A stretch of 41,312 nucleotides of DNA, taken from the IMG/VR virus record IMGVR_UViG_3300030382_003620, positions 1 through 41,312 of that record; one strand, 5' to 3'. Of this stretch, positions 1 to 41,312 are shown piece after piece; positions within the stretch are counted from its first letter, which is position 1, and each line of letters begins with the position of its first letter. Position numbers and translations under genes: made by a program. Origin of the DNA: a virus. Under the pieces are notes generated by a model, which was given only the letters and a program-made list of their open reading frames with translations, did not search any database and was not told where the DNA came from.

Positions 1-787
1 CACCATTCTCAATGGTATCCCCTAAGATGCCAGAGTCTACTAAATCTTGCTCATTATATTGTACAAACTTGTCCCACTCGTCGCGTATCAATCCTTTTGC
101 ATCTCTCGCATGTTCATAAGCTCGAACAAGATTCGCATCCTCGTATTCATCCAATGCGCCGACTGCGTTATCTCCTGAACTCCCTGCTGTTGCCGAGTAG
201 ATTTCTCCGTCTTCATCAACAAGGAATCTGGTTCGCATCGCGTCGCTAACATAAGCGCGAACCGTAAAGACGTTGCCATCCCCTTCGATAACACGCGAGG
301 TATTACTTCCGTCGTGCTCCTCCACCTGAATATCAACCAAACCGTAGGCTGATGTGTTTTTCCCTGTACTGGCAGTGCCTCCGCTGCTTCTTATGAGCGT
401 TACAATGTCCTGCGCTGAGTTCTCAGCAATCACATCGAAAATAACGCCCCCTGCATTCCCTGACGTTTGCATGACGTTGAGAAAAGTATTGGCTTCCCCC
501 CGTCCAGTTCTTCCGTGATCGACTCCTGTACTCTGGAGTGCAAATATCTTGTCGGTGTTCCCACCTTGATTGATTGTCAGGCCCATCGTGATGTCGGTAT
601 TGGCAGAGTCGTTGATATAGACAGAATTCGCAAACTTTGTTGCCCCCGTGATGGTGAGTAAACTGCCGTTTCCTTCGAGGTGTTCTCCCCCGGCATCCTC
701 TAGGTATATCTTCCCTGAGAATATCTGGTTTGCTGTCCAGTCGTTAACAACACCTGTGTGTACATCATGTGAGATTCGTAAACTCAT
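1..787 (-). CDS. Tail fibre protein, 3' end cut by window edge
   Basis: The frame is open from an ATG at 787 to base 1 with no stop, so 262 residues are present and the C terminus lies outside the window. A good ribosome site (GGAGAGAATC) precedes the ATG. The N terminus (MSLRISHDVHTGVVNDWTA) is nearly the same as that of the fibre at 40122-40937, so the two share a particle-attachment end and differ afterwards. The middle is low-complexity and beta-rich (many G, T, S, N). The last visible part (about 225-262: DEYEDANLVRAYEHARD, then YNEQDLVDSGILGDTIENG) resembles the C-terminal end of many environmental-phage fibres, so perhaps only some tens of residues are missing. The gene follows the 94-aa gene by 9 bases. 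Fibre role is inferred from the paralogue and composition. Confidence 0.75.
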   Translation of the reverse strand, partial: MSLRISHDVHTGVVNDWTANQIFSGKIYLEDAGGEHLEGNGSLLTITGATKFANSVYINDSANTDITMGLTINQGGNTDKIFALQSTGVDHGRTGRGEANTFLNVMQTSGNAGGVIFDVIAENSAQDIVTLIRSSGGTASTGKNTSAYGLVDIQVEEHDGSNTSRVIEGDGNVFTVRAYVSDAMRTRFLVDEDGEIYSATAGSSGDNAVGALDEYEDANLVRAYEHARDAKGLIRDEWDKFVQYNEQDLVDSGILGDTIENG

Positions 788-796
788 GATTCTCTC

Positions 797-1081
797 CTAG
801 TCGAAATACTGGATATACAGCGTCGCATCGTCCGATCCAGCGCGGATGAAACGAAATTTGCCGAGATTGTAACGATTATCTGTGAGATCGATCTGTGACC
901 CGTTCAATATCTTGAAATCGTTTGTTGTTGCTGCACCTGCGTCGTTCTCCATATGGATATCCGCGACATCAACCATAATGATCGCACGATGTGCGCTTGT
1001 GGGAACACTTGCGAGTGCAACGGAAGAACTAGATACGGTGAGTTTCTCTGTGCCAAGTCCGTCCAGTCCAATATTAGACAT
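797..1081 (-). CDS. Small virion-associated protein, copy 1 (94 aa)
   Basis: A 94-residue beta-rich protein with the core LTVSSSSVALASVPTSAHRA and ending FRFIRAGSDDATLYIQYFD. It starts at ATG 1081 behind AAGGA. It is nearly identical to 40947-41231 and clearly related to 38013-38327, which shares LTVSSSSV, AATTSN/AATTND, the DNRYN/GRNNYD stretch and the LRFIRTGSDD/FRFIRAGSDD ending. In both near-identical cases a fibre gene follows within 10 bases. This suggests a small structural or adaptor protein for the fibre or tail, but no named family is recognised. The function is inferred only from position. Confidence 0.7.
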   Translation of the reverse strand: MSNIGLDGLGTEKLTVSSSSVALASVPTSAHRAIIMVDVADIHMENDAGAATTNDFKILNGSQIDLTDNRYNLGKFRFIRAGSDDATLYIQYFD

Positions 1082-1106
1082 ATGTCCGATCCTTTCTTGA
1101 GGCCCA

Positions 1107-1160
1107 CCAGCGGGACAAACGCTGGCTCATTACCTTTATGGACGGAGTAATTTCTCCGTC
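1107..1160 (-). other. Two hairpins before the 94-aa gene
   Basis: Two perfect stem-loops lie between the 156-aa gene and the 94-aa gene. One is CCAGCG/CGCTGG with a 7-base loop (1107-1125). The other is GACGGAG/CTCCGTC with a 6-base loop (1141-1160), inside the last codons of the upstream gene. Neither is followed by a clear T-run on the minus strand, so they are not typical terminators. Message stability, processing or partial attenuation are possible. The same two hairpins recur at 41257-41310. Confidence 0.45.
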
Positions 1161-1606
1161 ACCTTGAAGACATTATACTTCCCCTCATTCAAATCGGGAA
1201 CCACCGCAACCTCAGATCGTGGATCATGGGGGTCTTGGTGGATTGCCACTGCCGGGACGTGACCATTGAATTTATTGAACATGTAAATCTGCTGCTCGAT
1301 ATCACGAAGCTGTTGCTTCTGGTCGTGATTCTCCATCTGTTCTCTGGCTGCTTCGTATGCAGCCTGTCCATGTCCAGAGTTATCCTGACCACTGAGCCCG
1401 TTCTCTGCTTTTTCCCCCAGCATTGCAGCAACAGATTCCTTGTCAAACTCTCCAAAGTTCGGAAGAACGATCTCTAGGTTGACATCTCTTTTCCGTCCCA
1501 AAGCATCGGTTCGTGTCGTGGGCATCTGGTATGTTGCGAATGCGTATCCGCTTTTGTCTGCCCAGATAACAGGATTATCATTATCCGTCTTTCGTGTAAG
1601 TCCCAT
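1136..1606 (-). CDS. Unknown late protein, 156 aa
   Basis: Not recognised. It is soluble and charged. Residues about 85-115 (EAAREQMENHDQKQQLRDIE) form a probable helix or coiled coil, and a beta-like end follows (SEVAVVPDLNEGKYNVFKV). The ATG at 1606 is preceded by GAGGGAATC. It sits late in the structural operon between a 177-aa unknown and the fibre module, so a minor virion or assembly role is likely. The last eight codons overlap a hairpin and are also duplicated at the right end of the window. Confidence 0.65.
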   Translation of the reverse strand: MGLTRKTDNDNPVIWADKSGYAFATYQMPTTRTDALGRKRDVNLEIVLPNFGEFDKESVAAMLGEKAENGLSGQDNSGHGQAAYEAAREQMENHDQKQQLRDIEQQIYMFNKFNGHVPAVAIHQDPHDPRSEVAVVPDLNEGKYNVFKVTEKLLRP

Positions 1607-1621
1607 GATTCCCTCGTTGTG

Positions 1622-2155
1622 TTATTCGTCTTTGGACGGCTCCTCAAGAGCCTTTTGTTCTTTCCCGGCCTCAAGTGCCATGTTCTTGTACTCGGAAAGA
1701 TGCTCCAGTGTCTGCTTCCACATCTCTTCCATCTCCTCGATAATAGCAACAGGAGGAAGAGACGGGGCGTCTGGTAGATCAATGCGATGATGCGGTCGTA
1801 CCAATGCCTGAGCAAGTGCCTTTGGACCCTCGTACTGTAAGTAGTGACTCATCAGCATGAGACTATACGACGGGACATGCTGCTTCGGAATGATGAATGC
1901 AGAGGCCCCAATACCCAGAAGGTAATGGTCGCAGTCATCACACATGTAAAGAGGAAGGCCCCCGCGAATAACGAGTCGCGGCATGACGTGCTCACATGTC
2001 AGTGCTTCCCCCGGAGGAGAAAACCACGACAGGTCGTACGGACCCGATTCGTCAAGAAGAACTTTCTTCTTGGCTTCGAGTTTTTTCTTTGCCTCTGTTC
2101 GCTCTTCAACGTACTGTTGTTCGTACGCAGCGAGGGCATCCTCTTTATCAATCAA
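1622..2155 (-). CDS. Unknown late protein with CxxC, 177 aa
   Basis: The frame opens at a TTG codon (2155) overlapping the TGA of the upstream gene, so translation is probably coupled. No in-frame ATG or GTG lies nearby. Residues 1-35 are a charged helix (EDALAAYEQQYVEERTEAKK). A Cys pair with His follows (CEHVMPRL, then MCDDCDHYL), which could bind a metal. The C-terminal quarter is again helical and Glu/Lys-rich. No family is recognised, and its place after the capsid genes suggests a minor virion or assembly protein. Confidence 0.6.
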   Translation of the reverse strand: MIDKEDALAAYEQQYVEERTEAKKKLEAKKKVLLDESGPYDLSWFSPPGEALTCEHVMPRLVIRGGLPLYMCDDCDHYLLGIGASAFIIPKQHVPSYSLMLMSHYLQYEGPKALAQALVRPHHRIDLPDAPSLPPVAIIEEMEEMWKQTLEHLSEYKNMALEAGKEQKALEEPSKDE

Positions 2156-2583
2156 TTCACTACACCACCGGGGACTCCATACACGTAATTCATAAACATG
2201 TTGATTCCCGTTATCGTCGCATCCACTGTTCCTGTTTCATCAATGTGGAGATTGACGTAATCGTTTGCGTCGAGATCATCCGCTGATGTCGATGCCGTCA
2301 CCGCTCTTAGCGTGAGGTCCGTCCATGCCGTACTCGATGAGTCCACAGCAGTTCCGATATCTGTTGTCCCTATTCCTGCTGTCCCGCCATCCTCTGGTCC
2401 GAGAGCGACATAGTTTGTTCCACTCGCTGCAAGGTCTTCCGATGTCCCAACAACCGTCTCGATTGCCGAAACATCAACAGCCTGTGGGACGCGACCAACA
2501 TTCACTCGTTCGTCAGCCTGACCAAGTGTTGCGCTGATGTCATGCCACAACATGCTATTTGCATTCATGTAGTTAAAAGACAT
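2152..2583 (-). CDS. Probable structural (decoration-like) protein, 143 aa
   Basis: The start is placed at ATG 2583 because AAGGAG lies 5 bases upstream. A longer frame reaching 2637 would add 18 basic residues with no ribosome site, inside the preceding gene. The protein is rich in T, D, A, G and S with beta-strand alternation, and it ends NMFMNYVYGVPGGVVN. This composition is common in capsid decoration and tail proteins, but no specific family is recognised. It lies four genes downstream of the scaffold, counting capsid as the first. Confidence 0.65.
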   Translation of the reverse strand: MSFNYMNANSMLWHDISATLGQADERVNVGRVPQAVDVSAIETVVGTSEDLAASGTNYVALGPEDGGTAGIGTTDIGTAVDSSSTAWTDLTLRAVTASTSADDLDANDYVNLHIDETGTVDATITGINMFMNYVYGVPGGVVN

Positions 2584-2584
2584 T

Positions 2585-3253
2585 TTAACTCCTTCGTATC
2601 TTGTGTTCGTCTTGATGTTTCTTCCACGCTTTTTCACTCTTATATCCTACACCATGCTGATCGCACCAGTGCTTGTGCGTCTCCCCCTTTGGAGGAGGAC
2701 CCACTCTTTCTTTCTTGTAGAGACAATGCTGTCTCCAGTGTCGAAAACTTTCTGTACGAAATTCATGCGTAGAACAGAAGAACTCTTGAGTCTTAGGGGA
2801 ACCGTCTGGGGAGGCGGGCTCTTCGGGAGTTTCCTCAACCGACACCTGCGTTGCCATGTCTGGATGACGCAAGCGGAACCCTTTCTGCAGTCGCTGGGCA
2901 ATGTCGGGAGCATGTGCGGGAAGGGGGTCTGTTAACTCCCATCCCATATTATGCTCAACCAGATGTCGTCGGGTATCACCCTGACGATTAACTTTTCCCT
3001 TCACTTCTTCAATGCGACTCACCTTTACCTCGTGATAGTAGAAGGCACGTCCCGGCTCCGTCCATAAAGGCTCGTCACGAACAAGCTCGGCATCAATGCC
3101 ATGCTCGTTCACGACTTGTCGCTGGATATTGTGCCACTGTGTTTCACGAAATGCTTCGATGTGAACACGAAGATTTTTCAGGAACTCCGGTCTGGAACGA
3201 GCAGATTCCGCATGGTGTTGCTCCACTGCCTGCTCCCAACTGGTCAAAGTCAT
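2585..3253 (-). CDS. Unknown protein with C2H2-like zinc motifs, 222 aa
   Basis: It starts at ATG 3253, sharing ATGA with the stop of the preceding gene. The first 130 residues are helical and charged. The C-terminal third has two finger-like segments: FFCSTHEFRTESFRHWRQHC and HWCDQHGVGYKSEKAWKKHQ followed by DEH. The latter has Cys-x2-His then His-x4-His spacing. Paired Cys/His elements imply zinc binding and perhaps DNA or protein contact. Finding them in a capsid-gene neighbourhood is unusual. The molecular role is unknown. Confidence 0.65.
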   Translation of the reverse strand: MTLTSWEQAVEQHHAESARSRPEFLKNLRVHIEAFRETQWHNIQRQVVNEHGIDAELVRDEPLWTEPGRAFYYHEVKVSRIEEVKGKVNRQGDTRRHLVEHNMGWELTDPLPAHAPDIAQRLQKGFRLRHPDMATQVSVEETPEEPASPDGSPKTQEFFCSTHEFRTESFRHWRQHCLYKKERVGPPPKGETHKHWCDQHGVGYKSEKAWKKHQDEHKIRRS

Positions 3254-3828
3254 TGCTTACTCCTGCTTCTACTACGCTTACGCCCACGTGAACGCTTGCG
3301 CTTGCTCCTCACCGCCACAGGCCCTTGTGTTTCACGATCGAGAACATCCTCGTCACGATCAGGCGGCTCCTCTAAGCTAAATATGCGTGTAACGTACTCG
3401 GACGCTCCCGTATGATCCGCAAGCATCCGATATCCTTCAATGTGTTTCTCGATACGGAGAGGTCGTGGATTCTTACTTCCACATGCGCTGCACTGAAAGT
3501 AGTTATCCACGGACCTCGACTCCGCACGTTTATGTTGCTGACGCTGTGCATCTGTAGAAGACGCATGATTCTGATGTTGATTCGGAAGAGCACTCGTCCA
3601 TGTGCACTCACGCGCAGTACAGGCAAAAACAGTTTGCTTTGCCAGACGTGCTGCCTGTGAGACAGGGATTTCTGATCCCCACTTCCTTTCAACAAGGTTA
3701 TACAATGCGATCTTCTCTTCTTCATCGCCAGAACGCTCCTCAAACGAAACATCTGTTCCCGTCTGGGAATCCGTAAATCCCCCGGTTGCATTTGCCCGTC
3801 TTTGTTCACGTAGCTGGCGCAGTGTCAT
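3250..3828 (-). CDS. Unknown protein with zinc-ribbon-like Cys pairs, 192 aa
   Basis: The start is taken at ATG 3828, which shares one base with the capsid stop (TAATG). An upstream in-frame start would overlap the capsid gene by 70 bases. The protein has two Cys groups (VFACTARECTW and FQCSACGSKNPRPLRIEKH, a CxxC with downstream His) and a highly basic Arg/Ser/Lys tail of about 20 residues, which suggests nucleic-acid contact. It is translationally coupled to the capsid gene, so it is made at the same time as the head. Function unknown. Confidence 0.65.
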   Translation of the reverse strand: MTLRQLREQRRANATGGFTDSQTGTDVSFEERSGDEEEKIALYNLVERKWGSEIPVSQAARLAKQTVFACTARECTWTSALPNQHQNHASSTDAQRQQHKRAESRSVDNYFQCSACGSKNPRPLRIEKHIEGYRMLADHTGASEYVTRIFSLEEPPDRDEDVLDRETQGPVAVRSKRKRSRGRKRSRSRSKQ

Positions 3829-4721
3829 TAAACTGTTGCCGCTGTATCCGAGTAGACTTCGACACCCCAGTTGTCCACGAGTTCTCCCTCGCCCCATTCT
3901 TGGAAGATGCCAATTTCTTCGGCCCGGAGAGAATGATCCGTATCACGGGTCACCTCTGCGTCATTTGCCATGACCATTCCCAGTGCACCCTTACTGAAGA
4001 TTGCACCCTTGGAATCGTCACTACCATCGCGCTCGATCAATCCACTATGGTAAATCTGGACTCCATAGAGGCGATCTGATCCACGCCACCATCGCTTCAC
4101 GAGGTCTTCAGACAATCCGCTGCTGAACGCACCCGTTGCTGCTGATCCCTGATCGGTCAAATCAAGCATGATGTCGCTGATCTGTTCGATGTGGAGGGCC
4201 GCATGAAGAGGCAATGGCGCAGGGCCATAGCTGGAACTGTTATCGGTTAAGAGGTAGGCAACCGAACCACGGAAGTACGTGATATCGAGAGCCGTTCCTG
4301 CGCCAACGACAGACTTGGAAAAACCATCATAGAGAGCAATGACATCTTTTGCCATGCGCCGTCGTAATGAGTTTCCGAGTAATGTTCCCGTCTTCGCATA
4401 GACATTGCTATCACCCTGTCGGCGTTGGAGCCTCTTGGAAATGATGGCAAGAATCCCATGCTCAGATGGGGTAATCGTGACGCTGTTTGTCACAAGCTGT
4501 TCGGCCTGTGCGAGGTCCACACCTTCTGTTAATGCCGAGGCATCACTGAGGCGTGCATAGCGGGACATGTCCCACTGTTTGTGTCCTTGCGGTATACGTT
4601 CAACGTCGATCAAGTCGGGGTCTGGGGCTGCTGGCTCGAATGCGTCTCTCGCCTTTGCCACCAGAATTTTCTGACCTGAATCGAGGTTGCTTGTGCTAGA
4701 AATCGAAATTCCGGTAGCCAC
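3828..4721 (-). CDS. Major capsid protein (HK97-type)
   Basis: A 297-residue protein directly downstream of the scaffold, the usual place for the shell protein. The start is GTG 4721, overlapping the scaffold stop (TAGTG), with AAGGAG upstream. The N-terminal arm (about 1-80) is followed by a core with IISKRLQRRQGDSNVYAKTG and MAKDVIALYDGF. The C-terminal part has KGALGMVMANDAEVTRD and ends WGVEVYSDTAATV, the pattern of capsid proteins of the P22/N4-gp56-like HK97-fold groups. It should form the icosahedral shell after scaffold exit. The family assignment is by pattern and order, without a structural search. Confidence 0.85.
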   Translation of the reverse strand: MATGISISSTSNLDSGQKILVAKARDAFEPAAPDPDLIDVERIPQGHKQWDMSRYARLSDASALTEGVDLAQAEQLVTNSVTITPSEHGILAIISKRLQRRQGDSNVYAKTGTLLGNSLRRRMAKDVIALYDGFSKSVVGAGTALDITYFRGSVAYLLTDNSSSYGPAPLPLHAALHIEQISDIMLDLTDQGSAATGAFSSGLSEDLVKRWWRGSDRLYGVQIYHSGLIERDGSDDSKGAIFSKGALGMVMANDAEVTRDTDHSLRAEEIGIFQEWGEGELVDNWGVEVYSDTAATV

Positions 4722-5542
4722 TAGCTAACTCCTTTTTCCTTGTATGCACGGGTTAGCTCGTCACCAGACACATCATCACCCCTGTTATGGGCATCGATAA
4801 TCTCATCAGCAGTACGTGTCCGTTGTCCACCACCCATCGCTGGGGGAGGCGGTTGTTGCTGCTGACGTTGTGCCTGTTCTGGAGCCGGTGCAGTTTGTCC
4901 TTGTTTGTAGTGCCGGATGTTTGATTGCAGCGCACCGATCCACTCGTCAGGATTCATATTGGAGTTTAACCCGTCCCAAACTGATTGATATGTAGGAGAT
5001 TGACCACTGTCGGCTTTCCTAAAATCGTCCATCAGGTTGGGGATTCCTGATGCGGCAATAACAGATAAGATCCGTTGTTCCATTTCTGCTCGCGCATCGG
5101 TTCCTTCTCCCTGTTGTGTCCCATCATCAGCAGGAAATTCTGCCTGTGCTGATCCACCCTGTTCGATCTTACGTTCGAGGTCGTTAAACTTCATCTCAAG
5201 TTTTTCTTCGTCCGTAAGATTTTGATATGCGTACCCCTTGATTTGGTTTACCTCTTCTTTGACGAGATCCAAAGCACGGTACACATCCTGTTTCAGTTGA
5301 TTCTGACTCTTGTCAGAAGCGGATTGCCAGTAGCTACGATCTGCTGCGGCAACACGTTTCGTCGTCCCTTCAATATCGAGACCATCAATCCTCTGATTCA
5401 ACTGTTCGAGCTTCTGGTCTAGCGATGCTGTATCAGGTTGCTCTTGTCCGGCGGTGACATCCGAAAGGGAATCGACTTCTTTCTGAAGTTCCTCGATATC
5501 CGATTGAATCTCATTCTTCTCTTCTGCGTTCTGCTGTGTCAT
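4721..5542 (-). CDS. Capsid scaffolding protein
   Basis: The start is set at ATG 5542, which has AAGGAG 5 bases upstream; the frame extends to a GTG at 5563 but without a better site. The first 130 residues are a long acidic coiled coil (EIQSDIEELQKEVDSLSDV and QKLEQLNQRIDGLDIEG). A Gln/Pro-rich linker (QAQRQQQQPPPPAMGGGQR) precedes a short C-terminal helical tail (TADEIIDAHNRGDDVSGDEL). Acidic coiled coil, disordered linker and a short C-terminal capsid-binding helix are typical of internal scaffolds. It overlaps the capsid gene by one base. Confidence 0.8.
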   Translation of the reverse strand: MTQQNAEEKNEIQSDIEELQKEVDSLSDVTAGQEQPDTASLDQKLEQLNQRIDGLDIEGTTKRVAAADRSYWQSASDKSQNQLKQDVYRALDLVKEEVNQIKGYAYQNLTDEEKLEMKFNDLERKIEQGGSAQAEFPADDGTQQGEGTDARAEMEQRILSVIAASGIPNLMDDFRKADSGQSPTYQSVWDGLNSNMNPDEWIGALQSNIRHYKQGQTAPAPEQAQRQQQQPPPPAMGGGQRTRTADEIIDAHNRGDDVSGDELTRAYKEKGVS

Positions 5543-5613
5543 TGCACTCCTTGACAAGGCCACGGGTCCAGTGGCTTCTCACTCAAGATTTTCCCTTATT
5601 ATACACATGTTGT

Positions 5614-8600
5614 TTATTCACCTCGATAGGGTTCCGAGCTAAACCCTGAAAAACTTATCAGGGCTTGCATCTTCTCCTCGGTGTCAAATTCTCTCTGGTT
5701 CTCTTCATTTTGCAGGGTACTTGTTAGACCAAATCGGAAGAGAACTATATCAATATAGCGATTACTGCTGCGTACCTGTCTTCTTGTCTCCTCGACAATT
5801 CGATCAATCTGCTTGATGGTGTCACTCGGCTCCTTCAAAACATCCGTCTTACTCTGTCTCCATTCATTGAGAACCCCATAACGCTTTGCCAGTTCTTCCC
5901 CAACTTGCCAGTATCCCTTGAGGGAGAGTCGAGCATCGTGCCATTCTCGTACAACTTCGGGCATATCTGGGTCGTACTTCATCATCTTCTGTACTTCCCA
6001 CCAGACCTCTTCTCCCTTTCCACCCGTACGATGGTTCCACTTTTCAACCCACGCACTTTCGAGTTCCGAGTATTTCTGGTAATCAAAAAATGGGTGCTCC
6101 TGATTTTCCGAACTTAAGTCGGGATGAAATGTGACATCGGAATAATAATCTTGCAAGATAAGATCAGAATCTGCTGTCGTATTCAGAGGCTCTTCTTTAT
6201 CAAGACGGTTGAAATAATCCGAAACTTCTGGTGAATTTTTGATAAGCTGATCGCGGATGTCTGCCCTGCTCTTACCTAATTTTACAAGTTCCTCTGGCAA
6301 CCTTCTTGTTGAATAGAACCCTTGTGTACCAAGGTCTCCCTTCGCATACTTATCTTCTGATGTACGTATCCAATTATGAAGTCCTTCCACTTGTTCATCT
6401 TTGTGGTCATTCAAATGTACATTGTACTGTTGGAATATAGCAGCAAACCCGCGTCCTTCCGTTTCTTCAATACTTTGCATGTAATTCGTATCGGCATCTC
6501 GCAAATCAGGGAAGACAGAAAGGAGGAACTCCTTTTCCGTGCTACTCATTTTTTTCACACCAAGACGTTGTGCCTCGTGCATTGTATAGGGTGGAAGACC
6601 AAGCTCTTCTGCTCTCTCGTCCATCAAATGGCCCAACTCTCCCCAGTGACTTGGTTGCCGTGTCAGCATCCCGTTAAAAGATAATGGTGCTGCCCATAAC
6701 GGTAGACTCGGATTTTCTACTACGAGGTCCTTCATGATAATGGGAAGAAACGCATCACGACCAATCGTTGCAACAATTGACCCCGGATTAGTAATATCGT
6801 TCCCAGTGAAATCCTCTTGGTCGAGTATCGTCGTTATCGCTCTTCCTGATCCCGATGCCTTCCCTCGGAGCCAACGAATGGCTGGATTTCCAAAGGGCCC
6901 ACCTTCTCGTGGGAATGTTGCGAATCGGTCAGGGTCCACATTCTCTGCTGTCTCCTGCATTAGATCCCCAATGAGTCGAATTACAGATCTCTGGAATCCC
7001 GGTATACCAATCCATACTCCATCTATTTCGATCTGCATAAAATGTGGATCAGATGGGTCGAGGTTTACATCTTGACCTGTTTGTCTTGCAAGAAACGTAT
7101 GGATTGATAGTTGTGACATCATCAGCTTCGACAGTGACTCACGTGCCTGTTGTCCTCGTATTCCACCCTGCAAAGCAGACCCAAGAACCGCAAGGTGTGC
7201 ACGGTAATAACCACGTGCCAGCATCAATCCAGACTCGATGCTTCTCTGTTTTGAACGAATACCAATCCCTTTACTTGTTCCAATAAGATTATCAACAAAC
7301 CCGGTGAGTTCAGTCAGAGACTTTCCTTCTGCCTCATAAACAGGCTTCAGGGAAAGATACAGTTCCCGTCTTCCTTCATCACGAAGTATCTTGAAGGACG
7401 CCTCTGGTCGGCTGCGTAATTCTGTCCCCATTCTCCGTATTATTTTGTCAATATATCCTTTTGTCCCAATCTTCTCCTCTAGGTCACGCATCATGACACG
7501 TGCCGTCTCCGTATGACGTGCACCAGCAAACCACTCAGAAGACTGCTCGAACGTCGATCCGTTTTCGACCATTTCCTTGTAATCATCAAAGTGCTTAACA
7601 ATCTGCTTTTCCCAGTATTTAGGCTCGACCAAGGCAGCTTGTGTCTTCCCCATAACCTTCATCCATGCAGCAGGTGCACGAGCAAGAAGATAGAGTCCTT
7701 GGTTGAATGGAGCAGCATTGTCACCTGTTAGGACAAGCATCCTGCTCCAGTCATTGAACTTTGTAAATACTCCCTTCCATCCTGCCGCTGGATCGGCTAA
7801 ACGTGAATCAATATGTTTTTGTGTCTTTTCATCAAATAGGTATTCTCCCATATTGTTCATGTTTCGTGTTTGAAGAAAGTTCTGCCCATCTTGTATTTGT
7901 TTTGCGGAAAAGGCATCCCTATCCTTAACGGACGCATTGTTATCCGCTCTTTTCCATTCTTGTATACGATCATTCATAGCTGACTCGACATTCATCCGTT
8001 TTTCGTTCACGGAACGCTCAACGGTTCTCCATGACTTTCTAAGAAAATCTGTACGAAGAGATGGGTCCTTGATGTTCTGCCCCTTGAGAAGTAGCTCATA
8101 TTGCTCTGGTTCAAGATCGCGATGTAATTGTTCTAACTGCTTGTTTTTAACAACACGATCAACAGAAATCATAGCTGAATCATCCGCAACACTTGTCCTC
8201 GGACCACCTTTGGCAAGTTTGCCCTGTGTCGATGGAATGGAGTCTGGATCGCTGATGAGAAGCCTTCTCAGTCGAGGGGGGAGAGCCGCCCATCTATCGA
8301 GCATTTTTGCTGCTTCTGGACTGGACCACCCAAGAGCCTCCTCCACGTCTGGCCTGACTTCAGGAGAAAATTTCGTTTCTTCCATTCTTGCGTCTGGTCT
8401 CCACCTCGCTACTTCCGTCTCTCCCATTGTTTCGGAAAGTAATCTTCCTTCCTGATATCCACGAAGGAGCCTCTGGTTCCGTGCAATGAGCTTGGCCTCG
8501 TCAAGGGAAATACCCGCATCGTTCAGAGCTTTTTGTATCGGTATTTCTGTCGTTTCGTATGTATCAACAAATGTTTTTCCCCGTATCATCTCCGACATAG

Positions 8601-10884
8601 TGCCTGATATTTCGTCAACCATCTTCTTGACACCACCAAGACGGGCCTCTGCTGTCCTTCTTATGGCCCCTTTTTCACTCTCGATAATCCAATCTGCCGT
8701 TGGTCTAAGAGCGTCATTTAGATTGATGTCTGCAACACTTCTCCACATTCCCGTCATCCATCCTCCAAGAACGTGACCGGGTTTTGTCCCGTATTGATTC
8801 CCACTTTCAATCGAGTCGATCATGGGTCCCTTCCACACACGCTCATACGAAGATGTCTCTCTTGATCTGATTGCATTTCTGAATCCAGAACTCGCTCCAA
8901 GAATCTTGTCCTCCCAGTTCGTATCGTCCGGGGAGACTGCGGGACCACGTGGTATATATCCACTTCGATAACGTGCGAGTTCCTCTGGGTTATCTGCATG
9001 TTTCGCGACAAGTTTCTTTGCAGCATCGAAGGAAATTCCGGTTTCCCGCGCAATTGCCGATGGATCGGCTTTCATCCAAAATGCTTTATCTGATAGCTTC
9101 CCATACGAAAACTTGTCCGGTATGGGTCCATCCATAGCGTATTCCCACTGGAACTCAACATCATCTATAATTTTTCGTACCTCTCCCATAAATTCCCAGA
9201 ATGAATCCTGTTCGAGTAAATCTGTACCATCGGCCCGCAAGTAACGCATTGGCTGGGAGAGCAAGTCTTCCCATCCGATATCAATGACTCCTGCTTTTGG
9301 ATCACTCCGTAAGAGAACCTGTACTGTTGCATCATCACTCACAGAGAATCCAACTGACTCCCAGTCGTCTTGTAATTTAATGGAGTAAATGCTGCCCATG
9401 CTGTCTGCTTTGTTATGAACTTCTTCACGTGCGAGGAGATTTTGGTTTCTATATTCTCCACTGATCTTTTGATTGAAAGAACTATGATTAGGGTTAATAC
9501 GTGGGTCATCATGTCGAATAAACTCTGTAACCAATTTCTTTGGATCTGTGATAAGGGGAAGGAATTTACCCAGCCTGCTTTCTAGTATTCTCTTTGCTGG
9601 TTTGAACGTCATCTGTGCATTAACCATTTCCTGCCGAGCCGGATCAAGTGGTCCGATAACAGGCGTCCCTTCCGTCTGTTGTACCATTCTTCCCTGCTGA
9701 ACAGGAGTGACCTTGATGTTAGGAATGTTTTCATAAAACGTATCACGAACTGATTTCTTGAATGCGGCAGACGCATTTGATGCAACATCAGCACCCGGAA
9801 TGCTCTGAACAATAGGCTTCGATGCCTTGACTAATTTCGTAACTGGTTTTGCTAATCCAAAAGTAGCTGCCTCTAACAAGCTAGGTGTTTGTAAATCAAG
9901 GAGTGACTGCATACCTGCCGGGTTCGTCTCTAAGAGAAATTGTCTTCTCTCTTGGTCGTTTGTTAAAAACTTTCCAGCAAGTGAAGACTTCTTCTGGGTT
10001 GGTTTCCCTCCCCATTCATGTGCAATATATGTGTCTTCAGGAACCCTATCGTCTCCCCGAAGGATGTTCCGAACTTTTTTGGGAGGAAGATCAGGCGATG
10101 GCCCCTTATAGGGCTCATCGTAGAGTTGCATGAATCCCGCTTCTAGGTAAGGGCGCATAGTGGGGAACACGGATGTTATCCCCTCGGTGTACTCTCTCGC
10201 CCCCTCCTTCGTAAAACCCAACCTTTCCATGAAACTCTTGGGAGTTTCATTAGGTTCAGGAGTAAACTTACCTGTCTCTCGGAAATTTTTGTAAAAAGAA
10301 GTCCCCAACGGAGTCCCAATTTCTTCCATCCCCTGTGGATGGAAACCCTGTGCTGCCCTAAGCTCCAAAGGTGTTAGTCCCGTTTGCTCTGCAACACTGA
10401 GTTGCATCGCTTCTTCGCCTGATCGAACACCCGGTATATACTTCGCCAGAGATTCCCCGGCAGCCCTTTGTGCATGTTCCGAAAGAGGAGTTCCAAATAC
10501 TTCTTTTTGTCCAATTGGTTGAGTACCAGTCTCGAATATACTCTGTGCCGGAGCACGTGTTGGGATAGAGTATCCCGCTTCTTTTAGAATGTTTTCCAGT
10601 GGAGCCATTTGTGCCCGTAAACGCTGAAGCTCCTCTTGATCCGTTGCTCCTTCAGCCTTACGATAAATCGTAGATAGCTGTCGTTCCACTTCACGCATCA
10701 TTTCATTAATACCACGTGCTTCGGAAGACGCCTCAGATTCGATCATTCTTCTCTCACGACTCTGCCCACCACGACTTGAAACATCTCCTGTTTGTATAGG
10801 TGTAAATGCCGGACGGGGAACAAAGGAGCGCGGAGAAATACTCCCACCAGTTGTTTTTCGTCTGGGGAGTCGAGGTGTAACCAT
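5614..10884 (-). CDS. Giant virion protein, 1756 aa (internal virion protein-like)
   Basis: The largest gene in the window. The first 60 residues are basic and disordered. Helical segments follow, then a central region (about 950-1500) with DWSRMLVLTGDNAAPFNQGLY, ARAPAAWMKVMGKTQAAL and several hydrophobic helices. This matches the pattern of very large virion-associated proteins of environmental podoviruses, which are ejected with DNA or line the portal. No catalytic lysozyme or protease motif could be picked out by eye. It lies between the 1121-aa protein and the scaffold and begins right after the previous stop (TAAATG). Entry into the host cell during DNA ejection is a family-level inference. 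Confidence 0.65.
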   Translation of the reverse strand: MVTPRLPRRKTTGGSISPRSFVPRPAFTPIQTGDVSSRGGQSRERRMIESEASSEARGINEMMREVERQLSTIYRKAEGATDQEELQRLRAQMAPLENILKEAGYSIPTRAPAQSIFETGTQPIGQKEVFGTPLSEHAQRAAGESLAKYIPGVRSGEEAMQLSVAEQTGLTPLELRAAQGFHPQGMEEIGTPLGTSFYKNFRETGKFTPEPNETPKSFMERLGFTKEGAREYTEGITSVFPTMRPYLEAGFMQLYDEPYKGPSPDLPPKKVRNILRGDDRVPEDTYIAHEWGGKPTQKKSSLAGKFLTNDQERRQFLLETNPAGMQSLLDLQTPSLLEAATFGLAKPVTKLVKASKPIVQSIPGADVASNASAAFKKSVRDTFYENIPNIKVTPVQQGRMVQQTEGTPVIGPLDPARQEMVNAQMTFKPAKRILESRLGKFLPLITDPKKLVTEFIRHDDPRINPNHSSFNQKISGEYRNQNLLAREEVHNKADSMGSIYSIKLQDDWESVGFSVSDDATVQVLLRSDPKAGVIDIGWEDLLSQPMRYLRADGTDLLEQDSFWEFMGEVRKIIDDVEFQWEYAMDGPIPDKFSYGKLSDKAFWMKADPSAIARETGISFDAAKKLVAKHADNPEELARYRSGYIPRGPAVSPDDTNWEDKILGASSGFRNAIRSRETSSYERVWKGPMIDSIESGNQYGTKPGHVLGGWMTGMWRSVADINLNDALRPTADWIIESEKGAIRRTAEARLGGVKKMVDEISGTMSEMIRGKTFVDTYETTEIPIQKALNDAGISLDEAKLIARNQRLLRGYQEGRLLSETMGETEVARWRPDARMEETKFSPEVRPDVEEALGWSSPEAAKMLDRWAALPPRLRRLLISDPDSIPSTQGKLAKGGPRTSVADDSAMISVDRVVKNKQLEQLHRDLEPEQYELLLKGQNIKDPSLRTDFLRKSWRTVERSVNEKRMNVESAMNDRIQEWKRADNNASVKDRDAFSAKQIQDGQNFLQTRNMNNMGEYLFDEKTQKHIDSRLADPAAGWKGVFTKFNDWSRMLVLTGDNAAPFNQGLYLLARAPAAWMKVMGKTQAALVEPKYWEKQIVKHFDDYKEMVENGSTFEQSSEWFAGARHTETARVMMRDLEEKIGTKGYIDKIIRRMGTELRSRPEASFKILRDEGRRELYLSLKPVYEAEGKSLTELTGFVDNLIGTSKGIGIRSKQRSIESGLMLARGYYRAHLAVLGSALQGGIRGQQARESLSKLMMSQLSIHTFLARQTGQDVNLDPSDPHFMQIEIDGVWIGIPGFQRSVIRLIGDLMQETAENVDPDRFATFPREGGPFGNPAIRWLRGKASGSGRAITTILDQEDFTGNDITNPGSIVATIGRDAFLPIIMKDLVVENPSLPLWAAPLSFNGMLTRQPSHWGELGHLMDERAEELGLPPYTMHEAQRLGVKKMSSTEKEFLLSVFPDLRDADTNYMQSIEETEGRGFAAIFQQYNVHLNDHKDEQVEGLHNWIRTSEDKYAKGDLGTQGFYSTRRLPEELVKLGKSRADIRDQLIKNSPEVSDYFNRLDKEEPLNTTADSDLILQDYYSDVTFHPDLSSENQEHPFFDYQKYSELESAWVEKWNHRTGGKGEEVWWEVQKMMKYDPDMPEVVREWHDARLSLKGYWQVGEELAKRYGVLNEWRQSKTDVLKEPSDTIKQIDRIVEETRRQVRSSNRYIDIVLFRFGLTSTLQNEENQREFDTEEKMQALISFSGFSSEPYRGE

Positions 10885-13800
10885 TTATCTCATCCCTCTC
10901 ACACGACCAACAGTGGGCCTGATCTGTCCCTGTCTCGGTCCACCCGGTGATACAGATCCAATCATTTGTCGTAACATACCGGGATCAACTCCTCCAACGC
11001 CCTGTGCAAGAGCAAATAATCCTTCTAGTGCTTCTGGTCCGATCTGCTGTGCATAGCTACGTGTGGGAATCATGGATGTTATTTGACCCTGCTGGTTCAA
11101 AACTGGTCGTAATGATGGAGCAATATATCCGCTATCTTGATAAGCGAGCATCGACGCGGTTGCCGGATCAAGAGCAGAAAGTCCTGCTTGTAACATCTGT
11201 GGTGCGATGCCAATCTCGGCAATGTCAACATCTCCCTCTTGCCTCTGTTCCAGAGTCCGTCTCTCTTCTGTTCCACCAGCAGCAATATTAGCAAGATCCT
11301 GCCTTCCTTCAGCAACAATTTGGTCGATCTTACCTTTTAATTCAATGAGTGACAGATGCCTCTGATGATTAAATGATTCTCCCTGTCTTTGCTTATCCTG
11401 TTCTCCAGACTGAATAAGCAGGTCGAGATCACCCTGTATCTCAAGAGCTTTTGTTTGCCGACTCTCTACTCCAGAAGCAGCAATATTGGCACGATCCACG
11501 TCTCCTTCAGCAGAAATCTGGTCAAGAATCTGTCCACCAGCTTGAGCCTGTGTGCGTCTCGTTTCTTCTCCACCAGCAGCAATATTAGCAAGGTCCTGAG
11601 CACCTCTTTCGCGCTCTAGTGCAAGATCTCGCGTTCCAGATGCGATTCCCTCAGCCTTTTCCGCTGCTATCTCTCGATTCAGGACATCTAGCTTCGTCTT
11701 TCGATCTTCTCCCTTTGACAGGCCAATTTCTTCAAGGGTGTTATCATGCCGGAGAGAAATGATATCTTTATCTGCATTAGATCTTGCAGTAATTTCCTTC
11801 ATCATATTCTCGAAATTTTTTGCTGTCTTCTCCATATCATTCGTGTGAATCACACCAATCTCGTGCAGAGTAGTAGCAAATTTTACGGATATGTTTCTTC
11901 TCTCTTCGTTCCCCTGTGCAGCAAATTGTTTGAGTACCGCCGTGTGTTCTGATGCCTGCATACTTTCATCATGAGACATTTCCATACCAAGAATTAATTT
12001 CTGAAAAGACCTTTCGTTTTCTGATTCCCCAGAACGAAAGATGAACTCGGAGTCCTGCATAGAAGCATGAAACTCTTGGGCTTGCGCGTCTGTCATACGC
12101 TGTTCTTCGCCACCCTTTGCAATTGCCTCAAGTTGTGTCTCTTTGACTGCAAGGAGTTCTTCTAGTTTGTTTTCATGTTCTTCAACTCGTGCCGAGTCAG
12201 CAATTTCGGAAGCGCGATTCATTGAATTTTTTTCTGCTTCAATCTGCCTGTCCAGCATGTCGATAGCTTCGTTATGTCTGATCCCAGCTTGAGTATCTTG
12301 CCAAGTAAGGAGAGCATCCTGTGTGAGCCTGTCCTCTACTCCTTCTTGTTCTATACGCGCAAGACCCCCATAGATCTCCATGGTTGTTTCCATCATGTCC
12401 CATGACGCCTTCTGGTTAACGGTCAATCGATCTTCTATACCAGACTGCTTAATCATGTCCATATTATTCTTTGTTGTTACATTAAATTGCCGGACAGCTT
12501 CCGCATCGTTATCGTCGAGTCTCGTCTGTTCTTGAGACTCACGCCACGTGATGAGAGCATTTTGATAGTGTGTCTCGTACTCCGTAATAATGGGATTCGG
12601 CATCTGTTGTGTTGTTATTTTCGTTTCATACGTCATGTGTTCTTCTGGGTTTCCATCTGCATCCGTTTTGAAATGTTGTATCCCGTACTTTGAGATTTCC
12701 TCTAGTTGGACTAGACGTCCCTCCACATATTCATCATTCCCAAGCGCGTCTTTTCTTGTATGAGTATTAAGCCAATATTTTCCTGTCCCTACGGCTACCG
12801 TAACTTCTGATCCGGCTGGTAACATAGTGGGAACAGGGTTTCCTGCGCTATCCATCAAAACAATTTTCTTAGGTTTTTCATTCCGATTGATACTGTCCGT
12901 GAGAGAGAGATGTGCCGCACCAAGAATGGTATTCATCGCATCATCGTATTGCTGACGTTTTAGTGATCCGGCTACCGGAATAGACCCATCCGCTTCCAGA
13001 AAGTCATTGAGGTTAATCTGGTATTGAGGAACTCCTGATGTGAATCCATCCAGCTTGGGGATATTCTTCCTCGTAAAGTCTTTCATCTTATCCGACATGT
13101 TCGTACCAACAGCGTCTATTTGGCTGTTGACTTTTTCTCGTCGATTCCCTTGCTGGCGTTCTAACTGATGCCACGCTTCTGATCCCGGTGGATTCGGATT
13201 GAAGAACTTAAGCGCTTCTTGCCCTTGCCCTTCTTCACTCGTCTCTTGTTTTTGTGATCCATCGGAAAATATTGTTTTGCTTGATCCATCGAGAAATACT
13301 GTTTTGATTAATCCATTTGTTTGCGTCGTTGTGGTCGATCCATCAGCGTTCTGTACGCTAGTCGATCCATCAGCGTTCTGTACGACATTTGTTCCAGCCG
13401 CTATATTATTCTGTGCCATTGTAGTGACTTGATTCGCAAAATTCTTGAATGCAGAAAGTGCTGATCCATCTCCTGCTGTTCCCGGCTTTGTCGTATCCGT
13501 TACGTTTACTTGTGGAGATATCGTACCGACGGCTGGGATAGTATTGACGAGGTTTCCTAAGCCGTCATAAATTTCTTTTGATCCGTCTGCATGGTGAACT
13601 GTCTTTGCTCCAGACGCATCATATGTGTTGAATGATGTCCCTCCCGCAGAATCGCTAGTTGTGGGTACTACGGGTTTGGGTACTACGGGTTTGGGTACTA
13701 CGGGTTTGGGTACTACGGGTTGTCCATTTTGCACAACGGGTTTTCCGTTTTGCACAACAACATCTGGTTTTCCGTTTTGCACAACAACATCTGGTTTTCC

Positions 13801-14250
13801 GTTTTGCACAACAACATCTGGCTTTACGTTTGGTTGACCGTTGTTCACAACAACTGGCTGTCCGTTTATTGTTTCATCCGATGGTTGTATATAATCACCC
13901 TCAAAAAAGTCACCCTCGAATCCAAGGTTATTAAAGCTACCCTTTGAGCCAAAGTTTGGCCCAATTTGATTCTTGGGAGATTGAAATCCATATGCTTTTG
14001 TAAGACTAGTTAATACTTGATCTCCCCGTGTATCAACGTCCATATTTGTATTCATTGCGGGAGTAATAAATCCCCCCGCTGCTTCATCAAGCGGAAGAGA
14101 TCTGTCTTCCGCTCCCGGCGTAAGAGGCTGATAAAACCGAGAAGTGGGATCCCCTTTCCCCCCTTCTTCCTCTGCTTCAAATTCGTCCCACTCGCCTTGG
14201 GCCCCCCAAGGGTACTTATCCTCTGATCGATATCCCGGTACGTTTGGCAT
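10885..14250 (-). CDS. Large repeat-rich virion protein, 1121 aa
   Basis: Three zones are visible. An N-terminal zone (1-150) is disordered. A repeat zone (about 140-200) carries VVVQNGKPD (three perfect copies) and VPKPV (four copies), followed by NADGST-type repeats to about 340. A long helical zone (about 560-1040) carries a recurrent pattern DLANIAAGGEETRRT, in which blocks of about 25-35 residues recur many times, typical of an extended alpha-helical rod. The C terminus is basic (QIRPTVGRVRGMR). It is probably an elongated internal or tail virion protein working with the 1756-aa protein. The helical zone could act as a tape-measure-like ruler. No domain with known activity is visible. 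Confidence 0.6.
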   Translation of the reverse strand: MPNVPGYRSEDKYPWGAQGEWDEFEAEEEGGKGDPTSRFYQPLTPGAEDRSLPLDEAAGGFITPAMNTNMDVDTRGDQVLTSLTKAYGFQSPKNQIGPNFGSKGSFNNLGFEGDFFEGDYIQPSDETINGQPVVVNNGQPNVKPDVVVQNGKPDVVVQNGKPDVVVQNGKPVVQNGQPVVPKPVVPKPVVPKPVVPTTSDSAGGTSFNTYDASGAKTVHHADGSKEIYDGLGNLVNTIPAVGTISPQVNVTDTTKPGTAGDGSALSAFKNFANQVTTMAQNNIAAGTNVVQNADGSTSVQNADGSTTTTQTNGLIKTVFLDGSSKTIFSDGSQKQETSEEGQGQEALKFFNPNPPGSEAWHQLERQQGNRREKVNSQIDAVGTNMSDKMKDFTRKNIPKLDGFTSGVPQYQINLNDFLEADGSIPVAGSLKRQQYDDAMNTILGAAHLSLTDSINRNEKPKKIVLMDSAGNPVPTMLPAGSEVTVAVGTGKYWLNTHTRKDALGNDEYVEGRLVQLEEISKYGIQHFKTDADGNPEEHMTYETKITTQQMPNPIITEYETHYQNALITWRESQEQTRLDDNDAEAVRQFNVTTKNNMDMIKQSGIEDRLTVNQKASWDMMETTMEIYGGLARIEQEGVEDRLTQDALLTWQDTQAGIRHNEAIDMLDRQIEAEKNSMNRASEIADSARVEEHENKLEELLAVKETQLEAIAKGGEEQRMTDAQAQEFHASMQDSEFIFRSGESENERSFQKLILGMEMSHDESMQASEHTAVLKQFAAQGNEERRNISVKFATTLHEIGVIHTNDMEKTAKNFENMMKEITARSNADKDIISLRHDNTLEEIGLSKGEDRKTKLDVLNREIAAEKAEGIASGTRDLALERERGAQDLANIAAGGEETRRTQAQAGGQILDQISAEGDVDRANIAASGVESRQTKALEIQGDLDLLIQSGEQDKQRQGESFNHQRHLSLIELKGKIDQIVAEGRQDLANIAAGGTEERRTLEQRQEGDVDIAEIGIAPQMLQAGLSALDPATASMLAYQDSGYIAPSLRPVLNQQGQITSMIPTRSYAQQIGPEALEGLFALAQGVGGVDPGMLRQMIGSVSPGGPRQGQIRPTVGRVRGMR
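13663..13722. repeat. Four 15-bp tandem repeats in the 1121-aa gene
   Basis: Four consecutive 15-bp units (13663, 13678, 13693, 13708; the last differs at one base) encode a VPKPV-type pentapeptide on the minus strand. Copy number could vary by slippage without breaking the frame. Confidence 0.9.
13741..13821. repeat. Three perfect 27-bp tandem repeats in the 1121-aa gene
   Basis: Three identical 27-bp units (13741, 13768, 13795) encode the nonapeptide VVVQNGKPD (circularly permuted). Degenerate copies flank them on both sides. Exact identity over 81 bases implies recent expansion. Confidence 0.9.
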
Positions 14251-14251
14251 A

Positions 14252-14404
14252 TTAGAACCTCGGTAATATATCTTCTAATCGAATTGCTTTTTTCTCTGGT
14301 TGTGGTTTCGGCTTCTCTGGTTGTTCAAAATTCTTCAGAAGCTCCTGCGTCTGCTCACTCACACGACTGAGGATGCTCTCAATTGTTCCCCTGTTGTCTG
14401 CCAT
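14252..14404 (-). CDS. Small unknown protein, 50 aa, after portal
   Basis: This ATG overlaps the portal stop (TAATG), and the frame ends two bases before the ATG of the 1121-aa gene (TAATATG), so it fills the gap exactly. The product is an amphipathic helix (TIESILSRVSEQTQELLKNF), a Pro/Lys/Glu linker and a short end IRLEDILPRF. Exact coupling to both neighbours supports a real gene. It may be a small head-completion or assembly peptide, but no family is recognised. Confidence 0.65.
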   Translation of the reverse strand: MADNRGTIESILSRVSEQTQELLKNFEQPEKPKPQPEKKAIRLEDILPRF

Positions 14405-16302
14405 TATGTCACCTGCTCTCCACCCATTGTTGGCTGCGGTGCGCCACCTGCGCCACCCATCAGGCCGCCCAGCCGATCAACCTCTTCTGGTGATCGCGGG
14501 AACATCCCCTGATTGGGCTCTCCTGTTCGTGTTGCCTGTCCCTGTCCTGTCCGTTGCAGTTCATCGGGGCGCGGAGCCGTACTCGTCGCGCCACCGAGGA
14601 ACCTGTTCCCCACACCACCCGGTGGAGGCGTCCCCTCCTGTGCACCTGCTCCGAGTGCTTGCTGCAATTGTGGGAGTAATCCAATCCTGTCGAGGGCAAT
14701 CGGCGCGATCTGTGGTAAGAGTTGCTGTAACAGAATCTCTGCCATACGCTGCTGATCGTCCTCCAGTGGATTTTGGATACCAAGATATTTTTTCGCCGCG
14801 AGTGACCGGGATATCAGTCCCTGTCCTCCGTTCCAGAGACGCATACCGAGCATCGCCCGGTTCTGCTGATCCTCTGGGCTTGCGGCTTCCAGACGCACAA
14901 TCGTGACATAGTGCCCCTTCACGTCGTCTGGCTTGACCCGCTGATCGAACTGGTGCACTTCGGTCTGTGCCCAGACACGGATCGGATGTCGAATCACGTT
15001 CTCCAGTATCCGTGCATAGAGTTCGTTTGCGGACTGGATCATCATGGCAACGCCATCGGCAATCGAGCCAAACTTGAGTCGTGCCATCCCAGCACGGACT
15101 GATGTATCGAATCCCGATGTTGCCCCTGAATCCATACCACGAACGACACGCGGGACCGTATCTTCCTCGATCATGGACTCGATTCTCTCGATCATCACCT
15201 GCACTTCTGCCGGGGTTTGTGGAGGCTGGAACGGTTCTCGTTTCACACTTTCGTCGATCCAGTTCTTTGCTCCCGGTTCAATCGAGTACTGATTGGTCAC
15301 CCGACGCACAATTTCTTCTGGGCCCACAAAATCAATGGTAGGCCACGCATTGTAGCGGATCAGTGTATCCCACTGCGAGAGTAGGCGTGCGTGTTCGATC
15401 AGGAGTTCGTGAATATAGTAGAGCAGACCGCGATAGCGTTCCGATGGATTGGTGGAGATGAGGTCTTTCCCCAGTCCCGCATCGGCGAAAACGTAGGGAA
15501 TGCGTCCATATCCATGCCGTCGGGGGCGCATAGCCCAGCGGTCATCGGCGATATAGGCGACCCATTCCTCGTCCCAGTATTCCCAGAACTCGATTTCTCC
15601 GTTGAGATTCGCTGCGGTCTTTTCCCATTCTTTTCCGTAGAGGGCAACAACCTGTTCGACGGGCATCATATACTTCTCGATGCCCCAGCGTTTTCGGTCG
15701 GTGGTGGATGTATCCCAGATAATATTCTTTGGATTCACCGTACGGACCTGATAGGGAAAGGAGATATCGCGTGTCTCGAAGAGATCCTTGATGGCATCGA
15801 CATAGCCGGGATCATCTTCTTCGGGGACATCGCCACGGGGCCAGAGATCAGGGTCGAACATAATCTTCATGACGCCGAGTCCGTAGCGGAACGCGTGCTT
15901 GACCGCCATCTTGAGAACGGGTTGTTCCTGTCGTGCACGGTTCCATGCACCGATATAGAACTTGGTCAGGATTTCTGCATTGGCCTGACCGCGTGCACCG
16001 CGTGGGGGCACGGTAATATTGAGATTGGAGACATCGACGTGATTGGTTGCATCCTCGATCAGTGCATGTCCCTTCGGTGTCTTGATCTGGACACCACCTT
16101 CTGCTGTGGACACGTCAAATGTTCCTTCGTAGAAGATGTCTTCCGTCTCGCACTGTTGTTTAAAATGATCGAACTGGCGTTGTTCTGCATTGGCCTTGAG
16201 GTCGAGAAGCTGCTGGAGACTGGGTGCATTGACCTCTTCTTCCAGAACTTCGACCCAGCGTGATTCATCAAGGGAGTTCGTGTTTGTCTCTTGCGTCGTC
16301 AT
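14404..16302 (-). CDS. Portal protein
   Basis: A 632-residue protein directly downstream of the large terminase with an ATGA overlap. The N-terminal third includes KFYIGAWNRARQEQPVLKMA and AFRYGLGVMKIMFDPDLW, and the middle has PYQVRTVNPKNIIWD and AYIADDRWAMRPRRHGYG, all in the style of portal proteins. Residues about 380-430 (ERIESMIEEDTVPRVVRGMD and TSGFDTSVRAGMARL) fit the stem and clip region. The C terminus is Pro/Gly-rich and disordered. The portal forms the dodecameric vertex through which the terminase pumps DNA. Confidence 0.85.
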   Translation of the reverse strand: MTTQETNTNSLDESRWVEVLEEEVNAPSLQQLLDLKANAEQRQFDHFKQQCETEDIFYEGTFDVSTAEGGVQIKTPKGHALIEDATNHVDVSNLNITVPPRGARGQANAEILTKFYIGAWNRARQEQPVLKMAVKHAFRYGLGVMKIMFDPDLWPRGDVPEEDDPGYVDAIKDLFETRDISFPYQVRTVNPKNIIWDTSTTDRKRWGIEKYMMPVEQVVALYGKEWEKTAANLNGEIEFWEYWDEEWVAYIADDRWAMRPRRHGYGRIPYVFADAGLGKDLISTNPSERYRGLLYYIHELLIEHARLLSQWDTLIRYNAWPTIDFVGPEEIVRRVTNQYSIEPGAKNWIDESVKREPFQPPQTPAEVQVMIERIESMIEEDTVPRVVRGMDSGATSGFDTSVRAGMARLKFGSIADGVAMMIQSANELYARILENVIRHPIRVWAQTEVHQFDQRVKPDDVKGHYVTIVRLEAASPEDQQNRAMLGMRLWNGGQGLISRSLAAKKYLGIQNPLEDDQQRMAEILLQQLLPQIAPIALDRIGLLPQLQQALGAGAQEGTPPPGGVGNRFLGGATSTAPRPDELQRTGQGQATRTGEPNQGMFPRSPEEVDRLGGLMGGAGGAPQPTMGGEQVT

Positions 16303-17768
16303 ACGTCAATCCCCTGTTCCTGATAGTCTTCTATTTTGCGCTCCCAGCGTGCACGTTTTCGTTGTAATGTCCGTGGTCCGGCAGAAGCACCTGCTTTTTG
16401 GTCAACCATAATCTCTGCGGATGTTGGTGCGTAGTGGATTGGCTGGAAGTCTTCCCATGTATCCTCCGTCATTTCTGGTCGGACGCATCCCCGGAGGGCC
16501 AGAGCGATGGCAAAGGGCCAGTCGTCGTGTCCACCCGGCGGTGCTTCGTATCTTACAGTGCCGGAGGGTAATTTAACAGGTCGCAGTCCGCGCATTTCAC
16601 GAACCATTGTCGTTTCATACGGAAGCCGAATCGTTTTTTTCTCGACAGCAATCTGTAAACTTGTAACAATTGCCTGACGGGAGTCGGGCGAACTTCCTCG
16701 ACCACCCGTGATGACCACATCCACGAGTGGTAATCCCCGTCTCCGCAGTTGCTGCGTGGGAACGTCACCCAGTCCTGTTGCATCAGCGAAGAGACGCTGA
16801 TGATGCCATGTCTTGTAGATCTCTTCAATTCTTTCAAGTTGGTCATCCCAGTCCACGCCTTTCATATAATCATAGTGGACAGCCTTGCGATGGCATCCAT
16901 CCATCGTGACGACAACGGTTGCGTCCACTTTCCGGGCAAAGTCGATCCCGGCGACATAGAAGTGTCCCTCTTCGGGTGCGTCGAGCCAGTTCTGGCTGGG
17001 TGTGATGATATCGTCGAGTCGTCCGAAGGCGCGTTCTGCGACAACGCCGATTTCGGCGAGGTACATCCTGCGCCATGTTTCATCGAGTAATTCGTTCTTT
17101 GCTTCCTCGATCTCTTCGAGTTGTTCTGTCGTGAGATAGGGATTGTCGAAGGTGGTATAGCGGAACGCCTTGTAGATATCGGAGTCACCGTTACCAATAT
17201 CCCAGAGGCGGTGAAACCAGTGATCTTCGTACGTGGGCGGTATTCCTTCGACCATGAGATAGCCATCCCTGTCGGGGGAGGTAAGTGTGCCGCGTGCCTT
17301 GCTCCATGCTGATTCGGGGATATCCTGTGCTTCTGTGACCCAGAGCACATCGAGCCCGGCTGTCTGAAGGGAGTCGGGTCGTTCTGCGGATTTAAACTCG
17401 ATCAGCCCCCCTTCGGGTCGTGCGTTCCATCCGTTGAGCCAGATTTTGTGTTCATCTTCGATGACCTGTCGGATGAGGGGTTGTGGGAAGTAGCTGAGCA
17501 TTTCGAGCCATGCCTGATTCGACTGTGGATACGAGGGCGCGAGAATCCAGACATGGAGAGGTGGAACGAGGGAGATCGGTGCAGGTGTCTTGGAGATTTC
17601 GTTCAGCCACTGGATGACTTTGAAGACGGTGACACGTCCTTTTCCGAAGCGTCGTCCGCATTCGAGCACGATCCTTTTGGACGGCTCGGAGAGGATTTCT
17701 TCCTGTGCCCAGTGCGGGGTAAAGAAATCGGATAGGTCAACGGATTCTGTCGTGGTATCGGTCGTCAT
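16299..17768 (-). CDS. terL: Terminase large subunit (packaging ATPase/nuclease)
   Basis: A 489-residue protein with both terminase domains. The ATPase half has a Walker A-type CGRRFGKGR at about 37-45 and Walker B VLWVTEA at 141-147 with Glu146. The RNase H-like nuclease half has the first acidic residue in VAGIDFARK (Asp276), a second in LFADATG (Asp329) and a third in GGHDDW (Asp415/416). It cuts concatemers and drives DNA into the prohead. It overlaps the small subunit upstream and the portal downstream by 4 bases each (ATGA), so the three are translated as a unit. Confidence 0.93.
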   Translation of the reverse strand: MTTDTTTESVDLSDFFTPHWAQEEILSEPSKRIVLECGRRFGKGRVTVFKVIQWLNEISKTPAPISLVPPLHVWILAPSYPQSNQAWLEMLSYFPQPLIRQVIEDEHKIWLNGWNARPEGGLIEFKSAERPDSLQTAGLDVLWVTEAQDIPESAWSKARGTLTSPDRDGYLMVEGIPPTYEDHWFHRLWDIGNGDSDIYKAFRYTTFDNPYLTTEQLEEIEEAKNELLDETWRRMYLAEIGVVAERAFGRLDDIITPSQNWLDAPEEGHFYVAGIDFARKVDATVVVTMDGCHRKAVHYDYMKGVDWDDQLERIEEIYKTWHHQRLFADATGLGDVPTQQLRRRGLPLVDVVITGGRGSSPDSRQAIVTSLQIAVEKKTIRLPYETTMVREMRGLRPVKLPSGTVRYEAPPGGHDDWPFAIALALRGCVRPEMTEDTWEDFQPIHYAPTSAEIMVDQKAGASAGPRTLQRKRARWERKIEDYQEQGIDV

Positions 17769-18373
17769 CGTACGGTCGTCTCCTCGATGGTCCTTGCTTC
17801 TCCATCGACGATCTTGTGGACTTCTCCGTCCTTATCCTTGTAGCTATCCCAGAGTGTGATATTGATCTGGACGGGTGGGGGAGCCGTTGCGGTAATGGCT
17901 GCCTGTCGGCTCCGTTCGTAGAGTCCGTGCAGTTGATAGGCCTTGTCAATGGCCTGCATCCGTACGGTTTCTGATTTCGCGTGGTTGATGAGTGACTGGT
18001 GGTTGACCAGTGCTTCGACCAAGATATCGGTTGACATACTGGCAAGGGCTTTTTCGCGCCACTCATCAGGTTTTTCGATAATATTTTTGAGTGCTTCGGG
18101 GAATCCATCGGTATGCCTGCGTTGATCTCCTGCCCATTTCTCCAATGTCTCGTCGGACACCTCTTCCATATGGCGTAATGTCCGTGCCATACGGTAGGCT
18201 TCCTTGCTACTTGATGTCTGGAGTCGGCAGAGAAGGAATGTTCGTTCAAGTTCCGAGAAGCTATCCCATCCGGGGAGGCCGGCTATCTCGTCGAGGACAG
18301 TTTCTTTTTGTATGGATTCCTGAATTTCTATCAGGTCTGCTGCGGGAACGACTTTTCTCTTTGGTCTTGGCAT
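17765..18373 (-). CDS. terS: Terminase small subunit, probable
   Basis: The start is set at ATG 18373 with GGAG seven bases upstream. A longer frame to 18514 would read through a hairpin and lacks a site. The 202-residue product has a basic N terminus (PRPKRKVVPAADL) and a helical body with a possible helix-turn-helix (ERTFLLCRLQTSSSKEAYRM). A C-terminal stretch QINITLWDSYKDKDGEVHKI could contact the large subunit. Assignment rests on position next to the large subunit plus this layout. It would recognise the packaging site. Confidence 0.75.
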   Translation of the reverse strand: MPRPKRKVVPAADLIEIQESIQKETVLDEIAGLPGWDSFSELERTFLLCRLQTSSSKEAYRMARTLRHMEEVSDETLEKWAGDQRRHTDGFPEALKNIIEKPDEWREKALASMSTDILVEALVNHQSLINHAKSETVRMQAIDKAYQLHGLYERSRQAAITATAPPPVQINITLWDSYKDKDGEVHKIVDGEARTIEETTVR

Positions 18374-18419
18374 CTTTTTCTCCGTATGGTAGGATCGGGT
18401 TGTCTGTTTTTCTTTACGA

Positions 18420-18452
18420 AAAGATCGCCGTCCCTTCCATGCGGCGGTCTTT
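18420..18452. other. Terminator-like hairpin upstream of terS
   Basis: Arms AAAGATCGCCG (18420-18430) and CGGCGGTCTTT (18442-18452) form an 11-bp stem with one mismatch. On the plus strand it is followed by TTTTTGTTTTC. On the minus strand it is followed by only a short T-run. It sits in the 95-base gap between the zinc-ribbon gene and terS. It may attenuate late transcription or block transcription entering from the plus strand. No plus-strand gene ends here. Confidence 0.4.
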
Positions 18453-18468
18453 TTGTTTTCTCTGTCCT

Positions 18469-18669
18469 TTAAATCGCAACCAGTTTCGATATTTTCGTCC
18501 CGCAGTCGGGGCACATTCCCTGTAATGCACGGCGTCCGTTCTTGAGAATCTTATCTTCGACAACGGTAAAGAGTTTGCTTGCTCGGCAGCGCAGGCAGTA
18601 GCCTTCAGATCGTGTTTTGGGGATGAGAAGATCGATTTGCTTCTGCATCCAGTTCCAGAATGGTGTCAT
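18469..18669 (-). CDS. Zinc-ribbon protein, DUF5679-like (66 aa)
   Basis: The core YCLRCRASK, then NGRRALQGMCPDCGTKISKL, carries two CxxC knuckles separated by the NGRxAxxGxCPxCGTK signature of the DUF5679 zinc-ribbon family. The first 20 residues are an added amphipathic segment (MTPFWNWMQKQIDLL). GGGAGAAAAAGT precedes the ATG. These ribbons are widespread in bacteria, archaea and phages with no settled function. Its place before the terminase genes may point to a packaging or late-regulation role. Confidence 0.8.
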   Translation of the reverse strand: MTPFWNWMQKQIDLLIPKTRSEGYCLRCRASKLFTVVEDKILKNGRRALQGMCPDCGTKISKLVAI

Positions 18670-18680
18670 ACTTTTTCTCC

Positions 18681-19733
18681 CTACGATGGTGGTGAGATGG
18701 ATACTTCCACGTTATCGACGTTACTGAACGTCTTATAGGTGGTTGTTCCTGTAATCTCAAAATCCTTGGCAGCAAAGCCGTCTCCATTTCCAACCTCTAG
18801 ATATGTTATGTCAAGTATGCCCGCCTTTATCCTGCTGAGAACACAGGGTCCGCCTTTTGTATAGAGGTTACTGAGATAGAGGACATCGACCTTTCCATTA
18901 ACCCCGGAATTTGGGGCGGTAATTTTAATCTGGTCGTAGAGTCCTCCTTTGGTTTCCATCTTATCTGCGCGGTTTCCCCCACCAATGCCTCGTGCGCGTG
19001 GTGTTCCCGGTATGGGAGCGATGCTCTGTCCGTCTGAGGCGTTGTACTTGACGTTGAGCGTATGTGCCTCGACGTTACTGACGGAGAATTTCGTACACCG
19101 CCAGCGGTCGACGATGAGATGTCCGACTTCGAGATAGGTTTCGGCGAAGACGGGATCGCTGGTTGCAGGAAGACCCCCAATGACGATGACATTTGTCTCT
19201 CCACTGGGAAGGGCTGACCCCGTGTAGGCGGTTCCGACGGTCACATCACTGATGGAAATTTCTCCCACGGGGACAGAACCGAGGTCGATCCTGAGCGTGT
19301 TGTCCTGATCGGACCACTCGATGGGCGTATCGGACGGAGCAGTGTAGATGCCCGCATCGCCCGCGGAAAAGCTCTTTCCTTCCAGCACTTCATTGACAAC
19401 AACACTGGATGTCACGGCTGTACTGGCGAAAAGCATCGTTCCTGCCATCTGTGGACTGAATCCCATCGCACGTAAGACGCTGTAGGGACTCTTCAGGATT
19501 TGGAAGATCCGTCGCCACTTCTCGGATTCTTCCTGTAAATAGGCAACCTTTGCAAGGAGCCAGTCACGGAATCGGACACTCTTCAAATAGATGTTTCGGG
19601 GTGTCCCCCAGATCACATGACCAAGAAAAACAAGGAAGCGAAACGGTGCAAGAAGCGCCAAACACAGAAAACGGATTCCCCAGACAAGCTCAGTGGTCCC
19701 ACCGATCCCGATCCGCAGACCCCGTTGCCACAT
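18681..19733 (-). CDS. Membrane-anchored beta-rich protein, 350 aa
   Basis: Residues about 1-45 hold one or two hydrophobic segments (WGIRFLCLALLAPFRFLVFL). Another hydrophobic helix lies near 95-115 (MAGTMLFASTAVTSSVVVNE). From about 120 on the protein is beta-rich and soluble (VPVGEISISDVTVGTAY, then TNVIVIGGLP). No family is recognised. The layout resembles a membrane-tethered or membrane-penetrating virion or lysis-associated protein. It follows the 52-aa membrane protein by three bases with only a weak ribosome site, so the two are probably coupled. Confidence 0.6.
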   Translation of the reverse strand: MWQRGLRIGIGGTTELVWGIRFLCLALLAPFRFLVFLGHVIWGTPRNIYLKSVRFRDWLLAKVAYLQEESEKWRRIFQILKSPYSVLRAMGFSPQMAGTMLFASTAVTSSVVVNEVLEGKSFSAGDAGIYTAPSDTPIEWSDQDNTLRIDLGSVPVGEISISDVTVGTAYTGSALPSGETNVIVIGGLPATSDPVFAETYLEVGHLIVDRWRCTKFSVSNVEAHTLNVKYNASDGQSIAPIPGTPRARGIGGGNRADKMETKGGLYDQIKITAPNSGVNGKVDVLYLSNLYTKGGPCVLSRIKAGILDITYLEVGNGDGFAAKDFEITGTTTYKTFSNVDNVEVSISPPS

Positions 19734-19736
19734 ACG

Positions 19737-19895
19737 TTACTCGCTTTCCAAGACCTTCATTCCCAGAGCAATGATCCCACTACTCGCCCCGGCTGCAATC
19801 TCAACGGCTTCATTCATGATGCCAATCACGCTGAGCCCACCCAGCACAATAATCGCAATAAAGATCTGAGGTCGAATCTTTGATATCCAGTTCAT
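19737..19895 (-). CDS. Small membrane protein, holin candidate (52 aa)
   Basis: ATG 19895 follows GAGAGGTGG. The product has one clear membrane helix (IFIAIIVLGGLSVIGIM, residues about 11-27), an Ala/Gly-rich second half (EIAAGASSGIIALGMKVL) and a charged end. It is the first gene of the minus-strand operon. Small proteins with one or two membrane helices in phage late operons are often holins or spanin partners, but no endolysin is recognisable nearby, so the lysis role is only a suggestion. Confidence 0.6.
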   Translation of the reverse strand: MNWISKIRPQIFIAIIVLGGLSVIGIMNEAVEIAAGASSGIIALGMKVLESE

Positions 19896-19986
19896 TCCCC
19901 ACCACCTCTCTTCCTTCCGCGTCCTATCCTATCACATACCGTCAAACGATTCCCCCCTCTCACACTCTCCCCCCATGTTTCATATA

Positions 19987-20015
19987 TATATATATATATG
20001 AATACACGGTTGCAA
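19987..20015 (-). promoter_or_regulatory. Candidate late promoter
   Basis: Reading the minus strand, TTGCAA (20015-20010) is followed after 17 bases by TATATA (19992-19987), about 90 bases upstream of the first late ATG. The -35 matches the sigma-70 consensus at four positions. The alternating TA tract gives several possible -10 registers. It overlaps the clustered TTGCA half-sites, so a regulator bound there would compete with polymerase. Confidence 0.35.
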
Positions 20016-20070
20016 TGTGGATGCAACATTTCACGTGTTGCAACAGTACAATGAAACATTGCATTGCAAC
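20009..20070. promoter_or_regulatory. Cluster of TTGCA/TGCAA half-sites (operator candidate)
   Basis: Within 62 bases lie GTTGCAATG (20009), TGCAACA (20022), TGTTGCA (20036) and CATTGCAAC (20062). They form two nested inverted repeats: GTTGCAATG with CATTGCAAC outside, and TGCAACA with TGTTGCA inside. A further ATTGCAT lies between the right-hand sites. Such spacing is typical of multi-site binding by a dimeric regulator. No repressor gene is evident, so the ligand is unknown. Confidence 0.5.
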
Positions 20071-20073
20071 TTC

Positions 20074-20082
20074 TGGTATACT
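20074..20082 (+). promoter_or_regulatory. Candidate extended -10 promoter
   Basis: TGG followed by TATACT (20077-20082) forms an extended -10 element without a good -35. A transcript starting near 20089 would run about 670 bases before the first early ATG, or stop at the hairpin at 20253-20268 as a short RNA of about 180 nt. Confidence 0.25.
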
Positions 20083-20252
20083 CGACTCCTACCAGTTGTG
20101 ACGCATCTGGTAAACCTCCTAGGATCACATCCCTTCCTATCTCCCGCCAAGACATGCATAGGCGATTAACACAAAGGGGTGTGATCCGACACACAAATCT
20201 TTCATAACGTAGTTAGCGCGTTCGCTACCTCATAGTACATACAGTATCGGCA

Positions 20253-20268
20253 AGGGCCGACCGGCCCT
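20253..20268 (+). terminator. Weak terminator-like hairpin
   Basis: AGGGCC and GGCCCT pair around a GACC loop, followed by GTTTGTGCTT. The stem is short but GC-rich and the T-run is interrupted. It could end a short leader RNA started at about 20089. Confidence 0.3.
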
Positions 20269-20314
20269 GTTTGTGCTTCGGTTGGATTTGGGAGTATATT
20301 TTTTATACGCAAAT

Positions 20315-20338
20315 CGAAGCGTAAATTAGTACGCTTCG
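20315..20338. repeat. Perfect 9-bp inverted repeat
   Basis: CGAAGCGTA (20315-20323) and TACGCTTCG (20330-20338) pair across a 6-base AT-rich loop. No T-run follows. It could be an operator or a structured leader element. Confidence 0.5.
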
Positions 20339-20436
20339 GTTAGCTTTCGGACATCCCCCAAATCGTACCCAAAAATCACCCGTTCGGCACCCCAAAAATT
20401 GGCTCGCGCGGGTGCGTGTTTTCAGGACATCACGAG

Positions 20437-20505
20437 GGTGATATTTATTAATAAATCACCACCCCAAAAACCCCAAAATCACCACCCCAAAATCCCCCAT
20501 TTTTT
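20437..20505. repeat. AT palindrome and C/A-rich repeats (origin or operator candidate)
   Basis: GGTGAT/ATCACC (20437-20442, 20455-20460) flanks the self-complementary TTTATTAATAAA (20444-20455). Directly after it, the words ATCACCACCCCAAAA and ACCCCAAAA recur in a strongly strand-biased tract to about 20505. A related ATCACC...CCCCAAAA stretch lies at 20376-20399. An AT-rich unwinding element next to short direct repeats resembles a replication origin, but a regulatory role is equally possible. Confidence 0.4.
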
Positions 20506-20618
20506 GTATGTCCTCTGGGGGGAGAATATATCAACCCCTTTTTATACCTACATATCACCACCCTCGCCTATCCTATACAAACTACCCGCCGCCGCGTAGT
20601 GTGTCGCGTAGTGTAAAT

Positions 20619-20638
20619 AGTGTGACACGTGCCACACT
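20619..20638. promoter_or_regulatory. CACGTG palindrome 1 (promoter-proximal)
   Basis: A shorter copy with core TGTGACACGTGCCACA, lacking the flanking AAAG/CTTT arms. It lies 30 bases upstream of the -35 box of the early promoter, the only copy placed to act on transcription initiation directly. Confidence 0.6.
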
Positions 20639-20666
20639 ATCAAAACCCGGATATCACCCCACATAC

Positions 20667-20695
20667 TTGACACCATGCACGGTAGGGTATATGCT
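20667..20695 (+). promoter_or_regulatory. Early promoter
   Basis: A perfect TTGACA (20667-20672) is followed after 17 bases by TATGCT (20690-20695), giving a start near 20702 and a leader of about 60 bases. It is the best sigma-70-type match seen in this control region and points into the plus-strand operon. Confidence 0.6.
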
Positions 20696-20760
20696 CCTTT
20701 GGAAGTCGCCGCCGTGGTGCACAAAATTTTAAGGGTGCGGCGACATAGAAAGTGGGAGAC

Positions 20761-21735
20761 ATGGAAGGGTTTTTGATGGTAGGAAATGAGAACGGAGAAA
20801 CGCAGCAGTTGGAAACGGAAAGCAGGCGAAACATGGACGCGGTATTGAATGCGACGAAGGTACCCACAAGAACACAGACTAAAAGACGCAAAACCAAAAG
20901 TTCAGGGAACATCACAAAGGCGACAAATTCGCTACCAGAGATTAAGACATACCCGGATGTCAAAACGTGGACGGGTACAGGTATAGAAGTACAGAGCCTG
21001 ACACCAATGATTAAAGAGATGGAATCAGTCATTGAATTTCTATCTAGGCTCAACGGTGGACTAGACGGTGTGAAAGTCGCATTGACCATACTTGAGCCGA
21101 AGCACCGTAGAACAAAAGACGGCGTGCAAAAACGACACGGGGAGGCCCGCATTATTGGGTGGACGAAAAAAGCAGGAACACCACCAAAGGGAATGCGGAA
21201 GGGCTCAACGACTGTGGAGGACACGACTGACCCACAATACAGGGACTCCTTTGATATCGTCCAGATAGGGATTTCAGGCGATGCGTTCGCTATGAGCTAC
21301 TGGGACGTCATAGAGACAGTAATCCACGAATTGGCTCACGTGCTCAACTTCGCTTTAGATGTCAAAGACACGGCGAAGTCTGGACAACATAACGCGAAAT
21401 TTGCCGCCGCCGCCCAAACACTTGGACTTGCACTTCCAAAGGGGAAGACCAAAGAAGACAAAAGAGCCGCGGAAAAAATAGGCGACTGCAAAATAACCGA
21501 CGACATCAAGAAGAAAATCAAAGCGAATGTGGCGATCAATTCAAAGGTTTTTGACAAGTTCCAAGGTGTTATCGCAAGCAATCAGAAAAAACCCCGCCGC
21601 CAAATAAACAACCGGCTCAACTGGGTTTGTCCGTCGGATAGCGAGAAAAACGACAATTGTGGCATGGTCACATCATACAAACAAGACTTAGACATCCTAT
21701 GCGGCGAGCACGGCGAAGCGTACCAAGTCAAATAA
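20761..21735 (+). CDS. SprT-like zinc metallopeptidase
   Basis: The first early gene. ATG 20761 is preferred, with GGGAG just upstream; a GTG at 20752 and an ATG at 20776 (behind GGAAGGG) are alternatives. The motif VIHELAHVLNF gives HExxH (His189, Glu190, His193), with a third His at 210 in GQHNAKF, followed by a LGL as in SprT/WLM-type proteases. The C terminus has Cys pairs (WVCPSDSEKNDNCGM and ILCGEHGEA) that probably form a zinc ribbon. The first 60 residues are basic. SprT-type enzymes act on DNA-bound proteins. In a phage this could remove host proteins from DNA, which is inference. Confidence 0.8.
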   Translation: MEGFLMVGNENGETQQLETESRRNMDAVLNATKVPTRTQTKRRKTKSSGNITKATNSLPEIKTYPDVKTWTGTGIEVQSLTPMIKEMESVIEFLSRLNGGLDGVKVALTILEPKHRRTKDGVQKRHGEARIIGWTKKAGTPPKGMRKGSTTVEDTTDPQYRDSFDIVQIGISGDAFAMSYWDVIETVIHELAHVLNFALDVKDTAKSGQHNAKFAAAAQTLGLALPKGKTKEDKRAAEKIGDCKITDDIKKKIKANVAINSKVFDKFQGVIASNQKKPRRQINNRLNWVCPSDSEKNDNCGMVTSYKQDLDILCGEHGEAYQVK

Positions 21736-21746
21736 CAACAAAAAAG

Positions 21747-21776
21747 GGGAAAGTGTGACACGTGCCACACTTTCCC
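21747..21776. promoter_or_regulatory. CACGTG palindrome 2
   Basis: A 30-base inverted repeat with one mismatched position (core TGTGACACGTGCCACA, arms GGGAAAG/CTTTCCC). It begins 11 bases after the protease stop. An RNA copy would fold into a 13-bp hairpin with one wobble (G-U or A-C) position. No T-run follows. Confidence 0.8.
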
Positions 21777-21828
21777 TCAATCAACACGGCGCGACATATG
21801 GACGCTGTGTGCATAGAAGGATACGAAA

Positions 21829-21963
21829 ATGGAAGACGATATCATTATGGACCAACTGACGGCGCTAGACGATACGTTGTGGCACGACAGAGACACACTC
21901 AATCGCGAAATTGCAGAGTATGCACAGATTGCAGACTATGACGCAATCATTGAGGAAGATTAA
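21829..21963 (+). CDS. Small acidic protein, 44 aa
   Basis: ATG 21829 follows GAAGGA at 7 bases. The product is strongly acidic and helical (MEDDIIMDQLTALDDTLWHD), ending AIIEED. Acidic small early proteins are common in phages as DNA mimics or host-protein inhibitors. Nothing more specific can be said. It ends 13 bases before the third palindrome. Confidence 0.55.
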   Translation: MEDDIIMDQLTALDDTLWHDRDTLNREIAEYAQIADYDAIIEED

Positions 21964-21976
21964 AAAATAACGGAGA

Positions 21977-22006
21977 GGGAAAGTGTGACACGTGCCACAC
22001 TTTCCC
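21977..22006. promoter_or_regulatory. CACGTG palindrome 3
   Basis: The same 30-base sequence as palindrome 2, with the same one-base asymmetry (GTGTGAC left, GCCACAC right). It lies 13 bases after the 44-aa gene. The 99 bases after it, up to 22105, hold no gene with a ribosome site, although one frame without a start codon reads protein-like (RPDETVWLTVETYNVG) and may be a gene remnant. Confidence 0.8.
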
Positions 22007-22105
22007 CCGCTCCCACAATTCGCCCTGATGAGACTGTGTGGCTCACGGTTGAAACGTACAACGTCGGCGATAGCCAAAAAGTTGGAGCAGAGAAAAGGAG
22101 CAGAC

Positions 22106-22273
22106 ATGGATACCTACACAGATTCCGGGGTGCAGGTGATGCGAAAAAGCACAGCAGGAAAGGAGGACATATTGCGGGCGATCAGTGCAGAACAGAGCCG
22201 CCATTACAGAGAAGCAATCAACCTATTTTGCAATCCCAACTGTCTCTCTACGGTGCAACAAAAGAACGGGTAA
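22106..22273 (+). CDS. Small unknown protein, 55 aa
   Basis: ATG 22106 is 5 bases after AAGGAG. The frame is open further upstream but without a start site. The product is mostly helical (KEDILRAISAEQSRHYREAI) and ends with a Cys pair (LFCNPNCLSTVQ). No family is recognised. It ends 16 bases before palindrome 4. Confidence 0.55.
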   Translation: MDTYTDSGVQVMRKSTAGKEDILRAISAEQSRHYREAINLFCNPNCLSTVQQKNG

Positions 22274-22289
22274 CACAGCCAACAAAAAC

Positions 22290-22317
22290 GGAAAGTGTGA
22301 CACGTGTCACACTTTCC
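22290..22317. promoter_or_regulatory. CACGTG palindrome 4 (perfect)
   Basis: A perfect 28-base palindrome (14-bp arms, core TGTGACACGTGTCACA). The next ribosome site (AGGAG) begins 11 bases after its end, so there is no room for a promoter between the palindrome and the following gene. Confidence 0.85.
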
Positions 22318-22339
22318 CAAAAGAAAAGGAGAATGAGAC

Positions 22340-22669
22340 ATGATAGGAACACATAAGACACGCGTAACACGTGACGGGTCAGATATAACCGTTCGCTATT
22401 GGGCGACAGATATTGTAACGGTTAGCTACGATTCAGTCAGGCTAGATACGGGCGGATACTTTACGCCCACAACGAAACGGAGAATGAATGAGGCGTCAGA
22501 GCATTTCGGGCTCGGTTTTCAGGTATACCAAAAAGACTTTCAATGGTACGCACGCCGTCCAAACGGAGACGTACTACCATTCCATGGAAACAGTCTGGAA
22601 ATAGAACGAGCAGGGGACAGTTGGATTGATCCACCAAAAGGACATTGGGCGCACAAACCACGTGCGTAA
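22340..22669 (+). CDS. Conserved small phage protein (TDxVTV...LxTGGxxTPTTKxRMN type), 109 aa
   Basis: The pattern YWATDIVTVSYDSVRLDTGG, then YFTPTTKRRMNEA, matches a widespread phage and plasmid family with sequences like TDVVT...LxTGGWRTxTTKxRxN, known mainly from actinobacterial and proteobacterial phages and without a known role. A second beta element VYQKDFQWYARRPNGDVLPF follows, as in that family. ATG 22340 has AGGAG upstream. The neighbour at 22741 belongs to another such family. Confidence 0.7.
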   Translation: MIGTHKTRVTRDGSDITVRYWATDIVTVSYDSVRLDTGGYFTPTTKRRMNEASEHFGLGFQVYQKDFQWYARRPNGDVLPFHGNSLEIERAGDSWIDPPKGHWAHKPRA

Positions 22670-22692
22670 AGCGGAAAAAGAAAAGCAGCAAC

Positions 22693-22720
22693 GGAAACTG
22701 TGGCACGTGCCACAGTTTCC
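22693..22720. promoter_or_regulatory. CACGTG palindrome 5 (compensatory variant)
   Basis: A perfect 28-base palindrome that differs from palindrome 4 by paired changes on both arms: CTGTGGCACGTGCCACAG in the centre in place of GTGTGACACGTGTCACAC. Every change on the left arm is matched on the right, so dyad symmetry itself has been kept. Confidence 0.85.
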
Positions 22721-22740
22721 ACAAAAGAAAAGGAGACACA

Positions 22741-23025
22741 ATGAGTGCAGTTATAGAAACAAAATATCTTGGGCCGACAGACTACAGGGGATCACGTATC
22801 AAGGCCCGTGTAGCGATTGGGAGGCCGTCGGACGGACACAGAGAAACAATCACAATACAGTATGACTACGAATTGAACGCAACAGACAATCACAGGAAAG
22901 TTGCGGAGATTCTCGGATCGAAAGTTTTCACCTACGCATATAAATTAGTCGGCGGGGAAACGGAACACGGTTATGTATGGGTGCTCGCATTTGATAATGG
23001 GAACTTTTCACGGAATGAAGAATAG
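22741..23025 (+). CDS. Conserved small phage protein (YxGPTxYRGSRI type), 94 aa
   Basis: The N-terminal motif TKYLGPTDYRGSRIKARV followed by a beta segment (ETITIQYDYELNATDNHRK) matches a small family frequent in phages and mobile elements (YxGPTNTRGSRI...VPYDHxL). Its role is unknown. It may bind nucleic acid given the conserved Arg/Gly. ATG 22741 follows AAAGGAG at 5 bases. Confidence 0.7.
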   Translation: MSAVIETKYLGPTDYRGSRIKARVAIGRPSDGHRETITIQYDYELNATDNHRKVAEILGSKVFTYAYKLVGGETEHGYVWVLAFDNGNFSRNEE

Positions 23026-23037
23026 AAAAGCAGCAAC

Positions 23038-23065
23038 GGAAAGTGTGACACGTGTCACACTTTCC
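23038..23065. promoter_or_regulatory. CACGTG palindrome 6 (perfect)
   Basis: A perfect 28-base copy identical to palindrome 4, starting 12 bases after the preceding stop and ending 22 bases before the next ATG. Confidence 0.85.
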
Positions 23066-23087
23066 AGAAGAGAAAAGGACAACGTAC

Positions 23088-23459
23088 ATGGAAGGTACAT
23101 GCAGCCACGGCAAGCGAGTTGAAAATTGCAAGGATAACGAAAGGATCAGGAAAAGGAACGACTCTATGCAGGAATGGTTGGAGAGTGAGAATACCGAAGC
23201 ATTGAACAAAGATCACGCGTTATTGATGGGTCTGCCTCCATTTCAGAAATATTCAATGACACTCGACGACGTACTAGGTGTTCATGTATCCAGAACGCAC
23301 CAACGGCTAGCCATACACGTAGCCAGATGCTTTCAGTGTGATGCAAACCGCGTGCTTCGAGATAATGGAATTGAGGACGATGCTAGACGTCACATGATTA
23401 TTAAAGATTCCATTGTCAAATGGTGGAATGCACGACAGGAATCAGCAGCGACCAAATAA
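23088..23459 (+). CDS. Unknown early protein, 123 aa
   Basis: ATG 23088 follows AAAAGGA; the frame stays open back into the palindrome, which is not coding. The N terminus has CSHGKRVENCKDNERIRKR, a Cys/His/Lys-rich start. The rest is helical with THQRLAIHVARCFQCDANRV (CFQC) and ends IVKWWNARQESAATK. A small zinc-binding protein is possible. No family is recognised. Confidence 0.6.
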   Translation: MEGTCSHGKRVENCKDNERIRKRNDSMQEWLESENTEALNKDHALLMGLPPFQKYSMTLDDVLGVHVSRTHQRLAIHVARCFQCDANRVLRDNGIEDDARRHMIIKDSIVKWWNARQESAATK

Positions 23460-23473
23460 CACAACACGTAGCA

Positions 23474-23491
23474 GGGGGCCACACGGCCCCC
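23474..23491 (+). other. GGGGGCC hairpin before the 203-aa gene, copy 1
   Basis: A perfect 7-bp GC stem (GGGGGCC/GGCCCCC) with an ACAC loop, ending 4 bases before the AAGGAG of the next gene. No T-run follows. The same hairpin with the same downstream AAGGAGACAGGCATG occurs at 24136-24153. Confidence 0.7.
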
Positions 23492-23506
23492 AATAAGGAG
23501 ACAGGC

Positions 23507-24118
23507 ATGACGAGCAAAAAACCAGATTCCGAATTCAAGTATCGCGTCGTATCAGGTGATGGTGGAAGACGCATTACGTGGCATGCATTGGAATGCAAGA
23601 CAGGGAAAAATGCCAAGCGTTCTGGAAGAACATCCAGAACGTACGAACCTTACTTAGAGCATGGTCTAAAACAGCATCACCTTGCGAAGTGCTGCCTTGG
23701 ACAAAAGGACGCGCAGAAAACGACGTCCCGGTCGTTCACAACACGACAGGCGAAGGCACTGTTCGCTATGGCCTTAAAGGCTGGACTGGATGCAGGTCGG
23801 GCAGCAACACCAACGCCAATGGTAGTCGGGACCCCGACCACGTTTCTAGGAAACGAACTCGACTACAGCAAGAAAACATACGAGGTTCCCGAAGGGCCGT
23901 GTGGATTTGCATGGATCAACATCCGACCCGGTAATAGCTCCATTGCACGGCAAGCCGTCAAGCTCGGCATCGGGGGCAAGTCGTATGAGGGTGGGATTGA
24001 TATCTGGGTTCACGACCACGGTCAATCACTGGATCGCAAGAGTCAACATGCCAAGGCATACACTGCCGTATTGCGAGAGCATGGAGTCAACGCATCATCA
24101 CGGTCACGACTCGACTAG
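23507..24118 (+). CDS. Conserved phage protein (GFAWINIRPGNS...SLD type), 203 aa
   Basis: ATG 23507 is 6 bases after AAGGAG. The N-terminal half is basic. The C-terminal half (about 130-203: GPCGFAWINIRPGNSSIARQ, GIGGKSYEGGIDIWVHDHG, then QSLDRKSQHAKAYTAVLREH and a SRLD end) matches a domain that recurs in phages and plasmids with the pattern GFAWVxIRPxxS...YxGGxxIWxxxxxQSLDxKxAxAxAFAxVLxxxGxxAxxxSRLD. Its activity is not established. The full-length protein adds a basic, possibly nucleic-acid-binding front. Confidence 0.7.
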   Translation: MTSKKPDSEFKYRVVSGDGGRRITWHALECKTGKNAKRSGRTSRTYEPYLEHGLKQHHLAKCCLGQKDAQKTTSRSFTTRQAKALFAMALKAGLDAGRAATPTPMVVGTPTTFLGNELDYSKKTYEVPEGPCGFAWINIRPGNSSIARQAVKLGIGGKSYEGGIDIWVHDHGQSLDRKSQHAKAYTAVLREHGVNASSRSRLD

Positions 24119-24135
24119 AAGCAGCCAAGCAGATC

Positions 24136-24153
24136 GGGGGCCACACGGCCCCC
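24136..24153 (+). other. GGGGGCC hairpin before the 59-aa gene, copy 2
   Basis: The same 18-base hairpin as at 23474, again directly before an AAGGAGACAGGCATG initiation site. The shared block suggests that hairpin and ribosome site travelled together as a module. Confidence 0.7.
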
Positions 24154-24169
24154 CAACAAGGAGACAGGC

Positions 24170-24349
24170 ATGATCGTAACGGTGACGCGGATACAAAAAT
24201 TAGTGACCAAGGTACACATAGACAAATCACATAGCATGAAGGAATTAAAAGAAGAAGCAATTGAGGTTGCAAAATTTCAGATAATCAATGATCAAAATAT
24301 GGACCTCGACTCAGGTAGCGAAACGTACAAAATAACAGAAATTGTATAG
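24170..24349 (+). CDS. Small unknown protein, 59 aa
   Basis: ATG 24170 is 6 bases after AAGGAG. The product is beta-alpha (MIVTVTRIQKLVTKVHIDKS, then MKELKEEAIEVAKFQII) with an acidic middle. It was found by reading the gap between larger genes and is supported by its strong ribosome site and by the hairpin block upstream. No family is recognised. Confidence 0.65.
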   Translation: MIVTVTRIQKLVTKVHIDKSHSMKELKEEAIEVAKFQIINDQNMDLDSGSETYKITEIV

Positions 24350-24388
24350 AGGAGACAGTCACACTCGCAATAGAAAGATGGGAAAAAA

Positions 24389-24868
24389 ATGACTGAAAAT
24401 ATCACCTACCGTGAAGGACACGTGATACAAGAGATGAGCCCGCGAGATCAGGCGCGATTGTACCAAAAGATTATGTCACGCCATAAAGGATCATGGGATT
24501 ACACAACATTCAGTGCTGCTCACCCACAACTTGCAGTATATATCCGTCTCATACTTGAGTTGGGTGGAGTCGTGCCACGTGACGTGATCCATAGACACTA
24601 CCTACCAACATCAATCTGGGCGTGGTGTGTGGAGGATGACTGGGATCAGACATCTGGATTTGGGGAGTACGCAAACAAGATACTCGCAGGCGGGTTGCCA
24701 GTACCAGTGGAAAGAGGTGAAGTCATGACGGGAGACATGGCAGATACACGGAAGTGTTATTGCGATGATGCAGAACACGAGATGTGTTACGACAACATAA
24801 TTGGTATGTACGATGATGCATGTTCTTGTTGTAAAGAAACAAGTCAGGAAAGTGAGGTGGACGCATGA
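24389..24868 (+). CDS. Unknown early protein, 159 aa, Cys-rich tail
   Basis: The main part (1-115) is helical (SPRDQARLYQKIMSRHKGSW, LAVYIRLILELGGVVPRDVI). The last 45 residues are acidic and Cys-rich (KCYCDDAEHEMCYDN, DDACSCCKE). An internal ATG at 24725 preceded by GAGGTGAAGTC could start a separate 48-aa Cys-rich protein; the same GGTGAAGTCATGACG block starts the gene at 27076. The end (EVDA) recurs in the gene at 26451. It overlaps the next gene by ATGA. Confidence 0.6.
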   Translation: MTENITYREGHVIQEMSPRDQARLYQKIMSRHKGSWDYTTFSAAHPQLAVYIRLILELGGVVPRDVIHRHYLPTSIWAWCVEDDWDQTSGFGEYANKILAGGLPVPVERGEVMTGDMADTRKCYCDDAEHEMCYDNIIGMYDDACSCCKETSQESEVDA

Positions 24869-25173
24869 CGACAGAAAGAGGACCAGACAAGATCACTCGC
24901 GAAGATATCGTGAAGGGAGTCATACCGGATATGGTTGAAGATGTTCTCGACAAGTGGTTTGACCACGGCATCAACCCCGGAGATTTTCTGATGGCAGTTC
25001 TGGAAGGTGACTTGTTCAAAGCAAGTCAGAGGGCCGATGCCACGAATAAGATGTACCTTGCAAACATCGCACGATATGTCTGGTGGAACGCGCCGAAGGG
25101 TAGCTGGTACGACTCAGGTGATGCAGCATCAACGAAGGAAGCAGTCGCACAGTGGAAGGGAGATCAAAGATGA
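24865..25173 (+). CDS. Conserved small phage protein, 102 aa
   Basis: The stretch INPGDFLMAVLEGDLFKASQ, then RADATNKMYLANIARYVWWN and PKGSW, matches a small phage family with the pattern P..FL.AVL.NDL..A..RAD..N...I..YVYWE.P..C. that is frequent in phage early regions. No function is known. It starts within the ATGA overlap with the upstream gene and ends in another with the next, so it is translated in a chain. Confidence 0.65.
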   Translation: MTTERGPDKITREDIVKGVIPDMVEDVLDKWFDHGINPGDFLMAVLEGDLFKASQRADATNKMYLANIARYVWWNAPKGSWYDSGDAASTKEAVAQWKGDQR

Positions 25174-25376
25174 AGTTCTGGGTACAGGTGTATAGCGTGA
25201 GGGAATATCATGGCGAGGAAATCGACGGAACATTTAAGGTTGAGGTTGAAGCTGAAAGCAGGGAAGACGTTGAAAAGGTTTTTAAGGAACAGTGTTCCGA
25301 ATCGGGATGCGGTGAAGCCTGCGAAGTGTATAACATCTGGGATTACGGAGATACGCGATCTGCGATTAAGTCATGA
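25170..25376 (+). CDS. Small acidic beta-alpha protein, 68 aa
   Basis: It begins in an ATGA overlap. The sequence KFWVQVYSVREYHG, then FKVEVEAESREDVEKVFKEQ gives a ferredoxin-like beta-alpha pattern. A Cys group (CSESGCGEACEVYN) follows. No family is recognised. Confidence 0.6.
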   Translation: MKFWVQVYSVREYHGEEIDGTFKVEVEAESREDVEKVFKEQCSESGCGEACEVYNIWDYGDTRSAIKS

Positions 25377-25645
25377 CAGAATTACACTCCCCAATTTGAC
25401 AGCCATTACGGTAGGTGATATCCTCAATAGAGATGGGAAAAATTTCGTGGACATAGGAAGCGAGGTGCGTTGTTGAAGAAGAACATGATTGGGAATGGGT
25501 AAGTGGTAGCAAGGATACAATCCACGATCATGCAATCACAATCAAGCAGAACGTCCAGACTTGGAGATGTATTGACTGTGGTGAGGAAAAGACAGAAACA
25601 AAGATTGTCTCCATGCGACTCGCAGAAGAAAATGAAGAAGAGTAG
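25374..25645 (+). pseudogene. Broken small gene with a C-terminal CxxC
   Basis: After an ATGA overlap the reading frame stops at once, but two longer coding-like stretches follow in other frames. One reads RITLPNLTAITVGDILNRDG and on to FVDIGSEVRC (stop 25474-25476). The other reads VVEEEHDWEWVSGSKDTIHD, later WRCIDCGEEKTETKIVSMRL, with stop at 25645 but no start codon. Adding one base after ATGAC and shifting once more near 25465 would join them into one protein of about 90 residues starting MT(R)ITLPNLT. Sequencing error, a real pseudogene or frameshifting could explain this. Confidence 0.45.
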
Positions 25646-25670
25646 AAAGTGTGACACGTGTCACACTTTC
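25645..25670. promoter_or_regulatory. CACGTG palindrome 7 (perfect)
   Basis: A perfect 26-base copy whose first base is the last base of the TAG ending the broken gene. It sits 25 bases before the next ATG. Confidence 0.85.
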
Positions 25671-25695
25671 TCAGAGTAGTGGAAGGAACAGACAT

Positions 25696-26133
25696 ATGGG
25701 AACCCGTACCAAGAAGCGAACACGATCTGAATCAGATATTCAAAAAATTCGAGATAATAGCAGTAAGTGGCAGAGTCAACCGTACGTACAGTCGAGGATC
25801 AAGTTACTCTCAGATCATTATGGTCACGAATTGGATTGGCGTAAAGAAGAAGTGACTGTCGATGGCAAAGAATCTGCTGCCGGTCATCATTCACGACTAA
25901 GAGAAGAGATCATGAATAATGAGGTGCTAGACACATATCGTTTACGATCTCTTGTTGAGCAACAGATTCGCAGAAACAAACCTAACAGCGTCACGTTTCA
26001 TCTCATCGTTCTCTTCTGTAAACAATGCGACACAGTGATTACCAAGAGCATTGATTCTCCTCAATGGAAAATAGAAAAGGGCAACAGAGCTACTCGTAAG
26101 TTGGAATATGTTTCTAGGGGAGACACACAATGA
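25696..26133 (+). CDS. Unknown basic protein, 145 aa
   Basis: The start is set at ATG 25696 behind GGAAGGA; the frame extends back into the palindrome. The N terminus is basic (TRTKKRTRSESDIQKIRDNS). The middle contains WRKEEVTVDGKESAAGHHSR and a helix VLDTYRLRSLVEQQIRRNKP. The C terminus has a CKQCD pair. A small nucleic-acid-binding protein is possible. No family is recognised. It overlaps the next gene by ATGA. Confidence 0.6.
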   Translation: MGTRTKKRTRSESDIQKIRDNSSKWQSQPYVQSRIKLLSDHYGHELDWRKEEVTVDGKESAAGHHSRLREEIMNNEVLDTYRLRSLVEQQIRRNKPNSVTFHLIVLFCKQCDTVITKSIDSPQWKIEKGNRATRKLEYVSRGDTQ

Positions 26134-26435
26134 GTAAGATGTCACGACTGGCACAGGCATTCCAGCAGTGGAACCCTGAACGGTTGGAATGGGAGTATGT
26201 CGACATGCTCCCATTCCACAAGGAAGAGGAAAAGAAGGTTAAGGATCAGGAAATCGAGCGACGCATCACGGCGCTTGAAGAAGTCGTTAGTGGAGTGCCA
26301 GTCCACATCGGTCCACGATTTGCTATGCACATAGCAGCGTTGAAGGAAGCATCAACTGCACTGACGGAAGCACTCCGGGAGAAAGACTACCCGAAGCAGC
26401 CAGAGCCAACACAATCGGACGACGTAGATTTTTAG
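26130..26435 (+). CDS. Unknown early protein, 101 aa
   Basis: The first 30 residues (MSRLAQAFQQWNPERLEWEY) are aromatic-rich. The rest is a charged helix (KKVKDQEIERRITALEEVVS) and a second helix (MHIAALKEASTALTEALREK), likely a coiled-coil oligomer. The end is acidic (SDDVDF). No family is recognised. Confidence 0.6.
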   Translation: MSKMSRLAQAFQQWNPERLEWEYVDMLPFHKEEEKKVKDQEIERRITALEEVVSGVPVHIGPRFAMHIAALKEASTALTEALREKDYPKQPEPTQSDDVDF

Positions 26436-26450
26436 AAAGGGAAAACAGAC

Positions 26451-26861
26451 ATGAGCCACGAACCAAACGATTATGTCCTTGGATTAATCAAGGAAAACCT
26501 CGCAGAAGAATTTGGTCGCGAACCCACCACAAAAGAGATCATGAAAGCATTCAGTGATGGACCACCCACACGGAAGATCGTCACAAAAAAATATATGTGC
26601 GTCAATCTGTCGCTGGAGGGAACAGGAACGGATACGGACGCGATCAAGGAAGAAAACTCTCGCATCCTTTTGGAAGCAGCCGACAGGCTGGGCAGGTTCC
26701 TGCAAGAGAGGCTCGTCCGTGATCCCAGTGATGCTGGGTCTACTCGGAAAGGGCTTCATCTGACTCGCAAAAAGGGTTGGGTAGAAAACTCTAAGGATAT
26801 CTACATAGGGATCGGTGGGGATTCTTCTTGGGAAGATGAACACGAAGAGGTGGATGCGTAA
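26451..26861 (+). CDS. Unknown early protein, 136 aa
   Basis: It starts at ATG 26451 after AGAAAGGGAAAACAGAC. It has two helices (DYVLGLIKENLAEEFGREPT, SRILLEAADRLGRFLQERLV) and an acidic end (SSWEDEHEEVDA) that shares EEVDA with the 159-aa protein at 24389. The stop overlaps the next start (TAATG). No family is recognised. Confidence 0.6.
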   Translation: MSHEPNDYVLGLIKENLAEEFGREPTTKEIMKAFSDGPPTRKIVTKKYMCVNLSLEGTGTDTDAIKEENSRILLEAADRLGRFLQERLVRDPSDAGSTRKGLHLTRKKGWVENSKDIYIGIGGDSSWEDEHEEVDA

Positions 26862-27079
26862 TGCCAGAGATCACATTGATCGTATGCGTCTTCATCTTGT
26901 CCGTGATAATGCCAGTCGTATTCTACCGACTCGGATATATCCGGGGGCAGTTGAACATGATGGAGACACCACCCGATGGAAGGTTGCATTGCATTGGGGG
27001 GTCTTATAAACCCCATGAAATGCAACCAACGGAGAGTCTAAGGAAAATAGGTTATAAAACAAGAGGGGTGAAGTCATGA
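26861..27079 (+). CDS. Small single-pass membrane protein, 72 aa
   Basis: Residues 4-24 (ITLIVCVFILSVIMPVVFYR) form one membrane helix. A short charged tail of about 48 residues follows (GYIRGQLNMMETPPDGRLHC). It is coupled to both neighbours (TAATG, ATGA). It could be a superinfection-exclusion or lysis-timing protein, but nothing specific shows this. Confidence 0.6.
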   Translation: MPEITLIVCVFILSVIMPVVFYRLGYIRGQLNMMETPPDGRLHCIGGSYKPHEMQPTESLRKIGYKTRGVKS

Positions 27080-27240
27080 CGACAGAGAGAGACATAGAGG
27101 ACCTACGTTATGAGCTACAGCAAGACATACGCGATCTCCAACAACAAGTCAGAACCCTGAAGTCGGACAACAGTCACATGCAATCAGTGATACGCCAGCT
27201 ACAATCGACCGTCAGTCGATTAGAGAGGGGGAGTCGATGA
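27076..27240 (+). CDS. Small coiled-coil protein, 54 aa
   Basis: The product is one continuous heptad-rich helix (IEDLRYELQQDIRDLQQQVR, then SVIRQLQSTVSRLERG) preceded by MTTERD, nearly the same start as the gene at 24865 (MTTERG). It lies exactly between two genes with ATGA overlaps on both sides, which supports it strongly despite its size. Probably an oligomeric partner of a neighbouring protein. Confidence 0.65.
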   Translation: MTTERDIEDLRYELQQDIRDLQQQVRTLKSDNSHMQSVIRQLQSTVSRLERGSR

Positions 27241-27428
27241 CAGATGAGCATGAATGTATCTGGCTGAGCGGATGCTGTACCGCTCAGGCAGTTAGCGGAA
27301 CCGATCTTATGGAATCACCTAATGGGCCACCAGTCGGATTCTGCGGTGCATGTGGCGAGGCGTTCAGCTTCTCCTGTGAGGAACATATGCGGTATGTGAA
27401 CAAAGAAGAACAGGAGGAAAACAAATGA
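27237..27428 (+). CDS. Small Cys-rich (zinc-binding) protein, 63 aa
   Basis: Cys residues occur in HECIWLSGCCTA and in GFCGACGEAFSFSCEEH, the latter a CxxC plus Cys/His knuckle. The layout suggests one zinc ribbon. It is chained by ATGA overlaps at both ends. No family is recognised. Confidence 0.6.
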   Translation: MTDEHECIWLSGCCTAQAVSGTDLMESPNGPPVGFCGACGEAFSFSCEEHMRYVNKEEQEENK

Positions 27429-27703
27429 CATACAAAACGATTGAGTACTCCACTCAATATGATGAATCTGGCTATTGGGAAGTATACGAGTGGAGCACGT
27501 GGGAATCTGGAATACTCAAAGGTCGAGAAAAGAAAAGGTACATATCCGATTATCCTAGTCTAGAGGAAGCCAATAAGGCGCATCCCGATGCGTCATCTGG
27601 TGGATTGGTGAGAGAACCTCATGTCAATGGAAGCGACGTACCCGATGAACAAATGTCCGCACGGGAAGAGGAAGATTACTTCCTCGGCCCACCGAAACCA
27701 TAG
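27425..27703 (+). CDS. Unknown early protein, 92 aa
   Basis: Aromatic-rich beta-like N-terminal half (YKTIEYSTQYDESGYWEVYE, then WSTWESGILKGREKKRY). The C-terminal half is acidic and disordered (SAREEEDYFLGPPKP). No family is recognised. It starts in an ATGA overlap. Confidence 0.55.
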   Translation: MTYKTIEYSTQYDESGYWEVYEWSTWESGILKGREKKRYISDYPSLEEANKAHPDASSGGLVREPHVNGSDVPDEQMSAREEEDYFLGPPKP

Positions 27704-27716
27704 AAAGGAGGTAGAT

Positions 27717-27992
27717 ATGTCTAGGAAAAAGGTTGCAGATATCGTCAGGGTTGATTGGACGGTGGAGAGGTTGCCAACCACGGTCGCCAAGATGGATATT
27801 GACGACATCCAAAAGATTGTTGGTGGATACGTTGAGCGTCTTAAGGTCAAGGGTGTTGGAACCCTGTGGTGTAACGAGGATGGGTTGAGGTTGAAGTTGC
27901 CAGTGAATCATGGAGCCAGTTACATCATGAATACTTTTGTCGTTGGTAATGCAATTATCGAGACTTTTGAAGAGACAGAAAAGGTAGGTTGA
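27717..27992 (+). CDS. DUF3846-like protein, 91 aa
   Basis: The pattern DIDDIQKIVGGYVERL, then LWCNEDGLRLKLPVNHGASY and VVGNAIIETF, matches DUF3846 (LQxLVGGxIE...NEEGxxxxLPxN..A......DxIVGxAxI), a small domain common in phages and mobile elements with no confirmed role. ATG 27717 is 5 bases after GGAGG. It lies two positions upstream of the Tas protein gene. Confidence 0.75.
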   Translation: MSRKKVADIVRVDWTVERLPTTVAKMDIDDIQKIVGGYVERLKVKGVGTLWCNEDGLRLKLPVNHGASYIMNTFVVGNAIIETFEETEKVG

Positions 27993-27993
27993 G

Positions 27994-28044
27994 ATGGAAC
28001 TCTTGATCGCCATCGCTATCGTCGGAATAGTCAGTAGTTTATAA
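27994..28044 (+). CDS. Possible 16-aa hydrophobic micropeptide
   Basis: ATG 27994 lies one base after the stop of the previous gene and reads MELLIAIAIVGIVSSL before TAA. The whole peptide is a short hydrophobic helix. AGGTAGGT lies a few bases upstream. It is too short for confidence. A toxin-like or membrane-active leader is one option, a chance frame another. Confidence 0.35.
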   Translation: MELLIAIAIVGIVSSL

Positions 28045-28066
28045 AGTGTGACGCGTGTCACACTTT
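28043..28066. promoter_or_regulatory. CACGTG-type palindrome 8, before the Tas gene
   Basis: A 24-base copy with one changed central base (ACGCGT in place of ACACGT, core TGTGACGCGTGTCACA). It ends 4 bases before the AAGGAG of the Tas gene and is the only copy linked to that locus. The single change leaves an RNA stem intact through a G-U pair. Confidence 0.75.
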
Positions 28067-28082
28067 CATAAGGAGATGTTTC

Positions 28083-29171
28083 ATGGAAGAAAATTTTATC
28101 GTCACAACAATTTGTACAACCTGTGGGGGGCACCTTCAGTGTCCCACATGCCAGCCGGATTTCCAGCGTCCACTCGACGCACAGATTCGCGAGGCTGCCA
28201 CAACCATGCACCCGAAGGAAGCACGGCTTCTCGTCAAGGATTACTACATCATGCAGTCGAACCGTGTCCGGGCAGACAACCAGATCAGAAGCTCAAAGGC
28301 ACTGGATGAGCCAACGTCTATACTCGAATGGTCATCCCATAACTTTCGAGAACTGGAGAACCAAGTCCGCAAGGTCTTGGACAGTTACAGTAGCTCATCC
28401 AAGATCGGTGAGTGGGCAAAGAGTAACACCGGGATCGGTCCCGTCATCGCATCGGGGTTACTGGCACACATAGATCTCGACAAAGCACGGACACCGGGTG
28501 CGATCTTCCGCTTCGCCGGACTCGACCCCAGTATGCAGTGGCTCGGCAAGGACGGGACACGAGATATCGTAACGGATGTCTTGGGAACACAGCGTGACCC
28601 GGACGACGACGATCTGGATCTCATTGCGGATCGCCTGAACAGGTCACCATCCAACCTGCGTGAACTGATCCGAGCCCACATGGAAGAGGAAGCCGAGCGC
28701 AACAACAGGAAGACGGTGAGTGATGAGATCACACGCGATGATGTCATCAAGGCTGCATCACGCAGGCCATTCAACGCCAACCTGAAGAGGTTGTGCTGGA
28801 TCATGGGCGAGAGCTTCATCAAGGTATCGGGGAATGACAAAGCATTCTACGGTCAGAAGTATGCAGAGAGAAAGCTCTGGGAGATCGAGAACAATGAGGC
28901 TGGGGGCAACGAAAAGCTGGCTGGTGATAAGATTGCCAGTGGAAAATTCAAGAAAGCAACGAAGGCGAAGTCCGCCTATGAGAAGGGGAGACTGCCGGAT
29001 GCGGAGATCACGAGCCGTTCACGACGGTGGGCAGTCAAGATGTTCTTGTCCCACTACTGGGAGGTGGGGTATCGTATCGCCAACGAGGGACAGCAGCCAC
29101 CCCGACCGTGGGTGATCGAGCATGGGGGACACACCAAGTACATTGCCCCACCAAACCTCGACATGATTTAA
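28083..29171 (+). CDS. Tas-like RNA-guided DNA-binding protein (TasA class), 362 aa
   Basis: ATG 28083 is 7 bases after AAGGAG. Residues 11-23 form a zinc knuckle (CTTCGGHLQCPTC). Residues about 45-105 are a coiled coil (RLLVKDYYIMQSNRVRADNQ, SHNFRELENQVRKVLDSY). Residues 107-149 carry the helix-hairpin-helix signature shared by IS110-family transposase C-terminal domains and Nop proteins: TGIGPVIASGLLAHIDLDKA, then FRFAGLDP. The C-terminal part (SRSRRWAVKMFLSHYWEVGY, then PPRPWVIEHGGH) is also typical of phage IS110-like proteins. No IS110 DEDD domain, no HNH and no RuvC motif is visible, so it fits nuclease-free TasA. The guide array starts 5 bases after its stop. An ordinary IS110 transposase is excluded by the missing catalytic domain. 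Activity is inferred. Confidence 0.82.
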   Translation: MEENFIVTTICTTCGGHLQCPTCQPDFQRPLDAQIREAATTMHPKEARLLVKDYYIMQSNRVRADNQIRSSKALDEPTSILEWSSHNFRELENQVRKVLDSYSSSSKIGEWAKSNTGIGPVIASGLLAHIDLDKARTPGAIFRFAGLDPSMQWLGKDGTRDIVTDVLGTQRDPDDDDLDLIADRLNRSPSNLRELIRAHMEEEAERNNRKTVSDEITRDDVIKAASRRPFNANLKRLCWIMGESFIKVSGNDKAFYGQKYAERKLWEIENNEAGGNEKLAGDKIASGKFKKATKAKSAYEKGRLPDAEITSRSRRWAVKMFLSHYWEVGYRIANEGQQPPRPWVIEHGGHTKYIAPPNLDMI

Positions 29172-29176
29172 CAACC

Positions 29177-30446
29177 GAGAGATCCATTCGATAAGAGGTA
29201 ACAAAGCAGACGAGAGATCCATCAGGGAAGAGGTAACACGTGAGTAGAGAGATCCAGATATATAGAGGTAACAAATGATTGGAGAGATCCAAAAACTCAG
29301 AGGTAACAACAGCCATGAGAGATCCACGATACACGAGGTAACAGGATATCGGAGAGATCCAAAATTGCTGAGGTAACAGAGCCGATGAGAGATCCACAAC
29401 CTTTGAGGTAACACGGAAGTGGAGAGATCCAACTTACAAGAGGTAACAGACACGAGGAGAGATCCATCCCAGCAGAGGTAACAATGCCGAAGAGAGATCC
29501 ACGATATCAGAGGTAACAGAGCCTGCGAGAGATCCATTCAAGAAGAGGTAACAGTTCCGGTGAGAGATCCAAAGGCAGAGAGGTAACAGAAGATAGGAGA
29601 GATCCATTAGGAGAAGAGGTAACAGGAAGCGGGAGAGATCCAACGAAAGCGAGGTAACAGGAACGGTGAGAGATCCAGACTGTGCGAGGTAACATGTTAG
29701 GTGAGAGATCCAAGTGTTGTGAGGTAACACAGAAGTTGAGAGATCCATCGCTGTTAAGGTAACAATCAGGGCGAGAGATCCATATATGACGAGGTAACAG
29801 GAAACCAGAGAGATCCATGATTTGTGAGGGAACATAGGTGATGAGAGATCCAGATTGAGAGAGGTAACAGGGACGGTGAGAGATCCAATGGCCCCGCGGT
29901 AACAAATCAGAGGAGAGATCCAATATACACGAGGTAACAAGTCGGATGAGAGATCCACAAGTGAAGAGGTAACACGGGGTTTGAGAGATCCATCAGTGAA
30001 GAGGTAACACGTGACTAGAGAGATCCACTGGATAGAGAGGTAACAGAGCCGATGAGAGATCCAAGGTGAAAGAGGTAACAGAAGATATGAGAGATCCAAG
30101 CGGAACGAGGTAACACGTGAGGAGAGAGATCCGCAGTTGATGAGGTAACAAGTTGGGTGAGAGATCCAGTTGGAGAGAGGTAACACAAGGGTAGAGAGAT
30201 CCACTGGCGAAGAGGTAACAGATAAAGGGAGAGATCCAACCTCGAAGAGGTAACAATAAGTACGAGAGATCCACCCCAGCAGAGGTAACAATCACGGTGA
30301 GAGATCCACATATGACGAGGTAACAGGACGTTTGAGAGATCCACGGCGAAAGAGGTGACATGCAAGGTGAGAGATCCAATGGTGACGAGGTAACAATCAC
30401 GGTGAGAGATCCATGAGACTTGAGGTAACAAGGGACCAGAGAGATA
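29177..30446 (+). repeat. TIGR-like tandem interspaced guide array, 36 dual-spacer units
   Basis: Unit: GAGAGATCCA, 8-nt spacer A, GAGGTAACA, 8-nt spacer B; period 35 (units 13 and 25 are 36, with 9-nt A spacers). It ends in a degenerate GAGAGATA at 30439. Spacers A/B in order: ttcgataa/aagcagac, tcagggaa/cgtgagta, gatatata/aatgattg, aaaactca/acagccat, cgatacac/ggatatcg, aaattgct/gagccgat, caaccttt/cggaagtg, acttacaa/gacacgag, tcccagca/atgccgaa, cgatatca/gagcctgc, ttcaagaa/gttccggt, aaggcaga/gaagatag, ttaggagaa/ggaagcgg, acgaaagc/ggaacggt, gactgtgc/tgttaggt, agtgttgt/cagaagtt, tcgctgtt/atcagggc, tatatgac/ggaaacca, tgatttgt/taggtgat, gattgaga/gggacggt, atggcccc/aatcagag, atatacac/agtcggat, caagtgaa/cggggttt, tcagtgaa/cgtgacta, ctggataga/gagccgat, aggtgaaa/gaagatat, agcggaac/cgtgagga, cagttgat/agttgggt, gttggaga/caagggta, ctggcgaa/gataaagg, acctcgaa/ataagtac, ccccagca/atcacggt, catatgac/ggacgttt, cggcgaaa/tgcaaggt, atggtgac/atcacggt, tgagactt/agggacca. 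Repeat variants: units 17, 19, 21, 34 (second repeat) and 28 (first). Confidence 0.95.
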
Positions 30447-30500
30447 AAAAAGAGAAGGGAGTGCCGGAGAAGAATTCATTAGAGAGGAGAAAGAACATTC

Positions 30501-30932
30501 GTGCCAACCACAACACAACAGACAATGTGGAAGCAAAGATATCGAGAAAAAAAGAAGTCACTTGGACTGTGTATCTATGGGGGATGCAACAGATTACCCG
30601 TTGGTAATCTCGTCCATTGTTCAGAGCATAGAAAGTCCCGCGAAAGATTGTGTAGGTATAACCACTGTGCTAAAATAGTGGCCCCGCGGAAGATATACTG
30701 CACTAAACACAGGGTCATAGCAGCACGGGAAACCATGCGAAATAAGGAAAGGAAGTTAAAGAAAAGGAGACGCGAATACCAACTCGCAAATGGCCTTTGT
30801 GGGAGGCCATACTGCACGCGAGTTTCGCTGAGTGGAAAAACGCTTTGCGAATACCACAGGGAGAAGTCGAGAGAAGCAAATAAAAAAGCACGTCTAAAAC
30901 ACAGGAGGTTAGCAGATGGCAGCGCAGAATAA
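30501..30932 (+). CDS. Cys/His-rich basic protein after the array, 143 aa
   Basis: GTG 30501 follows AGGAG at about 12 bases; an ATG at 30525 is the alternative. Three similar metal-binding blocks are visible: LCIYGGCNRLPVGNLVHCSE with HR, LCRYNHCAKIVAPRKIYCTK with HR, and LCGRPYCTRVSLSGKTLCEY with HR. Each has the spacing C-x3/4-C-x8/10-C-x2-H. Between them lies a very basic helix (ERKLKKRRREYQL). Repeated small zinc knuckles plus strong basicity imply DNA or RNA binding. It is the first gene after the array and overlaps the Bet gene by 17 bases, so a role with either the guide system or recombination is possible. Confidence 0.65.
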   Translation: MPTTTQQTMWKQRYREKKKSLGLCIYGGCNRLPVGNLVHCSEHRKSRERLCRYNHCAKIVAPRKIYCTKHRVIAARETMRNKERKLKKRRREYQLANGLCGRPYCTRVSLSGKTLCEYHREKSREANKKARLKHRRLADGSAE

Positions 30933-31917
30933 TGAGAAGGATATCGTTCCAATGGATCAGGGGGACCTCAACTGGGGTTCCATTAAGAAATTCCTCACAG
31001 CAAACATGACGCATCCGCCCACCGATGACGAGGTTCGGATGTTCCTTGCAATCTGTCAGCAGAGTGGGCTCAATCCTTTTACCCAAGAGGTCTACGGGAT
31101 TAAGTATTCTGCGAAGGATAAGATGCAGATCATCACGAGCAAGGACGCATTCGTGAAACGGGCGCGGGCGCACCCACAATTCAAAGGACTGGAAGCAGGG
31201 ATCATTGTTATCCGAGAAGGGAAGGTCGAGGAACTGGTTGGATCTTTCATGCTGGGGAACGACAAGCTCGTGGGTGGATGGGCACGGGCACACCTCAAAG
31301 ATATGTCCGTTCCATTCGAGGACAAGGTGGCACTGGACGAGTACGACAAGGGACGCGGGACATGGAATACACTCCAGAAAACCATGATCCGAAAAGTTGC
31401 TATCGTACACGTCTTACGCGAAGCATTTCCCGAAGTTTTTAGTAAGGTCTATGACGAGTCCGAGATGGATCAGGCGCACCCCAACAGGGACCTAATCAAG
31501 GACATACAAAAGAAGCAAGAGGTTGGGGAAGCCACGATTGTCGAGACGGAATCCGTGACAAAGGAACCACCTGCTCCACTAAATCCTGTCTTACCTGAAA
31601 CGGAAGTCACCATACCCGAAACGGAAGTCATCGAGACTGCAACTGAACTCCCCCAGACTGTCGAGAAGGAGGAGGAAATATTCCCAGATGATGAAGGGGC
31701 TTCCAATGGTGACGAAATAGCAGGTGGGAAGATCCTGATGGCTGAAGGTGGGCTTACTCTTAACTTTGGAAAGCACAAAGGTAAGCTCCTCTACAACGTT
31801 GCTCGTAACACGGAAGACAAGGAGTACCTCAAATGGATACTCGAACAGGACTTCGATGATGACCTCAAGAGCATCATTAGAGACGAGCTAAATATGGCAG
31901 AAGCTGAGTCTGCATAA
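30916..31917 (+). CDS. Bet/RecT-type single-strand annealing protein with ExoX-like C-terminal domain
   Basis: ATG 30916 follows AGGAGG. The N-terminal domain (about 20-185) has FLAICQQSGLNPFTQEVYGI, then MQIITSKDAFVKRARAHPQF, the conserved core of Red-beta/RecT annealing proteins. A disordered acidic Pro/Glu linker follows (about 200-275). The last 50 residues (LNFGKHKGKLLYNVARNTED, YLKWILEQDFDDDL) match the small GKHKGK domain found at the C terminus of exodeoxyribonuclease X-like proteins. It would coat and anneal single strands during replication-linked recombination. No partner exonuclease is visible in the window apart from the nuclease-like gene at 34890. Confidence 0.85.
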   Translation: MAAQNNEKDIVPMDQGDLNWGSIKKFLTANMTHPPTDDEVRMFLAICQQSGLNPFTQEVYGIKYSAKDKMQIITSKDAFVKRARAHPQFKGLEAGIIVIREGKVEELVGSFMLGNDKLVGGWARAHLKDMSVPFEDKVALDEYDKGRGTWNTLQKTMIRKVAIVHVLREAFPEVFSKVYDESEMDQAHPNRDLIKDIQKKQEVGEATIVETESVTKEPPAPLNPVLPETEVTIPETEVIETATELPQTVEKEEEIFPDDEGASNGDEIAGGKILMAEGGLTLNFGKHKGKLLYNVARNTEDKEYLKWILEQDFDDDLKSIIRDELNMAEAESA

Positions 31918-31980
31918 ACCACAACATGAGGTGGGGGCTTTACCATTTTCTCCCCCACCTCGCCAAACAAAGGAGAACAG

Positions 31981-32292
31981 ATGGACATCATTCAGATGCA
32001 CAATGACGATATGGAACGGCGTCGGTCCGTGCAGACACAGGTCTGCGATCTCTACGGGAACAACTGCTGTGACAAACACTGGGAACAGAATGCAGGGGGT
32101 CGTGAGAGACAGGAACAACAACGCCAGCACAAGGAAGAGATGCGGTTACAAGAAAAACAGATCGGTCTTCTGACACAACTCCTCGATCACCGCGCAGACC
32201 CCTTCCTTGCCCCACCGCCATCACCGGAGCCGCGACTTCCAGAACCACCGAAGGGCTGGAAGCCGAAAGAACGAGTCAGGAGGACGTTATGA
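31981..32292 (+). CDS. Unknown early protein, 103 aa
   Basis: ATG 31981 follows AAAGGAGAACAG. The N-terminal half has VCDLYGNNCCDKHW (Cys/His group). The middle is a Gln/Glu/Arg-rich helix (RERQEQQRQHKEEMRLQEKQ), and the C terminus is Pro-rich (PFLAPPPSPEPRLPEPPKGW). It is coupled by ATGA to the ATPase gene, so it may be an accessory factor for replication. No family is recognised. Confidence 0.6.
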   Translation: MDIIQMHNDDMERRRSVQTQVCDLYGNNCCDKHWEQNAGGRERQEQQRQHKEEMRLQEKQIGLLTQLLDHRADPFLAPPPSPEPRLPEPPKGWKPKERVRRTL

Positions 32293-33647
32293 CAGAACCA
32301 CGGAAAGACCACATCCCTCTCGTCACATCATTCGGAGTTGGGAATGTCGGTCACTACAAGGCCGTCTGGCCCCAGTTGGAAGTCAACGCCGAGGTGACCC
32401 AAGTGTCGTCTCACAGCAACAACAAGTACCTTGAATCCTATGTCGAGTTCTATACTGGTACAAAGAAGAGACTTGATAGCGAAGGGAATCCAACGAACCT
32501 GTTTGACCACAGTTCTTTGGACCTCAAGAATATCCCACCGACGGGAAGTTTTATTCGGTCTTTGAAAGACTCGTACGATCCAGATTATCCGTGGCTGCCA
32601 ATGTTGAAGTCACTCGCTGCCATTGTGAAAAGGCTCTACTATCAGGGGTCACCTGTTGTTCGACTTGGGACAAAGCAAGAAGATGCGCCTCGTATGCCGT
32701 GGCTCATTGACGGTCTCATTCAGAAGAACCAACCAACAATGGTATATGGGAAAGGATCATCAGGAAAAAGCTGGCTTGGAGTTGTGGTATCCACCTTGGT
32801 TCATGCAGGGATGAGTGACGAGAAATCACAGATGGATGTCGCAGAACAGATGAATGTCCTGTATCTGGATTACGAGACAAGCCAGAACGAAATAGAGCAA
32901 CGCTCACAACTCGTTCGTGCTGGTCTGGGTATCCCAGAGGACGCACCATCCTTCTTCTACAAGAGGTGCATACGCGGACTGTACGAAGAGATCGTGGACA
33001 TCGCACGCGAATGCCGGGAAAAAGACATCGGCCTTGTCGTGGTGGATTCCGTGGGAAGTGCCGTAGGAGGGGAACCGGAAAACGCAAAAACCGTCCTCGA
33101 CTTTTTCGCAGCACTGCGTTCCATTGGAGACAGTGAAAACACGGTCACTGCATTCCTGATCGACCATGTGAACAAGGATAATATCCTGTTCGGCTCTGTC
33201 TATAAAACCAACCAGAGCAGACAAATCTTTGAGATATCAGCGAAGGGTAGTGCAGGGCAGACACAGATTCCCTTTTCATTACGGCACAAAAAAGCGAACA
33301 ACTCTCCGATGGGGAAGCCAATGGGTTTCTCCATTGATTTCCTACCGGGTCGCGTGGAACTCAAGCGTGATGACAGCAACGCCACGAGTGGGTCCGAATC
33401 CACTCAGAAAATGAACGCTGCAATTGTTGCATCCGTCCTTGAGGGGGGATGTACCCCGGATGAACTCGTCAAGAGGGTCAAGAAAAGGACAGAAAAAACA
33501 AAATCAATCGAAGACCTTCGCTCGACGATATCGAAGTTTAATGCAAAAGAAAGAGCGAACCCAGAGGGAGATGTGATTCGAGAGATTATACGACACGATG
33601 ACAACATCTATCGGATCACAGAAACAACCGTATCGGAGACACTGTAG
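32289..33647 (+). CDS. RepA/RecA-like replicative ATPase (helicase), 452 aa
   Basis: Residues 1-115 are an N-terminal module with no catalytic motif. The ATPase core follows: MVYGKGSSGKSW gives Walker A (154-161), VLYLDYETS (190-198) is the acidic strand typical of RepA/AAA_25 proteins, GLVVVDS (248-254) is Walker B, and AFLIDHVNK follows with sensor-like residues. The last 70 residues look like a winged helix (AIVASVLEGGCTPDELVKRV), which could bind the origin. Hexameric RepA-like helicases unwind DNA at phage and plasmid origins. A multi-arm inverted repeat lies 10 bases downstream, which supports an origin role. Confidence 0.8.
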   Translation: MTEPRKDHIPLVTSFGVGNVGHYKAVWPQLEVNAEVTQVSSHSNNKYLESYVEFYTGTKKRLDSEGNPTNLFDHSSLDLKNIPPTGSFIRSLKDSYDPDYPWLPMLKSLAAIVKRLYYQGSPVVRLGTKQEDAPRMPWLIDGLIQKNQPTMVYGKGSSGKSWLGVVVSTLVHAGMSDEKSQMDVAEQMNVLYLDYETSQNEIEQRSQLVRAGLGIPEDAPSFFYKRCIRGLYEEIVDIARECREKDIGLVVVDSVGSAVGGEPENAKTVLDFFAALRSIGDSENTVTAFLIDHVNKDNILFGSVYKTNQSRQIFEISAKGSAGQTQIPFSLRHKKANNSPMGKPMGFSIDFLPGRVELKRDDSNATSGSESTQKMNAAIVASVLEGGCTPDELVKRVKKRTEKTKSIEDLRSTISKFNAKERANPEGDVIREIIRHDDNIYRITETTVSETL

Positions 33648-33656
33648 GTAGCACAT

Positions 33657-33748
33657 GATGATGCGTGACATTTCCATACAAAACCCTCTATAGAACCAAC
33701 GTTAAATCTATAGATTGGAAACGGTAAAACACCGGGTCACGCATTATC
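33657..33748. other. Nested inverted repeat, candidate replication origin or structured RNA
   Basis: Outer arms GATGATGCGTGAC (33657-33669) and GTCACGCATTATC (33736-33748) pair with one mismatch. Inside, TTTCCA (33671) pairs with TGGAAA (33716), and two copies of the self-complementary TCTATAGA (33687, 33707) flank ACCAACGTTAAA. The 92-base element fills most of the only sizeable gap in this part of the operon and follows the RepA-like ATPase gene. Confidence 0.5.
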
Positions 33749-33766
33749 GCCAGAAAGGAGACAGAC

Positions 33767-34000
33767 ATGACGAGCCAGAAAGAACCAGACAAACCAAAGA
33801 CATTGCTTGAGGTCTTCACGGACGAAGAGGAAGACGAAGATATACAGTGTAGCCTCTGCCAGAAAGATGTCGCAGCCGGGAACCATGTGTACGGTGCATG
33901 TCATGACTGTGCAAGACGAACGATTACAGATGCGGCATGGCATCAGGCAGTCAAGAAGTTAGAACTGAAGGATGTCGTGATAAAAAGCGCACGGAAGTGA
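33767..34000 (+). CDS. Small zinc-ribbon protein, 77 aa
   Basis: ATG 33767 is 6 bases after AAAGGAG. The acidic N terminus (LLEVFTDEEEDEDIQ) is followed by a classic two-knuckle ribbon CSLCQKDVAAGNHVYG then ACHDCARR. The end is helical. It overlaps the RusA gene by GTGA, so it could be a small regulator or partner of the resolvase. No specific family is recognised. Confidence 0.65.
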   Translation: MTSQKEPDKPKTLLEVFTDEEEDEDIQCSLCQKDVAAGNHVYGACHDCARRTITDAAWHQAVKKLELKDVVIKSARK

Positions 34001-34389
34001 GCTTCATCATTCACCTTGGTCGATTGCCTAATCGGACACTCAGCCCCAATGCTCGTCAGCATTGGAGCAAATCATACAAGGTGAAGAAAGAATTCAAAGA
34101 AGAAGTCTTCTGGATTTGCCATGAGCAGGGCATCCCACCGCAACCCATCGACCCTGCTCATATCACTATCACGTGGGTTTCCAAGGACAAACGGAAGAGA
34201 GACATTGATAACCTCTTTGCCAGCATGAAGAGTGCAATCGATGGCCTTGTCGAGGCACGAGTGATCGAAGACGACAGTGCGAATCACGTCACCTACACAC
34301 TACGCTATGAACAGGGAGAGGAAGCAGACACGGTTATTCAGGTTGACCCGTCGGGAGAGGTGTCCGACGGGTCGATGTGTGGCTCATAA
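33997..34389 (+). CDS. rusA: RusA-type Holliday junction resolvase
   Basis: The start is GTG 33997, overlapping the stop of the upstream gene (GTGA); the frame is open further upstream but inside that gene. Of 130 residues, LSPNARQHWSKSYKVKKEF is the usual N-terminal motif (P-N-x-x-x-x-x), and KDKRKRDIDNLFASMKSAID supplies the catalytic Asp69 and Asp71, with Asp92/93 in RVIEDDSANH. RusA resolves four-way junctions formed by recombination, which fits with the Bet protein upstream. Length and all three acidic positions are intact. Confidence 0.88.
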   Translation: MSFIIHLGRLPNRTLSPNARQHWSKSYKVKKEFKEEVFWICHEQGIPPQPIDPAHITITWVSKDKRKRDIDNLFASMKSAIDGLVEARVIEDDSANHVTYTLRYEQGEEADTVIQVDPSGEVSDGSMCGS

Positions 34390-34469
34390 GGAGGGAAACC
34401 ACACATCGGTATTGTAACAAGTGTGGGAAGCCACATCTCGACTCCCCACTGAGATGGAAATCCACCTAG
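34377..34469 (+). CDS. Possible 30-aa Cys-knuckle peptide
   Basis: A frame from GTG 34377, overlapping the end of the resolvase gene, reads WLIRRETTHRYCNKCGKPHL and on to a TAG at 34469. The CNKCGKPH knuckle looks protein-like. The start lies inside a 9-bp stem (GATGTGTGG/CCACACATC) and the ribosome site is poor. It may be the remnant of a longer zinc-ribbon gene. Confidence 0.3.
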   Translation: MWLIRRETTHRYCNKCGKPHLDSPLRWKST

Positions 34470-34534
34470 CTTACATAGGTCGGGAGAGTACGATCCTATG
34501 GGCGGGTGGAATGGTCAGTATAAAGGAGAAGAAG

Positions 34535-34750
34535 ATGGATGAAAAGATCAAACGCCCTCCCATGCGGAAGTCACGCATGATGTTAGACATCGAGGAGAAA
34601 CACGGAGAACAGTTGGAGACCCTGCTCCCACGCCTCTACAACGAGATGGGTCTCCCTGCAATGGTTGAGGAACTGGGGGTGAACAAGTCAACGCTCTGGT
34701 ACTGGTTCCTGAAAATAGGAATGCGAATCGAAAGGGTAGCGACACGGTGA
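34535..34750 (+). CDS. Helix-turn-helix protein, 71 aa
   Basis: The start is set at ATG 34535 with AAAGGAG upstream; an upstream in-frame region lacks a site. The C-terminal half (LPRLYNEMGLPAMVEELGVN, then KSTLWYWFLKIGM) is a homeodomain-like helix-turn-helix of the type seen in small phage regulators and terminase-like DNA-binding proteins. The N terminus is basic (KIKRPPMRKSRMM). As the last early gene it is a candidate early-to-late switch. Target unknown. Confidence 0.7.
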   Translation: MDEKIKRPPMRKSRMMLDIEEKHGEQLETLLPRLYNEMGLPAMVEELGVNKSTLWYWFLKIGMRIERVATR

Positions 34751-34775
34751 AAGTGTGACACGTGTCACACTTTCA
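34748..34775. promoter_or_regulatory. CACGTG palindrome 9, between convergent operons
   Basis: A perfect 28-base palindrome (TGAAAG/CTTTCA arms, core TGTGACACGTGTCACA) that contains the TGA stop of the last early gene and ends 7 bases before the stop of the convergent 30-aa gene. As a symmetric hairpin it could end or protect messages from both sides. There is no adjacent T-run. Confidence 0.85.
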
Positions 34776-34781
34776 CATCAC

Positions 34782-34874
34782 CTAGTACTTCTTCGCTTTT
34801 TTCGCCGCCTTCTTTCCCTTGGGTGTGTATGGGAACTTCTTGACCTTCCCTGATTTCGTTTTCACTGTCGGCAT
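34782..34874 (-). CDS. Tiny Lys-rich basic peptide, 30 aa
   Basis: ATG 34874 is 6 bases after AAGGAG on the minus strand. The product is MPTVKTKSGKVKKFPYTPKG followed by KKAAKKAKKY. Very small Lys-rich proteins with the KKFPYTxKGKxAAKKA pattern are frequent in phage genomes near virion genes, with unknown function, possibly DNA condensation or head interior. It is the last gene of the right-hand minus-strand block. Confidence 0.7.
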   Translation of the reverse strand: MPTVKTKSGKVKKFPYTPKGKKAAKKAKKY

Positions 34875-34889
34875 AACCAGTCTCCTTGT

Positions 34890-35438
34890 CTACAAATCCA
34901 TTCTTAACTGTGACTCACCCAACTCAACCGGGTCGAGTCTTCGGATAGTAAGATTGTACATGTTCCGATGTGTAACAAAATTATTTCTCCCGTCCACATC
35001 TCCTTGAAGGATCATAGATGATTCACTGAAATACGCATCAGGGTCCTTCTTCCCTAAAAGCCAAACATGTTTCAAGTCGTGGTATTCACGATGTCCCTCA
35101 CTGCTTAAGCTCCACCCTCCAAACTCCAGACTGACGAAAATATACAGATCAGGTTTTTGGTGTGTGCTCGTCTCCGCAATGGAAACATCATAGTCGAGTT
35201 TCGGAGGGACAGTTCTGCGCTTTGTTTTGATCTCGATCCTTCGTCCCGACTTAAGCAGATCGTAGTCTCGATCATTGGGGATCATCGTCGCATCGATATA
35301 CTGAGCAACAGCACACTCGCCAAGATACCCTGCAATATTTCCCTGTCCACCCGTGATGGAATTCCGCAGTGCACCCAAATCGGATGCCATGACCTCTGCT
35401 TTCTGTACCATCTCGTCTGTATGGGGGATTATTCGCAC
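34890..35438 (-). CDS. PD-(D/E)XK-like nuclease candidate, 182 aa
   Basis: GTG 35438 follows AAGGA. NIAGYLGECAVAQYI (Glu41), DRDYDLLKSGRRIEIKTKRR (Asp60 and E69-x-K71) have the E...D...ExK layout of the restriction-endonuclease fold. Similar proteins occur in phages and act as exo- or endonucleases. Being in the late direction, it might process DNA ends for packaging or degrade host DNA. It could also serve as partner nuclease of the Bet protein, but it is on the other strand. The active-site call is by eye. Confidence 0.6.
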   Translation of the reverse strand: MRIIPHTDEMVQKAEVMASDLGALRNSITGGQGNIAGYLGECAVAQYIDATMIPNDRDYDLLKSGRRIEIKTKRRTVPPKLDYDVSIAETSTHQKPDLYIFVSLEFGGWSLSSEGHREYHDLKHVWLLGKKDPDAYFSESSMILQGDVDGRNNFVTHRNMYNLTIRRLDPVELGESQLRMDL

Positions 35439-35514
35439 GCGAAGGGTCCTTTTCCCTGACTCTTACTATTGCTTTTGAAATAAAACGCTCATATTTTGAT
35501 CTGAGAGCCTCGTC

Positions 35515-38013
35515 CTAGCTAGTCTTGACCTCATGAAGCGTTAAATCAACAATCTTCCGTACGTTTTCGTCATCTGCGTTGGAAACATCAATCGAAACAT
35601 ATCTCTCGACCTTATCCACGATCCGGGCTGAAACTCCAGCAGGATCGACATCGGTGTAGAGCGTGACGTTTGCGTCCTGATCGCGCATCGTGTTGAGGTT
35701 TGCAGAGATCGCCGTACCCAGTTCGTTCGATGTCGTGTTGTTTCGTAATTGCTGTGAGTCCTCGACGTACGCACTAAATCTCCACCTTCGTAATCTCGGT
35801 GGGGACCACACGGCGTGGGTAATGATTGACGTAACCACGGGAGTTGTCGCTGGCTGTCCCGTCGATTGCAGGGTTGTTGTCTCCATAGTTAATCGCAGTC
35901 GAAGACGCTGACCCGTCGTCTGTGTTGGGAAGGAAATCGTTTGCGATGGAGATGTCGTGAAAGATCCGACGCTCGTCCATGACGTTTCGTTATCAACCTG
36001 ATACTCCACGCCAACAATATTTGATGAGGAAAGAGATTCAGATTCCAACGTCACCTTGGTAAATTGTTTTGTGATATCTGGGAAGTTCGCATCCCAGTAG
36101 CTCGTGACAAATGTTCCTTTATAGACCATCTTCGGCGTGCTCTGCAATGATGGGTTCTCATGATCCTGTGGAAGCTCGACCTGTACAATGGACTGGTACT
36201 TTGTCGTGTCACTGTCATCGTTGATATCTGCTGCGCTTCCGATAATCAAAAGTGAGCGTCCATGTATCAACATGTTTGCATTCGGCGCATCACTGGACGA
36301 AGGGCTTTGAAGGTTTGGTATCTCCAGTATCTGGTGGGCAACCCAGCGTATCCCCGTTTCCCCGTCACTCTGCTGACGCAGCGCAAGGAGATGAGCGTTC
36401 CCTCCTGCACTCAGCGATGAATCCTTTTGCAAGACATAGAGCCATTCACCATCCGAGCACATTGCCATGACATAGTTCGAGCTATCTGCATTGCTCTCCC
36501 CACCAATCAACCATCCGAAGGGTTCCCAGAATGGGATATCTGACCCGGCAAAAAAGATCCGCAGCATCCCGTAGTTGGGCTTTCCAACAAACAAGCTGTC
36601 TCCATAAACAGCACCCGCAGAATACGCAACGGAATTTGAAACACTGGTTCCTCGTGGTGTTAGGTCTCCCTGTAGTATGTTGACGAACCGTTCGTATTCC
36701 GTGTCTGATCGTGCGAATCGATACATATAGATACCATTGGTCTTCGCAACAACGATTGTCCCGGCAAAGGTATACATCCGCGTGAATACACCATCACTGT
36801 CCCCCACGAAATAGGGTGTCGAGTATGCACCATTACTGTTTGTCGGAGAGATAGATGTTGTTACCCTCTGTGTGTCGAGGGCCTTCCAGAGTGCGAGGTC
36901 ACCGTTCATATTGTCCCCAACACCAAAACGATCAGACCTCTCCAAAGGGTCACCAAGATTTGAACTGGTGTATGTGGGGCTCGTCGCCTCCGGGTCGCTT
37001 GAATAGCTGTACGCCGTTCCATCTCCCAGTGCGACATACAGGGATGATCCGTAGACAGAAAGATCCGTAACATCTGCACCTGCTTTTGTTGATGGGAATG
37101 AAGGCCGACCACTTGATAAGGTAACCGGGACATCATTCTGTCGGAAGACATACGGGCCAAGGTTGAAGTATGCTTTCCCGTTCAGGTTCGCAATCGCAGT
37201 CCGTTGACTCTCACCCGTCTCTGTTCCCACCGTGAGGTACAGTTGGTCCACATAGACAGTCGCATCAGCAATCACCTCGACCTTGAACGTGACTTTCGTT
37301 GTCGAAGCGTGCAACGTATGGCTGGCTGTAATATTGATCCACTCGTCCGTCTCTGTCGATGTCCCCCCATTGGTGCTGCTCAATCCACTCCCAGCAGCAT
37401 CCGACACAACAATACGGACAGCGTTTATCGCGCTCTGTTTGACCCATGCCCCAAAGACCACGGCTTCCCCGGCAAGTTTCGTCGCGCCCGTGTTTTCTTG
37501 ACTGATGGACACGTCGGCCCCCGAACGAATCATCTTTGCCGATGCGACACCTTCGTGAATATTTGCCGCTCCTGTTTCACGGGCAATGGAACCACCACTC
37601 CCCACTGACTCGACCCAACTTCGCAGAAGGCTTGTACTCGTCCATCCCTCAAGCCCCAGATCAGCAAACAATGGTCCTCCACGCTCTGCGTAGGGAGAAA
37701 GGTTTAACCGATTGGCAAACCGTGCGTCCACACCCTTTGATTCGAGATAGCGGAAGGGATCGTTCTCTGCATAATATGTTTTCCCGAATCCGTTATGCCA
37801 TGATCGTTGCGCCCAGACAATCTCCTGATCTGGTGGAAGGCTTGCATAGGAAACAGAATCTTGGGGAATCGGTGATTGAACAGGAGGGAGGATATCCTCG
37901 ATCATGGATAACTGACCGTTCTCATCACGGACAACGATCAGACCTTGTATCGTGGACGGGCTCGCTGCCCCGTCGTCGATTACGATGTCGTAATCTTCAC
38001 CTGCTTTAGGCAT
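35515..38013 (-). CDS. Large tail/virion protein with CBM-like and propeller-like regions, 832 aa
   Basis: The start ATG 38013 overlaps the upstream stop (TAATG). Residues about 125-275 form a jelly-roll like carbohydrate-binding module 4/9 (VVFGAWVKQSAINAVRIVVS, then DATVYVDQLYLTVGTETGE). Residues about 290-620 are beta-rich with repeated short blades (LYVALGDGTAYSYS, GDLALWKALDTQR, GMLRIFFAGSDIPFWEP), suggesting a beta-propeller. The last 200 residues are again beta-rich. It is probably a tail-hub or receptor-contacting protein. Confidence 0.6.
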   Translation of the reverse strand: MPKAGEDYDIVIDDGAASPSTIQGLIVVRDENGQLSMIEDILPPVQSPIPQDSVSYASLPPDQEIVWAQRSWHNGFGKTYYAENDPFRYLESKGVDARFANRLNLSPYAERGGPLFADLGLEGWTSTSLLRSWVESVGSGGSIARETGAANIHEGVASAKMIRSGADVSISQENTGATKLAGEAVVFGAWVKQSAINAVRIVVSDAAGSGLSSTNGGTSTETDEWINITASHTLHASTTKVTFKVEVIADATVYVDQLYLTVGTETGESQRTAIANLNGKAYFNLGPYVFRQNDVPVTLSSGRPSFPSTKAGADVTDLSVYGSSLYVALGDGTAYSYSSDPEATSPTYTSSNLGDPLERSDRFGVGDNMNGDLALWKALDTQRVTTSISPTNSNGAYSTPYFVGDSDGVFTRMYTFAGTIVVAKTNGIYMYRFARSDTEYERFVNILQGDLTPRGTSVSNSVAYSAGAVYGDSLFVGKPNYGMLRIFFAGSDIPFWEPFGWLIGGESNADSSNYVMAMCSDGEWLYVLQKDSSLSAGGNAHLLALRQQSDGETGIRWVAHQILEIPNLQSPSSSDAPNANMLIHGRSLLIIGSAADINDDSDTTKYQSIVQVELPQDHENPSLQSTPKMVYKGTFVTSYWDANFPDITKQFTKVTLESESLSSSNIVGVEYQVDNETSWTSVGSFTTSPSQTISFPTQTTGQRLRLRLTMETTTLQSTGQPATTPVVTSIITHAVWSPPRLRRWRFSAYVEDSQQLRNNTTSNELGTAISANLNTMRDQDANVTLYTDVDPAGVSARIVDKVERYVSIDVSNADDENVRKIVDLTLHEVKTS

Positions 38014-38327
38014 TAGTCAAACCACACAGCGTAGGCTTTTCCATCATCGCTCCCTGTCCGAATGAATCGGAGATTACTAAGCATGTCATAGTTATTCCTA
38101 CCGTCCATGAAATCCAGCACGTCCCCAACGGGAAGTGGAAGGTTCGATGTTGTGGCTGCTGTCCCATCGAAGCTCACACTGACCGTCGCATCCTGAATCA
38201 GGATGAAAGCATGTCTCGCCCTGTCTGGAACAGTCAGGGAAACAGAGCTACTGGATACCGTGAGGGTCTGGTCACCCGCGCTCTCGTAGCTTCGATTTGA
38301 CTTCCCAATCGTATAAACAAGTGACAT
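38013..38327 (-). CDS. Small virion-associated protein, divergent third copy (104 aa)
   Basis: Related to the two 94-aa proteins at the window ends: QTLTVSSSSVSLTVPDRARH corresponds to KLTVSSSSVALASVPTSAHR, and LRFIRTGSDDGKAYAVWFD to their ends. Here it lies between the 459-aa and 832-aa genes with TAATG overlaps on both sides, not beside a fibre gene. The repeated use of this fold suggests a small adaptor or capping subunit. Confidence 0.7.
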   Translation of the reverse strand: MSLVYTIGKSNRSYESAGDQTLTVSSSSVSLTVPDRARHAFILIQDATVSVSFDGTAATTSNLPLPVGDVLDFMDGRNNYDMLSNLRFIRTGSDDGKAYAVWFD

Positions 38328-39706
38328 TAATCAGTCCAATCAGGTGGTCTGTTCCTGTTGGGTGCACGCCCGTCGAGCATCGAATACCTCTTCTTGTGCT
38401 CAGATCGCATCCGCAACCACTTGTTGAGTTCACGATCCACCCACTGGTTCCCCGATGCAGAGGTGCTTGTCGCCTGCATTTCCTGTAAAAGCTCGACTGC
38501 GCTGTAAGCATAGAGTAATTCCGTCTGTGGCTCACTAATCTCCATCGTCCCTGTCTCTGTCGAAAGCTGGCTGAGGTACTGCATCCCCACAATCTTGATC
38601 GGCGTGTTGACCTGAACAGGTCGCGTGAGAATCACGGCATGGGCAGGACTTGTCGATCCCGTATTCTCCGTGCCACCTTCCTCGTACCGCCATCCCTCGA
38701 TTCGCGTGTATCCCGTATACCCGTCGTCTCCCGACCACGATGCGGGACCAGCCCCAGCACGCGCCTCATCGACATAGAAGCTGATCGTTGTGCCTGAACT
38801 CACGCTCAGACCCACCTTGAGAGCCGATGAGATCGACTTGGGGATGTTTGTCTGCACAAAAAGCTGTTCCCACCCCGACCCAGAGTGTGCCGAGCTACTG
38901 GCGGTGGATGAGTCCACGATGATCTGTGCCGTGATCCGACTTGCTGTCGTGGAATAGACCCAGACAGAGAAGTTAATGAACATCCCGTCATAGTTTGTTG
39001 GGTTACTGACTGTATTAAGAAGTGTCCCCACGGTGCTTGCTGCGACCGTTGCCTGAACGCTTCTTTGCTGCCTTAGAACCGCATAGTTGTGCGGGATACT
39101 ACTGTAGCTCTCCTCAGCAAGCGTGAGACTTGCTGCCGTCCACCCGGTAAAGGATGCACCTGATCCCGTCTCGAAGTTCCCGTTGTCGATAATGTTGTCG
39201 TCATCGTCATTGACCTGAAGTGTCTGGTCACCCACCCAAACACTCTCTGGTCTCCCAATCAGTGTCGATGGCAGGGGAAACCGTGTCTGCTGTGACCCGG
39301 CATAGTAGAGCCTCTGGACAACAGGCTGATGAAGCAGGGGAAAAACCGTTCTGCTCTGCTCGTTGAGTATATTCATGATCCGATTCGGATCGTAGCGGTG
39401 CAACTCGAAATCTGTGACACCCGACTCACTGGCAAGAGCCGTTCCAGAAACGGTCAGGGTTCCACTGCTGGCGGTATAGTCGGTGATCCGTCGTACCTTT
39501 GCCGCATTGTTGGTTCCCAGAAACAAAATATACCACCCGTTAAAGTAGTCATCATTGTTATATCCTGCGTCTGTCAGTTCTGTCGAGATCACACTTGTAT
39601 TGGCTGCGATATTTGTCGTGGTCGTCCACGCCGTCCGCTCGACCGTGGTCGCACCCAGCCTCTTTGCGAGTGAGCGTCGTAAGTTGAGTCTGGTTGTGGT
39701 TGGCAT
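38327..39706 (-). CDS. Virion protein with CBM-like jelly roll, 459 aa
   Basis: The N-terminal part (about 1-155) has LNLRRSLAKRLGATTVERTA and RIMNILNEQSRTVFPLLHQP, resembling an adaptor or tail-attachment domain. Residues about 165-330 are a jelly roll of the carbohydrate-binding 4/9 type (NGNFETGSGASFTGWTAASL, then FINFSVWVYSTTASRITAQI and ISFYVDEARAGAG). The C terminus is helical (YAYSAVELLQEMQA, WVDRELNKWLRMRSEHKKRY). It may be a head-to-tail connector or tail protein. ATG 39706 follows GAGGAG. Confidence 0.6.
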   Translation of the reverse strand: MPTTTRLNLRRSLAKRLGATTVERTAWTTTTNIAANTSVISTELTDAGYNNDDYFNGWYILFLGTNNAAKVRRITDYTASSGTLTVSGTALASESGVTDFELHRYDPNRIMNILNEQSRTVFPLLHQPVVQRLYYAGSQQTRFPLPSTLIGRPESVWVGDQTLQVNDDDDNIIDNGNFETGSGASFTGWTAASLTLAEESYSSIPHNYAVLRQQRSVQATVAASTVGTLLNTVSNPTNYDGMFINFSVWVYSTTASRITAQIIVDSSTASSSAHSGSGWEQLFVQTNIPKSISSALKVGLSVSSGTTISFYVDEARAGAGPASWSGDDGYTGYTRIEGWRYEEGGTENTGSTSPAHAVILTRPVQVNTPIKIVGMQYLSQLSTETGTMEISEPQTELLYAYSAVELLQEMQATSTSASGNQWVDRELNKWLRMRSEHKKRYSMLDGRAPNRNRPPDWTD

Positions 39707-39913
39707 CTACTCCTCCTCGACGAGGTGAAAGTTCAGGTCGTCCCCCAAGCTCCATTGAGCACCAACAGGATAACCGTTTTTATTCTGATTGATAATATTC
39801 TGTGCTTCTTGTTCGTAGTCCTGCTCGACTTGTTTCAGGTGAGATCGAAGTGTTTCCACACGTATACGAAGAAAGTGTAGAACACCCTTCTGGCGTTCCG
39901 TTGGCTCAATCAT
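39707..39913 (-). CDS. Small helical protein, 68 aa
   Basis: Starts ATG 39913 overlapping the upstream stop (TAATG). The first 45 residues are a charged helix (LHFLRIRVETLRSHLKQVEQ, DYEQEAQNIINQNKNG). The end is acidic (LNFHLVEEE). Chained between structural genes, it may be a small assembly or fibre-attachment protein. No family is recognised. Confidence 0.6.
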   Translation of the reverse strand: MIEPTERQKGVLHFLRIRVETLRSHLKQVEQDYEQEAQNIINQNKNGYPVGAQWSLGDDLNFHLVEEE

Positions 39914-40122
39914 TAAGAAACAGCCAGAATAGCAGCCTTGTCTCGAACCCTTGCAACCGCGTTATTCTCCGCAGACGTAGCGTTGCTGACTGCTATATCT
40001 TCACGAACTCGTGTTAGTGTTGTTCCTCCATCTACCAAAGCATAGTTCACAGTAGCCTGAAGAGAACCATCTGCTAAAACCTCAATCCCCTCAACAACGG
40101 CGTTCGCCTTTTCAATTGCCAT
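39913..40122 (-). CDS. Small unknown protein, 69 aa
   Basis: Starts ATG 40122 overlapping the fibre stop (TGATG). Two beta strands (VEGIEVLADGSLQATVNYAL) are followed by a helix (SAENNAVARVRDKAAILAVS). No family is recognised. Its position directly after a fibre gene suggests a fibre accessory. Confidence 0.6.
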   Translation of the reverse strand: MAIEKANAVVEGIEVLADGSLQATVNYALVDGGTTLTRVREDIAVSNATSAENNAVARVRDKAAILAVS

Positions 40123-40937
40123 CAGATACCTGCCTTCTCTAATCTTTTATCTACCTGTTGCATGGCTCGAACCAGTAGTGTTTCCAATCCATACGTATTA
40201 ATTCCGGGGTACTTTGTGCCATCTGGACGCTCAATCTCATCAAGAGCTAGTGGCTCTTGAACAGACTCAGCAATGACTCCTAATCTTTTGCTTTCTGAAT
40301 CATCAAGCCATTCGTCATGGTCATACGTCACAACGCTCATGTCTCGTACAATGGATAAGGCATCATTTTCGTAATCTTCAATGTTACGCTTCACGGTTTC
40401 TGATGAGTCCACCGTAACAGCATTTGTTGATGTTAGGTTTGTATGATAAGACTGCGTTACTCGTGACCCAGTAACCGCCAGTGTCCCAGTGAAAAGAAGG
40501 CTTGCATTTGCAGGCCCTAGTGTCAGTGCCCCGGCAGATGTGTTAATCGTTGTTGCCTGCTGGAATGCCCATGTTGCCCCATTAGAACTGATCGTCAGAC
40601 GATTGTCTCCAGCCTGCCATATCTGGAAATTGTGTGCCGTGGTTGTTCCGACTGCTCCAATACTTGTTCCTGCAATGAGGGTCGTTGTAACAGAATTAGC
40701 CGTATCCGTCACACGGATTAATGTTTCTCCAGCCTTTGTCAGGTTAATTTCTGATGCGGCTGTAATCGTAATATCTCCACTTGAAGCTGTCCAAATCGAA
40801 TCTGTTCCATTGGATTTAATGTTGCTTTCCGCACCGTCCGTTCCTAATTTTAGTTGTACATCATCATTAAGTGTCTGGTGCGCCGTCCACGTATTTGCAA
40901 CGCCAGTGTGTACATCATGTGAGATTCGTATACTCAT
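40122..40937 (-). CDS. Tail fibre with C-terminal S74-type chaperone domain, 271 aa
   Basis: The first residues (MSIRISHDVHTGVANTWTAH) match the fibre at 1-787, so both should attach at the same virion site. The middle (about 25-175) is a beta-rich shaft (IKSNGTDSIWTASSGDITIT). From about 175 the sequence SSETVKRNIEDYENDALSIV, then TYDHDEWLDDSESKRLGVIA and ESVQEPLALDEI fits the intramolecular chaperone (peptidase S74) domain, which trims itself off after trimer folding. The Ser-Lys pair expected for self-cleavage appears as S-S-E-T-V-K. ATG 40937 follows GGAGAG. Confidence 0.82.
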   Translation of the reverse strand: MSIRISHDVHTGVANTWTAHQTLNDDVQLKLGTDGAESNIKSNGTDSIWTASSGDITITAASEINLTKAGETLIRVTDTANSVTTTLIAGTSIGAVGTTTAHNFQIWQAGDNRLTISSNGATWAFQQATTINTSAGALTLGPANASLLFTGTLAVTGSRVTQSYHTNLTSTNAVTVDSSETVKRNIEDYENDALSIVRDMSVVTYDHDEWLDDSESKRLGVIAESVQEPLALDEIERPDGTKYPGINTYGLETLLVRAMQQVDKRLEKAGI

Positions 40938-40946
40938 GTTTCTCTC

Positions 40947-41231
40947 CTAGTTGTAGTACTGGATGTACAATGTCGCATCCGACGATCCAGCGCGGATGAA
41001 GCGAAATTTACTGAGATTGTAACGATTATCTGTGAGGTCGATATGTGACCCGTTCTGCACCTTGTAATCGTTTGTCGTTGCCGCACCTGCATCGTTTTCC
41101 ATATGGATATCAGCAACATCGACGCTGATAATCGCACGATGTGCGCTTGTGGGAATACTTGCGAGTGCAACGGAGGAACTAGATACGGTGAGCTTCTCTG
41201 TGCCGAGTCCGTCCAGTCCAATATTAGACAT
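40947..41231 (-). CDS. Small virion-associated protein, copy 2 (94 aa)
   Basis: Differs from copy 1 (797-1081) at only about a dozen residues, most visibly ASIPTS for ASVPTS, ISVDVADI for IMVDVADI and IQYYN for IQYFD. As with copy 1, a fibre gene with the same N terminus follows within 10 bases. The conserved pairing supports a link between this protein and the fibre. Confidence 0.7.
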   Translation of the reverse strand: MSNIGLDGLGTEKLTVSSSSVALASIPTSAHRAIISVDVADIHMENDAGAATTNDYKVQNGSHIDLTDNRYNLSKFRFIRAGSSDATLYIQYYN

Positions 41232-41256
41232 ATGTCCTATCCTTTCTTGAGGCCCA

Positions 41257-41310
41257 CCAGCGGGACAAACGCTGGCTCATTACCTTTATGGACGGAGTAA
41301 TTTCTCCGTC
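41257..41310 (-). other. Second copy of the twin hairpins
   Basis: Identical in sequence to the hairpins at 1107-1160 (stems 41257-41275 and 41291-41310). Their exact conservation, while the neighbouring gene has drifted, suggests they are kept for function or that this part was recently copied. Confidence 0.5.
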
Positions 41311-41312
41311 AC

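What the first reader, a model, noticed from the sequence alone, without database searches (positions are those of the whole stretch)
28083..30446. A TIGR-Tas-like RNA-guided system in a phage early operon
A protein with a zinc knuckle, coiled coil and IS110/Nop-like core (TGIGPVIASGLL, FRFAGLDP) is followed after 5 bases by 36 dual-spacer units of 35-36 bp. Two different repeats alternate with two short variable spacers. TIGR-Tas systems are defined by this pairing: a Nop-domain Tas protein and an array processed to guides of about 36 nt with two spacers. No nuclease domain is visible, so this is TasA-like, the class whose biological role is least clear. Placement between accessory genes and the recombination module suggests use in phage-phage or phage-host conflict, or in gene regulation.
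Basis: partly seen in the sequence, partly recalled or inferred. Interest (0 to 1): 0.97.

Follow-up and report, generated by a model that had tools for sequence, protein, structure and literature searches.

The report
TIGR-TasA guide-RNA system in a phage
This phage carries a TIGR-TasA system, a recently described kind of RNA-guided DNA-binding machine that lacks a cutting domain, and a second phage with an almost identical protein has almost completely replaced and reshuffled its guides, a clue to how these arrays evolve; what the guides aim at is still unknown.

Summary
In detail: a 362-aa ORF (28083-29171, +) is followed 5 bp later by 36 dual-spacer units (29177-30438) and a truncated closing repeat. 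The protein is a genuine Tas protein. With a 65-sequence profile its best solved relatives by sequence are TasR (E 2e-27) and TasH (9e-18), ahead of IS110 (1e-5). A confident AlphaFold model (pLDDT 91) has TasH and TasR as its ten best PDB fold matches. No nuclease domain is present, so it is TasA type. Array design follows published TIGR rules: alternating edge (GAGAGATCCA) and loop (GAGGTAACA) repeats and a truncated closing edge. Of 133 relatives in IMG/VR, 78 loci were examined; 67 have an array within 3 kb, against 0 of 32 related contigs without tasA. New here: a diverged relative has a 98% identical tasA but only one shared guide, and half-units are mixed independently. No targets above chance were found in the phage itself, 0.65 Mb of relatives or 1.6 Mb of tas-phage DNA. 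Some homologous guide pairs read like synonymous codon variants, but this is only suggestive (p about 0.05, stricter null). Verdict: new member of a known kind; biological role open.

The parts
28083..29171 (+). tasA: solo Nop-type Tas protein, 362 aa
   Evidence: Sequence profile hits TasR/TasH before IS110; AF2 pLDDT 90.7 with ten best PDB fold matches TasH/TasR; Pfam Transposase_20 just under cut-off; PHROG 4285 E 2.7e-34
28113..28151 (+). N-terminal CxxC-x5-CxxC (residues 11-23), putative zinc ribbon, low confidence in the model
   Evidence: Translation; present only in this protein and the L002 sister among 65 relatives; pLDDT 44-60 for residues 1-30
28425..28529 (+). IS110/Nop-like signature region TGIGPVIASGLL...FRFAGLDP (residues about 115-149)
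   Evidence: Pfam PF02371 match 114-153; nearly invariant G117 I118 G119 P120 V121 and invariant G146 in 65 relatives
28554..28748 (+). Helical insertion, residues about 158-222, present in 17 of 65 TasA relatives and absent from the rest
   Evidence: Alignments A4, A5 and occupancy count
29177..30438 (+). TIGR array of 36 units: edge GAGAGATCCA, 8-nt spacer A, loop GAGGTAACA, 8-nt spacer B
   Evidence: Unit parse and column information
30439..30445 (+). 3'-truncated closing edge repeat GAGAGAT, which sets the edge/loop phase
   Evidence: Sequence; same rule at the ends of many related arrays
30124..30158 (+). Unit 28 (CAGTTGAT / AGTTGGGT), the only unit kept whole in the sister array L002
28043..28066 (+). 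Inverted repeat AAAGTGTGAC-GCGT-GTCACACTTT just upstream of the tasA ribosome-binding site; absent in L002
   Evidence: Sequence; possible operator or RNA hairpin, untested
30916..31917 (+). RecT-like single-strand annealing protein downstream (context)
   Evidence: PHROG 2760 E 1.1e-54

Best explanation
This is a TIGR-TasA locus of a tailed phage. Shown here: the gene encodes a nuclease-free Tas protein and the adjacent array has the TIGR dual-repeat layout. Inferred from the TasR/TasH work of Faure et al. 2025 (PMC12045711): tasA and the array are co-transcribed, the transcript is cut within edge repeats to guides of about 35 nt, a TasA dimer holds one guide by its edge and loop repeats, and the two 8-nt spacers pair with opposite strands of a 16-bp double-stranded DNA site (top strand = spacer A + reverse complement of spacer B). 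The RNP should bind and bend the site without cutting it. Most likely role (inferred, about 50%): silencing or handicapping competing mobile elements, with the guide set diversified quickly by recombination between units and half-units.
For: Profile and fold identity with TasR/TasH. Array layout matches the published rules, including the truncated closing edge (PMC12045711). Linkage: 67 of 78 tasA loci have an array within 3 kb, 0 of 32 tas-less related contigs do. Five of six units tested fold no better than shuffles, as expected for dual-repeat rather than stem-loop arrays. Fast turnover: sister tasA 97.9% identical in DNA (16 synonymous, 6 nonsynonymous codon changes) but 1 of 36 units shared whole, 4 sharing only spacer A and 2 only spacer B with the other half clearly different. 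No self-matches above chance.
Against: No target was found in the phage itself, 0.65 Mb of related phages or 1.6 Mb of tas-phage DNA beyond shuffled-pair controls, so conflict with these particular elements is not supported. No promoter- or terminator-like site was seen around the array on the + strand. Expression, processing and DNA binding are untested.
Confidence: 0.86

Rival explanations
1. Same TIGR-TasA machine, but used as a programmable regulator or DNA-bending aid for the phage's own or the host's genes rather than against competitors.
For: TasA has no nuclease; the locus sits next to a recombination module (RecT, AAA ATPase, RusA); Faure et al. raise repression and integration aid as options (PMC12045711).
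Against: No enrichment of guide matches in the phage's own genome. Near-total replacement of guides between two phages with the same tasA is unlike stable regulation of fixed genes.
Confidence: 0.25
2. An IS110-family transposase relative beside an unrelated tandem repeat.
For: Pfam's closest model is Transposase_20 and PHROG 4285 is labelled 'transposase'.
Against: No DEDD/RuvC domain in the sequence or model; profile and fold scores favour TasR/TasH over IS621 and ISCro4 by many orders; the array recurs beside most relatives.
Confidence: 0.02
3. The guides act on RNA, as in box C/D snoRNPs, rather than on DNA.
For: Nop proteins of snoRNPs are relatives (PMC12045711).
Against: TasR had no activity on RNA and both strands of DNA are read by the two spacers (PMC12045711); no methyltransferase partner is seen among the neighbours scanned.
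Confidence: 0.05
4. The repeat block is a decaying or protein-coding satellite with no guide function.
For: Long minus-strand frames are open through the array.
Against: A 35-nt period shifts the frame every unit; repeats are almost invariant while spacers are nearly random, which implies selection on both repeats; the same in diverged loci.
Confidence: 0.01

Closest known systems
TIGR-TasA systems (FpTIGR and others), Faure et al. 2025, PMC12045711
   Same: Nuclease-free Nop protein with adjacent dual-repeat array of edge, spacer A, loop, spacer B; truncated edge at the array end; phage location
   Different: 36 units (usual 5-15), 8-nt spacers and mostly 35-nt units (typical 9-nt spacers and 36-nt guides), GA...CA rather than UG...CCA repeat ends as in TasR arrays, CxxC-CxxC N-terminus and a 65-residue insertion; no rho-independent terminator seen
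TIGR-TasH (Salicola phage CGphi29) and TaTasR (PDB 21kl/9vzx, 9mty)
   Same: Nop core: best sequence-profile and fold matches; TasH also has 8-nt spacers (16 nt per guide in PMC12045711)
   Different: No HNH or RuvC domain here; only 28% identity to TasH
IS110/IS1111 RNA-guided transposases (IS621, ISCro4)
   Same: RNA-binding core related to the Nop domain
   Different: No DEDD/RuvC catalytic domain, no bridge RNA, an array instead of a mobile element; much weaker match
CRISPR arrays without adaptation genes (e.g. phage mini-arrays, type IV)
   Same: Array of short variable guides next to an effector
   Different: Two alternating 9-10-nt repeats and split 8+8-nt spacers; unrelated effector (comparison from general knowledge)

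Membership tests
TIGR-Tas | Nop-domain effector related to Tas proteins | tested here: met
   TasR E 1.7e-27, TasH 9.3e-18 vs IS621 1.3e-5 with profile A5; ten best fold matches TasH/TasR
TIGR-Tas | Dual-repeat array: edge, spacer A, loop, spacer B, with 8-12-nt repeats and about 9-nt spacers | tested here: met
   Edge 10 nt, loop 9 nt, spacers 8 nt, 36 units
TIGR-Tas | Array adjacent to the tas gene, conserved across relatives | tested here: met
   67 of 78 loci within 3 kb; 0 of 32 tas-less contigs
[quoted passage not shown]
   Truncated edge GAGAGAT present at 30439-30445; no + strand terminator-like site found
TIGR-Tas | Edge and loop repeats share the same terminal (box D / box C) motifs | tested here: met
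   Both begin GAG and end CA; the two-repeat design recurs in 61 parsed loci, though the parser required an A at position 2 and CA at the end
TIGR-Tas | Processing to about 36-nt tigRNAs | not testable with these tools
   Needs small-RNA sequencing
TIGR-Tas | Tandem-spacer recognition of both strands of dsDNA | tested here: inconclusive
   No natural targets found; codon-coherence hint fits spA + rc(spB), gap 0, but only p about 0.05 under the stricter null
TasA subclass | No RuvC or HNH nuclease domain | tested here: met
   Pfam finds only Transposase_20; AF2 model has no extra N-terminal nuclease domain
IS110 transposase | DEDD RuvC-like catalytic domain | tested here: not met
   Absent from sequence and model
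CRISPR-Cas | One repeat type of 25-36 nt and cas genes | tested here: not met
   Two alternating 9-10-nt repeats; no cas-like gene among the neighbours scanned

The most novel reading that the evidence does not exclude
TIGR arrays in phages adapt by recombining half-units (one spacer with its repeat) and accumulate several guides that follow synonymous variants of the same protein-coding site, so that one array covers diverging copies of a conserved gene. The half-unit mixing is directly seen. The coding-target reading rests on examples such as YML[A/T]N in L095/L098 and NRVA in L102, with p about 0.007 under a simple null but only 0.045 under a stricter null that keeps substitution types, and it is not robust across distance cut-offs or geometries.
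Probability: 0.22. Interest if true: 0.88.

Novelty: new member of a known kind. Interest (0 to 1): 0.52.

Why it matters
The natural targets, the origin of the spacers and the role of nuclease-free TasA are stated open questions of the TIGR field (PMC12045711). This locus and its sister L002 form a natural comparison: nearly the same protein and the same repeats with an almost wholly different, reshuffled guide set, carried by phages whose other genes have diverged far more. That argues for fast change of the guides and gives a concrete pair of arrays, plus about 800 parsed units from related loci, for finding targets and testing how arrays change.

Tried and rejected
Self-targeting: no excess of spA + rc(spB) matches in the window or in L002. 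Targets in 34 contigs related through the protein at 18681-19733: none above shuffled pairing. Targets among all tas-phage loci: 3 exact 16-nt gap-0 hits (2 independent) against 0-1 at other gaps, no excess at 1-2 mismatches. Peptide-level search for synonymous homologues of targets: null; an apparent cluster of L095 guides on an L061 ORF was one guide hitting a repetitive protein. Two whole-collection 16-mer scans gave 33 and 16 hits; about half of the 33 hits for unit 28 lie in one giant phage protein family (KPAPQLIPNF), but the other scan clusters in a family too, the hits fall in several frames, and other guides of the array do not match the same contigs above chance, so this is treated as coincidence. 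Codon-coherence: promising at first, weakened by a stricter null. First AlphaFold run with two sequences was useless (pLDDT 42). The first genome-contig scan found nothing; the second found one Gemmatimonadetes MAG contig. No close relative in INPHARED phages.

Full report
1. What is in the sequence. The window is an IMG/VR virus record of 41,312 bp. A 362-codon ORF (28083-29171, +) ends 5 bp before an array that runs from 29177 to 30438. It holds 36 units, 34 of 35 nt and 2 of 36 nt, each made of GAGAGATCCA, 8 variable nt, GAGGTAACA and 8 variable nt. The two repeats are close to invariant (1.8-2.0 bits per column) while most spacer columns carry under 0.4 bits, with mild biases at two columns (0.54 and 0.57 bits). 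The array closes with a truncated GAGAGAT.

2. The protein. A single-sequence search of the PDB gave TasR (9mty, E 2.3e-14), TasH (21kl, 1.9e-6) and then IS621 (0.67). I built an alignment of 65 proteins from loci found here. Its profile gave TasR 1.7e-27, TasH 9.3e-18, IS621 1.3e-5 and ISCro4 1.8e-4. The AlphaFold model from that alignment has mean pLDDT 90.7 and pTM 0.87; its ten best PDB matches are all TasH or TasR chains, with IS110-type recombinases next at E 0.06 or worse. TM-scores are modest (0.41-0.48 by query length), as can be expected for distant relatives in other conformational states (inference). There is no RuvC or HNH domain. The protein is therefore a Tas protein of the TasA type. 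Residues about 158-222 are an insertion shared by 17 of 65 relatives, and the CxxC-CxxC N-terminus occurs only in this protein and its sister.

3. Gene and array travel together. A first profile (this protein, its sister and a 46% identical relative in L013) found 133 relatives in viral contigs, of which 80 loci were kept, and one in a Gemmatimonadetes MAG. Of 78 distinct loci, 67 have a dual-repeat array within 3 kb; at least one of the 11 without is cut by a contig end. None of 32 contigs that share another gene of this phage but lack tasA has an array. Across loci most edge repeats resemble GAGCGAGCCA and loop repeats vary around GAGAGNNCCA; many arrays begin and end with truncated edges, which fixes the unit phase. 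The parser required an A at position 2 and a CA end, so those two features are partly built in.

4. How the array changes. L002 is a contig from another phage: RecT is 32% identical, RusA 47%, and the protein encoded at 18681-19733 67%. Yet its tasA is 97.9% identical in DNA over 1,071 bp, with 16 synonymous and 6 nonsynonymous codon changes. Homology starts at about codon 7 and continues into the array, so the cassette was probably exchanged recently. Its array has 40 units. Only one unit is shared whole (W28 = L28). Four further units share spacer A while spacer B differs at 3 or more positions, two share spacer B with a different spacer A, and the shared pieces are out of order. W17 and L16 also share a rare loop variant (AAGGTAACA) with their common spacer A. 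By chance about 0.02 identical 8-mers are expected between two sets of 36 and 40. L002 also contains a duplicated stretch that spans spacer B of one unit and most of the next unit. Other related array pairs show the same mix of whole-unit sharing and half-sharing. I infer recombination with breakpoints in the short repeats; the enzyme is unknown, and the RecT gene 1.7 kb downstream of tasA is only a candidate.

5. Targets. From the published 8-nt 3' overhang and cleavage rule I derived the target as spacer A followed by the reverse complement of spacer B (PMC12045711). No enrichment over shuffled A/B pairing was found in the phage itself, in L002 or in 0.65 Mb of relatives, and no enrichment over other gap lengths in 1.6 Mb around all tas loci. 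Two whole-collection scans with single 16-mers did not give contigs with several guides.

6. A hint about target type. Some homologous units, read through the A/B junction, differ as codons would: L095/L098 give TAC ATG CTG ACC AAC, TAT ATG TTG GCC AAC, TAC ATG TTG GCG AAT and TAC ATG CTT GCC AAC (YML[T/A]N); L102 gives NRVA twice with three silent changes; the window and L002 give AELLT with two silent changes. A permutation test with random changes gave p 0.007 for 18 pairs at distance 2-3. A stricter null that keeps the substitution types gave p 0.045, weakening to 0.077 with distance up to 4 and not clearly separated from other geometries. I report it as a lead only.

7. Mechanism and role. 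By analogy with TasR and TasH, a TasA dimer should hold one guide of about 35 nt and bind a 16-bp site, one spacer per strand, bending the DNA without cutting it. Shown: protein family, array layout, linkage and turnover. Inferred: transcription, processing, DNA binding. Most likely use: blocking competing elements; regulation of own or host genes is the main rival.

8. Verdict. New member of a known kind (TIGR-TasA), with an unusually long array, 8-nt spacers and a sister array that makes array evolution visible.

Noticed in passing
window 28043-28066: Inverted repeat AAAGTGTGAC-GCGT-GTCACACTTT directly upstream of the tasA ribosome-binding site, not present in the sister phage L002; possible operator or RNA hairpin.
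   Followed up: partly
window 19746-19895 (minus strand): A short membrane-protein ORF (MNWISKIRPQIFIAIIVLGGLSVIG...) is 89% identical in DNA to L002 and L009 while the neighbouring gene is about 64% identical.
   Followed up: partly
window 13255-13831: Several perfect or near-perfect short tandem repeats (15 bp x 4, 27 bp x 3.4) inside the 1121-aa minus-strand ORF 10885-14250.
   Followed up: no
alignment A5: Three of 65 TasA-like relatives carry a Pfam HNH_3 match, so nuclease-bearing members may occur within this branch.
   Followed up: no
L125-L157: A giant phage protein family (ORFs up to 4300 aa, motif KPAPQLIPNF[DE]YKI) contains the 16-mer formed by unit 28 in about half of the 33 hit contigs; judged coincidental but worth a check with same-sample contigs.
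   Followed up: partly
L124 3183-4232: A TasA relative with an array lies on a contig of a Gemmatimonadetes MAG (JAHFCS010000011.1), the only hit in the genome collection; its targets in that genome were not searched.
   Followed up: no
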